Of a stretch of 44,697 nt of DNA, positions 1 to 44,697 are shown one piece after another. Every line of letters starts with the position of its first letter. Within the stretch, counting starts at the first letter, position 1. The stretch is from Bdellovibrio sp. GT3. GTDB taxonomy: Bacteria > Bdellovibrionota > Bdellovibrionia > Bdellovibrionales > Bdellovibrionaceae. A program made the position numbers and the translations under genes. The DNA is taken from assembly GCF_037996765.1 (NCBI RefSeq), contig NZ_JBBNAD010000002.1, positions 1-44,697 on the forward strand. The letters are read 5' to 3'. Under the pieces are notes generated by a model. It searched no databases, was not told the origin of the DNA, and saw only the letters and a program-made list of their open reading frames with translations.

Positions 1-41
1 ACATTTCTCATCGTTAATGTTACTTAGCGACGAGGTAGACG

Positions 42-125
42 GTTGTATCGAAGGCCGAAGCCCTTGTCAACACCCTCTCAAACTTTTTTCTCAATTTTTT
101 TCAAAAAGAAAAAATTCAGAAAATC
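42..125 (-). promoter_or_regulatory. strong sigma70-type promoter with AT-rich upstream element, firing off the left edge
   Basis: On the minus strand a perfect -35 TTGACA (65-70) is followed by a 17-bp spacer and a -10 TACAAC (42-47). Upstream of the -35 (about 85-125) lie phased A and T runs resembling an UP element. The transcript would start near position 35 and leave the window. This architecture is typical of stable-RNA or other highly expressed genes. What it drives is not visible. Confidence 0.6.
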
Positions 126-524
126 GTTTGATCAGACCAGCTGCCAGCAAGAAAAAACATTATTGAATACAAATCAATAAGTTAGGTCAGCTGTTTGTGT
201 TTGATTTTTCAAACATCGCGGCGGTGAGGCTGAGTTATAGGCCTATTACCCAAACCAGGCAAGGGCTTTTTTATTTATTTTCGGATGCAGTTTAATCAGG
301 CAAAAAGTGCACTTTTTGCTAAGAATATGGGCAGAAACTAACTCCGCGGCGCTTCATGCTGAAATATCAGGCCCCAACAAATAGGCAGAATCAGGCGGTA
401 ATTTCAAATGAAAGCTGAGAAAGGCTTCGAACAGAACTAAAAATCCCCGCTCTATATATAGAAACGAGGAACCATCCATAAAACCCACATATATAAAGAA
501 CTCGCTGAACCTATCTTAAGATCT
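126..524. other. gene-free stretch
   Basis: No convincing reading frame is seen here on either strand. It holds AT-rich DNA, a 20-bp perfect palindrome at 300-319 and a short T run near 270. It is probably the intergenic space between an outward promoter at the left edge and the 3' end of the small exported protein gene ending at 525. Confidence 0.5.
300..319. repeat. 20-bp perfect palindrome
   Basis: GCAAAAAGTGCACTTTTTGC reads identically on both strands with no spacer. It lies in gene-free DNA. It could be a protein-binding site or a relic hairpin. There is no flanking T tract that would make it a clear terminator. Confidence 0.5.
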
Positions 525-797
525 TTATTTGGATTCCCTGTCTTTTACGATCACTTCAACTTCTCCATCGTTTTCAACCAAAGGATTAAACGTCACCGGA
601 TTGTAGGCGCGCGCTCGCTTCACAGAGACGACGTCAGCAGAGAATGAATTCTCGGAGCTCACAGCTCGCGCGAGATTTTGTTGGAGTGCTTGGCCCTCTT
701 GATTGGTGCTCTCAATCATAGAGTTGAAATCACTGCGCGCAGAGGCCAGTGACAAATACAAACTAGAAACAAGAAGCAAAACTATTTTTTGAAGCAT
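525..797 (-). CDS. small exported protein of unknown function
   Basis: 90 residues. The ATG at 797 is preferred over upstream in-frame starts because GGGGGG lies just ahead of it and the new N-terminus (MLQKIVLLLVSSLYLSLASA) is a clean Sec signal peptide with an AxA-type cleavage site. The mature part of about 70 residues is polar, mentions no known motif, and ends in a charged tail (VIVKDRESK). It is not recognised as a known family. The protein is probably periplasmic. It stands alone, with a second small minus-strand gene about 200 bp upstream. Confidence 0.5.
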   Translation of the reverse strand: MLQKIVLLLVSSLYLSLASARSDFNSMIESTNQEGQALQQNLARAVSSENSFSADVVSVKRARAYNPVTFNPLVENDGEVEVIVKDRESK

Positions 798-1002
798 GTT
801 CCCCCCAGTGCTTGGATACTCTTCAAAGCAAGGAACAGACCAGGGGTTAAGTTGTTGATATTCCGAAGACGGGTCTGAGCACTTATACCCGGAGTATCTC
901 CGCTCCACCGATGGAAGTCCTTGAAACCCGGCCTGTTTCCAGAAAGATGACTAGGAAACAAACATGAACAAGATATACACGGTGAATTGACTCAAACTGA
1001 GA

Positions 1003-1353
1003 CTATCGATTCGCCACTCTGGCGGCAGGCTTTTGCAGCTTACGCAACTTTTGCGAAACCTTCTTGGGCTTACCTACACTTGCTATGCGACGCTTGATGG
1101 ATTTCTTTTTCTGCATTGCCAGATACTTTTCAAAAGTCACAAGTCGCTTTGCCGGAACAACCGAAAACCGATGGGGGTTCTGAAATTCGAGTGCGTCCTG
1201 CAAAATCTGACGATCGATATTTTGATAGCGTTGATCCTGGTACGCAGTGACAGTGGTTTTGATTCTTTCAGGAAGAGGATTCAGTTGATTCAACCGATTC
1301 ATCGTCTGAAAGACAAGTAAGAAACCAAGAAGTGCAGAAACAGGAAAGTTCAT
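1003..1353 (-). CDS. small basic protein with N-terminal hydrophobic segment
   Basis: 116 residues from the ATG at 1353, which follows a GAGTGGGG purine stretch; a GTG at 1368 would add five residues. Residues 1-17 are hydrophobic and could be a membrane anchor or uncleaved signal. The last 35 residues are very rich in Lys and Arg (KKKSIKRRIASVGKPKK), suggesting binding to nucleic acid or acidic polymer, or cytoplasmic retention. No family is recognised. An overlapping plus-strand frame (1033-1320) is less convincing. Existence of the gene is moderately supported. Confidence 0.4.
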   Translation of the reverse strand: MNFPVSALLGFLLVFQTMNRLNQLNPLPERIKTTVTAYQDQRYQNIDRQILQDALEFQNPHRFSVVPAKRLVTFEKYLAMQKKKSIKRRIASVGKPKKVSQKLRKLQKPAARVANR

Positions 1354-1524
1354 CAACAAATACCCCACTCGTGTCAGGCAGAATATCTGAAGAGAATGAA
1401 TTAAGAACGCAAAATAAGAATTCTCGTATTTGGTAGTTTCATAGTGCGATATTCGTGGAATCTCCTCGCAGGAATTATGAGGAGCATTCCCGAATCTGCT
1501 GGCTCCACTACTCGGCCTGTTCGC

Positions 1525-2847
1525 TCAGTGCCCCTTAGTTTTGCACTTCAGGATTGATTCGACAGAAGTGCTTTTTGGTGCGAACAGGAGACTGAATTCC
1601 TGACTGATTCCTGGAATTAGATTAATTGCAGATACAAGAGTCTCAGGTTTTATCTTGGTAAAACTCATTCCTTTGACGTTTGTGATTTTGATATCCTTGG
1701 CAACGAATGCCAACGTCAGTCCCCTTTGCGAAGGCATGCGCTCCAATACGATGGGAGCAACTCCATCAACAAGGTATTCAAACGCAACAGACCCATTTTC
1801 GGAAACTTCCGTAGCTGATGATTGCACCTTTTCACCATTGACTGAGCAATCCACGTCGACAGCTTGTAATTGTGCTTTTGAGGCAGCAAGAGCCTCAGCC
1901 AGATAGGCTTTGATTTTGAAATTCTTGTATTCCTCCCAATTAAAGTCGTTTCTTGGAGTTAAATAGAGCTCCAATGAACCTAAATCGAAGGTCACCATAT
2001 CAAACGCCGATTCAACATTTTTCATTGCCTCTTCGGAACGCACTCCTGAGCCCTTTGCACATGCTGCGATTTCCGATTTCAAAGTGTCTTTTACATACTT
2101 TATTTTATTTTTAATCAGCGTTGGCAAAACATACTGTTTATCCTCGTAAAAACTCTCTGCTGCAGTGACGAAGGAACTCAAGCCTGGGCAAAAGTCTTCG
2201 AATTTCAGCGCCGTCGACTCGGCGAGTGTGTTTACCCTCTTTTGCAGCAACTCCCCATTCACCGTTGCCAGCATTTTCTGAGACGCCAATGGCATCAACA
2301 AAGTAGTTCTCTTTAAGATCCCCTGCGAGATGAGCTCTTGAGCTGCGACATCCAAACCGTAGGATGCTGCCGCCTGTTTGAAGGCTTGCGCAAGAACATT
2401 GATATCCATCTGATTTACCTTTCCTTCAGCTAGTGAAAGATCAAATATGTACTTATTGGACTTTAAAGCTTGATAGAACGTCAGGTCTTCACCACCTGAG
2501 ACTGATTTAAACAAATTATCAAATGCTTCCGATTCTGGAGTGGTTGATGAATCTCCAGCGAGATCCATTCGCAAACGCACAACAGCTTCGAAGACCATTC
2601 CAGAAATAGCCGCATTCAAGGAATCTGCGCTTAAAGCAGAACCGTCGGATGATTGCCCTGCTGTAATAGTTTGATCAAGCCGGGAAACCGATCCTCTTTG
2701 CAGAGTCTTGACAGTTACTTCATCGGGGTTCGCGGGTTTCGTCGTAAAGGGATCTGTCCCAGAATGAGACAATAGATTACCGTCACTGTTCGGTTGGCAG
2801 CCAACTGTCAACAATATGAAAGCGCTAACGAATATATGCTTTTTCAT
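1525..2847 (-). CDS. lipoprotein of unknown function
   Basis: 440 residues. The ATG at 2847 is chosen because AGAGGAA precedes it and the protein then begins MKKHIFVSAFILLTVGCQ, a lipoprotein signal with lipobox TVGC and acylated Cys17. The mature protein has a Ser/Thr-rich linker, then a mainly helical middle part, with three Cys beyond the lipid-bearing one (CPG and CAKG in the middle, CSV later) and a final CKTKGH tail. Gln follows the Cys, so outer-membrane sorting is likely by the +2 rule. No known domain is recognised. It appears monocistronic. Confidence 0.75.
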   Translation of the reverse strand: MKKHIFVSAFILLTVGCQPNSDGNLLSHSGTDPFTTKPANPDEVTVKTLQRGSVSRLDQTITAGQSSDGSALSADSLNAAISGMVFEAVVRLRMDLAGDSSTTPESEAFDNLFKSVSGGEDLTFYQALKSNKYIFDLSLAEGKVNQMDINVLAQAFKQAAASYGLDVAAQELISQGILKRTTLLMPLASQKMLATVNGELLQKRVNTLAESTALKFEDFCPGLSSFVTAAESFYEDKQYVLPTLIKNKIKYVKDTLKSEIAACAKGSGVRSEEAMKNVESAFDMVTFDLGSLELYLTPRNDFNWEEYKNFKIKAYLAEALAASKAQLQAVDVDCSVNGEKVQSSATEVSENGSVAFEYLVDGVAPIVLERMPSQRGLTLAFVAKDIKITNVKGMSFTKIKPETLVSAINLIPGISQEFSLLFAPKSTSVESILKCKTKGH

Positions 2848-3033
2848 AACTGGATTCCTCTTGTTGATATTGGATAGTTCCAGATTCATGCCCTCTTTGG
2901 ACCCATTGCTATAAACAACAGTAAGTGTATATTTTTTCCCATTTGCCTGCCTATATTATGGTCAAACATGCAAACTCCATAGGGTGAGCTGGAAAATATT
3001 TGTTTATTTAGCTCCAAATGGTACACAGGGAAC

Positions 3034-3723
3034 ATGGAAAAAAGTGCCGTCAACGAAATCCCTTTTGCAAATATCTCTGAACAGTATACTGAAGCCCGCC
3101 TGCTTTTGCGTGAGGCTCTGAAGGCCACTGGCAGAGTCTATTTATCTTCACGATTTGACGACCACTTTTTCACTCTTTCAAACAAGGAGCAGCTGGATCT
3201 TCTGCAGGACCTTGAAAGATGGTCCAAGCTTATTCTGGAATTTGTGGCTTCGGGTGGAAATCACAAAAAAACAAAAGATATTTTCCGCTACTATCTGTCG
3301 CGTTTGAACTTCTCGGCTCCCGAGAGTTTTATCAACCAAATTCAGGATGGAGACGTTGTTGAGATTTTCGGCAGCGACAACCGCCGCTTATTTGCGAACC
3401 CTGAGTTGTTTGATTTTTCATCCTATGCGCCGGATGTGATGTTTTCCGGTCAATGGTGGAACTTGTACGAAAGAGATTCTGTCATTTCCGACAAGCTACA
3501 AGAGATCGGGTACGAGACGTTTATGGGATTAAATAAAACAACCCTGAAACCGAACATTCCCACTCATACGGTTAAGGAAATTCGCTCTCAGGGTCGTTAT
3601 GTTTCTGAAGTGCAGATCCGAGCAGTGGCCCCAATTACAATTGGCACCACTGTGGTTGCAGTTGCGGCCTTGGAAACCTTTAGGCTGCTTGAGGGTGCGC
3701 TACCTTTGCACACTCATTCATAA
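3034..3723 (+). CDS. unknown protein with PAS-like segment
   Basis: 229 residues, AGGGAA just before the ATG. It has no signal peptide or membrane segment, so it is cytoplasmic. The N-terminal third is helical. Residues about 105-165 (from DGDVVEIFGSDNRRLFANPE onward) have the look of a PAS-type sensory strand/helix pattern, and the tail is hydrophobic (ITIGTTVVAVAALETFRLLEG). No family is firmly recognised. The 3' end overlaps the convergent HDO gene by 44 bp. Its position beside an acyltransferase, an oxidase-like protein and an XRE regulator suggests a sensor or partner for that module, which is inference only. Confidence 0.6.
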   Translation: MEKSAVNEIPFANISEQYTEARLLLREALKATGRVYLSSRFDDHFFTLSNKEQLDLLQDLERWSKLILEFVASGGNHKKTKDIFRYYLSRLNFSAPESFINQIQDGDVVEIFGSDNRRLFANPELFDFSSYAPDVMFSGQWWNLYERDSVISDKLQEIGYETFMGLNKTTLKPNIPTHTVKEIRSQGRYVSEVQIRAVAPITIGTTVVAVAALETFRLLEGALPLHTHS

Positions 3724-4303
3724 TTCTGTAATAGATTTCCATGGACTCGCACAGATTCTGATAGATATGTGCGCGTTCAAGATCAGTCACCTGATCCACC
3801 GCCTTCAATACATCCTGAAAATGCTCAACGTCCTCTTCGGCGTGAACTTTCAGGAAGGTATAACCTTTAATACCTGCCGCTTTGATTCTGTTTAAAACTT
3901 TTGGACCTGACTTCGCTGCCAATCCTTCAAGGAAAAGCGAGTATCCCAAATGTGACGTAGGACCGACTTCTTTAATCCAATAGTATTGGGTTTTCCAGAA
4001 AACATCGGTAAAGTTGAAAACATGAGAAGATTCACTGCGCATGAACTTCAAATCATTCTTACTCATTTTCTCATGGCCCGCCTCCTCTTCGATATGGTGT
4101 TCGAATTGGGCTTTCAATGGATGACTTTTCGGTAAAAGATCATTGCACATATTCAGGAATGTCGATGTATGCGCAACGAATGCGTTGGTTTGCGCAACCC
4201 ATGAACTGTAAAAGTTAACACTTTCCCACGGCATGGTTTCAATAAAGTTACACATCTCATCTACTTTGGCAGTGGCTTTTGCTCTGAATTCTGCTGGTTT
4301 CAT
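3680..4303 (-). CDS. haem-oxygenase-like diiron oxidase/oxygenase (HDO superfamily)
   Basis: 207 residues from the ATG at 4303 (MKPAEF), reached by AGGAGA in the short gap after the upstream gene. The helical protein carries what reads as a complete HDO metal-ligand set: E74-x2-H77, E126, and H154-x3-D158-x2-H161. These match the pattern of CADD, UndA and related TenA/haem-oxygenase-fold enzymes that bind two irons and activate oxygen. No signal peptide is present. It lies 20 bp downstream of a GNAT-like acyltransferase gene on the same strand, so the two probably form an operon and may act on the same small molecule. Substrate is unknown. It overlaps the convergent gene 3034-3723. Confidence 0.75.
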   Translation of the reverse strand: MKPAEFRAKATAKVDEMCNFIETMPWESVNFYSSWVAQTNAFVAHTSTFLNMCNDLLPKSHPLKAQFEHHIEEEAGHEKMSKNDLKFMRSESSHVFNFTDVFWKTQYYWIKEVGPTSHLGYSLFLEGLAAKSGPKVLNRIKAAGIKGYTFLKVHAEEDVEHFQDVLKAVDQVTDLERAHIYQNLCESMEIYYRIMNECAKVAHPQAA

Positions 4304-4323
4304 AAATTCTCCTGTAATTTGAA

Positions 4324-4974
4324 TTAAGCTGCGATTTTTGAAGTTTGTGGCATACCACCCCAAAGGGCTTCCACTGTCTTTTTGGTGAAATCATCCGCTT
4401 CCCTTGGTGTTTCGTATTTACTCATCACCATGACCGAGCAGAGATTGTTGTATTTGCTGATTTGAGCAATTTCCGTGAATCCGATCAAATCGCCCAGGAA
4501 ATTAACCTTGCGGTCCATACGTGCAATCCCCAGAGCACCTTCGAGATTTAACTCCTTCATGACTTTAAGACCCAAGCGAACGATAAGCTCCGCCACTTTA
4601 GGACCGCCGGCTTCTTTGGTACGGAAGCCCGGGGCTACCGTTAAATACTCCATTGCCAGGAATGAATTGATGTTCTTTTCAAGAAGTTTGGTTTTGGCCT
4701 CTTCAGACATCGCACGAACGTATGAATGATCAAGGCTGCTGCTTTCACGCAAGTCAAAAGGACTGTACAAATGGAATCCAGCGACCTCGTCATCCTTTAG
4801 AACCACCGCAATCACCTTGGCACGCTGAAATTCATCGTGATTAAGTTTTGCTCCACGTGAAGCCAAATCCGCGCCAAACTCACTGGCCCAAAGGTGGTAA
4901 CACTTGTTTACGTAACCGATCTCCTGAGTCGTTTTTGCACCCGTCGTATAGATGAGGCGATATGAAAAGTTCAT
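4324..4974 (-). CDS. GNAT-fold N-acyltransferase, autoinducer-synthase/FeeM-like
   Basis: 216 residues. The centre (about 105-165) has GNAT/LuxI-fold features: a hydrophobic strand AMEYLTVAPGFR, a glycine-containing turn, a long helix AELIVRLGLKVMKELN and a second strand ALGIARMDRKVN followed by LIGF. This layout resembles N-acyl amino acid synthases and AHL-synthase-like proteins more than small acetyltransferases. The protein is cytoplasmic. It is first in a two-gene operon with an HDO enzyme and diverges from an XRE regulator 108 bp away. A product such as an N-acyl amino acid or signal is inferred and could be wrong. Confidence 0.6.
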   Translation of the reverse strand: MNFSYRLIYTTGAKTTQEIGYVNKCYHLWASEFGADLASRGAKLNHDEFQRAKVIAVVLKDDEVAGFHLYSPFDLRESSSLDHSYVRAMSEEAKTKLLEKNINSFLAMEYLTVAPGFRTKEAGGPKVAELIVRLGLKVMKELNLEGALGIARMDRKVNFLGDLIGFTEIAQISKYNNLCSVMVMSKYETPREADDFTKKTVEALWGGMPQTSKIAA

Positions 4975-5000
4975 GTAAATTCCTCTTGGTTTTTAGGTAG

Positions 5001-5065
5001 AAACATTTCCGTGTTTGTATAAACATAAACACGATGATATTTCGGATGTGCACAGAGAAATGTTT
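5001..5065. promoter_or_regulatory. divergent promoter region with nested inverted repeats
   Basis: Between the acyltransferase gene and the XRE gene lie two nested inverted repeats. The inner one is CGTGTTT (5010-5016) with AAACACG (5027-5033). The outer one is AAACATTT (5001-5008) with AAATGTTT (5058-5065). Both arms are perfect. They are well placed to be operators for the adjacent XRE protein. Which repeat is bound is unknown. Confidence 0.5.
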
Positions 5066-5082
5066 AGTGGAGAGATGAGAAA

Positions 5083-5376
5083 ATGAATTCGTACGGTGAA
5101 TTTCTAGCCTATTGCCGAAAAGTCAAAGGTCTGTCTCAGACTCAAGTCGCAGAGATTCTTGGTTACGAATCGGGTCAAATTGTTTCTGATTGGGAATGCA
5201 ACATCTCCCAGCCTCCTATACTTGTCATAGGTGAACTGGCGCGTATCTACGATTCCCCTCGTGAGACGTTTTTCAACTACATCCTAGAGAGACAAATTAG
5301 CGAAATCACAACGAACCATCAAAATGTCTTTACAGAATCAGGAATAATTAAAAAGGCTATGAAATCGCTGCAATAA
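5083..5376 (+). CDS. XRE-family transcriptional regulator
   Basis: 97 residues; the ATG is preceded by GGAGAGATGAG. Residues about 4-60 form a Cro/C1-type helix-turn-helix, with the typical SQTQVAEILGYESGQIVSDWE recognition region followed by a conserved Pro-containing helix. The C-terminus is short and polar, with no obvious ligand domain. It diverges from the acyltransferase-HDO operon across a promoter holding nested inverted repeats, so it probably controls that operon and itself. A weak terminator follows at 5438-5456. Confidence 0.8.
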   Translation: MNSYGEFLAYCRKVKGLSQTQVAEILGYESGQIVSDWECNISQPPILVIGELARIYDSPRETFFNYILERQISEITTNHQNVFTESGIIKKAMKSLQ

Positions 5377-5437
5377 AGAGTGATCTTAGTTGAGTCGACA
5401 TCATCTACTTTAAATAACTGATGCAGTTTCCCCAGAC

Positions 5438-5456
5438 TCCACCCGAGGTGGATTTT
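5438..5456 (+). terminator. weak intrinsic terminator after the XRE gene
   Basis: A six-bp stem TCCACC/GGTGGA with a CGA loop is followed by TTTT. It separates the XRE gene from the cco operon. The stem is short, so efficiency may be low. Confidence 0.45.
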
Positions 5457-5538
5457 AACTCCTGTTGTGTCCTCAGCATTGCTAATCCTTAAGATATCGT
5501 CGATAAGGATATCAAGCACATGTTAGGAGACTGAACAC

Positions 5539-7806
5539 ATGGAGCTCGATCGGCTAACCACATGCAAATACTGCCTGAGTCCCTCAAATGGATTCGAGTA
5601 CTGTTGTGAAGCATGCCGGATCTTGAGCACCCAAATGGGTTTCTTAAATCTTTCTGATAAGAATCCCTTTGCCTATCTGGACCAACCCGAATTTCAAATC
5701 CAGTACAAACAAAGTATCGACAAAGGATATGACTATCTGATTTTTTGCGAGGGCATGCACTGTTCTTCCTGTGTGCACTTGATTGAAAAACTCACGGAGT
5801 ACTGTCCTGGAGTTTCAGAAGCACGTGTCAACTTTGGACAATCCACGGTGGCGGTGACACTTGCACCCGAGGGCTCTTTAGCAAAGGTGGCTCAGGCAAT
5901 TTCGGAATTGGGCTACACTCCCCGACTAATTGGCACAGCTGATAATATTCAGGATAAATACACTCAGGAAAACAGAACATTCTTAAAACGCATTGCGGTC
6001 GCAGGTTTCTGTGCTGGCAATATAATGTTATTCACGATTCCCATATATGCAGGACTTTCCGGTGTGTGGGAAAAAGCTTTTAATGCTGTTGGACTTTTGC
6101 TGTTTTTGCCAGTCTTGTTGTACAGTGCTCAACCGTTTTATCATGGCACCCTGAATGCACTAAAATTTCGCACCATGAATGTGGACTTGCCGATTACCAT
6201 CGCCATGTTGAGTGGATTCTCTCTTTCCACTTGGAACTTCATTAACGGCAAGGGTGACATTTACTACGACAGCACCGCAAGTTTTCTGTTTCTAATCCTC
6301 AGCGCACGCTATCTGCTGAAAAGAGTGCAGCAAAACTATCTGGCTCCTGCACGCATGGAAACCTACTTCAAGGATCAAATCTACGAGTGCATGAATAACG
6401 ATACCTCCAGATTGATTCCATGGAATCTTATACGACCTGATGACATTATCCGCATCAGATCAGGACAGACTCTCCCGACTGACTGTGAACTCTTGGGCGA
6501 ATGCGCCACGGTGGATTCTTCCCTGTTCAATGGTGAATCTGTACCACAAGTTTATTCCCAAGGGATGCAGCTTCTCGGAGGAACGAAACTTCTAAGCAGT
6601 CCTGTTCTGATGCAGGCAAAGGTCTCTTTTGAGAAAAGCAAAATAGGTCAGCTATTTCAGGATTTGGATCAGAAGAGTTATCAAAAAAGTCATTTCGTGG
6701 GGCTTACGGAGCGTCTGGCTCAGCATTTGATAGTTGGTGTCTTTTCGTTGGCAGCGGTTTTTGCGATTGGATACTCCTTCGTGGATCTGACAGTGGCACT
6801 ACAAAGAGCCCTGGCTTTGATTGTCATTGCGTGTCCTTGCGCACTGGCATTTGGATCTCCTTTAACCTTGGGACTTGCTTTAAAGAAAGCTCAGAAAAAA
6901 GGAATTTTAATTAAAAGTTCAAATGTCTTTGAGAAGGTTTTGGAAATCAAGAATGTCTTTTTTGATAAAACTGGAACACTGACAACGGGAAATTTAAGCC
7001 TTACCCAGAGCGTGCCGACAGATCTTTCCGCTAATTTAAAGTCCATCATTCTTGGACTGGAGTCGTCGTCTCAACACCCTATCGCATTTGCAATTCGTCA
7101 AGCATGGGCTGACACCACTCCTTCCAACAGTATCACCGATTTGGGTGAGATTATAGGCTATGGAGTAAAAGGTCAGGTTAGTGGTGACCAATACGAAATC
7201 AGCACGGCGCAAGTAACCCACGCAAACTCTCAAATGGTCATTCAGGTTCAAAAAAATGGAATGACTGTATGCCACCTCTTCTTTGAAGACCGTTTGCGCG
7301 ATGAGGCACCCGCAATTATCAAAAGACTTCACGCAAAAGGCATTCAAACGTTTTTACTCTCTGGTGACTCGAATGCAAGAGCCAAAGAGGTTGCCCAAAA
7401 ATGTTTCATTCCAAATGAAAACGCGTTGGGAGAAATGTCTCCTGAGGGAAAATTTGAATTTTTAAAGATCCACGACCATACATGCATGATCGGTGATGGC
7501 GCCAACGATTCATTGTCATTAAAAAATGCCTCTGTCGGTATTGCTGTCAAAGGCAGCGTCGACCTGAGTCTGCAATATGCAGATGTTTACTTCACCCGAG
7601 GCGGATTGAACCCCTTACTGGACCTCTTTGCCTTGGCTGAGAGAACTCGCAAGGTTCTTACCAGAACTTTAACTGTGTCGTTAATTTATAACTTGCTGGG
7701 CGGAGCTGCCGCATTGTTGGGGTTTATTGATCCAATGATGGCGGCAATTCTGATGCCGATCAGCTCGGTGCTGATTGTACTCACCTCACTTTGGGGGATG
7801 AGATGA
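5539..7806 (+). CDS. ccoI: copper-transporting P-type ATPase for cbb3 oxidase assembly
   Basis: 755 residues. N-terminal Cys-rich metal-binding segment (CKYC, CCEAC), then an HMA-like domain with CSSC at 75-78, eight expected membrane helices, the CPC metal-transport motif at 432-434, the phosphorylation motif DKTGT at 476-480 and the hinge GDGANDS. The N-terminal extra domain plus CPC is typical of CcoI/FixI. The enzyme exports Cu(I) across the inner membrane for the binuclear centre of cbb3 oxidase. It begins an operon in which every junction overlaps; its stop overlaps the ccoS start by 4 bp. The ATG follows TAGGAGA. Confidence 0.95.
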   Translation: MELDRLTTCKYCLSPSNGFEYCCEACRILSTQMGFLNLSDKNPFAYLDQPEFQIQYKQSIDKGYDYLIFCEGMHCSSCVHLIEKLTEYCPGVSEARVNFGQSTVAVTLAPEGSLAKVAQAISELGYTPRLIGTADNIQDKYTQENRTFLKRIAVAGFCAGNIMLFTIPIYAGLSGVWEKAFNAVGLLLFLPVLLYSAQPFYHGTLNALKFRTMNVDLPITIAMLSGFSLSTWNFINGKGDIYYDSTASFLFLILSARYLLKRVQQNYLAPARMETYFKDQIYECMNNDTSRLIPWNLIRPDDIIRIRSGQTLPTDCELLGECATVDSSLFNGESVPQVYSQGMQLLGGTKLLSSPVLMQAKVSFEKSKIGQLFQDLDQKSYQKSHFVGLTERLAQHLIVGVFSLAAVFAIGYSFVDLTVALQRALALIVIACPCALAFGSPLTLGLALKKAQKKGILIKSSNVFEKVLEIKNVFFDKTGTLTTGNLSLTQSVPTDLSANLKSIILGLESSSQHPIAFAIRQAWADTTPSNSITDLGEIIGYGVKGQVSGDQYEISTAQVTHANSQMVIQVQKNGMTVCHLFFEDRLRDEAPAIIKRLHAKGIQTFLLSGDSNARAKEVAQKCFIPNENALGEMSPEGKFEFLKIHDHTCMIGDGANDSLSLKNASVGIAVKGSVDLSLQYADVYFTRGGLNPLLDLFALAERTRKVLTRTLTVSLIYNLLGGAAALLGFIDPMMAAILMPISSVLIVLTSLWGMR

Positions 7807-7970
7807 ATATTTTAATACTTATGATTCCGATGGCTTTACTACTGGGCGCAGGTTTCCTGTACTCATTTTTTTGGGCGAACTCCAAAGGTCAGTTCGATGA
7901 TCTGGAAACTCCCGCCCACCGCATGCTTTTGGATGAAAACGAAAGGACTGAACGTGAACACATCAAATAA
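7803..7970 (+). CDS. ccoS: cbb3 oxidase maturation protein CcoS
   Basis: 55 residues, easily overlooked because it is so short. One N-terminal membrane helix (MNILILMIPMALLLGAGFLY) is followed by SFFWANSKGQFDDLETPAHR, the family signature F-W-x4-GQ(F/Y)DDLE-P. CcoS is needed for cofactor insertion into cbb3 oxidase. It overlaps ccoI by 4 bp at its start and ccoNO by 17 bp at its end, implying translational coupling. Confidence 0.93.
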   Translation: MNILILMIPMALLLGAGFLYSFFWANSKGQFDDLETPAHRMLLDENERTEREHIK

Positions 7971-10077
7971 GGTTGTAGAGAAAATTATCTACGACGACGA
8001 CATCGTAAAGAAATTCGCGATAGCCACCATGGTCTGGGCTGTGGCGGCATTTCTTTTCGGCTTGATCGCAGCCATTCAAATTCCATGGTGGCCAGCCAAC
8101 ATGAATATGGAATGGCTTACTTTCGGCAGACTGCGCCCCTTACACACCAACGCGGCAATTTTTGCTTTTGGTGGTAATGCGATCTTCGCCGGGATTTACC
8201 ACTCATCCCAAAGACTTCTAAAAACACGCATGTTCTCAGACACCCTTTCAGCCATTCACTTCTGGGGCTGGCAACTTATTATCGTCGCGGCAGCGATCAC
8301 TTTACCACTGGGATACTCCCAGGCGAAAGAATACGCAGAGCTGGAGTGGCCGATTGACATTGCGATCGCCGTCATCTGGGTTGTTTTTGCGGTAAATTTC
8401 TTCATGACGATTCACCGTCGTCGTGAAAAGCATCTTTACGTGGCGTTGTGGTTTTATATCTCAACAATAATCACGGTGGCAGTTTTGCATATTGTGAATT
8501 CAATCGAGATCCCGGTGGCCTTCATGAAGTCTTATCCGGTGTACGCAGGTATCCAGGACGCCCTGGTACAGTGGTGGTACGGACATAATGCCGTGGCCTT
8601 TTTCCTGACAACCCCGTTTTTGGGTTTGATGTACTACTATATCCCCAAAGCCGCCAATCGCCCGGTTTACTCTTACCGTCTGTCTATTATTCACTTTTGG
8701 TCCTTGGTGTTCATCTATATCTGGGCTGGCCCCCATCACTTGCTATACACCTCTTTGCCAGAATGGGCTCAAACATTAGGGATGATTTTCTCCGTGATGC
8801 TTCTGGCTCCTTCATGGGGCGGAATGATCAATGGCCTTTTGACTTTAAAAGGTTCGTGGAACTTGCTTCGTACAGAACCGCTTCTTAAGTTCTTTGTGGC
8901 GGCTTTGACTTTCTATGGTATGGCGACATTTGAAGGACCACTTCTTTCCATTAAATCCGTGAGCGCATTAGGACACTATACTGATTGGATTGTTGGTCAC
9001 GTGCACGGGGGGACCTTGGGTTGGAATGGCTTCCTGACATTCGGGATGCTTTACTATATGGTTCCACGTCTTTGGAAAACGCAGCTTTACTCCAAGAAAC
9101 TTTTGGAGAATCACTTTTGGTTGGGTCTTGCCGGCGTCATTCTGTACTACGTTTCGATGGTCGTTGCCGGTATCACTCAAGGTTCGATGTGGAGAGCTGT
9201 CACCAAAGAAGGCACGCTGGTTTACCCTGACTTCATGGAGACAGTTGTGCGCATTGTTCCTCTTTACTGGGCCCGTGCCTTGGGCGGAACACTCTTCCTG
9301 ATTGGCTTCCTGTTGATGTGCTACAACATCTATAAAACAATCAAACTGGCTCCACCAAAAGTCAAAGAGGACGTGGTTGAGGTAACCAGAACTGGCTATA
9401 GTGAGATTTATACTTCAGACCATAGAAAACTGGAAGGCATGGGGTTTGTATTCTCTGTGCTGGCCTTCCTGGCAATAGCCGTTGGTTCATTCATTGAAAT
9501 TTACCCGACTCTTTCTCTTCATAAATACATCAATCCGGCTCAAATCACAGATCCGTACACGCCCCTTGAAATTGCAGGTCGCAGTATTTACATTCGCGAA
9601 GGATGTTATGTCTGTCACTCACAACAAATCCGCCCGATTGTTTCTGAAGTATTACGTTACGGACCCGCTTCCACAATTGAAGAATCCATGTGGGATCGTC
9701 CGTTCCAATGGGGATCAAAACGGACAGGACCGGATCTTGCCCGCGTTGGCAAAAAGTATCCGAACCTATGGCACTTCAGCCATATGATGGACCCGCGCGC
9801 CGTCACTCCAAGCAGCATCATGCCAAACTATCCATGGCTGGCAGATAAAGACACGAACTTCATGCGTCTACGCAAAGAAGTCTCTGTCATGAAGCTTTTA
9901 GGTGTGCCTTATGATGACAACACTGCCGCAAATGCAGATGGCATCGCCCAGAAGCAGGCAAAGGAAATCGCTGCAGACATAGAAGCAAACGGTGGTCCCC
10001 GTGGAATGGAGAAAAAGGAAATCGTGGCTTTGATCGCCTACCTGCAATCCTTGGGTCAGAAAGGAAAAGCTCAATGA
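7954..10077 (+). CDS. ccoNO: cbb3-type cytochrome c oxidase, fused subunits I and II (CcoN-CcoO)
   Basis: 707 residues from the GTG at 7954, chosen because AAGGA lies six bases ahead; an in-frame ATG at 7933 is less well placed. Residues about 1-470 are CcoN: twelve membrane helices with the expected His-rich haem/copper loops (for example RPLHTNAAIFAFGGNA, WYGHNAVAFFLT, GPHHLLYT, HVHGGTLGWNG). After a linker and one membrane anchor comes CcoO with the haem c motif CYVCH at 551-555 and a Met ligand region SSIMPNYPW. The two are separate genes in most bacteria. The protein is the catalytic core that reduces O2 with high affinity. It overlaps ccoS and ccoQ. Confidence 0.95.
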   Translation: MNTSNKVVEKIIYDDDIVKKFAIATMVWAVAAFLFGLIAAIQIPWWPANMNMEWLTFGRLRPLHTNAAIFAFGGNAIFAGIYHSSQRLLKTRMFSDTLSAIHFWGWQLIIVAAAITLPLGYSQAKEYAELEWPIDIAIAVIWVVFAVNFFMTIHRRREKHLYVALWFYISTIITVAVLHIVNSIEIPVAFMKSYPVYAGIQDALVQWWYGHNAVAFFLTTPFLGLMYYYIPKAANRPVYSYRLSIIHFWSLVFIYIWAGPHHLLYTSLPEWAQTLGMIFSVMLLAPSWGGMINGLLTLKGSWNLLRTEPLLKFFVAALTFYGMATFEGPLLSIKSVSALGHYTDWIVGHVHGGTLGWNGFLTFGMLYYMVPRLWKTQLYSKKLLENHFWLGLAGVILYYVSMVVAGITQGSMWRAVTKEGTLVYPDFMETVVRIVPLYWARALGGTLFLIGFLLMCYNIYKTIKLAPPKVKEDVVEVTRTGYSEIYTSDHRKLEGMGFVFSVLAFLAIAVGSFIEIYPTLSLHKYINPAQITDPYTPLEIAGRSIYIREGCYVCHSQQIRPIVSEVLRYGPASTIEESMWDRPFQWGSKRTGPDLARVGKKYPNLWHFSHMMDPRAVTPSSIMPNYPWLADKDTNFMRLRKEVSVMKLLGVPYDDNTAANADGIAQKQAKEIAADIEANGGPRGMEKKEIVALIAYLQSLGQKGKAQ

Positions 10078-10259
10078 AACAACTAGGTTTACAAGCCTTT
10101 ACAGATACCTATCTGACGTCTTTTGGTCTGGTCATATTTTTTACGTTTTTTGTTTGTGTTTTGCTTTGGGTATTTCGCAAAAACAGCAGGAATCACTACG
10201 GGGATATGGAAAAAATGCCCCTAATGGACGAGGAGTTTTCAAATGCACGACCAAAATAA
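10074..10259 (+). CDS. ccoQ: cbb3 oxidase small subunit CcoQ
   Basis: 61 residues with a single membrane helix at about 15-35 and a short polar C-terminus (MEKMPLMDEEF) typical of CcoQ, which stabilises the oxidase complex. It overlaps ccoNO by 4 bp and ccoP by 17 bp. Assignment rests on size, topology and position in the operon. Confidence 0.85.
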   Translation: MKQLGLQAFTDTYLTSFGLVIFFTFFVCVLLWVFRKNSRNHYGDMEKMPLMDEEFSNARPK

Positions 10260-10812
10260 TGACCAGAATCAGCAGCACTTTCATGAGTATGATGGCATTA
10301 TCGAGCACGATAACAACCTGCCAACCTGGTGGCTGTGGCTGTTTTTCCTGACGATCATTTTTAGTGCTCTCTACTTTTTGCACTATCAGTTCGCGGGCGG
10401 ACTGACATTAAAAGAAGAGTTGGCAGTGAACATGGCCGAACTTGAAAAACAGAAATCAGAATCAGTGGCTTCCGCTCCCATTGAAACCGAGGAATCACTT
10501 CGAGAAGCCTTTGATAAAATTGACACCAACATGGGCGTTGCGGTCTTCACCAGTAAGTGTGCCGCTTGTCATGGTCAGGAACTGCAAGGATTGATTGGTC
10601 CAAATCTGACGGATCATTTCTGGATTCATGGCAAAGGGACGCGTATGGATATAGTAAAAGTCATTCGCGACGGCGCCGCTGAAAAAGGGATGCCACCGTG
10701 GGGTCCTGTTCTGAAACGTGATGAACTTTATGCGACAGCAAAATATATTATGTCCAAGTTGGATTCCAAACCCGCAGGTGCGAAACCACCTCAAGGAGAA
10801 GAAGTGAAATGA
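10243..10812 (+). CDS. ccoP: cbb3 oxidase cytochrome c subunit CcoP, monohaem form
   Basis: 189 residues. N-terminal segment with the CcoP hallmark HEYDGIIEHDNNLPTWW, then a membrane helix (residues about 27-48), a charged helix, and one cytochrome c domain with CAACH at 106-110 and a likely axial Met in KGMPPWG. Canonical CcoP has two c-type haems; only one CxxCH is present here and the protein is correspondingly short. It passes electrons from soluble cytochrome c to CcoO. The C-terminus is rich in Lys and Pro. Confidence 0.92.
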   Translation: MHDQNNDQNQQHFHEYDGIIEHDNNLPTWWLWLFFLTIIFSALYFLHYQFAGGLTLKEELAVNMAELEKQKSESVASAPIETEESLREAFDKIDTNMGVAVFTSKCAACHGQELQGLIGPNLTDHFWIHGKGTRMDIVKVIRDGAAEKGMPPWGPVLKRDELYATAKYIMSKLDSKPAGAKPPQGEEVK

Positions 10813-12212
10813 GTCTCGATCCAAACCTCCTCACCTCTGTTGATGAATACGGTGATCGTATCGCGATCATTCCTGCAGAGGTGAAAGGTTTTTACAAACG
10901 GCATCGCACCTGGGTGCATTCCGTTTTATTGGTGATCTTTTTGATTCTGCCATGGACTACAATTCGTGGTATCCAAACCGTTCTGATTAATATCCCTGAT
11001 CGAGAATTTTCATTCTTTGGAATATTATTTCATGCCCACGACACTCCCCTGTTATTTTTCATATTAGGCACCATTGTGCTGGGGTTGGCATTTGTTACCT
11101 CCGTCTGGGGCCGTGTGTGGTGTGGCTGGGCTTGCCCGCAAACGGTGTTTATTGAAGCCGTCTTCAGACGAATCGAAAAATGGACCGAAGGTGGCTATGT
11201 TGAACGCCGCAAGCTTCGCACAGAACCGTGGACGTTCACAAAGTTTCGGAAAACCGGAAGTAAATGGGTGCTCTTCGTTTTAGTGTCATCGCTGATCGCA
11301 CACAGTTTTATTGCCTACTTTGCCGGAGCAAAGAGCCTGATACGGATGATGGAAAATCCGCCATCTGAAAACTGGAGCTATTTCTTATTGGTTTCGATCG
11401 TAACAGCTTTGGTGCTATTTGATTTTGCCTGGTTCCGCGAACAGTTCTGCGTGATCATGTGCCCTTACGGTCGCTTTCAATCACTGCTTATCGATAACAA
11501 GTCCCTGGCTGTCGTTTATGACACCAAACGTGGTGAACCACGCCGTGGCCAGGTTCCTGCCGGCGGCACCCAAGGCGACTGCGTTGCCTGCAACCGTTGC
11601 GTAAATTCATGCCCAACAGGAATCGACATACGCAATGGACTGCAAATGGAGTGCATCGCTTGCACAGCCTGCGTGGATGCTTGTGATGAGATCATGGAAA
11701 AAGTGGGCAAACCCAAAGGACTTATCCGTTATGACACTTTGGATTTTAGTAAAATCAAACTCACCCGCGCAAGGCCGTTGGTATACATGGCGGTTTTACT
11801 GATGTTGATCTCTGGATTGACTTACGCAATCACCACCCGCGATGCGTTTCATTGGACACTACTGCGAGGTCAGGGGCTGCCTTACTCATATATTCAAAAT
11901 GAGGAGAGCAAAGATATCATTCAAAACCAATTCAAAATCCATATTCAGAATCAGGAGCGCGTCGCCACTGAGTACCGACTCTCCGTTGATGATGAAATTT
12001 TGAAGTCCGGCGCACTGATCATGGTGGCTGAAAATCCCCTGACATTGCAGGCGCATGAAGACCGCGAGTGGTACTTTTTTGTGCGTCTTCCGGAGAGTTT
12101 GTTCAAAGGCACCAATGGACAAATTAAAACCAAAGTAAAAATTGAAAGCCGCCATGGTGAAATCGTCAACCAAAGCGAAAAAGAATTGATCATTGTGGGG
12201 CCAAAGCTATGA
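10809..12212 (+). CDS. ccoG: cbb3 oxidase accessory ferredoxin, CcoG/RdxA/FixG
   Basis: 467 residues. Several membrane helices in the first 220 residues include a Cys pair region WCGWACPQTVF; then two 4Fe-4S motifs (CVACNRCVNSCP and CIACTACVDAC), a further helix around 320-340 and a C-terminal Ig-like domain. CcoG is a membrane copper-handling/reducing protein used in cbb3 assembly. It overlaps ccoP and the next gene by 4 bp each. No separate ccoH/fixH gene is seen between this gene and the next. Confidence 0.93.
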   Translation: MSLDPNLLTSVDEYGDRIAIIPAEVKGFYKRHRTWVHSVLLVIFLILPWTTIRGIQTVLINIPDREFSFFGILFHAHDTPLLFFILGTIVLGLAFVTSVWGRVWCGWACPQTVFIEAVFRRIEKWTEGGYVERRKLRTEPWTFTKFRKTGSKWVLFVLVSSLIAHSFIAYFAGAKSLIRMMENPPSENWSYFLLVSIVTALVLFDFAWFREQFCVIMCPYGRFQSLLIDNKSLAVVYDTKRGEPRRGQVPAGGTQGDCVACNRCVNSCPTGIDIRNGLQMECIACTACVDACDEIMEKVGKPKGLIRYDTLDFSKIKLTRARPLVYMAVLLMLISGLTYAITTRDAFHWTLLRGQGLPYSYIQNEESKDIIQNQFKIHIQNQERVATEYRLSVDDEILKSGALIMVAENPLTLQAHEDREWYFFVRLPESLFKGTNGQIKTKVKIESRHGEIVNQSEKELIIVGPKL

Positions 12213-12856
12213 ACTCGGGAATGTTGCTGGCTCTGGGAATATTAAGTACGAGTTTCTTAGGAAGCTGGCACTGTGCTGCTATGTGCGGACCTATCGCTTG
12301 CCTGATGGGAGAGCGCAAATCGCTTTTCTCGTATCACATCGGTCGCTTGATTGCTTATGTTGCGCTAGGTGCATTCGCTGGTGGTATGGGCCAATTACTA
12401 CTGGGCTCGCAGTACCAGTGGATTCGTACTGCCTCTGCAGTTTTATTTGCGTTGGTATTGTTGAGTATGGGTCTGCGTCTGATCGCTCCACGATGGGGTG
12501 ATAAATTGACTCTAAAGCTTGATCCTCATGGATTGATCATGGTGTTTCGTCAGATGCGTAAGTTTCATTTAAATCAGTCCGGTTTTGCCGTGGGACTATT
12601 AACTGGAATACTGCCTTGTGGCTGGTTGTACACCTATATTACTGCGGCGGTAGCCTTACAGAGTTCTTTGATGGGTGGAGCTTTGATGTTTTTATTTTGG
12701 GTGGGTGGGCTTCCGGCCATGGCTGCTTTGCCTGCGATGATTCACAAAGGCCTGCGCCAAATCCCGCTTCGTCAGCAACGACTGGCGGGATTAATCTTGG
12801 TTGTGGCTTCGGGTTACTCGTTATGGAGTTTTTTCTATTTTTCTCATACAGGCTAA
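12209..12856 (+). CDS. TauE/SafE-like (DsbD_2 type) membrane protein of the cco operon
   Basis: 215 residues with six predicted membrane helices. The start carries the family signature GSWHCAAMCGPIACLMG, and a second conserved block GLLTGILPCGWLYTY lies in the middle. Proteins of this type often sit at the end of ccoGHIS clusters and may move copper or reductant for oxidase maturation, but the exact role is not settled. The Cys residues in HCAAMCGP and LPCG could carry thiol or metal chemistry. It is the last gene of the operon, overlapping ccoG by 4 bp. Confidence 0.85.
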   Translation: MNSGMLLALGILSTSFLGSWHCAAMCGPIACLMGERKSLFSYHIGRLIAYVALGAFAGGMGQLLLGSQYQWIRTASAVLFALVLLSMGLRLIAPRWGDKLTLKLDPHGLIMVFRQMRKFHLNQSGFAVGLLTGILPCGWLYTYITAAVALQSSLMGGALMFLFWVGGLPAMAALPAMIHKGLRQIPLRQQRLAGLILVVASGYSLWSFFYFSHTG

Positions 12857-12897
12857 CGTTTGACCAATCAGGTAACTTTGATCTGCTCTTGTGATTT

Positions 12898-13266
12898 TTA
12901 GAATGATAAATCCGGCTTGAAAACGGCTAAGCCAATCGCGACGGAACAAAGAAAAACAACCATACTATAATGAACCACCGCCCATTGAGGCTTCTTTTTT
13001 GCAAAGTACACTCCCACTCCCAAAAGCAACCAGCAGGCTGTTTTAGCAATGGCCCAATTAGGAAAGTTTTCTCCCATATTCAAAACACCCACCAACTTGT
13101 GGGCAGTAAAAAACACCAAGACCCAGCTTATCCCGTGAGTGATAAAGCCAATCTTTCGAATTTGGTTTTTCCCCTCGATCCAAGTGCCGGCAATGACAAA
13201 CCCCAGACTGATAATCAGAGTGGCGATACTAATGATGTGAAGAGTTTTATACGTAAGATATTCCAT
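12898..13266 (-). CDS. small four-helix membrane protein, SoxR-box controlled
   Basis: 122 residues from the ATG at 13266, which has TAAGGAA just upstream. Four hydrophobic segments (about 8-28, 43-58, 70-87, 96-115) suggest an inner-membrane protein, loosely similar in size and topology to SirB2-like proteins. His residues in helix 1 (KTLHII), helix 2 (FITHG, FTAHK) and helix 4 (VVHYS) could bind haem, but this is speculative. It diverges from soxR, and its promoter overlaps a perfect SoxR-box with the 19-bp spacer of SoxR-activated genes. Confidence 0.7.
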   Translation of the reverse strand: MEYLTYKTLHIISIATLIISLGFVIAGTWIEGKNQIRKIGFITHGISWVLVFFTAHKLVGVLNMGENFPNWAIAKTACWLLLGVGVYFAKKKPQWAVVHYSMVVFLCSVAIGLAVFKPDLSF

Positions 13267-13310
13267 GATTTTCCTTACCGACACAGTGTTTTGACATCGT
13301 CTTGAAGTTG

Positions 13311-13341
13311 ATGCTAAAACCTCTAGTTAACTAGAGGTCAA
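13311..13341 (-). promoter_or_regulatory. SoxR-box promoter driving the divergent membrane gene
   Basis: The palindrome CCTCTAGTTAACTAGAGG (13320-13337) closely matches the enterobacterial soxS operator (CCTCAAGTTAACTTGAGG). On the minus strand it lies between -35 TTGACC (13336-13341) and -10 TAGCAT (13311-13316) with a 19-bp spacer, the overlong spacing that MerR-family activators correct. The geometry predicts redox-induced transcription of the gene at 12898-13266. Confidence 0.85.
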
Positions 13342-13349
13342 TAGCATTT

Positions 13350-13799
13350 ATGAAAAACAATGACTCGGTCGCATCAATTCTTTCTATCGGTGAGTTATCA
13401 AAAAGATCTGGCGTTGCGGTCACTGCTATCCATTTTTATGAATCAAAGGGGCTTATTTATTCGGCTCGCAACGAAGGCAACCAACGCCGCTTCCCCCGCG
13501 GAATGTTGCGGATACTAGCAATCATCAAGGCGTCGCAAAATTTGGGGTTTTCACTGGAAGAGATCAAACAGGGTCTGGCGATTTTACCCACAGATCGCGC
13601 TCCCACTCAGCGTGAATGGAAAACTTTGGCGACAAAGTGGAGAATCCAGATCGAAGCAAGACTTGAGGCCTTAACAAACTTAAGAGATCACCTTGATACT
13701 TGCATCGGCTGTGGCTGCCTTTCGATCGATGCGTGCCCGATCCGTAATGGCAACGACAAGCTTGCCAAAAAAGGACCCGGAGCTCATTTATTGAAGTGA
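13350..13799 (+). CDS. soxR: redox-sensitive transcriptional activator SoxR
   Basis: 149 residues. MerR-type winged helix at about 11-80 (LSIGELSKRSGVAVTAIHFY, then YESKGLI), a dimerisation helix, and the 2Fe-2S cluster motif C118-x2-C121-x-C123-x5-C129. This is the full diagnostic set for SoxR, which is switched on by oxidation of its cluster by redox-cycling compounds. It lies directly beside a perfect SoxR box. No soxS is seen; in non-enteric bacteria SoxR regulates target genes directly. Confidence 0.95.
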   Translation: MKNNDSVASILSIGELSKRSGVAVTAIHFYESKGLIYSARNEGNQRRFPRGMLRILAIIKASQNLGFSLEEIKQGLAILPTDRAPTQREWKTLATKWRIQIEARLEALTNLRDHLDTCIGCGCLSIDACPIRNGNDKLAKKGPGAHLLK

Positions 13800-13808
13800 T
13801 TTGGGCAT

Positions 13809-13838
13809 AAAAAAAGCCGACTCGAAGTCAGCTTTTTT
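13809..13838. terminator. bidirectional intrinsic terminator
   Basis: An A run followed by an imperfect stem (GCCGACT with AGTCAGC) and a T run lies between soxR and the convergent tRNA gene. The A and T runs on both sides let it serve both strands. Confidence 0.8.
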
Positions 13839-13846
13839 GAAGAAAA

Positions 13847-13923
13847 TGGGGTGACCGACGGGGCTTGAACCCGCGACACTCGGAATCACAATCCGATGCT
13901 CTACCAACTGAGCTACGGCCACC
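13847..13923 (-). tRNA. tRNA-His (GTG anticodon)
   Basis: The minus strand folds as a cloverleaf. Acceptor GTGGCCG pairs with CGGTCAC with one G-U. The D arm contains GCTCAGTTGGTAGAGC, the anticodon loop reads TTGTGAT with anticodon GTG, and the T arm has GGTTCAA. CCA is encoded (13847-13849). An extra encoded G at -1 (13923) faces discriminator C73, the hallmark of bacterial tRNA-His. Confidence 0.97.
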
Positions 13924-14002
13924 ACAAAAGGAAGATCTTTTATAGAGCCTTGGCGGACAAAGTGCAAGATCGAAAAAGCGGTTTTTAAAAATTCTTTAAA
14001 CC

Positions 14003-15001
14003 CTAGTAATCACAAGGGGCTACGACCGGATGAGCCTGGCAGTGAATGCTGGCATTTTGCGCATTTAGGACCATTAAGTCAGACCATTCGCCGTTTGCGT
14101 TGCAGCGCCGACGCTCACAGGTGACCCCCGGGCTGTTTAAAAGACACTGCTTTTTTTGCCCCTTAGGGTTGCCCTTGCACACCCAGGAACACTCATTAAA
14201 GTTCGCAGCCGGCGCGGAACATACGCCTCCTGCGCGCTTTGCAGCCTCAGCAGCTTCCCGCTCCTTACGAACACGATTTTCCTCTTGCTGTTGGCGTTTC
14301 TTATCGGCACCGTCGAATAATGCAATCTCTTTGGCCGACATCTTGGTGACCGGAGTCAGGTTGCCACGGGGAATTTTGCGCCCCTTCAAAAGAACATCGT
14401 AGGCGATCTCCCCGCCTTCAATAATCCCCTGAAAGCCGACCTGCTCGCCCGCCTTCGCTGTTGCCGTTGTTTCACCATTCATCGCCGAAAACTCGATAGA
14501 ACCTTTAATCACCTTCACTTCGCCATAAGCTTTGGGAGAATTCATATTAAAGATAAAATCACCAGCCGGAGGAATAAACTCGTAAAGGTCAGTACGCAAC
14601 ACCGTGTTGTAACGGGTTTTCTCGCCCTCTTTTTGCACCCATCGCAAACTTCCGGAGTTTAAAATCAAGACCGGCGCCTCGCCACCCTCCCAACTGATGG
14701 TTGGCAAAAGAACTGAACTGTTCGGTAGAACTGTGAATTTACGAACTTCTCCAAATGCAATCCGCACGCTGGAATCATCGCCCGTTTCAAAAAGAGCTTT
14801 TTCCTGCAAAGGCGTGTTGCGGGTCAGATTGACCTTATGGCCATCTTTCCCGGTCAAAACAACCTTCCCAACAACCTCTTCAATGGCTGGATACTTTGGC
14901 GGAGTCGCCACGGCCAATCCGGCGCTTAAAGTAAGTAGTGAAAGTATCGCTTTAAGTTTAAGTGTTTTCTTTAACACGTTCGAGCTCCCAGAGTTTTGCA
15001 T
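14003..15001 (-). CDS. exported FecR-domain protein with Cys-rich C-terminus
   Basis: 332 residues. A basic N-terminal stretch and hydrophobic segment (about 17-32) end in AVATP, a likely signal peptide; the true start could lie slightly downstream. Residues about 40-190 match the FecR-like beta domain (GKVVLTGKDG, LFETGDDSSVRIAFG, GSLRWVQ, VKVIKGSIEF, AKAGEQVG). Then comes a charged helix (KKRQQQEENRVRKEREAAEAA) and a tail of about 70 residues with eight Cys, probably disulfide bonded. The protein is likely periplasmic or cell-surface. It overlaps the upstream glycosyltransferase gene by 44 bp, so the two are probably co-expressed. Confidence 0.8.
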   Translation of the reverse strand: MQNSGSSNVLKKTLKLKAILSLLTLSAGLAVATPPKYPAIEEVVGKVVLTGKDGHKVNLTRNTPLQEKALFETGDDSSVRIAFGEVRKFTVLPNSSVLLPTISWEGGEAPVLILNSGSLRWVQKEGEKTRYNTVLRTDLYEFIPPAGDFIFNMNSPKAYGEVKVIKGSIEFSAMNGETTATAKAGEQVGFQGIIEGGEIAYDVLLKGRKIPRGNLTPVTKMSAKEIALFDGADKKRQQQEENRVRKEREAAEAAKRAGGVCSAPAANFNECSWVCKGNPKGQKKQCLLNSPGVTCERRRCNANGEWSDLMVLNAQNASIHCQAHPVVAPCDY

Positions 15002-15776
15002 ACTTTAAGAATAGCGAATAAGCGGCACCAATAGCGATCACAAATCCTGGCAAGCCATCCAAAAATCCGGCTTTTACGAAATAAGTTTCAATAAATTTGC
15101 CGAAAGGCTTAAAGATCATCTTTAAATAGGAGAATTGCGCCCCTCGTGCCTGCAGCTCGCGAGCTCCCAATCCGGAGTATCGGTCATTTGTGATGACCTG
15201 ATCGCTTAAATCATCAAAGACATAATGAAGCAATGGTGAGGTCATTTTAAGGTGACTTTTCACTTCGACCTTTTCATGTACATTTGCGGAATTCCAACGA
15301 CTTTTTGATTTATTGAATAATCTGAGCTGGAAGTCAGGATACCAACCTCCGTGCGTAATCCATCTCCCCATGTGAAAGGATTTACGGGGAAACAGATAGC
15401 CCGCCTCAGAGTCAAGGCTTGCGAACTTTTCTACAATTTCCGAAGCAAGCTCTGGACTGAGCGCTTCGTCAGCATCCAAGGAAAGAATCCAGTTGTGCTT
15501 TGCTTGCTCGGCCGCAAAGGCCTTTTGCGGTCCGAAACCGCGCCACTTTTCCTGAAACACACGGGCGCCTGCTTTTTCAGCAATCTGCACAGTGCGATCC
15601 GTCGAAAAGCTGTCGACTACCACAACATCGTCGGCAAATGGAACAGAACGAATGCAGCGATCAATGTGCGCTTCTTCGTTTAAGGCAATCACAACAAGAG
15701 AAATTGGAAGTTTCGTCACTGAATTAGCTTGGTGTTCGATCAAGGTCTTGTCAAATGATTCGCAACTCGATACCAT
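14958..15776 (-). CDS. family 2 glycosyltransferase (WaaE/KdtX-like)
   Basis: 272 residues. The GT2 fold begins at about 24 with SLVVIALNEEAHIDRCI, followed by the DDVVVVDSFSTD nucleotide-binding region and the metal-binding LSLDADEAL motif (DxD-type), with the usual RKSFHMGRWITHGGWYPD acceptor-side segment. These match LPS core glucosyltransferases of the WaaE type. A C-terminal hydrophobic segment may attach it to the membrane. Donor and acceptor sugars cannot be told from sequence. It overlaps the FecR-domain gene. Confidence 0.85.
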   Translation of the reverse strand: MVSSCESFDKTLIEHQANSVTKLPISLVVIALNEEAHIDRCIRSVPFADDVVVVDSFSTDRTVQIAEKAGARVFQEKWRGFGPQKAFAAEQAKHNWILSLDADEALSPELASEIVEKFASLDSEAGYLFPRKSFHMGRWITHGGWYPDFQLRLFNKSKSRWNSANVHEKVEVKSHLKMTSPLLHYVFDDLSDQVITNDRYSGLGARELQARGAQFSYLKMIFKPFGKFIETYFVKAGFLDGLPGFVIAIGAAYSLFLKYAKLWELERVKENT

Positions 15777-15802
15777 TTTTTTGAGCTGAAAGGTTTTTCT
15801 TG

Positions 15803-16420
15803 ATGAATTTTGCTAAATACTTCGTTTTATGTCTGTTTTTGTCTTCGCCGGCGCATGCTTATCTAAGCATTTTGGAATCCGGGGAGGTCCTTTCTTCCAA
15901 TCTTATTCAAGTTGGTTTTGAACCTCAGATTCTAACCAACCGGGAAAGCGGCGCAAACTTCGACGTTTTTGTCGAAACCGGCCTGAATGACTCCACCAGC
16001 GCGCGCTTTTTGATCGGCGGCGGAACTATCGACTTTAATGCATTTGCCAGTGTTAAATGGATCCCCATTCCAGATTTCGCAAATCAGCCTGCCATGGGTA
16101 TCCGCGCCGGCATCGGCTTTGCCCGCGATAATGACGACAACGTCTTGCAAGTTCAAGCAGCTCCTCTTTTGAGCAAAAGATTTGAGACTGAATATGGCTT
16201 GACCGTCCCCTACATCGCGATTCCATTCGCTTACCTGAACACCAAGGAAGACAACTACATCGCTACAAACTTGGCGGTGGGCACAGAATGGCAACACCCA
16301 GACCTAAAAGACACAATGACTTTGGGTGGTGAAGTTGGTGTAGACTTGAATAAATCGTACACTTACATCAGTATTTTCGCGACTTTCCCTTTTGAAAGCA
16401 GCAAAGGATTCGGTAATTAA
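15803..16420 (+). CDS. exported beta-rich protein, probable outer-membrane barrel
   Basis: 205 residues from the ATG at 15803 with AAAGG nine bases ahead (the TTG at 15800 is in frame but unnecessary). Signal peptide about 1-20 (LCLFLSSPAHA). The mature part alternates hydrophobic and polar residues in strands (ANFDVFVETGLN, ARFLIGGGTIDF, YTYISIFATFPF) and ends near an aromatic strand, as small outer-membrane barrels do. Family not recognised. It ends one base before the mreB start codon, so it is probably co-transcribed with mreB. Confidence 0.7.
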   Translation: MNFAKYFVLCLFLSSPAHAYLSILESGEVLSSNLIQVGFEPQILTNRESGANFDVFVETGLNDSTSARFLIGGGTIDFNAFASVKWIPIPDFANQPAMGIRAGIGFARDNDDNVLQVQAAPLLSKRFETEYGLTVPYIAIPFAYLNTKEDNYIATNLAVGTEWQHPDLKDTMTLGGEVGVDLNKSYTYISIFATFPFESSKGFGN

Positions 16421-16421
16421 T

Positions 16422-17465
16422 ATGTTTTCATGGTTTTTTAAAGACGAAGCCGGCACCGCTGCTGATTTGTATGTCGACTTGGGCACTGCGAATACTTTGA
16501 TCGCCGGTCGCGGTAAGGGAATCATTCTGAATGAGCCTTCCCTGATTGCGTACCAGCAAACAAGTCCGGGTCGCAAACGCGTGATCGCAGTCGGCACCGA
16601 TGCCAAGGAAAAACTGGCCAACAATCCTGGAAATATTTTTGCGCAAAAACCAATCCGTGATGGCGTCATCGCTGACTTTGAAACCACTGAAGTCATGTTG
16701 AAACATTTCCTGAGCCAACCCGGAGTTAAATCCGCTTTCTCGCGCCCGCGCATTGTCGTGTCTTTGCCGTATGGTGTGACCGAAGTGGAAAAGAAAGCTG
16801 TGATCGAATCCTGCAAAGCTGCCGGCGCGAAGGAAGTATTTCTGATCGATGAGCCGATGGCGGCTGCGATTGGTTCTGGCTTGAACGTGAAATCCGCCGA
16901 AGGAAATATGATCATTGATATGGGCGGTGGCACAACGGAAGTTGCGGTTATCGCTTTGGCTGACATCGTTTATTGTGAAGCGGCCCGCGTGGGTGGTCAC
17001 AAAATTGATGACGCTATCATTGACTACTTCAAACGCTACAAAAAACTGATCATCAACGATGTGACTGCTGAATACTTGAAAGTCGCAATCGGCACAGCTG
17101 TTCCCAAGAAAGACATCAAAATGGCAAGCATCACTGGCCGCGACGCGGAGACAGGGATGACAAAGTCCATTGACGTGAGTTCGGAAGAAGTGGGTCTTGC
17201 GATGAATTCCTGTATTCAGGAAGTGATCAATGCCATCCATAAGGCGCTTGAGCACACACCTCCTGAACTGGTTTCAGATATCATCGAGCGTGGCGTTGTC
17301 CTTGCTGGTGGTGGTGCTTTGATTCGCGACTTTGACTTGCGCATTCAAAACGAAGTGCGCTTGAATGTGCGCGTGGCCGACAGCCCACTAACAGCCATCG
17401 CCTTGGGTGGCGAAGCAGTACTTTCGGATCCAGAACTTTTGGATAAGATTCAATTGGAAGTTTAA
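16422..17465 (+). CDS. mreB: rod-shape protein MreB
   Basis: 347 residues from the ATG at 16422 (MFSWFF). Actin-fold motifs are all present: phosphate 1 (YVDLGTANTLI), connect 1 (PIRDGVIADFETTE), phosphate 2 (MIIDMGGGTTEVAVI), adenosine (GVVLAGGGALIRDFD) and the amphipathic N-terminal MFSWFFK likely to touch the membrane. MreB forms filaments that guide peptidoglycan synthesis. mreC and mreD are not nearby. Bdellovibrio is known to carry two mreB genes, one of them outside the mre operon; this stand-alone copy fits that pattern. A strong terminator follows. Confidence 0.95.
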   Translation: MFSWFFKDEAGTAADLYVDLGTANTLIAGRGKGIILNEPSLIAYQQTSPGRKRVIAVGTDAKEKLANNPGNIFAQKPIRDGVIADFETTEVMLKHFLSQPGVKSAFSRPRIVVSLPYGVTEVEKKAVIESCKAAGAKEVFLIDEPMAAAIGSGLNVKSAEGNMIIDMGGGTTEVAVIALADIVYCEAARVGGHKIDDAIIDYFKRYKKLIINDVTAEYLKVAIGTAVPKKDIKMASITGRDAETGMTKSIDVSSEEVGLAMNSCIQEVINAIHKALEHTPPELVSDIIERGVVLAGGGALIRDFDLRIQNEVRLNVRVADSPLTAIALGGEAVLSDPELLDKIQLEV

Positions 17466-17468
17466 ACT

Positions 17469-17501
17469 AAAAAGCCCCGAATTTTCGGGGCTTTTTTTTT
17501 T
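17469..17501. terminator. intrinsic terminator between mreB and the convergent aminotransferase gene
   Basis: GCCCCGA/TCGGGGC stem with a four-base loop, a run of A on one side and ten T on the other. It can serve both genes. The final bases overlap the aminotransferase stop codon. Confidence 0.9.
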
Positions 17502-18459
17502 AGATCTGCTCTGCGTTTTTCATATCTTCACGAACAAGTTCGTTAAGTCTTTTCGCCACCGGCCCCTGCACTCCTGACCCAATCTTTTGCCCTTCGTATC
17601 TTGTCACGGGTAACACATCCAAGGTGGTGCCAATCATCATCACTTCTTTGGCTGATTTAATATCCTGCTCTGTGATATTACTTTCTTGAATGCTTTTAAG
17701 CTCACCACTTTTAATCAGGGCCTCCGCCAACTCAAAAGTTCGCATCATTGTGGTGCCCTTTAGAATTTGGTGCAGTGGCGGTCTGACTAAAACACCGTCT
17801 TTATTCAAGATGACCATATTCTCGGTACTGCCTTCCAGAAAATTTCCTTTGTCATCGACGTTGATGGTGAAATCAACCCCGCGATCGACACTTTCTTTTT
17901 TCATCAAAACATTGGGAAGATAGTTACAGGATTTGATTCTTGCAAAGGCCGGCTCCTTGGGAGGAACCGCGCTTTTAGCAATACTCACACCTTCCTGATA
18001 TTTTTCGGGCGGCAAAAGCTTTAAGGTTGTCACGACCAGATACAGTTGCTCGCCCACAGAGTCATAGGGATTCGTGGTAAATCCACCCGGACCACGGGAG
18101 ACATAAAGACGCAGTAATGCATCCTGAACCTTGGCGACTTTCATAGTTTCAGAAATCGCAGATTTAACATCCGCGATGGACATGGGAAGCTTCAAGCCGA
18201 TTTGAGCTGCGGAAGCTTCCAAACGACGCATATGTTCTGCAAACAAAAAAATTCTTCCATTGACGACCTTGATTGCCTCAAAAACGCCATCTCCCCTGTG
18301 CACCAGATGATCATCCACCGGGACAGTCATAAGACCCGGCTCCGTCACGATTCCACCCCACCAAGTGCTATACATGGCTAAGTATGATTGCTGAGCTGGA
18401 TATTTTTTCTCAGCGAGTTTTGCAAGAATCTGTGCCGGGGTGAGTAAGGTAAGTGACAT
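17500..18459 (-). CDS. class IV PLP aminotransferase (branched-chain or D-amino acid type)
   Basis: 319 residues, fold type IV. Seen are the N-terminal HRGDGVFEAIKV block, the R-rich HMRRLEASA segment, the PLP-lysine region RIKSCNYLPNVLMKK, LEGSTENMVILN and the phosphate-binding GTTMMRTFELAEA plus MMIGTTLDVLPV. These are shared by IlvE, D-amino acid transaminase and aminodeoxychorismate lyase. The residues do not let me choose confidently; D-alanine transaminase or IlvE is most likely. Protein is cytoplasmic. It stands alone between two convergent/divergent neighbours. Confidence 0.85.
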   Translation of the reverse strand: MSLTLLTPAQILAKLAEKKYPAQQSYLAMYSTWWGGIVTEPGLMTVPVDDHLVHRGDGVFEAIKVVNGRIFLFAEHMRRLEASAAQIGLKLPMSIADVKSAISETMKVAKVQDALLRLYVSRGPGGFTTNPYDSVGEQLYLVVTTLKLLPPEKYQEGVSIAKSAVPPKEPAFARIKSCNYLPNVLMKKESVDRGVDFTINVDDKGNFLEGSTENMVILNKDGVLVRPPLHQILKGTTMMRTFELAEALIKSGELKSIQESNITEQDIKSAKEVMMIGTTLDVLPVTRYEGQKIGSGVQGPVAKRLNELVREDMKNAEQI

Positions 18460-18603
18460 ACTGAAAGCCGTCCTTATAGATGAGTCTTAAGCCACTTCTA
18501 TTCTCAGAATGGCAGCATGAAATTGGCAAGTTTTTTGTTTTTTAGTTTGACCTTCTATTCTTGCAATTTGGACAATATAGCTTCAGACATCAGGGAGGAT
18601 GCT

Positions 18604-19503
18604 ATGATTTTTCGTGTGGCCTTTTTAGTAGCTGCAATGAGCTTGTCCGCGTGTTCACTTTTTCAGGGCAGACGCGCCCCCAACCAGGAAATGCAAGTTT
18701 CCCTTAAGGATGAAAAAGGCAATCCAGCAAAAGCCAATGTCATAGACTCCGGCACAGCCGAAGACCAAGCCCGTGCGCAGGAGTTGCGCGAAGCCGTCGC
18801 CGCTGAAGCTGCAAAACAGGCTGAAAAAAACCAACAAGCCACTGCCACGGCAGCACCTGTTGCGGCTACCACCTCCAACCAGACTGCAATCCCAGGAGCT
18901 AAAGCTCGCATGATGGGTCCTGTTGCTGCGGAAAAATCCTTGGGTTGGTTAAAAAACGGAAACACTCGTTATGTTACAGGTCGTTTGCGTTCGGATGGGG
19001 TATCCACCAAGGATCGCACCCGTCTGGTGGAGAGCCAAAAACCCCATGCGATCGTATTGGCGTGCAGCGATTCCCGCGTTCCACCTGAATTGGTATTTGA
19101 CCAAAAACTGGGCGAGATCTTTGTCGTTCGCACCGCAGGTGATTCACTGAATGAATCCGTTATCGGAAGCATTGAATACGGCATTCAATACCTGGGAGCG
19201 AACCTCATCGTGGTACTAGGCCATAGCTCCTGTGGTGCCGTGGCAGCAGCCATGACCGGTAATGATCTTGGCAGCCCCGCATTAAACGCAATTGTCGACG
19301 ATATTAAACCTCGTATTACGCAATTCGCAGGGAAAACTCCGTCTCGAGGACTGGTGCAGGAATCCTTTGCTAACGTCTCTGGAGTGGCTCACGATCTTTT
19401 GCTGCATTCGCAAATCGTGCGTGACGCTGTAGGCTCGGGTGATGTAAAAATCTCTAGAGCACTTTATCACCTGGATTCAGGCAAAGTAGAGTGGAAAGAC
19501 TAG
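18604..19503 (+). CDS. beta-carbonic anhydrase anchored as a lipoprotein
   Basis: 299 residues from the ATG at 18604, placed by GGGAGG five bases ahead. Signal with lipobox LSAC (Cys17), then an Ala-rich linker of about 85 residues, then a full beta-carbonic anhydrase domain. Zinc ligands are C154, H207 and C210 (in CSDSR and HSSCG), with the D156-R158 dyad. It interconverts CO2 and bicarbonate. Most beta enzymes are cytoplasmic; here the lipobox predicts an envelope location. An upstream in-frame ATG (18517) would also give a lipobox-like start but has no ribosome site. Confidence 0.88.
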   Translation: MIFRVAFLVAAMSLSACSLFQGRRAPNQEMQVSLKDEKGNPAKANVIDSGTAEDQARAQELREAVAAEAAKQAEKNQQATATAAPVAATTSNQTAIPGAKARMMGPVAAEKSLGWLKNGNTRYVTGRLRSDGVSTKDRTRLVESQKPHAIVLACSDSRVPPELVFDQKLGEIFVVRTAGDSLNESVIGSIEYGIQYLGANLIVVLGHSSCGAVAAAMTGNDLGSPALNAIVDDIKPRITQFAGKTPSRGLVQESFANVSGVAHDLLLHSQIVRDAVGSGDVKISRALYHLDSGKVEWKD

Positions 19504-19538
19504 AGTAAAATTGGTAGAAAAACTGGAGAGTTAAGCTG

Positions 19539-21608
19539 ATGAGTTCGCCGCGTAAAATTTTGATGACCTGTGCCCTGCCCTACGCCAACGGCTACATTCA
19601 CTTGGGCCACTTGGTGGAGTATCTACAAGCTGATTTCTGGGCACGCTTTCAAACCATGCGCGGCAACGAATGCGTATTCATTTGCGCCGACGACACCCAT
19701 GGCACTCCGATCATGGTCAAGGCTCGCGAGCAAGGCATCACTCCGGAACAGTTGATTGCGGCTTCTTTTAAAGAACACACGGCTGACTTCGCGGATTTTC
19801 AAATTAAGTTTTCTCACTACGGTTCTACAAACGCTCCGGAAAACAAAGCCCTGATTGAACAATTCTACGGCAAGTTCGTTGAAGGCAATCACACGCGCAC
19901 TCAAGCCATTCAACAACTTTACTGCAACCACGACAAGATGTTCCTGCCGGATCGTTTTGTTAAGGGCACATGCCCTAAGTGCGGCGCCAAAGAACAATAC
20001 GGAGATTCCTGTGATGTCTGCGCATCCACTTACTCACCTAGTGATATGAAGGATGTGCACTGTTCAATGTGCGGCACCACTCCGGTGATTAAAGACTCCG
20101 AAAGTATTTTCTTCAAACTAAATGATTTCAAAAAATATCTGGAAGAGTGGATCCCGAAACACTGCGCCCCGGACATCGCAAAAAAAATGCTCGAGTGGTT
20201 CAATGAGGATCTTCACGATCTGGATATTTCCCGTGATGAGCCGTACTTTGGCTTCCCGATTCCGGGCACGAATGGCAAAAAGTTTTTCTACGTGTGGGTG
20301 GATGCACCGATGGGCTATATGTCCACGACTGAAATCTGGGCAAAGTCTCAAGGCAAAACCTTGAAAGACATCTGGCAGGATCCGACGCGTGAAATCTACC
20401 ACTTCATCGGTAAAGACATCGCCCGCTTCCATACGATTTTCTGGCCGGCCTTCTTGAAGGCTGCGGAATTCCGTTCGCCGAATCAGGTTTTCGTTCACGG
20501 TCACTTGATGGTGAACGGCGAAAAAATGTCCAAATCCAAAGGGACATTTATTGCGGCTCGTACTTACCTGAATCATTTGAACCCAGAGTACTTGCGCTAC
20601 TACTACTCCACAAAACTAAACAGCTCTGTGGACGATATCGATTTGAATCTGGAAGAGTTCGTAAACCGTGTGAACTCGGAGCTTGTGGGTAAAATCACAA
20701 ACCTCGGTTCCCGTGGCGGCCAGATGTTGAAAAAGAAAATGGACGGCGTAATGAGCACGCCAGACACTGAGGGGCAAAAGCTGATCGCGCACGCGCAAAG
20801 CAAATCAGAAGTGATTGCTGGCCACTTTGAGGCCCGTGATTTCGCCAAAGCTCTGACTGAAATCAGAACTCTTGCTGATGATGCGAATAAGTACTTTGAC
20901 GAAAAAGCTCCGTGGAAGACATTGGAAGCAGATCCAGTTGGCACAAAACAAGTGATCACCACGACTTTGAATGTTTTCAGAATGCTGGCAATCTACCTGA
21001 AACCGGTTCTTCCTGAATACACGGCCAAAGTGGCTAAGCTATTGGGCGAAGGCGACTACAAGTGGAGCGACATCAATACTGTTCTGACAAATCGTTCAAT
21101 TAACGATTACGAGCACCTTGCAACCCGCGTGGAAGCTGACAAAGTGAAAGCCATGGTTGAGGAAGGTCGCAAGATCAACGAAGAAATCCAGGCCGCGAAG
21201 AAGGCCGCTTCCACAGCCCCTGCCGCCGCCAAGGCCGTGGCGGGCACGCCCGCAGTAGCTTCAGCGGAGGCGGGTCCGGGCGAGATTGAGTTTGCGGACT
21301 TTGAAAAAGTCGAGCTTCGTGTTGGTCAGGTTGTTGAAGCTGAAGAGATCAAAGAAGCCGACAAGCTTCTTCGTTTGAAAGTCGATATCGGCAATGGCGA
21401 GATTCGTCAGATTATTTCCGGTATAAAAGCTGCTTACAAACCTGAACAACTTTTAGGTCGTAAGCTTTTGGTGTGCGTGAATCTAAAACCGCGTAAAATG
21501 AAATTTGGTATGTCTGAAGGTATGATCCTGGCGGCCGGTACTGGTGGCAGTGATTTATTCATGCTTTCCCCGGATGATGGCGCTAAAGTCGGCCAAAGAG
21601 TGAAGTAA
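19539..21608 (+). CDS. metG: methionyl-tRNA synthetase
   Basis: 689 residues. Class I motifs HLGH (21-24) and KMSKS (329-333), a zinc knuckle (CPKCG, CDVC, CSMCG), the anticodon-binding helical domain, an Ala-rich linker near 555-580, and a C-terminal tRNA-binding (EMAP/Trbp111-like) domain from about 585 (FADFEKVELRVGQV). Charges tRNA-Met. The TAA overlaps the next gene's ATG by one base, so the methyltransferase downstream is coupled. Confidence 0.98.
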   Translation: MSSPRKILMTCALPYANGYIHLGHLVEYLQADFWARFQTMRGNECVFICADDTHGTPIMVKAREQGITPEQLIAASFKEHTADFADFQIKFSHYGSTNAPENKALIEQFYGKFVEGNHTRTQAIQQLYCNHDKMFLPDRFVKGTCPKCGAKEQYGDSCDVCASTYSPSDMKDVHCSMCGTTPVIKDSESIFFKLNDFKKYLEEWIPKHCAPDIAKKMLEWFNEDLHDLDISRDEPYFGFPIPGTNGKKFFYVWVDAPMGYMSTTEIWAKSQGKTLKDIWQDPTREIYHFIGKDIARFHTIFWPAFLKAAEFRSPNQVFVHGHLMVNGEKMSKSKGTFIAARTYLNHLNPEYLRYYYSTKLNSSVDDIDLNLEEFVNRVNSELVGKITNLGSRGGQMLKKKMDGVMSTPDTEGQKLIAHAQSKSEVIAGHFEARDFAKALTEIRTLADDANKYFDEKAPWKTLEADPVGTKQVITTTLNVFRMLAIYLKPVLPEYTAKVAKLLGEGDYKWSDINTVLTNRSINDYEHLATRVEADKVKAMVEEGRKINEEIQAAKKAASTAPAAAKAVAGTPAVASAEAGPGEIEFADFEKVELRVGQVVEAEEIKEADKLLRLKVDIGNGEIRQIISGIKAAYKPEQLLGRKLLVCVNLKPRKMKFGMSEGMILAAGTGGSDLFMLSPDDGAKVGQRVK

Positions 21609-22390
21609 TGAGCCTTTCAGCTCAGGATAAGAAATCCCTCGAAGAAATTCATAAGCTTTTTATTGAGCTTGAGAAATCCTCGGGGGATTTTTCTTTTGAT
21701 CCATCTAAACTTGCTCTGCTTAAAGATAAAATTTCCCAACTGACTTCGTCTGAGAATGCAGATGTGGGTCGCCTTGCACCTTTGCGCGATCACTTGCACG
21801 GGAAAATGACTTTGAAGCACTTCGTGAGCTTTGCAATTCCCTTTGAACGAATTTTGAATCGCAATTTGCAGGATGATGAATTTCTGATTATTGAAAACGA
21901 CAAAAACGCAGCTCCGCAGGAAACGCTGCCACTGGTTTTTGTCCTGGATAATATCCGCTCGGCCTTCAACGTCGGCTCTATATTTAGAACCGCAGAATGC
22001 CTGGGTGCTGAGCGCATCTGCCTTTGCGGCTACACTCCCAACCCCACGCAGTGGAAAGTGGAAAAGACCGCCATGGGTACTCAGGAATACATGACTTGGG
22101 AGGAACACACCCACTTGATGGAGTGCCTGGAGATGCTGAAAGAAAATGGTTACCGCCTGGTAGCCCTTGAAACAGCGGCCTCAGCGTCAGACCTATACGA
22201 AAGCTTTGAAGCTGAACCCACGGCGTTTATTTTAGGTAACGAACGCTTTGGTTTGGATCCAACGGTTTTGCAACTGATCGACGAAGTTCGCGTGATTCCT
22301 TTGCGTGGTCGTAAAAATTCTTTAAACGTGGGCGTCACTGCGGCAGTGGCCGGATTTGAATGGATGAGACAGTGGCGAACCCGAAAATAG
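21608..22390 (+). CDS. SpoU/TrmH-family RNA 2'-O-methyltransferase
   Basis: 260 residues. An N-terminal helical extension of about 100 residues is followed by the SPOUT knot domain with motif 1 (FNVGSIFRTAECLGA), motif 2 (FILGNERFGLD) and motif 3 (IPLRGRKNSLNVGVTAAVAG). It methylates ribose in tRNA or rRNA using S-adenosylmethionine; the target nucleotide is not deducible. Overlaps metG by one base and the next gene by 31 bp. Confidence 0.88.
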   Translation: MSLSAQDKKSLEEIHKLFIELEKSSGDFSFDPSKLALLKDKISQLTSSENADVGRLAPLRDHLHGKMTLKHFVSFAIPFERILNRNLQDDEFLIIENDKNAAPQETLPLVFVLDNIRSAFNVGSIFRTAECLGAERICLCGYTPNPTQWKVEKTAMGTQEYMTWEEHTHLMECLEMLKENGYRLVALETAASASDLYESFEAEPTAFILGNERFGLDPTVLQLIDEVRVIPLRGRKNSLNVGVTAAVAGFEWMRQWRTRK

Positions 22391-23145
22391 AGCTCACACC
22401 GATTGGCTATTTTAAAAGCTCCCAGGTGCACCCCTACGAGGCGGGCCGCCAGCCCGACAGTCATCATGCTGAAGGAGTGATTGAACTCCTTGGTGGGCAG
22501 AATTTTGAACAGGCGCTGACGGGTCTTGAAGGCTGCAAAAAGATTTGGGTGATATTTGCCTTTCATCGCAACGACCATTGGAATCCCATGGTGTTGCCAC
22601 CTCGCGGGCGCAACACTAAAATCGGCGTCTTTGCCACCCGCTCCCCTTACCGCCCCAATCCGGTTGGCATGAGCTGCGTGGATGTGGTGAGTATTGAAAA
22701 ACTAAGCATCACAGTTGCGGGAGCAGACATTTTGGATGGCTCCCCGATTCTGGATATCAAACCCTATGTCGCCTATGCGGATTCTTTCCCCGAAGTCGAG
22801 CCCGAGTGGCTGAATGAAGCGGAAAAACACAATGTGGAGTTTTCTGTAGCAGCCGAAAAAGCTTTGGTTTACCTGCAAGCCATGGGAGTTGAAAATCTGC
22901 GTGGCTTTTTGCAGCATCAATTGGAATTTGAACCTACCAACGGAAAAAAGAAGCGCGTTAAAGCTCTCTCTGAAAGTGAGTTCATTATCGCCTATCGCAC
23001 TTGGCGAGCGGTCTTCACTGTGAAAGATCAGACAGTGAATGTTTTACGGATTGAAAGTGGTTACAGTTCAAAGGATTTAAAAAACTCTGACGACACTTAT
23101 CAGGACAAAGAAATCCACCGGGAATTTTTAAAGCAAACTTTTTAG
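22360..23145 (+). CDS. trmO: TrmO/TsaA-like tRNA t6A37 methyltransferase
   Basis: 261 residues. N-terminal IELTPIGYFKSS, WVIFAFHRN, and the signature FATRSPYRPNPVGMSCVDV identify the TsaA/TrmO beta-barrel, which N6-methylates t6A37 of tRNA-Thr. The C-terminal half carries a further small domain. The start is uncertain: ATG 22360 gives a 31-bp overlap with the preceding gene, and GTG 22372 is possible; neither has a clear ribosome site. Forms a tRNA-function operon with metG and the SpoU gene. Confidence 0.88.
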   Translation: MDETVANPKIELTPIGYFKSSQVHPYEAGRQPDSHHAEGVIELLGGQNFEQALTGLEGCKKIWVIFAFHRNDHWNPMVLPPRGRNTKIGVFATRSPYRPNPVGMSCVDVVSIEKLSITVAGADILDGSPILDIKPYVAYADSFPEVEPEWLNEAEKHNVEFSVAAEKALVYLQAMGVENLRGFLQHQLEFEPTNGKKKRVKALSESEFIIAYRTWRAVFTVKDQTVNVLRIESGYSSKDLKNSDDTYQDKEIHREFLKQTF

Positions 23146-23149
23146 TATA

Positions 23150-23179
23150 AAAAAGCCCCAATTTGAGATTGAGGCTTTC
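23150..23179 (+). terminator. intrinsic terminator after trmO
   Basis: A run of A, then stem GCCCCAAT with ATTGAGGC across a short loop, then TTTC. It sits between the convergent trmO and Cys-rich protein genes and can serve both. Confidence 0.65.
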
Positions 23180-23192
23180 TGAAGGAATCGGA

Positions 23193-23642
23193 TTATTTTC
23201 CGTTTTTGTGTTTGTCTTTAACTTTAGCCAATTGATCTTTGCAGGCTTGAGAAACTTGGTCCTCGTGACCTTTCATACATTGGATCACTGCACCTTTTCC
23301 TGGCTTCACGTCAGAGCAGAATTTCTCCACATCTTCGTGACATGCTTCATGGATATTTTTGAAGCTCTTTTTCATGTCTTCCATTTTAGCTTTGCACTCT
23401 TTGGATACTTTGGATTTATTTTTACGCATGCACTTGTGCATGTCTTTACCTGGGGCCACACCCGGGCACAATGCTTCGCGGTCTTTCATGCAAGGACCAT
23501 CTTTAATTGCACCATGTGCAGGTTGGGACATATCTGGAGTCGTAGTCGGGGCTGGAGTCACCTCTGCGGCGCCTTGAGAGAATGCGCTTACTGCAAAACA
23601 AGTCGTCAAAGCAAAAGCACATGATGCGATCAATGATTTCAT
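23193..23642 (-). CDS. exported protein with two GLG1-type Cys-rich repeats
   Basis: 149 residues. Signal peptide about 1-23 (ALTTCFAVSAFSQG), a Thr/Pro-rich linker, then two tandem repeats of the Cys_rich_FGFR type: C-x7-C-x11-C-x11-C and C-x7-C-x12-C-x11-C, each with a PGK turn and Lys-rich helices. The family is named from the eukaryotic Golgi protein GLG1, but short bacterial members occur. Likely periplasmic and disulfide-bonded. Role unknown. The next minus-strand gene upstream (ExoD-like) is 66 bp away. Confidence 0.8.
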   Translation of the reverse strand: MKSLIASCAFALTTCFAVSAFSQGAAEVTPAPTTTPDMSQPAHGAIKDGPCMKDREALCPGVAPGKDMHKCMRKNKSKVSKECKAKMEDMKKSFKNIHEACHEDVEKFCSDVKPGKGAVIQCMKGHEDQVSQACKDQLAKVKDKHKNGK

Positions 23643-23708
23643 TTTTCCTCCTATGGAATAGGATAATCATAGACCTGTTCGGATTTGATGCAATATCGTT
23701 TTGCCGGA

Positions 23709-24296
23709 CTACAGCAAAAGTCTTGCTCCCATTGCCAATGAGGTAAAAAAGCTGGCGACAATTGCGCACCACAAATAACTAAACAGTGTGAACAGGCCAT
23801 CTCTTTCAAGGTAACCAATTGCTGACAGGACGATGGCAATTGCGGGCACAGTGTTGGAAAACGGAATGGGCAAAGGCAGCGCAAGTAAACAGGCGTTTAC
23901 GGAAAGCACCAGAAAATTCAGGACACGGAATGCCTGAAGCTCATAGAAAAACTGCATTCGTTTTCGCACGATTTTTGCGACGTAGGTCCACACTTTTTCA
24001 GCATAGTTACTAAGTTTCAAAACAGTTTTTGCAGAGACCGAAACCTGCTCCCAGCGCTTGGGCAGCCACGGTGGCCTTCTTCTAAGCAGAAAAAACGAAA
24101 CCAGTATTATCAGAATTCCTGAAATCGTTGAAAGCCCCGGCACGGGGATGGGAAAAAGATACGGCAAACACAGGAACAACAAGATCATCCCGTGTCCCTC
24201 TTCACCCAGCAGCTGGAACACTCTTTTTAAAGAGAGATCTCCATGTCCCGCTTCTTCCTGCAGCAGATCCATGGCGGCAATAAATTCACTTTTCAA
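23709..24296 (-). CDS. ExoD-family membrane protein
   Basis: 195 residues. N-terminal cytoplasmic helices with LKRVFQLLGEEGHGMILLFL, then PYLFPIPVPGLSTISG and three to four further membrane segments, including LPLPIPFSNTVPAIAIVLSAIGYLERDG near the C-terminus. This is the ExoD (exopolysaccharide synthesis) family signature. In rhizobia it affects exopolysaccharide and alkaline tolerance; its molecular role is unresolved. Inner membrane. Confidence 0.85.
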   Translation of the reverse strand: MKSEFIAAMDLLQEEAGHGDLSLKRVFQLLGEEGHGMILLFLCLPYLFPIPVPGLSTISGILIILVSFFLLRRRPPWLPKRWEQVSVSAKTVLKLSNYAEKVWTYVAKIVRKRMQFFYELQAFRVLNFLVLSVNACLLALPLPIPFSNTVPAIAIVLSAIGYLERDGLFTLFSYLWCAIVASFFTSLAMGARLLL

Positions 24297-24357
24297 TTTG
24301 CTTTCCTTTCGCCAAGAACCTATGACTAAGATTCCATATTATTCTAAAGGACCGGCT

Positions 24358-24630
24358 ATGGATTGGAAGATTTTTGCGAGCACATTCATAACAATTTTCC
24401 TGGCGGAAATGGGTGACAAAACTCAATTCGCAGCTCTAGCAGCATCGAGCCAGACCAAGTCCACCATGACTGTTTTAATTGCTGTTGTATTGGCTTTGGG
24501 ACTTGCCGGCGCTTTGGGTGTGATCTTTGGTCGATACTTAGGACAACTATTGAATCCACAAATGATGAAATACGTTTCTGGGACTTTGTTTATCCTGGTC
24601 GGGATTTGGGTTCTAACATCTAAAGGATAA
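24358..24630 (+). CDS. half-size UPF0016 (GDT1-type) cation transporter
   Basis: 90 residues from the ATG at 24358, fixed by AAAGGA six bases upstream. Three membrane helices and a single copy of the signature EMGDKTQFAA at 17-26. UPF0016 transporters (MneA, GDT1) carry Mn2+ or Ca2+ and usually hold two such repeats in about 190 residues. The half-size protein would need to dimerise. No second copy is adjacent. Confidence 0.85.
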   Translation: MDWKIFASTFITIFLAEMGDKTQFAALAASSQTKSTMTVLIAVVLALGLAGALGVIFGRYLGQLLNPQMMKYVSGTLFILVGIWVLTSKG

Positions 24631-24709
24631 ATTCAGTTCAGCAAGATGTGGTTCGCGCCTGTTGAATAACAAGAATGCGATCCAGAAGCATTATGTAACA
24701 TTAGCAAAT

Positions 24710-24740
24710 AAAAAAAGGAGTCTTAACGACTCCTTTTTTT
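24710..24740. terminator. strong bidirectional intrinsic terminator
   Basis: A7, then GGAGTC and GACTCC stem around a five-base loop, then T7. It separates the convergent UPF0016 and hppA genes. Confidence 0.9.
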
Positions 24741-24769
24741 GTTTTGAATATTCGGGTCAAAGACCGCTA

Positions 24770-26833
24770 CTAGATAGTAGCGATCAATTGAGCGATCAAC
24801 AAAGAAACGACAGACATAACTTTGATCAAGATCGCAACACCTGGACCTGAAGTATCTTTGAACGGGTCACCAACAGTGTCACCAACGACAGCTGCTTTGT
24901 GAGCGTCAGATCCTTTAGGATGACCTGGCAATCCACCTTTTTCGATGAATTTTTTAGCGTTGTCCCATGCTCCACCGGCATTCGCCATGAACAAAGACAT
25001 TGTTGCACCAACAGCCAATGAACCAGCAAGCATACCTGCTAGAGCTTGAGGCCCCATCAAGAAACCAACTGCTACCGGAGCAAGGATCGCGATCATACCT
25101 GGCAAAATCATCTCTACTAGAGCTGCTTTTGTTGCGATATCCACGATACGTGCAGGTTGTGGTTCTGCTTTACCTTCACGAAGGCCTGGGATTTCCTTAA
25201 ACTGACGAGCAATTTCGATTACGATTTTTTGAGCAGCTTTACCAACCGCAGTCATTGTTGTTGAACCAACAAGGAACGGAAGGATTGCACCGATCAAGAT
25301 ACCGATCAATACGCCTGAAGTAGTTAGCTCCAAAGACATTGCAGCCATACCCGCTTTGATACGAACATGGTTTACTTCCATGTTGAATGCAGAGAATAGA
25401 GCAACAACCGTCAAGATAGCTGAACCGATAGCGAAACCCTTACCGATAGCTGCTGTTGTGTTACCAACTGCATCCAATTCATCAGTGATGTCGCGAACGT
25501 TTTTACCAAGACCAGACATTTCAGAAATACCACCAGCATTATCGGCGATTGGACCGTAAGCATCCACAGTCATTACAACTGCAGTACCGGCCAACATACC
25601 AACTGCGGCGATAGCGATACCGTATAGGCCCAAAGCTTGGTCCGCAGCGTAAGCTGCAGCAACCACGATCAACATTGGGATCGCTGTTGATTCCATACCC
25701 ACTGCCAAACCACGGATCACACCAGTACCTGCACCTGTCAAAGCTGCCTCAGCAACCAAACGGATTGGACGAGCTGCCGTGTAGTACTCAGTGATCAAAC
25801 CGATCAAAGCACCACCGAATGCACCTGCTGCCAAAGCAACAGTCACTGTTTGGGAAAGACCAAACATCGGCATGATGATGTAAGAAGCGATCGTCAACAA
25901 GATTGGCGGGATGATCAAAGCATTACGAAGAACCGTTGCTGGCTTTCCGTTTTTGAAAATACGCGCGGCAAAGATCACGATGATAGAGATCACCATGCCA
26001 AGACCGGAAAGAAGCAATGGAAGCATAACGCCCGCAGTACGAGCATTGGCTGCATCAGCACCCTCAGCGATCAATTTAGACAAGCCCTCTAGAGGGATAG
26101 TCAAAGCGATTGCTGTAGCAGAAACGATAGCCGCAACCATCGATTCGTAGATGTCAGCACCCATACCTGCCACGTCACCAACGTTGTCGCCCACGTTATC
26201 TGCGATAACGCCTGGATTACGAGGATCGTCTTCAGGAATGTTCTCTACAACTTTACCAGCGATGTCTGCACCAACGTCAGCCGCTTTAGTATAGATACCA
26301 CCACCGATACGCGCGAAAAGTGCGATTGAAGAAGCACCTACTGCGAAGGAGTGAAGGATTGTGCCCATTTGTTCAGTGCCATCAAATTTCAAGTAAAGGC
26401 AACCAAGACCAATCAAAGCAAGACCCGCAACGGAAAGACCCATTACAGCGCCGCCGTCCAAAGCCACAAGAAGAGCTGCTGGTTTAGAACCAGTTGCTGC
26501 TGCTTGAGTAGTACGAACGTTTGCGTAAGTCGCAGCTTTCATACCGAAGAAGCCCGCAAGCAAAGACAAGAATGCACCCAGGATGAATGATCCTGCTGCA
26601 ACCAAGCCCAATGCGAACCAAAGAATCAAGCCTACGACGATAGCGTAGACAAAAAGAACCTTGTACTCACGTACAAGGAAAGCCATTGAACCTTCACGAA
26701 CGTAGCCCGCGATACGATTCATCGTTTCATTGCCAGCTGGCTGTGCCTTCACGCGAAGGTACAGAACTACTGCCAACACCAAACCAATAACCCCAGCGAT
26801 CGCTGGAGACATTAGCAAGTTATTACTAAACAT
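24770..26833 (-). CDS. hppA: membrane-bound ion-translocating pyrophosphatase
   Basis: 687 residues with about 16 membrane helices. All active-site blocks are present: [43 protein letters not shown] and [14 protein letters not shown]. It hydrolyses pyrophosphate and pumps H+ or Na+. The block [16 protein letters not shown] has Ala where K+-independent enzymes have Lys, so it belongs to the K+-dependent type, in which Na+ pumps also occur. GGAG precedes the ATG. A good minus-strand promoter lies upstream. Confidence 0.97.
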
Positions 26834-26878
26834 TGTTGCACTCCATGTTTGATTTCTCGTTTAAATTACGAAGACTTA

Positions 26879-26907
26879 GGGATAATAAAAACATTGCATG
26901 CAGTCAA
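26879..26907 (-). promoter_or_regulatory. predicted sigma70 promoter of hppA
   Basis: Minus-strand -35 TTGACT (26902-26907), 17-bp spacer and -10 TATCCC (26879-26884), about 45 bp before the hppA start codon. The -10 is a moderate match. Confidence 0.5.
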
Positions 26908-26949
26908 TGAAGGGAGTGCTGAGTTCACGCTTTCGAGGCCCAGCGCGTC

Positions 26950-26984
26950 AGGTACGGACTTACTTGGAAGGTAAGGCCGTACCT
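26950..26984. repeat. long imperfect stem-loop downstream of the MerT-like gene
   Basis: AGGTACGG and CTTAC pair with GTAAG and CCGTACCT across a short loop, with one mismatch. It begins two bases beyond the MerT-like stop codon. On the plus strand it is followed by TTTT. It may end the metal operon or be a REP-like element; a similar GGTAC-rich hairpin occurs at 33522-33549. Confidence 0.6.
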
Positions 26985-26985
26985 T

Positions 26986-27363
26986 TTAGATATTCGGAGC
27001 GATGAATGCGAAGAAGACACCGATCAAAAAAACAACTACTGAGATCGCGTAAACGCGAGCTGAGAACTTTCTGCCTCTTATGCAGGCATCTCTAAGATCC
27101 GGATCAATAGGACAAGGCGCGTTGCGGTTGTACCACAACCACCCGCCATTAAAGGCCAACATCACTGCTGCAAAAACGAACACTTGAACCTTGTGTTCAG
27201 AAATCCAAATCAAACCCGGGATATTGTTTGCAAGACCTGCAAGCACCGCCCCCAAGCCAAGACTCACCAAGAGCGCGGGAAGCGCACAACAAATGAGCGT
27301 CCCCGCCGAACTAAATAGAGTCAGATAAGATACGAAACTATTTTTTGTCGAAGCTAACTTCAT
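26986..27363 (-). CDS. MerT-like metal-transport membrane protein
   Basis: 125 residues from the ATG at 27363, which has AAAGGA eight bases ahead (GTTATG context). Three membrane helices. The first contains a vicinal Cys pair in GTLICCALPALL (residues 25-26), as in MerT, and a further CPIDPDLRDAC region lies in the loop before the last helix. It overlaps by 26 bp the preceding gene for a MerP-like metal-binding protein. MerT with MerP moves Hg2+; another soft metal such as Cu is possible. No merA is seen. Confidence 0.6.
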   Translation of the reverse strand: MKLASTKNSFVSYLTLFSSAGTLICCALPALLVSLGLGAVLAGLANNIPGLIWISEHKVQVFVFAAVMLAFNGGWLWYNRNAPCPIDPDLRDACIRGRKFSARVYAISVVVFLIGVFFAFIAPNI

Positions 27364-27613
27364 AACCCGCATCCTTTAGCAGACTTGAAATTTTCTCGTG
27401 AGAAAGTTTTTTGCCGTCTTTGTAAGTGAGTTTGACAAATTTCTTTTCCAGGCTCACATCCACTTTATCCACCTCGGGTTGTTCCTGAAATTTTTTAGTG
27501 ATTCCCTGAGCACAGAATGAACACACCATCCCGTTCACCCCGACTGTTTCTGTTTCAGCCGCGAATGCAAATGTTGAAGCAAGAATTGAGAATGTAAAAA
27601 TTAAAGCCTTCAT
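27338..27613 (-). CDS. periplasmic heavy-metal-binding protein (HMA domain, MerP-like)
   Basis: 91 residues. Signal peptide about 1-18 (ILASTFAFA), then one HMA domain with the metal motif GMVCSFC and the expected beta-alpha-beta pattern (VDKVDVSLEKKFVKLTYKDG, LLKDAGYEV). Size and location resemble MerP. It probably hands Hg2+ or another thiophilic metal to the membrane protein encoded downstream, whose start it overlaps. The upstream barrel-like gene is 12 bp away, making a three-gene operon. Confidence 0.82.
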   Translation of the reverse strand: MKALIFTFSILASTFAFAAETETVGVNGMVCSFCAQGITKKFQEQPEVDKVDVSLEKKFVKLTYKDGKKLSHEKISSLLKDAGYEVSFDKK

Positions 27614-27625
27614 GATTTCTCCTTA

Positions 27626-28273
27626 TTAGAAATGCACCATATAGTTAAATGCCCAGTTACCGTTGAATCCCGCACCCAGTTCAATCAGGACGTTTTTATA
27701 AAATAGTCTTACGAATTGAGTGAGCTCTGTGCCGGAATCGTTTTTCTTATCAGCTTGAAGAATCAACCAGGCATTGATGTCGTTGTACTCGGCCAGATAA
27801 GGAGCAAACCCGACACGGGCTTTGATCATTTCAAAATCCGGGCGTGCCTGAGGGCCGGAGCTGTCTCTAAAGAAACGACTGTAAGCTGCGGCGGTGTAGT
27901 ACTTACGTGACTCCCAATCGACATCGACAGAGCCATAAGTAACGGCTTTGCTTTCATCAAAAGATCTTTCGACACCGTAGCCCGCGCCAAGATAAATATT
28001 TGCTTGGGAGTCTTCGTTATTCCAACGTTTTGCGAGTAAATTCACTCGCGGCATCGAATAATTTGTTTCACCTTCACGGAAGTAATACAGACCTGCGGCC
28101 ACATAAGATTTAAAGGAGTAAGTTAATAGCAATTCATTTTCATCAGGCTTATTATATGACATAAGCGACACGGCACCTTGATATGAAACCGGATGAGCAA
28201 ATGCGTTTGCCAGAGAAATAAATGTGGCTGTGAGAAATGTGGCTGTGAGTGCGAGTAGTAACGTCTTTATCAT
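27626..28273 (-). CDS. exported probable outer-membrane barrel protein of the metal operon
   Basis: 215 residues. Signal peptide ends near LANAFAHP (about residue 25). The mature protein alternates in amphipathic strands with many aromatic residues (LLTYSFKSYVAAGLYYF, ANIYLGAGYGVE, ELGAGFNGNWAFNYMVHF) and ends in aromatic Phe, the usual signal for outer-membrane insertion. It leads the operon with the MerP- and MerT-like genes and diverges from an ECF sigma gene, which may control it. Confidence 0.72.
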   Translation of the reverse strand: MIKTLLLALTATFLTATFISLANAFAHPVSYQGAVSLMSYNKPDENELLLTYSFKSYVAAGLYYFREGETNYSMPRVNLLAKRWNNEDSQANIYLGAGYGVERSFDESKAVTYGSVDVDWESRKYYTAAAYSRFFRDSSGPQARPDFEMIKARVGFAPYLAEYNDINAWLILQADKKNDSGTELTQFVRLFYKNVLIELGAGFNGNWAFNYMVHF

Positions 28274-28339
28274 GTCTTACTTCCTGCTTGTGTGTTCCTT
28301 CATAGGCTATTAGGATAAGGACAAAGGTTTTGTGACAAA

Positions 28340-28876
28340 GTGATTGAAAAAAAATTGGAAGACCAAACAGACGAAGAACTTTTAATCTCTCTGGCTGACG
28401 GAGAGACGAAGGCATTGGATTATCTCTACTTGAGACATTCCGGGCGTGTTCTTGCCTATGCTAAAAAGCGCGGTTTATCTGCTGAAAAAGCGGATGAGGT
28501 CCTGCAAATCGTTTTTATGCAGGTCTTTCGTAAAAAACACCTCTACGACCCCAAACACAAAGCCTTGGCCTGGATCTACGTCATCACTCGCAGTGAATTA
28601 AAAGATTATCGCAAAAAAGAAAACCGAACAGACCTCGAATGGGACGATAAATTGTCACAAACTGAAGCCCCCTCTCCTAATATAGAGCATGAGGAGGAGG
28701 CCTCGGTCTTGTTGAATGAACTGAAGCCTCGGGAACAAGAGGCTTTGCGTTTAAGGTATTTGGACGAACTTGAATACGATGAAATGGCACGTCGAATGAA
28801 AACTTCAGACAGCAACATTCGTCAATTGGTAAGCCGGGCGCTGAAAGCCTTAAGGAGAAAAAATGAAAGACGTTAA
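28340..28876 (+). CDS. ECF-type RNA polymerase sigma factor
   Basis: 178 residues from a GTG start at 28340. Region 2 (about 15-80: ADEVLQIVFMQVFRKKHLYDPKHKALAWIY type) and region 4 (about 118-172: LKPREQEALRLRYLDELEYDE with the helix-turn-helix SNIRQLVSRALKALRRK) are both present, joined by an acidic linker. It overlaps by 14 bp a gene for a membrane protein that is probably its anti-sigma factor, and diverges from the barrel/MerP/MerT-like operon. Metal- or envelope-stress control of that operon is inferred. Confidence 0.9.
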   Translation: MIEKKLEDQTDEELLISLADGETKALDYLYLRHSGRVLAYAKKRGLSAEKADEVLQIVFMQVFRKKHLYDPKHKALAWIYVITRSELKDYRKKENRTDLEWDDKLSQTEAPSPNIEHEEEASVLLNELKPREQEALRLRYLDELEYDEMARRMKTSDSNIRQLVSRALKALRRKNERR

Positions 28877-29390
28877 AAATGATTTTGAGTCTTTTAAAAA
28901 CGATGCGGGTCAGGTGCCTGCGGGTTCTTCTTTTGTCTTAAACAAAATTCATTCTGAAATTGCGCGCACAGCTCCTAAAAAATCTGCGGTTGCAGTGAAG
29001 CTGGGTGGCATCCATTTGGTGAGTTCTTTCTTCACCTTGATGGCCTGCCCTCAGTTTGGCACGCGTTTGTTCTTTGATGGTGAAGGTTTGATGGACGTGT
29101 TCATGAATATCTCCCCGATGTTTTGTCAGGCCTTTTGCGGAGCCTTCTACTTGGCTGTGACTTTCATCCTGGCACGCTTTGTATTGAAGTATGACGAGTG
29201 GTTGGTGGTGATGCGCTCTCGCGCACTGACGATCGGCTCTGTGGCATTGCTATCACTAGGCGTGTTTGCGATGCTGGCTCAAGGGATTTCATGGGAAGCC
29301 GGGGTTTTCTGGATCTTCGGCGCTTTGGTGGCTGGAGAGATGGCTTCGGTTTCGCGCATGACTTTGAAGAAGGTTTTTAGCTTTAGCTAA
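28863..29390 (+). CDS. membrane protein, probable anti-sigma factor
   Basis: 175 residues; AAGGAG precedes the ATG. A cytoplasmic N-terminal part of about 45 residues is followed by four hydrophobic segments (about 47-65, 80-105, 118-140, 145-165). No zinc-type anti-sigma motif (HxxxCxxC) is present, though Cys residues occur in the first loops. The role is inferred from the 14-bp overlap with the ECF sigma gene and the topology; the family resembles DUF1109-type regulators. Confidence 0.65.
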   Translation: MKDVKNDFESFKNDAGQVPAGSSFVLNKIHSEIARTAPKKSAVAVKLGGIHLVSSFFTLMACPQFGTRLFFDGEGLMDVFMNISPMFCQAFCGAFYLAVTFILARFVLKYDEWLVVMRSRALTIGSVALLSLGVFAMLAQGISWEAGVFWIFGALVAGEMASVSRMTLKKVFSFS

Positions 29391-29438
29391 ACACAAGTCC
29401 GACATTCGCTTTTCAGAATTTACCTAATACATTTTAAT

Positions 29439-29499
29439 TATAAGTAATTGGCGCACAGCAATTGCTTATAGCTGTTCTCTAACATCTTTACTTAGAGAA
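29439..29499. promoter_or_regulatory. two inverted repeats upstream of brnT
   Basis: Repeat 1: TATAAGTAATTG (29439-29450) with CAATTGCTTATA (29459-29470), 11 of 12 paired. Repeat 2: TTCTCTAA (29475-29482) with TTAGAGAA (29492-29499), perfect. They lie just before the brnT start, where the BrnA antitoxin would be expected to bind and repress the operon. Confidence 0.55.
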
Positions 29500-29504
29500 T
29501 AATT

Positions 29505-29831
29505 ATGTATATACATAATAAAGGGATCCTATTTCAATGGGATCCCACCAAGAGTGCCAGAAATATTCTAAAACACGGAATAGACTTTAGCGAAGCAGGT
29601 ACGGTTTGGCTAGATGCCTCTATTTTAATAGAAGAAGACTTGAAGCATTCGCAGAACGAAAAGCGTTTTACTGCACTTGGACTTTCCATGAACGGTCGCA
29701 TTTTATCGGTGACCTTCACAATAAGGAGATCAGCAGATGAGAAAAAAGAAATCCAATATTGTAGAATTATCAATGCAAGAAGTGCTAGTAAGAGCGAAAA
29801 AAATAGGTATTCCCAGAGAAGTAAAGGATGA
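29505..29831 (+). CDS. brnT: BrnT-family ribonuclease toxin
   Basis: 108 residues. Family features in order: FQWDPTKSARNILKHGIDF, SEAGTVWLD, the HSQNEKRF block, LGLSMNGRILSVTFTIR and the C-terminal RIINARSASKSEKNRY. BrnT is a RelE-fold RNase that inhibits growth until bound by BrnA. The weak ribosome site and the palindromic ATGTATATACAT that includes the start are unusual; a downstream start would shorten the N-terminus. Its 3' end overlaps brnA by 95 bp although both frames look functional. Confidence 0.9.
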   Translation: MYIHNKGILFQWDPTKSARNILKHGIDFSEAGTVWLDASILIEEDLKHSQNEKRFTALGLSMNGRILSVTFTIRRSADEKKEIQYCRIINARSASKSEKNRYSQRSKG

Positions 29832-30042
29832 GGATATAGACTATTCGGATATGCCTGAGTTAACCCCGGAGCAGCTGGATAGAATGGTGCGCCCTGGCCG
29901 TCCTTTGATCTCTTTTTTCCCGCGCAAGGCCATTTCCATTCGAATTGACGAAGAAGTTCTAAATAAACTTAAAAAGAAAGCCAAGAAGCAAGGCATTCCC
30001 TACCAGAGCCTGATCAACGAAATTTTAAAGAAAGCTGTCTAA
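29737..30042 (+). CDS. brnA: BrnA-family antitoxin
   Basis: 101 residues. A strong AAGGAG eight bases upstream, inside brnT, fixes the ATG at 29737. The N-terminal half is charged with YSDMPELTPEQLDRM, the expected toxin-binding segment. The C-terminal part is a ribbon-helix-helix domain (AISIRIDEEVLNKLKKKAKKQ, then GIPYQSLINEILKKAV). It neutralises BrnT and autoregulates. It overlaps brnT by 95 bp, much more than is common for these pairs. Confidence 0.9.
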   Translation: MRKKKSNIVELSMQEVLVRAKKIGIPREVKDEDIDYSDMPELTPEQLDRMVRPGRPLISFFPRKAISIRIDEEVLNKLKKKAKKQGIPYQSLINEILKKAV

Positions 30043-30051
30043 GACCTAAGC

Positions 30052-30798
30052 TTAAAGTTTTAGCTTAATTTCCAGCGGAAAGTGGTCGGAACTAAGTACC
30101 GAGCTGTGCACTTCGGCTTTAAGAACATCGAAGCCACGCACGAAGACGTGATCAAGCTTCAGCAAGCGTCCGTCATTTTCCAGATCTAGATGTTCCAGCT
30201 TTAAATCACGGAAAATTGATTTCATAATCAAATGCCGTTTTACATTCCACGTATTAAAGTCTCCGGCCAAAACCACAGGGCCATCGAACGTGGATATGCG
30301 CTCGGCTATTTCATAAAGTGAAGTTGTAAAGGCCCCCGTGGTCACGAAATTCAGAACGTGCGTGCACACGACCAGAACCTTACGACCTTCGAACTCATAC
30401 TCACTAAAAAGCGTCAACTTGGGAGTCAGCCAAAAAAGTTCTCGCGAGCTGGAGCGGATAAAATCAACGGCACTGGGAGTGTATTTGGAGCCGATGGCAA
30501 CACCGGTGCTGTTCTGGTTTTTCTTGTAGTGAAAGCTTTGCGCCAGATGCCACTCATAAGAGGAAAAATCCTGCTTCCATAGAAGCGGCATCTTGTTATC
30601 AACCAAGGCTTCCTGCAGCAGAATAAAATCCTTACCACTGCCGTGCTTACGGAAATCATTTTCAAAGATATGTGCACGCTGTCCCTTATACACATTCCAG
30701 ACAAAGATATTCAACTCAGACGTGGGAGCAAGCACTTCGCCCGCCTCCCCGATCTTCATTAATACTTTTCCAATATCTGGAATCTTAAAGGGAACCAT
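30052..30798 (-). CDS. endonuclease/exonuclease/phosphatase-family protein
   Basis: 248 residues. The EEP fold is marked by FVWNVYKG near the start, ILLQEALV (metal-binding Glu), LVVCTHVLNF, VVLAGDFNTWN (catalytic Asp/Asn) and the final SSDHFPLEIKLKL (Asp-His). Phosphodiesterase or nuclease activity is likely; the substrate is unknown. No signal peptide is seen. It is three bases downstream of cysK and probably co-transcribed. Confidence 0.85.
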   Translation of the reverse strand: MVPFKIPDIGKVLMKIGEAGEVLAPTSELNIFVWNVYKGQRAHIFENDFRKHGSGKDFILLQEALVDNKMPLLWKQDFSSYEWHLAQSFHYKKNQNSTGVAIGSKYTPSAVDFIRSSSRELFWLTPKLTLFSEYEFEGRKVLVVCTHVLNFVTTGAFTTSLYEIAERISTFDGPVVLAGDFNTWNVKRHLIMKSIFRDLKLEHLDLENDGRLLKLDHVFVRGFDVLKAEVHSSVLSSDHFPLEIKLKL

Positions 30799-30801
30799 TC
30801 G

Positions 30802-31800
30802 CTATCCTTTGTTGCCCACTTTTGCGAGATAGGCTTCATTCACTTCTTGTACTTTCAAAGCCTGAGCTTCCGTGCGCTCCTGCTCGGCCAGAAGAGTTGA
30901 AAGATATCTTTCCGACATACTTGGAATAATAACAACAATATTCTTGCCCCGATTTTCTTCTTTGGAGGCCTGACGAAGACCCGCAACAACCGCGGCACCA
31001 GAAGAGATTCCCACAGGAATGCCTTCTTTTTTGATGATTTCACGAGCCATCTTGATGGATTCTTCGGAAGAGACTTGCTCCACACCATCCACAACCCCGC
31101 GATCCATCACAGAGGGCACGAAGCCCGCGCCAAGCCCTTGGATTTTATGGGGGCCTGGCTTACCGCCCGAGAGCACGGGGCTTTCAGTTGGCTCGACCGC
31201 GATGATTTTCACGGAAGGTTTTTTTGCTTTTAGAACTTGCCCGACACCTGTGATTGTTCCCGAAGTGCCCACTCCACTGATGACCATATCCACTTGTCCG
31301 TCAGTATCCTGCCAGATTTCCAGGGCGGTGGTTTCTTTGTGGATTGCCGGATTGGCTGGATTATCAAATTGCCCGGCCATCCACGAGTTCTTACTTTGCT
31401 CATGAAGCTCGGTCGCTTTAGCGATCGCACCCTTCATACCAAGTGGCCCCGGAGTCAGGATTATTTTTGCCCCAAGAAGCAGAAGCAAAGTTCTGCGTTC
31501 TTGCGACATGGTCTCTGGCATCACTAAAGTAATTGAGTAGCCCTTTGCTGCCGCCACAAAAGCCAGCGCGATTCCCGTGTTGCCACTGGTGGGCTCGATG
31601 ATTTCCATGCCGGGTTTTAATTTTCCTTCTAGCTCGGCAGTTTCGATCATCGCAAGACCGATACGATCTTTAACCGAAGCCAACGGATTGAAGAATTCAA
31701 GTTTTAGAAGCAGAATTCCCGGAAGCCCCTTGCCGATTCTTTGCATTTGAACGAGGGGTGTTTTACCAATAGTTTTTGTGATGTCTGAATAGATTCTCAT
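30802..31800 (-). CDS. cysK: cysteine synthase (O-acetylserine sulfhydrylase)
   Basis: 332 residues, PLP fold type II. PLP-lysine block NPLASVKDRIG, GNTGIALAFVAAAKG, the phosphate loop GVGTSGTITGVGQ and ISSGAAVVAG are all present. It makes cysteine from O-acetylserine and sulfide; cystathionine beta-synthase activity is possible. A C-terminal extension (about 20 residues) is Glu/Ala rich. The mRNA leader upstream is strongly structured. An EEP-family gene follows by three bases. Confidence 0.95.
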   Translation of the reverse strand: MRIYSDITKTIGKTPLVQMQRIGKGLPGILLLKLEFFNPLASVKDRIGLAMIETAELEGKLKPGMEIIEPTSGNTGIALAFVAAAKGYSITLVMPETMSQERRTLLLLLGAKIILTPGPLGMKGAIAKATELHEQSKNSWMAGQFDNPANPAIHKETTALEIWQDTDGQVDMVISGVGTSGTITGVGQVLKAKKPSVKIIAVEPTESPVLSGGKPGPHKIQGLGAGFVPSVMDRGVVDGVEQVSSEESIKMAREIIKKEGIPVGISSGAAVVAGLRQASKEENRGKNIVVIIPSMSERYLSTLLAEQERTEAQALKVQEVNEAYLAKVGNKG

Positions 31801-32137
31801 GGCTGAAAAGTTCCTTTTATTTTGGAAGCCCCCTCGGACCGGAGACTAGATATATAGTCTACTCCCGAGTCTGAAGAGACACCAGTGGCAGAGGGGGATT
31901 TTGCGGGAATTCTGCTATTCCCCGACCTTGTTTTAGTACAAGGTTTTAATGCGTCCAAAACATAGACGACTGCTTATTCACAGGATGCTGTTTATTTGCC
32001 TATTGGCCCTTGGCAATGTCTAAAAATCAGACACCTTAGGTAACTCTTTCCCTCCCCAATCCTTGCCTCTGAAACGGGCAAAAATTCGGGTATAACGAAT
32101 GTGATTATTTATACTGCCCTGTTAATGGAGCGTTTTT
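31801..32137. other. gene-free stretch between cysK and the collagen-like lipoprotein gene
   Basis: No reading frame is convincing here. It holds the cysK leader (31829-31897), a hairpin near 31912-31924 (GGGAAT with ATTCCC), a hairpin ACCTTG/CAAGGT near 31924-31943 and TGTCT/AGACA near 32018-32033. The right part should hold the promoter of the gene at 32138. Confidence 0.5.
31829..31897 (-). promoter_or_regulatory. structured leader RNA upstream of cysK, possible riboswitch
   Basis: On the transcript of cysK, CCCCCUC (31897-31891) can pair with GAGGGGG (31835-31829), closing a unit with a stem GUCU-CUUC-AGAC and a hairpin AGACUA/UAGUCU (31843-31860). A competing stem CUCGG/CCGAG (31833-31837 with 31865-31869) shares bases with the outer stem. 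It matches no riboswitch family I know. Confidence 0.45.
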
Positions 32138-33373
32138 ATGAAGCTATCACTACATAAATTGTTGGTTCTTGGTTTGTGTTTGTTTGTCGGCGCATGTGCC
32201 TTCAAGAAGGAAGATGCTGAGGATAAACAGCGCCAGGACTTGGCGGATGAGGTTACGAAGCAGATGCAGGAGGATCATAAGAACGGCGTTGTGGTTCTTA
32301 AACCTTCAAATACCTCGGTTGAATTCGTAGAGCTGGATGAGCCCGGTTACTATCAGATGGTTGTTAAATGGCCTGAAGAAGTTGGGTCTATGGAGGTGTA
32401 CATTAATGGAAACTTCCAAAAATCAGTCAGCGGAAACAACTTTTTCAAATACGACACAAAACACAATCAAAAGATTAATCTTACTCTTCGTGCTTACGCT
32501 GCGCCCGTCCATGGTGGCTCGTTCCTTTCCAAACTTGAACGCACAGACTTAGTCAGCCCATATGACTATATTGTTACGCAATCAGGTTCGCTATCTACCG
32601 AACTTAATATCACACCTAACAGAACATACTTTTTAAATGGCGCACAACTCTTCACTAACGGCCACAACATAAGAATTGAGACCAACAAACTTTATGTTGA
32701 AGACATTGAAAACCAAACAGGTATTGCCGAAGATAGATCGCATATTGTCACTTTTAATCAAAAGACAATAGGAAACAAACCGCTTCAGTTTCAAAATTCC
32801 AATATCTCCATTGAAGCAGACCATGCCGAAGGAAATCTTCGCGTCGCAATGATTGGCGCTGATGGCACAGATGGAAGAGACGCTATTGACTTAATTTCTG
32901 AACAAGGCCGCAGACACATGAGTCAACCTGCAGCTGCGGGCAAGAATGGCGAAGATGGAGTTTTATCCAAAATGATCCCTTGTCACGGCAAGCACTGCTC
33001 TGGCGCCCAAGAACCACGATGTATCACAAACCCAACCTCCGGTTCAGATGGGGCAAACGGATTAAGTGGCTCCCGCGGCGAAGATGGATCTAAAGGTGGT
33101 TCAACAGGAAACCTCAGTGTAAAAATCGAAGATCATTCTAAGTTTTCACTAGAAGTTTTCCAAAAAACCGGCAAAGGTGGCCGCAAAGGCAAAGGTAACC
33201 CTGGACAAATCGGTGGACCAGGCGGCGCTCCAGGCAATCATTTCCATAAATGTGCAAGCGCATCTCCCGGCAACAAAGGTAAAGATGGCGAACATGGCGC
33301 CGATGGCAAAGACGGCGATGACGGGCAACTAGGAATGATCGATACCAACGTTCGTGTAACAATAGGAAATTAA
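32138..33373 (+). CDS. lipoprotein with collagen-like Gly-X-Y tracts
   Basis: 411 residues. Signal with lipobox VGAC (Cys20), a helical charged segment, then a beta-rich domain of about 180 residues. From about 240 onwards there are interrupted Gly-X-Y runs: GADGTDGRDA, GKNGEDG, GSDGANGLSGSRGEDGSKGG, GKGGRKGKGNPGQIGGPGG and GNKGKDGEHGADGKDGDDG. The breaks are non-helical and include CHGKHC and a later HKC, so the fold is not a continuous triple helix. Likely anchored to the outer membrane facing outward. Asp/Lys-rich triplets are typical of bacterial collagen-like proteins. Confidence 0.85.
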   Translation: MKLSLHKLLVLGLCLFVGACAFKKEDAEDKQRQDLADEVTKQMQEDHKNGVVVLKPSNTSVEFVELDEPGYYQMVVKWPEEVGSMEVYINGNFQKSVSGNNFFKYDTKHNQKINLTLRAYAAPVHGGSFLSKLERTDLVSPYDYIVTQSGSLSTELNITPNRTYFLNGAQLFTNGHNIRIETNKLYVEDIENQTGIAEDRSHIVTFNQKTIGNKPLQFQNSNISIEADHAEGNLRVAMIGADGTDGRDAIDLISEQGRRHMSQPAAAGKNGEDGVLSKMIPCHGKHCSGAQEPRCITNPTSGSDGANGLSGSRGEDGSKGGSTGNLSVKIEDHSKFSLEVFQKTGKGGRKGKGNPGQIGGPGGAPGNHFHKCASASPGNKGKDGEHGADGKDGDDGQLGMIDTNVRVTIGN

Positions 33374-33396
33374 TTACCAACCATTGTATTACGCCC

Positions 33397-33420
33397 CGCA
33401 GAACCGATATCGGTTCTGCG
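33397..33420. repeat. 24-bp perfect palindrome
   Basis: The centre is GAACCGATATCGGTTC, flanked by CGCA and TGCG. It forms a perfect hairpin or dimer site just after the collagen-like gene. A related hairpin GAACCGC/GCGGTTC sits about 80 bp on (33498-33512). Neither has a clear T tract. Confidence 0.7.
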
Positions 33421-33422
33421 CC

Positions 33423-33453
33423 GCTTCCGTAAACAGGACCTGGCACCAAACGC
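33423..33453. repeat. dispersed 31-bp repeat, copy 1
   Basis: Begins GCTTCCGTAAACAGGACC and differs from the copy at 35012-35042 at only two of 31 positions. Same orientation; the two flank the phosphohexomutase gene. Looks like a REP-type or similar intergenic element. Confidence 0.75.
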
Positions 33454-33521
33454 AGCTTCCCCCTGACCCGTTTCATACGATACATTACTCAGTGCGGAAC
33501 CGCGGCGGTTCTGCGCCGCAC

Positions 33522-33549
33522 CTCCGAAGGTACGGCGTACCTTTCGGAG
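33522..33549 (+). promoter_or_regulatory. hairpin that traps the phosphohexomutase ribosome site
   Basis: CTCCGAAGGTAC pairs with GTACCTTTCGGAG across a three-base loop, with one bulge. The 3' arm includes GGAG, which is the only Shine-Dalgarno candidate for the ATG at 33556. It may set or regulate translation. Confidence 0.5.
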
Positions 33550-33555
33550 ACAAGC

Positions 33556-34998
33556 ATGGGATTGAAATTTGGGACTAGCGGAGTGCGTGGATTGGTGACG
33601 GAGTTTACGGACCGCGAGGCGTATCTTCTTACGACTGCATTTCTTCAACATGCGAATATCGCGACTCCAGCGAGCAACGTTTCAGTGGGTATGGATCTTA
33701 GAGAAAGCAGCCCCAAGATTCTAAACGCCATCGAGCATGCACTAGCCGATCATAAAAAGGGCATCCACAACTGTGGTGTGCTGCCGACTCCGGCCCTGGC
33801 TTATTACTCTGCAGAAAACAAATCCCTAGCTATCATGGTGACAGGCAGTCACATCCCGGCTGATCGCAATGGAATCAAATTTTATCTGGCAACAGGCGAA
33901 ACACTAAAAAGCGACGACGAGCAAATCTTCAAAAATTACGAAAGACTGCAACAAGAGAACTTCGCCAAGGAACTCTTCGACGAAGAGGGGTCCTTGATCA
34001 GAAAATCCGCCGTTGACACCAAAAAAGCATCTGATGATGCCAAAGAGCTTTTCATCGACCGCTATGTAAAAGCACTGGCGAATCACAGCCTTAAAGGTAC
34101 AAAAGTTATTTTCTACGAACACTCCTCTGCCGCACGTGAATACATGGGCAGCATCCTTGACTACCTTGGAGCTCAGGTCATTCGCGTAGGCCGCAGCGAT
34201 CAATTTATTCCCGTCGACACAGAGGCTGTTGAGTCCTTGGATCTATTCAAAAAATGGATCAGCGAGCACAATGCCGACGCACTGATCAGCACAGATGGTG
34301 ATGGCGATAGACCTCTGGTCATCGACAACAAAGGCCGCCTGGTTCAAGGGGACAAGCTTGGGATTATTTGCTCCGAATTCCTAGGGGTCGAGGCGATCGC
34401 ACTTCCGATCAGCTGTAATTCTGGAGTTTCTAAAATCAAAGAATTTAAAAAGATCATCTTCACTAAAATCGGATCACCTTATGTGGTTGAGGCGCTAAAC
34501 AACCTGAACTCCGAATTTAAATCAGTGGCGGGTTTTGAAGCAAACGGAGGTTACATTCTATCCTCCCCTGTTAAACTTGCGACAGAACTAAAATCCCTGC
34601 CAACGCGCGACTCGATCCTGCCTGCTTTGGCTATTTTGGGGATGGCTGCGAAAAGAAAGTGCACAGTTGCCGATGTTGTCGACAAGCTTCCACCAAGATT
34701 CACATCAAGTGTGCTTGCGAAAAATTGTCCGCCGGAAAAAAGCGCTAAAATTATAGAATCCGTAAGTGCCAATCCAGACGCTTTCATCAAAAGTCTTCTC
34801 CCGACAGCCAATGTTTGGTCCAAGAACACTCTAGATGGTTTGCGCATGACGACGACCAGCGAGCAAGTGGTTCACCTGCGCCCGTCGGGGAATGCACCGG
34901 AGTTCCGTTGTTACACTGAGGCTTCTACACAAAAAGAGGCTGATGCAATTGCGGAAAAGGCTTTGGGAAAAATTAAGGAATTTATCCAGACTCCTTAA
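33556..34998 (+). CDS. phosphohexomutase (phosphomannomutase/phosphoglucomutase type)
   Basis: 480 residues. All four domain signatures are present: catalytic Ser98 in TGSHIP (family usually TASHNP), metal loop DGDGDR (247-252), sugar-specificity loop GFEANGGY and phosphate-binding RPSGNAPEFR. It interconverts hexose 6- and 1-phosphates, probably feeding sugar nucleotides to the glycan cluster downstream. The distinction between mannose, glucose and glucosamine cannot be made here. Flanked by two copies of a 31-bp repeat. Confidence 0.9.
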   Translation: MGLKFGTSGVRGLVTEFTDREAYLLTTAFLQHANIATPASNVSVGMDLRESSPKILNAIEHALADHKKGIHNCGVLPTPALAYYSAENKSLAIMVTGSHIPADRNGIKFYLATGETLKSDDEQIFKNYERLQQENFAKELFDEEGSLIRKSAVDTKKASDDAKELFIDRYVKALANHSLKGTKVIFYEHSSAAREYMGSILDYLGAQVIRVGRSDQFIPVDTEAVESLDLFKKWISEHNADALISTDGDGDRPLVIDNKGRLVQGDKLGIICSEFLGVEAIALPISCNSGVSKIKEFKKIIFTKIGSPYVVEALNNLNSEFKSVAGFEANGGYILSSPVKLATELKSLPTRDSILPALAILGMAAKRKCTVADVVDKLPPRFTSSVLAKNCPPEKSAKIIESVSANPDAFIKSLLPTANVWSKNTLDGLRMTTTSEQVVHLRPSGNAPEFRCYTEASTQKEADAIAEKALGKIKEFIQTP

Positions 34999-35011
34999 TC
35001 TATGACCCAAT

Positions 35012-35042
35012 GCTTCCGTAAATAGGACCTGGCACCAAATGC
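35012..35042. repeat. dispersed 31-bp repeat, copy 2
   Basis: Begins GCTTCCGTAAATAGGACC; two of 31 positions differ from copy 1 at 33423-33453. Lies just downstream of the phosphohexomutase stop codon. Confidence 0.75.
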
Positions 35043-35094
35043 GTAGACAATTGCAGCCGAGCCCTCCAGAATTTACCGCGGAGGGTTTATTCCT

Positions 35095-35565
35095 ATGACC
35101 AAAAACGTACTTACCGCACTTGCTCTTTCATTCTCTCTTCTATGTGCATCCACGGCTCACGCCGACTTTGCAGCAGGCTTAGTCGTTGGTGATCCTATTG
35201 GCTTTACAGGTCGTTTGACTTTGAACGAAAAAAACTCCGTTGATGGTTTCGTGGGCGCATCCAGCGGTTCATACCGTGGTTTGCAACTCCACTCGACATT
35301 CCTATTCGACAACGTTCAATCCTGGGAAGTGGCGACTGAAGGTCCAATGAACCTATACACTGGCGTCGGCGCCCGTTTGATCTTTGTCGATGACGGCAAA
35401 TACGACGGTGATGTGGCGTTTGGTCCACGTGTGCCAGTTGGTTTGACTTATATGATCTCTGATCCTGCGATGGAGGTTTTTGGGGAGTTGGCTGTTGCGA
35501 TGAACGTTTCCCCGAAGGTGGATGCGGATTTGGATATTGGGTTTGGGGTTAGATTTAGGTTTTAA
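35095..35565 (+). CDS. small exported beta-barrel-like protein
   Basis: 156 residues; GGAGGG nine bases before the ATG. Signal peptide about 1-23 (LLCASTAHA). The mature protein is Gly-rich with amphipathic strands (FAAGLVVGDPIGFTGRLTL, LYTGVGARLIFVDDG, DLDIGFGVRFRF) and ends in Phe, as outer-membrane barrels do. Family not recognised. Monocistronic. Confidence 0.75.
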   Translation: MTKNVLTALALSFSLLCASTAHADFAAGLVVGDPIGFTGRLTLNEKNSVDGFVGASSGSYRGLQLHSTFLFDNVQSWEVATEGPMNLYTGVGARLIFVDDGKYDGDVAFGPRVPVGLTYMISDPAMEVFGELAVAMNVSPKVDADLDIGFGVRFRF

Positions 35566-35702
35566 TTCTCCTCTGCTAACAAAATGTTCCCATACAATTA
35601 ACCCAAACATTAATAAACAATACAGCAGCGTTTCTGCATTGTTCTGTCATTTTTTAAGAAAACTTTCGTCATTACTCAATTCATATCCCTAAGGTTTACA
35701 AC

Positions 35703-36791
35703 ATGGAATTTATCGACCTAAAGACCCAGCAAAAAAGAATTCAAAAACAAGTTCAGGAAAAAATTAATACTGTTCTGAATCACGGTCAGTACATCATGGG
35801 TCCAGAGGTTTTTGAATTGGAAGAACGTCTTGCAAAATACACGGGTGCAAAACATTGCATAACGAATGCAAATGGCACTGATGCTCTTATGCTGGCGCTT
35901 ATGGCGATCAACATCAAGCCAGGCGATGAGGTCATCACTACTCCGTTCAGCTTCTTTGCGACTTCAGAGGTTATTAGCTTCTTCGGCGCCGTGCCGGTTT
36001 TTGTAGACATAGATAGAGAAACTTACAACATAGATGCCAATCTGATCGAAGAGAAAATCACTAAAAAAACAAAAGCGATCCTTCCTGTAAGTTTGTATGG
36101 TCAATGCGCCGATTATGATGTCATTGAAGAAATTGCCGCGAAATACGGTATCGTCACGATTGAAGATGCTGCGCAAAGTTTTGGAGCTACATATAAGAAC
36201 AGAAAATCATGCAATCTTACGAAAATTTCCTGCACGAGTTTCTTTCCATCAAAACCATTGGGCTGCTACGGAGATGGTGGAGCTTGCTTTACCAATGATG
36301 ATAAAATTGCCGAGAAAATCAAAATTCTTCGCACTCATGGTCAGGCTAAAAGATACTACCACACAGAAATTGGCATGAATGCACGACTTGACACTCTTCA
36401 AGCTGCGATTCTCCTGGCTAAAATGGACATCTTTGACGATGAAATTCAACTGCGACATGAAATAGGCGCACGCTATACCAAACTAATTAAAGACATTGCC
36501 CCAACTCAAAAAATACTTACAGAGAACACTTCAGCTTATGCACAGTATACGATTGAAGTCGACAACCGGGAGTCAGTCATCAATAAAATGAAAGAACAAG
36601 GCATTCCTACGGCTGTTCACTACCCTATTCCTCTGCACTTACAGCCAGTCTATGCAGGACAGTACAAGGCAGGCTCTTACCCTAAGTCAGAAGAGGCTGC
36701 GAGCCGCGTTGTGAGCTTGCCTATGCATCCATACTTAGATGAGGCGACTCAAGATAAAGTTGTGGCGGCAGTTAAAGAATCCCTAAAATAA
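35703..36791 (+). CDS. DegT/DnrJ/EryC1-family sugar aminotransferase (WbpE-like)
   Basis: 362 residues. Fold type I PLP enzyme: GTDALMLALMA, TTPFSFFATSEV, VSLYGQCADYD, EDAAQSFGATYK and the PLP-Lys block SFFPSKPLGCYGDGGA are all present, with the C-terminal HYPIPLHLQPVY acceptor loop. Similar enzymes aminate C3 of 3-keto sugars (WbpE) or related 4-keto sugars. Ends 67 bp before the convergent dehydratase gene. Part of the surface glycan locus. Confidence 0.9.
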   Translation: MEFIDLKTQQKRIQKQVQEKINTVLNHGQYIMGPEVFELEERLAKYTGAKHCITNANGTDALMLALMAINIKPGDEVITTPFSFFATSEVISFFGAVPVFVDIDRETYNIDANLIEEKITKKTKAILPVSLYGQCADYDVIEEIAAKYGIVTIEDAAQSFGATYKNRKSCNLTKISCTSFFPSKPLGCYGDGGACFTNDDKIAEKIKILRTHGQAKRYYHTEIGMNARLDTLQAAILLAKMDIFDDEIQLRHEIGARYTKLIKDIAPTQKILTENTSAYAQYTIEVDNRESVINKMKEQGIPTAVHYPIPLHLQPVYAGQYKAGSYPKSEEAASRVVSLPMHPYLDEATQDKVVAAVKESLK

Positions 36792-36808
36792 ATTCTAATG
36801 CTGACTAT

Positions 36809-36836
36809 CCCACAGTTACAATCATGTTTCTGTGGG
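36809..36836. terminator. stem-loop between convergent glycan genes
   Basis: CCCACAG (36809-36815) pairs with CTGTGGG (36830-36836). There is no T run, so it is a weak or structural terminator. Confidence 0.45.
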
Positions 36837-36858
36837 CGAATACAAATACCATCAACGG

Positions 36859-38718
36859 TCACTGAGGACACTGATACTCAGGAACTAATTGTTTCAACAT
36901 CGACCGTACGATTTTTTCATCGCCGACAACGCAAGCTTCACGCATACTCTCCAAAGCAGACATCAACTGATTAAACTCAATGGATACTTCTTTCGCAGTC
37001 ATAATTCGTGGATGCGATGTCCAGGAAACGTTGTCACCAATTAAAAGCTCCTCATACAGCTTTTCACCCGGCCTAAGCCCCGTGAATTCAATACTGATGT
37101 CACCCTGTCCAGTTTCTGAATTTCGAACTTCCAAACCACTGAGTTCAATCATCTTTCTGGCCAGATCTACTATCTTTACAGACTCACCCATATCGAGAAC
37201 GAAAACATCTCCGCCCTTACCCATCGCTCCCGCTTGCAATACTAGTTGCGCAGCTTCTGGAATGGTCATAAAGAAACGAGTGACTTCAGGATGGGTCACA
37301 GTGACAGGGCCACCACTTCGAATCTGTTCTTTAAACAAAGGAACTACTGATCCAGAAGACCCCAGAACATTTCCAAAACGAACCATACATAAACGAGTTT
37401 GATGTGTTGTATCCTGAGCTGCACCCTGTAGAATAAGTTCCGCAAGACGTTTTGAAGCTCCCATTATATTTGTAGGCCTCACTGCCTTATCAGTGGAAAT
37501 CAACACAAACGTATCAACTTTTCCCCTTGTAGCAGCTTTAGAGGCAGCCAACGTTCCAAATACGTTATTCAAAACACCTGCAATAATATTTTCTTCAACC
37601 AGAGGTACATGCTTATAGGCAGCAGCATGATAAACTGTTTGAACTCCATACTTGGAAATTACTTTTTCCAGATGCCCTGAATTCAGAACATCGCCCAACA
37701 CAGGAATGACTTCAAAATTAATGCGATGACGATGAATATCCTGTTCGATTTTATAAAGCGCAAATTCTGCTTGCTCAAATAGAATCAGTTTGCGAGGCGT
37801 ATTGAGAACAATCTGGCGACATAATTCAGCCCCAATTGAGCCACCTGCGCCTGTAACTAAAACTACTTTGTCACGAATACATGAATTAATAAGATCTTCA
37901 AAAGGGGGCACAGGGTCTCGCCCAAGTAAATCTTCGACTCCAACTTCGCGAATGTCTTCAATTCGAACTCGCCCCCCCACAAGTTCTCCCATTCCAGGCA
38001 GGGTTTTCAAAACTATGCCCTCCCGCTCAAATTTCTGGATAATTTCCTTTCGACGGGAACGAGTTGCTGAAGGCATTGCAATCAACAGTTGCCTACATTC
38101 TTTCGCCTTCATTACCTCAAGTGCCTCAGAAGGATCAAAGACACGTATACCAACTACATTTGTTCCTTGAACCTCACGATTATCGTCAAAGAAAGCCACC
38201 GGCCGAAACTCAGGTCCCGACATCAAAGCCAACGCCGTTTGCAATCCAGCTCTTCCCGCACCATAAATAACGACCGGTTGACGATGATCCTCTATCCTTT
38301 CAAGACTACGCATTAAACCACGAGCCAAAAAACGACTAGAAGCAATATATGCAATAGCCATGACCCAATAAATTATCAAAGATGAGCGCGGCAAATCTGA
38401 AGCACGCCCCATTACAATGACCGCCGTCAACAAAAGAACTGAAAGAGTTACCCCGTAAAAAACTGTATATATGATTTTGTCGTCCAAATAACGAATCACC
38501 GCCCTGTACAAACCAATACGTATAAAAATTGGTATCGTCACAAACGGAAGAACAAAAAATAACCAGATATAACTTCTAACATCAGGATCCCAAGAACCCA
38601 TTCGTAGTGCGACCGAAGACCAAAGAGCCAATGGCAACAGTACCAAATCACTGAATAGCATCAATAATATTTTAATTCGCCTTGGCAGCCCAGCCAGTCG
38701 CACAAACATAGAAAACAC
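36859..38718 (-). CDS. membrane UDP-GlcNAc 4,6-dehydratase (PglF/WbpM/CapD type)
   Basis: 619 residues. Four N-terminal membrane helices (to about 120), a first Rossmann-like domain with GAGRAGLQTA, then the catalytic SDR domain starting at VTGAGGSIGAELC with YHAAAYKHVPL, STDKAVRPTNIMGASKR and the C-terminal GLRPGEKLYEELL. The usual Tyr of the catalytic Tyr-x3-Lys is replaced by Met in TNIMGASK, as in WbpM and PglF. It makes the 4-keto-6-deoxy sugar, first step of bacillosamine or QuiNAc synthesis. Lies 12 bp downstream of the PglE-like gene. Confidence 0.92.
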   Translation of the reverse strand: MFSMFVRLAGLPRRIKILLMLFSDLVLLPLALWSSVALRMGSWDPDVRSYIWLFFVLPFVTIPIFIRIGLYRAVIRYLDDKIIYTVFYGVTLSVLLLTAVIVMGRASDLPRSSLIIYWVMAIAYIASSRFLARGLMRSLERIEDHRQPVVIYGAGRAGLQTALALMSGPEFRPVAFFDDNREVQGTNVVGIRVFDPSEALEVMKAKECRQLLIAMPSATRSRRKEIIQKFEREGIVLKTLPGMGELVGGRVRIEDIREVGVEDLLGRDPVPPFEDLINSCIRDKVVLVTGAGGSIGAELCRQIVLNTPRKLILFEQAEFALYKIEQDIHRHRINFEVIPVLGDVLNSGHLEKVISKYGVQTVYHAAAYKHVPLVEENIIAGVLNNVFGTLAASKAATRGKVDTFVLISTDKAVRPTNIMGASKRLAELILQGAAQDTTHQTRLCMVRFGNVLGSSGSVVPLFKEQIRSGGPVTVTHPEVTRFFMTIPEAAQLVLQAGAMGKGGDVFVLDMGESVKIVDLARKMIELSGLEVRNSETGQGDISIEFTGLRPGEKLYEELLIGDNVSWTSHPRIMTAKEVSIEFNQLMSALESMREACVVGDEKIVRSMLKQLVPEYQCPQ

Positions 38719-38730
38719 CGTTCCTCTCGA

Positions 38731-39942
38731 CTAACCAGCAGCCACTTTCATCACTTTCGTGATAGCATCGACCAGATCATTAGCATATTCAGAATCCAAA
38801 GTTGGATGCACAAGAAACATCAAACTATCATCACCCATTCGCTGTGCATTTACAAACCGCCCTGAAGGCCCTAGGCCAGCATCTTTAAAAGCTCGCTCTA
38901 GATAAATTTCACTACAGCTCCCTGAATAACATGGAACACCTTCAGCATTGATAGCCGCCATAATTCGATCGCGATTCCAACCTTGATTTAATCTCTCGCT
39001 GTCTACCATCGCGTAGAATTTATAATAAGAATGATAAATTGTGTCGTCTGGTCTATGAACGACAAGCCCCGGAACATTAACAATCCCCGCACTAATGGCG
39101 TCTGCCAATAAGCGTCTCTTCAAAATCCAGTCGTTTAACTTTCTTAACTGAATTCGTCCAACAGCCCCTTGAATCTCTGTCATCCTCCAATTAGTACCAA
39201 AGCTTTCATGTAGCCATCGGAACCCCGGAGGATGAGAGCGCCTAAAGACCGCATCATAGCTTTTACCATGGTCTTTGAAAGCCCAGAGCTTTTCGTAGAG
39301 CTCTGTATCGTTCAATAACAACATTCCGCCTTCGCCCGTAGTGGACATAATTTTATCCTGACAGAAAGAAAAGGCCGACATATCACCATAAGAACCAGCG
39401 TAATTTCCCTTGTATTTTGCTCCATGGCTTTGCGCGCAATCTTCAATAACCTTCAGATTGTACTTCTTCGCAATAAAAAGAATGGCCTCCATATCACAAG
39501 GCCAACCCGCCAAATGAACAGCAATAATGGCCTTCGTTCTTGGAGTTATCGATTTTTCAATTTCTGACGGCAACAAATTCTGTGACTTAGGGTCGACATC
39601 CACAAGAACTGGCGTCGCCCCCACTCGCACAACGCAGCTCGCTGAAGCAATAAATGTTCGGCAAGTGGTAATCACTTCATCGCCCACACCAATTCCATAA
39701 CCAATCAGCGCAAGTTCCAAAGCCAGCGTACCGTTGGCAAGCGCAATTCCATGCTTCATTCCATGAAAAGCTGCGAACTCCGTTTCGAACAACTTAGTCT
39801 CGTTACCGGTCCAATAGTTAACTTTGCCGGAAGCAAGTATCGATGCCACTTTATCAACTTCATCTTTATCGTAATACGGCCATGGCGCAATAGCCGTATT
39901 TCTTTGCGCGGCTCCACCATCTATTGCTAACAAGCTGTTCAT
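38731..39942 (-). CDS. DegT-family sugar aminotransferase (PglE-like)
   Basis: 403 residues. PLP fold type I: ANGTLALELALIG, TCRTFIASASCVV, HLAGWPCDME, EDCAQSHGAKY and the PLP-Lys block AFSFCQDKIMSTTGEGG. The WPCDME and PLP-Lys contexts resemble enzymes that add an amino group to C4 of UDP-4-keto-6-deoxy-GlcNAc. Co-transcribed with the dehydratase that would supply this substrate. AGAGGGAA precedes the ATG. Confidence 0.9.
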   Translation of the reverse strand: MNSLLAIDGGAAQRNTAIAPWPYYDKDEVDKVASILASGKVNYWTGNETKLFETEFAAFHGMKHGIALANGTLALELALIGYGIGVGDEVITTCRTFIASASCVVRVGATPVLVDVDPKSQNLLPSEIEKSITPRTKAIIAVHLAGWPCDMEAILFIAKKYNLKVIEDCAQSHGAKYKGNYAGSYGDMSAFSFCQDKIMSTTGEGGMLLLNDTELYEKLWAFKDHGKSYDAVFRRSHPPGFRWLHESFGTNWRMTEIQGAVGRIQLRKLNDWILKRRLLADAISAGIVNVPGLVVHRPDDTIYHSYYKFYAMVDSERLNQGWNRDRIMAAINAEGVPCYSGSCSEIYLERAFKDAGLGPSGRFVNAQRMGDDSLMFLVHPTLDSEYANDLVDAITKVMKVAAG

Positions 39943-40104
39943 TACTTTCCCTCTTTAATACAAACCGGTGTAGCATAATTTAAAAAAAACCATGCGTCCT
40001 CAAAATATCGGATTTGAATCTCTATAGGATGCGCTGCGCGAGAGCACTTGAGATACAATACTTTTTCCGCTAGCCTGTGAGCCATTTTTCACTCAGGGAG
40101 ATCT

Positions 40105-40725
40105 ATGAAAAGAGGCTTCGACCTCATTCTAGCCACATTGTGCTGCCTCATTTTTGCAGCTCCCATGTCACTCATTTACCTTGGAGTGATTCTTTTTCTA
40201 GGGAAACCTGCAATTTTTTGCCAGGTACGCCCTGGAAAGCTCGGGAAACCATTCAAAATGTACAAATTTAGAACAATGACGGACGCGCACGACAAGTCCG
40301 GCAATATTCTTCCGGATTCACAGCGCCTGACAAGATTCGGACTTCTTCTTCGCCGCACCAGTCTTGATGAGTTGCCCGAAATTCTAAACGTTTTAAAAGG
40401 AGAAATGAGCTTTGTGGGACCTCGACCTCTGTTGATGCAGTACCTACCTCACTACTCCCCTCATCAATCACGTCGTCATGATGTACTCCCCGGAATTACA
40501 GGCTGGGCACAGGTAAATGGAAGAAACCTGCTCAACTGGGAAGACAGGTTTAACTTGGATGTATGGTATGTAGAGAACCAAAGTCTGTTGTTAGATATTA
40601 AAATAATTCTGATGACGATCTGGAAAGTTTTCCGCCGAGAGGGCGTTGCCGCAAAAAACTCAGAAACGATGATACCATTTGCTGACGCCAGCTCAAATTC
40701 CACTAAAAAAACGGATATCACATGA
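40105..40725 (+). CDS. phosphoglycosyl transferase (PglC/WcaJ-type sugar transferase)
   Basis: 206 residues. One N-terminal membrane helix (about 10-32), then the bacterial sugar-transferase domain: MYKFRTM, LRRTSLDELPEILNVLKGEMSFVGPRPLL, PGITGWAQVNGR and NLDVWYVENQSLLLDIKIIL. It loads the first sugar-1-phosphate onto undecaprenyl phosphate. Short size without the WcaJ N-terminal domain matches PglC, which uses UDP-diNAcBac. AGGGAG precedes the ATG. Overlaps the PglD-like gene by 4 bp. Confidence 0.92.
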   Translation: MKRGFDLILATLCCLIFAAPMSLIYLGVILFLGKPAIFCQVRPGKLGKPFKMYKFRTMTDAHDKSGNILPDSQRLTRFGLLLRRTSLDELPEILNVLKGEMSFVGPRPLLMQYLPHYSPHQSRRHDVLPGITGWAQVNGRNLLNWEDRFNLDVWYVENQSLLLDIKIILMTIWKVFRREGVAAKNSETMIPFADASSNSTKKTDIT

Positions 40726-41348
40726 AAAAAATCGTTATATTTGGTTGCGGTGGTCATGCAAAAGTAGTCTTCGACATCATTCAATCGAAATCAGATTTCT
40801 CAGTTGCAGCTTTTTTCGACAATAACCCCAAAGAGACTAACTTCCTTGGAGCCCCAGTTTTTAGCGACATTCAGCAACTTAAAAATTATGCCAATGAGAA
40901 TCAGGTTTCTCATGCTATTGTTGCTATAGGCAACAATGACGCACGAAAAAAACTGCAGATTGAAGCAGCCCAAATTGGCTTCAATCTGCCCGTCCTTGTA
41001 CATTCATCGTCGATTATTTCGTCAACTGCGAACTTGGGTGCAGGCAGCGTGGTGTTTCCAGGCGTTATCGTTAATGCTGATGCAAAAATCGCCGAAGGCT
41101 GCATCCTCAACTCCGGAGCCATAGTGGAGCATGACTGTTTTATTGGTGCGTTTACACATATCGCGCCTGGAACTGTACTTTGTGGTGGCGTATCGGTCGG
41201 CACTTTAACATTGGTTGGCGCACGCTCAGTTGTTATTCCTATGATGAAAGTCGGAACCCGTGCAACGGTTGGCGCAGGATCCGTGGTCGTCAGAGATATT
41301 CCCAATGATGCTTGTGCCGTGGGCACACCCGCAAAAATTAAAAATTAG
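40722..41348 (+). CDS. PglD-like sugar O/N-acetyltransferase (left-handed beta-helix)
   Basis: 208 residues. N-terminal Rossmann-like domain (IVIFGCGGHAKVV), then hexapeptide repeats (LGAGSVVFPGVIVNADAKIAEGCILNSGAIVEHDC, FTHIAPGTVLCGGVSVG and so on) ending AVGTPAKIK. PglD acetylates UDP-4-amino sugar to give UDP-diNAcBac, using acetyl-CoA. Overlaps the phosphoglycosyl transferase gene by 4 bp. Confidence 0.88.
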   Translation: MKKIVIFGCGGHAKVVFDIIQSKSDFSVAAFFDNNPKETNFLGAPVFSDIQQLKNYANENQVSHAIVAIGNNDARKKLQIEAAQIGFNLPVLVHSSSIISSTANLGAGSVVFPGVIVNADAKIAEGCILNSGAIVEHDCFIGAFTHIAPGTVLCGGVSVGTLTLVGARSVVIPMMKVGTRATVGAGSVVVRDIPNDACAVGTPAKIKN

Positions 41349-41358
41349 ATCTTGGGGC

Positions 41359-42600
41359 ATGGAACAAAACATGAAAACGAATCTGTGGTATATCACAAAG
41401 TATTTTGCACCTCAAACGGCGAGCTCATTTGGAGGACGCGGACACTCTCTAATGAAAGAGTTGGCAAAACTTGAATACAATGTCACAGTGATTTCATCAG
41501 ATTCAAATAATCTGTGCGAAATCCCCTCGTTTGTTGGGAAAAGTCATTCGGAAAAGAAGCACGGCTACCGTCTGATTTTTCTGAAAACTCTAAAATACAC
41601 TACGGCAAAATCAATCAAACGAATCCTAAGTTGGCTGCATTTTGAGTGGAATCTCTTTACTTTCAAAACCCAAGATCTTCCGAAACCTGATGTGGTCATA
41701 GTGTCTAGCTTATCCCTTCTGACAATTTTCTACGGCTTCCATCTCAAGAATAAATTCGGCGCAAAACTGATTTTTGAAGTCAGAGACATCTGGCCATTAA
41801 CCATTATCGAAGAAGGCGGCTTTAGTAAAAACAATCCTTTTGTTTTTCTCCTCGGAATAGTGGAGAGGTTGGCTTATAAAAATTCAGACTATATTATAGG
41901 TACAATGCCAAACTTGTTAGACCACGTAGAATCCGTCACAAAAAACCACCCTCCAGTTGCATGTATTCCGATGGGAATTGATAAGGATATTGCCGATGAC
42001 TCAATTCCACTCACTGAAAACTATAAATTAACTTATTTTGATAAAAAATATTTCAATTTCGTTTACGCAGGAACTGTCGGAATTACCAACGCGCTTGAGC
42101 CATTCCTGAACGCAGCCAAGGGAATGCAATCCGAAAAAGAACTTCGCTTTATTGTGATAGGAGATGGTGCACTTCGACAGGAGTACATGCGCAAATACGA
42201 TCTACCAAACCTAATTTTTGCTCCAAAGATTCCAAGAAATATGGTGCAAAGTGCGTTAGCACAGGCAGATCTTCTTTACTTCTCAACACACAACTCCAAA
42301 GTATGGAATTTTGGCCTGTCACTTAATAAGCTTATTGATTACATGCGAGCCGGGAAGCCAATAATCGCATCTTATTCAGGATACCCATCTATGGTAAACG
42401 AAGCTAATTGCGGCGAATTCATTCCAGCGCATGACACCCAGGCTGTTGTTAAGACAATAAGTAAGTATATGCAAATGCCCAAGGAGGAGCGACTTGCTAT
42501 TGGTAGTCGTGGAAACAAATGGATATACGAAAATCGCACTTATACTGTGTTAGCTAATGACTATAATGAAATAATTAAAAACTTATTACATACTCATTAG
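41359..42600 (+). CDS. GT4 family glycosyltransferase (WbuB-like)
   Basis: 413 residues from the ATG at 41359 (GGGG just before it); ATG 41371 is an equal alternative. The N-terminal domain starts with LWYITKYFAPQTASSFGGRGHSLM and the C-terminal donor domain has FVYAGTVGITNALEPFL, FIVIGDGALRQEY, and LNKLIDYMRAGKPIIASYSG. It likely adds the next sugar to the lipid-linked acceptor. The N-terminus may sit at the membrane face. Third gene of the pglC-pglD-like operon. Confidence 0.88.
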   Translation: MEQNMKTNLWYITKYFAPQTASSFGGRGHSLMKELAKLEYNVTVISSDSNNLCEIPSFVGKSHSEKKHGYRLIFLKTLKYTTAKSIKRILSWLHFEWNLFTFKTQDLPKPDVVIVSSLSLLTIFYGFHLKNKFGAKLIFEVRDIWPLTIIEEGGFSKNNPFVFLLGIVERLAYKNSDYIIGTMPNLLDHVESVTKNHPPVACIPMGIDKDIADDSIPLTENYKLTYFDKKYFNFVYAGTVGITNALEPFLNAAKGMQSEKELRFIVIGDGALRQEYMRKYDLPNLIFAPKIPRNMVQSALAQADLLYFSTHNSKVWNFGLSLNKLIDYMRAGKPIIASYSGYPSMVNEANCGEFIPAHDTQAVVKTISKYMQMPKEERLAIGSRGNKWIYENRTYTVLANDYNEIIKNLLHTH

Positions 42601-42609
42601 ACCAATACC

Positions 42610-42639
42610 ACAACCCAATCTCCGAAGAAATTGGGTTGT
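42610..42639. terminator. perfect stem-loop between convergent genes
   Basis: ACAACCCAAT and ATTGGGTTGT pair without mismatch around a ten-base loop. No T run follows, so function as an intrinsic terminator is uncertain. Confidence 0.55.
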
Positions 42640-42667
42640 ATCCAGCCTTTAGTTAAAAGCAGAAATC

Positions 42668-44494
42668 CTATTTGAAATATAGCTTTGGAATATTGTTTAC
42701 GACATTAATAACTTCATCAAAATCTAACTTTAAAACATCTAGATACCATCTAATATTGGGATATCTCGGCTTGTTTTCGTCCTTCACTAATTCCAAGGCC
42801 TCTTCACGAGAAATATCCCCCTCACGAATTTGATTACTTCTAAAGGTGTCATGTTCCGTAAATCCGGCTACAGTGTAGTAAACATAATTATAAAATGCAG
42901 CAGTTCCGTCGCCGATTCGCCATGTAGTACTGGTGTCTGGCGCCTTCTCCCAATCGTAAGTTCCTAACAAAGTCTTATCAATTACGCCTTCATCCCAACG
43001 CCAGTAATCAAATAAATGATAGTAATCACTCTTCTCTGTAAACGATCTATAATACTCTCCAGATAGAGTGTCCCAAAGAGAACTGTTAAAGTAACCTGGA
43101 CTATGACTCATAGCTGCGAATCGCTTAGCTTGATATCGAAACTGGTTCAACACTCCATGCGTATACACTTTTTTACTTTCGAAGTCCGGAGGGATATCCA
43201 AGAATCCGGTTTTAAAGTGAGTCACCTCTAGCGGATTCACCCCCCACAAATTCAATCCAATTCCAGTTTGCTTCTTGACCGTTTCAACATGCCTAAAGAA
43301 GTGTTTATCTCCTGCTGTCAAGATACTCATCATACCCAAGTGTGGTGACTTCAGCCACGCCTGTAAATTTCGTTTGATATTAAGTCGCTTCTGCGTAATA
43401 TCTGCAGCTACTATTATATTCTCAACCCCAAGAATTGATGACATTCGACTAATATTCCGCCTACCAAGATCTGTCACCATTCCCCAGTCGTATGTGTACG
43501 TAATAGGTTTCATCTTAAGTTCATTGACAATCAAATGAAGAGCAAAACAACTGTCACGTCCCCCCGAAAACGGTACGATACAATCAGCCTCTCCACCCGC
43601 TTTCCTATACGGAGCCACAAGTTTATAGAGCTCCTCACTAGGCTTAGGCACATTCCTTTTGCGATAAGAATGACAATAATTACAGATTCCATTCTCATCA
43701 AATTTAATAAATGGCATGGTAGCCGGAAGAATACATTTTGAACAGCGGTGAAGGTGGGGATGCTCATATTCCAACAACTTCTCTTGGGAGTGCTTTAAAA
43801 CCAATCCTGGAACTAAGTCGTCTCGTACTTCCTTAAACTCTTGAGTTTGAAAGTTCGAATTAACGACCGAGAATTCCCAAACCGCTGCATCACCAAACAC
43901 TTGCGCAATATTTTCACAACCAATGACTTCAAGTGGATACTTTTCAGAAGAAAAGTAGTTCGCGTCTTCATGCGTTCCGACATACAAACTTCCGTTATTT
44001 GAAAAGAGATATGCTCTACCTAATTTCGGCAAAATAACGGCACAAGCAACAACTCCTTTACTTGCCCCCAGAACCCGGGAAGGAATTAAGTCTGTGCTCT
44101 CTCCCGAATTAATGATATCTGCAACCAGCGCATTTATTGTTTCAGTATCAATACTAAGTGTTCGTTGCGTTTTTACCTTTGACCAAATTTCATCTTCATT
44201 AACGATAATACCGTTGTGAATAACTATAATATCGTCGGTTATTACAGGTTGATTGTCAGAATGACCATTAGTGATCAGCCGACTATGCCCCGCTACAAAT
44301 CTTGCCCCATCCAAATTCGCTTTCGCAAACAAAGACATAATATCGAAATCGGCTTTTAAGATATTCATATCACTACTAGACACAACGACAAGACCGCTGG
44401 AGTCTTTCCCGCGCTGTTGTGCGTGTTTTGCAATAACTTTAACTTTTCGTTTATCTATAGATTTCTTTGACACTACGCCGAAAATACCGCACAT
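42668..44494 (-). CDS. class II glutaminase fused to WbpG/PseA-like sugar amidotransferase
   Basis: 608 residues from the ATG at 44494, chosen so that Cys2 in MCGIFGVVS becomes the N-terminal nucleophile (a start at 44506 would hide it). Residues 1-230 form a class II (Ntn) glutaminase like GlmS/AsnB: RGKDSSG, GHSRLIT, NQPV, IVIHNGIIVNE. From about 245 comes the WbpG-like part: zinc CSKC and CNYC pairs (about 252-275) and PP-loop PFSGGRDSCFA (about 305-312). Such enzymes turn a sugar acetamido group into acetamidino using glutamine nitrogen and ATP. The usual partner is HisH-type class I glutaminase; here a class II domain is fused. Confidence 0.88.
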   Translation of the reverse strand: MCGIFGVVSKKSIDKRKVKVIAKHAQQRGKDSSGLVVVSSSDMNILKADFDIMSLFAKANLDGARFVAGHSRLITNGHSDNQPVITDDIIVIHNGIIVNEDEIWSKVKTQRTLSIDTETINALVADIINSGESTDLIPSRVLGASKGVVACAVILPKLGRAYLFSNNGSLYVGTHEDANYFSSEKYPLEVIGCENIAQVFGDAAVWEFSVVNSNFQTQEFKEVRDDLVPGLVLKHSQEKLLEYEHPHLHRCSKCILPATMPFIKFDENGICNYCHSYRKRNVPKPSEELYKLVAPYRKAGGEADCIVPFSGGRDSCFALHLIVNELKMKPITYTYDWGMVTDLGRRNISRMSSILGVENIIVAADITQKRLNIKRNLQAWLKSPHLGMMSILTAGDKHFFRHVETVKKQTGIGLNLWGVNPLEVTHFKTGFLDIPPDFESKKVYTHGVLNQFRYQAKRFAAMSHSPGYFNSSLWDTLSGEYYRSFTEKSDYYHLFDYWRWDEGVIDKTLLGTYDWEKAPDTSTTWRIGDGTAAFYNYVYYTVAGFTEHDTFRSNQIREGDISREEALELVKDENKPRYPNIRWYLDVLKLDFDEVINVVNNIPKLYFK

Positions 44495-44540
44495 AAAAAC
44501 TCCCAATGACTAAATATACTAACAAGTTGAAAATCGCATA

Positions 44541-44696
44541 TCAACTAGTCCTTGACCTTGACTGCAACTCCCCATGGTCCAAGCCAAGCCTCACTACGAC
44601 TCCAGCAATAAACAACCAAAAGCCAGCCCTGGATATTGCACTCGAAGGCGCAAGGCACGCAATTCCTCCAGATACTAGATAAAGTAAGCCAGTACC
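44541..44696 (-). CDS. possible 3' end of a membrane protein gene, cut by the window edge
   Basis: An open frame runs from the right edge to a TGA at 44541-44543, 51 codons. It encodes two hydrophobic stretches (LLYLVSGGIACLA, FWLFIAGVVVRLGL) and a polar end (HGELQSRSRTS). It may be the end of an upstream gene of the same operon as the glutaminase-WbpG fusion. The frame could be chance; no family is recognised. Confidence 0.35.
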   Translation of the reverse strand, partial: GTGLLYLVSGGIACLAPSSAISRAGFWLFIAGVVVRLGLDHGELQSRSRTS

Positions 44697-44697
44697 A

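Follow-up and report, generated by a model that had tools for sequence, protein, structure and literature searches.

We identify a four-gene cluster in a Bdellovibrio-type genome which we interpret, by a modest margin (probability roughly 0.58), as a compact, modular system that both makes and responds to an N-acyl small molecule, resembling LuxI/LuxR with other parts. The window (the whole stretch of DNA that was analysed) is one entire 44.7-kb contig, and the cluster consists of four intact open-reading frames at 3034-5376:

3034-3723, + strand: PAS-like sensor gene (open-reading frame, 229 aa).
3680-4303, - strand: HDO, a haem-oxygenase-fold diiron oxidase (open-reading frame, 207 aa counted from the ATG after an AGGAG site).
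4324-4974, - strand: predicted GNAT-fold acyltransferase, the first gene of the operon (open-reading frame, 216 aa).
5083-5376, + strand: XRE-family regulator, divergent from the GNAT-HDO operon (open-reading frame, 97 aa).
3680-3723, no strand: overlap between the 3' ends of the convergent sensor and HDO genes (44 bp, from the open-reading frame coordinates).

The GNAT and HDO genes form a two-gene operon, with 20 bp between them and a purine-rich ribosome site ahead of each, from which the XRE gene diverges. This gene content is shown by the open-reading frames, and the original prediction, which had placed an XRE gene, a GNAT-HDO operon and a convergent PAS-like gene here from the sequence alone, held. 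Of the 47 sensor/enzyme pairs that are adjacent and convergent, 27 have overlapping 3' ends, compared with 20 of 80 other convergent pairs.

The same genome carries a second, core GNAT-HDO pair (L062, at C5:17626-18986) with no sensor gene beside it, and five sensors to two synthases, i.e. orphan sensors are present. Besides this one, only three species of the genus were found to encode close relatives of both window enzymes, at 57-72% identity, we therefore regard the window module as an accessory copy. The entire four-gene module also occurs, in diverged form, on plasmid pBdHM1 of Bdellovibrio sp. HM001 (AP029175.1), where every gene is annotated as hypothetical.

Linkage and enzyme exchange across genomes

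An initial contig scan with HDO alone returned no relatives. Searching 66 genomes of the family by single sequence recovered HDO in 53 and GNAT in 38, and later profile searches covered 144 genomes of the class, where GNAT was present in 94, HDO in 94 and the sensor in 96, and 369 genomes of the phylum, 135 of which encode GNAT. GNAT and HDO positions were found independently in the 144 class genomes and then compared: of the 124 GNAT loci, 98 have an HDO gene no more than 2 kb away, on the same strand in 93, with a median gap of 40 bp, and the two are fused as a single open frame in two genomes (L170 and L171). The linkage of the acyltransferase to HDO, proposed earlier as a check, is thereby shown to be conserved through the class and into the phylum.

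A detailed reading of 82 fetched loci, holding 79 GNAT genes, counted a sensor as linked when it fell within 3.5 kb. The PAS-like gene proved strongly linked (71/79, on the opposite strand in 58 and usually convergent), with GNAT-HDO pairs lacking a nearby sensor at L062, L100 and L185, and the XRE gene, also expected to stay with the pair, was more weakly linked (43/79). XRE is missing near the other 36 GNAT genes and so may not be the universal output of the module. At 27 loci the XRE and sensor genes are co-oriented neighbours, the arrangement expected of two halves of one receptor, a partnership which is inferred. Sensor distances correlate with GNAT distances (Mantel r 0.36, p 0.001) barely more than GNAT distances do with those of HDO (0.30), and the nearest neighbours of GNAT and sensor agree in 23 of 56 cases, specific co-evolution is therefore unproven. 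No dedicated exporter or structural partner recurred among the clustered neighbours, and secretion of a product is inferred only.

HDO is exchanged for other enzymes at several loci. A membrane fatty acid desaturase replaces it beside GNAT at L096 (twice), L183, L194 and L200, a SAM methyltransferase at L094, a desaturase together with an acyl-CoA dehydrogenase at L191, and a FAD_binding_4 oxidase at L180 and L182 (in L172 a related oxidase is fused to GNAT); at L075, L080, L093 and L095 a desaturase is present in addition to HDO. According to the MboA paper (PMC13185094), a reaction like that of MboA is otherwise known only from the membrane desaturase-like acetylenases, which makes the HDO/desaturase swap chemically sensible. 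At seven HDO loci without this GNAT, a FeeM-family protein lies within about 1.1 kb. The interchange is shown, and the common thread we infer from it is a tailored acyl product, for which the tailoring varies and the synthase and sensor are kept, as would be expected of a diversifying signal or bioactive metabolite.

Predicted folds and metal ligands

HDO passes Pfam PF14518 (30.9 bits, cut-off 28.9), and the profile search matched 3dde (E 5.7e-22) and MboA (E 5.5e-10), and also BesC and CADD. The window protein carries the metal ligands E74, H77, E126, H154, D158 and H161, the same 3-His/3-carboxylate combination that MboA and most HDOs are reported to have (PMC13185094). These are invariant in a 33-sequence alignment (E75, H78, E129, H158, D162 and H165 in its first sequence), and all six are kept in 63-64 of 64 relatives. 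The identity of HDO as a diiron oxidase is shown insofar as both profile and ligand set are met; the binding of two irons and the activation of O2 are inferred.

Pfam, NCBIfam and PDB sequence searches gave nothing usable for either the GNAT or the PAS-like protein, GNAT rising over no Pfam family cut-off, and since neither passes a Pfam family, both labels required fold prediction. An AlphaFold (AF2) model of GNAT, built from seven sequences (pLDDT 88.2, pTM 0.85), gave as top fold matches (VIA-align) the CoA-dependent acyl-homoserine-lactone (AHL) synthases RpaI (Z 16.8 over 194 residues) and BjaI (Z 16.2 over 190 residues), with FeeM (2g0b) at Z 16.2 (rmsd 3.1, 172 of 188 aligned). Generic GNATs ranked below the AHL synthases and FeeM (Z 15.7 or less, about 133-173 residues aligned), and the ribosomal-protein acetylase RimI reached Z 14.8 over 138 residues. 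As the gap in Z between RpaI and RimI is small (16.8 vs. 14.8), the argument rests on coverage: a RimI-type protein acetylase is disfavoured by its aligned length (138 vs. 190+ residues), Z alone does not exclude it. The model predicts an AHL-synthase fold across nearly the whole GNAT chain, but not exclusively so, as generic GNATs attain up to Z 15.7.

The LuxI profile PF00765 matched neither the window GNAT nor 36 relatives, and the FeeM profile PF21926 was absent among the matches of these 37 GNAT members at E 0.1. Genomes of the class carry true PF21926 proteins at loci other than the module, the sole match of this genome lying elsewhere (C5:855279). The GNAT is thus predicted, from its model, to have the fold of an acyl-signal synthase, yet falls outside the LuxI and FeeM families by profile test. 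Acyl transfer to an amine or amino acid is inferred from the fold, and SAM-dependent acyl-homoserine lactone synthesis is a biochemical question.

The AF2 model of the sensor (pLDDT 85.3, pTM 0.81) consists of an N-terminal helical region (about 11-100) followed by a C-terminal PAS domain (about 104-219), and residues 104-219 recovered PAS folds at Z 9.6-11.1, including BMAL1 PAS-B (Z 10.9) and LOV proteins (about 10). The protein has no HTH and no membrane segment, the Pfam PAS profile did not match it, and only one of 36 relatives matched at E 0.05. Residues Y131, R147 and E182 are nearly invariant among relatives. LuxR autoinducer-binding structures were not among the listed fold matches of the sensor, which excludes nothing. 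Binding of the product by the PAS domain is inferred, there are no ligand data.

The original prediction fared well at the level of the individual proteins. A full HDO metal-ligand set of six named residues held, exact to the residue; the resemblance of GNAT to N-acyl signal synthases held at fold level (RpaI, BjaI and FeeM first) and not by profile; and the call of a cytoplasmic PAS-like protein held by fold and not by Pfam, the lack of a membrane segment being confirmed. It had also proposed modelling both enzymes, of which GNAT was modelled with AlphaFold and HDO was matched by profile. Three outcomes had been named as refuting it, a lack of conserved linkage, loss of metal ligands in HDO homologues, and a GNAT model falling in an unrelated family such as ribosomal-protein acetylases. 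All three were examined and none was met: the ligands showed no loss in the 33-sequence alignment and were kept in 63-64 of the 64 relatives, and the GNAT model ranked the AHL synthases and FeeM above RimI, chiefly by coverage. The reading is supported in these respects.

Promoter-like site, operator-like repeats and C-terminal tails

The region between the XRE gene and the operon contains a promoter-like site and nested repeats:

5040-5066, - strand: FliA (sigma-28)-like promoter directing GNAT-HDO, from a scan with the published attack-phase consensus.
5001-5009, no strand: left arm of the outer inverted repeat, AAACATTTC (exact 9-mer).
5057-5065, no strand: right arm of the outer inverted repeat, GAAATGTTT (exact 9-mer), overlapping the predicted -35 box.
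5010-5033, no strand: inner operator-like imperfect palindrome, CGTGTTTGTATAAACATAAACACG (palindrome scan), near the predicted operon transcription start.

The attack-phase promoter consensus of B. bacteriovorus is TTAAG-N16-CCGATA (PMC3627812). The window site has a -35 of TAAAC at 5062-5066, a 16-nt spacer and a -10 of CCGAAA at 5040-5045; it agrees with the consensus at 8 of 11 positions and does not amount to a strong promoter. Sites scoring at least 8 of 11 occur upstream of 22 of 75 GNAT genes, compared with 51 of 626 other genes (p 8.6e-7), and those scoring at least 7.5 upstream of 26 GNAT genes, against a shuffle mean of 5.3. The motif recurs at distant loci (L101, L173, L176 and L129), it is not enriched upstream of sensor or XRE genes, and enrichment was weaker when the strict E. 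coli sigma-28 consensus was used in place of the published Bdellovibrio one. The promoter-like sites are shown, and attack-phase control of GNAT-HDO by FliA is inferred from the sequence alone.

XRE passes Pfam HTH_3 (27.2 bits, cut-off 23). An exact 9-bp inverted repeat arises in 2% of shuffles, five AAACA/TGTTT half-sites lie within 108 bp where 0.38 are expected (p about 1e-4), and the 12-bp core of the inner palindrome, GTTTGTATAAAC (other strand GTTTATACAAAC), is kept in the relatives L063 and L064. Nested operators had been predicted between XRE and the operon; nested repeats are confirmed, beyond chance, and their role as operators is inferred, without binding data.

Both enzymes end in two alanines, encoded as follows:

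4327-4332, - strand: Ala-Ala codons at the C-terminus of GNAT (protein end SKIAA), a possible degron.
3683-3688, - strand: Ala-Ala codons at the C-terminus of HDO (protein end HPQAA), a possible degron.

Such -AA ends are present in 36 of 77 GNATs, 33 of 64 HDOs, 6 of 15 desaturases and 2 of 3 methyltransferases, compared with 17 of 624 other genes (Fisher p about 1e-26 each for GNAT and HDO, relatedness ignored), they are rare in the sensor (1/83) and missing in XRE (0/49). The p-values for both promoter and -AA ends are inflated by kinship among loci. In the GNAT model, residues 211-216 are disordered (pLDDT under 50). The shared tails themselves are shown; they look like an ssrA/ClpXP-type degron, which is no more than a possibility, and degradation is inferred. 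Neither the -AA tails nor the FliA-type promoters had featured in the original prediction.

Interpretation, rival explanations and known systems

In the favoured reading, GNAT would acylate an amine or amino acid, with acyl-CoA or acyl-ACP as the donor, as its fold suggests, and HDO, or elsewhere a desaturase, FAD oxidase, acyl-CoA dehydrogenase or methyltransferase, would tailor the acyl or amino part, a step which would set the chemical identity of the product (substrate, product and chemistry are inferred). The cytoplasmic PAS protein would bind this product and relay its state to XRE, binding and direction being inferred, and XRE would act on the GNAT-HDO promoter through the nested operators that cover it. 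A FliA-type RNA polymerase would turn the operon on in the free-swimming attack phase, and the enzymes would be cleared via their C-terminal -AA tails (by inferred degradation), giving a short pulse. The likeliest role, signalling again being an inference, would be kin or density signalling among predators. That an acyl product is made, oxidised and sensed as one circuit had been proposed at the outset; the parts and their linkage are supported, the circuit is still inference. Counting against it, the fold Z of AHL synthases is only 1-2 units over generic GNATs, and there is no LuxI or FeeM profile match. A bolder version, which we judge somewhat less likely than not, is an undescribed quorum sensing system of the Bdellovibrionota, with a synthase of LuxI/FeeM fold outside the known families, exchangeable diiron and flavin oxidases and methyltransferases diversifying the signal, a split PAS/XRE receptor replacing LuxR, attack-phase FliA control and a common C-terminal degron removing all synthetic enzymes.

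The main rival, a possible one, is that the module makes a non-signal N-acyl natural product or a membrane or surface lipid (a prey-directed bioactive, surfactant or membrane modifier), with PAS and XRE serving as local controls for redox, light, oxygen or product. N-acyl amino acid synthases elsewhere neighbour oxidoreductases and methyltransferases and yield bioactive N-acyl (dehydro)tyrosines (PMC12479983). Of the gammaproteobacterial HDO relatives found, the closest are in T_hemolysin/AMP-ligase/HDO/SDR operons without a sensor, and the three loci named above hold GNAT-HDO with no sensor nearby. PAS domains also frequently sense cofactors. Against this, no dedicated exporter and no structural partner recurs among the clustered neighbours, no neighbour is more constant than the PAS gene (71/79), which is itself amplified as orphans, and the short enzyme life hinted at by the -AA tails suits a pulse over a bulk lipid.

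We consider it very unlikely that GNAT and XRE are a toxin-antitoxin or defence pair with acquired neighbours. In its favour, some GNAT toxins do have small DNA-binding antitoxins, the window places XRE next to GNAT and the module can be plasmid-borne. Against it, XRE is transcribed divergently and has no copy near 36 of 79 GNAT genes, metabolic oxidases are tightly coupled or even fused to GNAT, and the structures closest to GNAT in fold are small-molecule acyl synthases. A two-gene, co-transcribed toxin-antitoxin was rejected on the divergence of XRE and on GNAT sharing its strand with HDO at 93 of the 98 loci where they are linked, with two fusions. That these are unrelated housekeeping genes side by side (a protein acetylase, an HDO of folate or other metabolism and a generic PAS protein) has in its favour that generic GNATs attain Z 15.7, but it is contradicted by linkage in many genera, fusions, common tails and a common promoter type, and is all but excluded.

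The module proposed here is like LuxI/LuxR in setting a GNAT-fold synthase, matched over 190-194 residues by RpaI and BjaI, beside a convergent gene for a cytoplasmic ligand-domain-like protein, and its orphan sensors recall LuxR solos. It differs in having no PF00765 or PF03472 match and a tightly linked oxidase partner, and in that the sensor domain (helices and PAS) and the HTH (XRE) are separate proteins. With FeeM/NasY it shares the GNAT fold and partner enzymes adding double bonds or methyl groups (PMC12479983), but its GNATs have no PF21926 match, an HDO takes the position of the nitroreductase, and the module also has a linked PAS sensor. The HDO resembles MboA, BesC, CADD and 3dde (a structural-genomics entry) in its fold profile and in having the complete set of six 3-His/3-carboxylate ligands, but it comes paired with, or fused to, a LuxI/FeeM-like GNAT, together with a sensor, and its substrate is unknown. 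Finally, a gammaproteobacterial plasmid operon (T_hemolysin (PF12261)-AMP ligase-HDO-SDR) has a PF14518 HDO that lies two genes downstream of a 215-aa protein, similar in size to GNAT, but has no PAS sensor, and an AMP ligase and SDR instead. We do not claim homology between GNAT and that T_hemolysin protein, as hhalign found no similarity.

Canonical LuxI (PF00765) was found in just 2 of 144 class genomes, not including this one, and the LuxR ligand domain Autoind_bind (PF03472) in none of 66 family genomes. In the open-licence literature searched we found no description of an HDO-GNAT signal module and no report of Bdellovibrio's own LuxI/LuxR-like signalling; what was found concerns the effect of other bacteria's signals on Bdellovibrio rather than a system of its own (PMC8461301). 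If the favoured reading is true, the pairing of an acyl synthase with HDO would be new, and the natural oxidase swaps would help to decipher HDO function. The tails may represent a case of a single degradation tag common to a whole biosynthetic operon. For the predators themselves, it would mean that they have their own kind of chemical communication, and as the module is conserved, often multi-copy and sometimes plasmid-borne, predator-predator communication becomes directly testable.

Neighbours of the module in the window

The module, which comprises the PAS-like sensor, haem-oxygenase-like diiron oxidase (HDO), GNAT acyltransferase and XRE genes, is flanked in the window by:

525-2889: three genes to its left, encoding 127, 121 and 454 aa, the 454 aa product being lipoprotein-like
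5539-10077: genes to its right for a P-type metal-transport ATPase and for a cbb3-type cytochrome oxidase subunit that is fused

The left-hand trio also adjoins the module at two other loci (L063 and L064), and it is therefore possible that a block larger than the module moves as a unit. The ATPase and cbb3-type oxidase genes appear to be ordinary neighbours.

Orphan sensors and a fused GNAT

Five sensors are encoded in the window's own genome, and sensor genes without a synthase were found there (loci L205 and L206) and in two other genomes (L196 in G088, and G019:C113:82-2171), at times two or three in tandem. At another locus a GNAT is fused to an oxidase:

L172 4565-6877: GNAT and VAO-type FAD-linked oxidase in a single 770 aa frame

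Further partners of the HDO

FeeM-family (PF21926) proteins occur within ~1.1 kb of HDO relatives at seven loci lacking the module GNAT (G038:C9, G073:C21, G071:C144, G118:C126, G110:C79, G088:C188 and G032:C171), a second association of an acyl-synthase with an HDO in the class. PF21926 proteins are strongly expanded in some class genomes (e.g. 10 matches in G101, 8 in G108), often in frames of ~410-450 aa.

HDO relatives in Gammaproteobacteria lie in an operon encoding T_hemolysin (PF12261), an AMP ligase, the HDO, an SDR and a small protein, as on Vibrio and Citrobacter plasmids:

L210 2844-6995: T_hemolysin/AMP ligase/HDO/SDR operon
L211 2916-7082: the same operon

We assign no product to this operon, which represents a further recurring partnership of the HDO.
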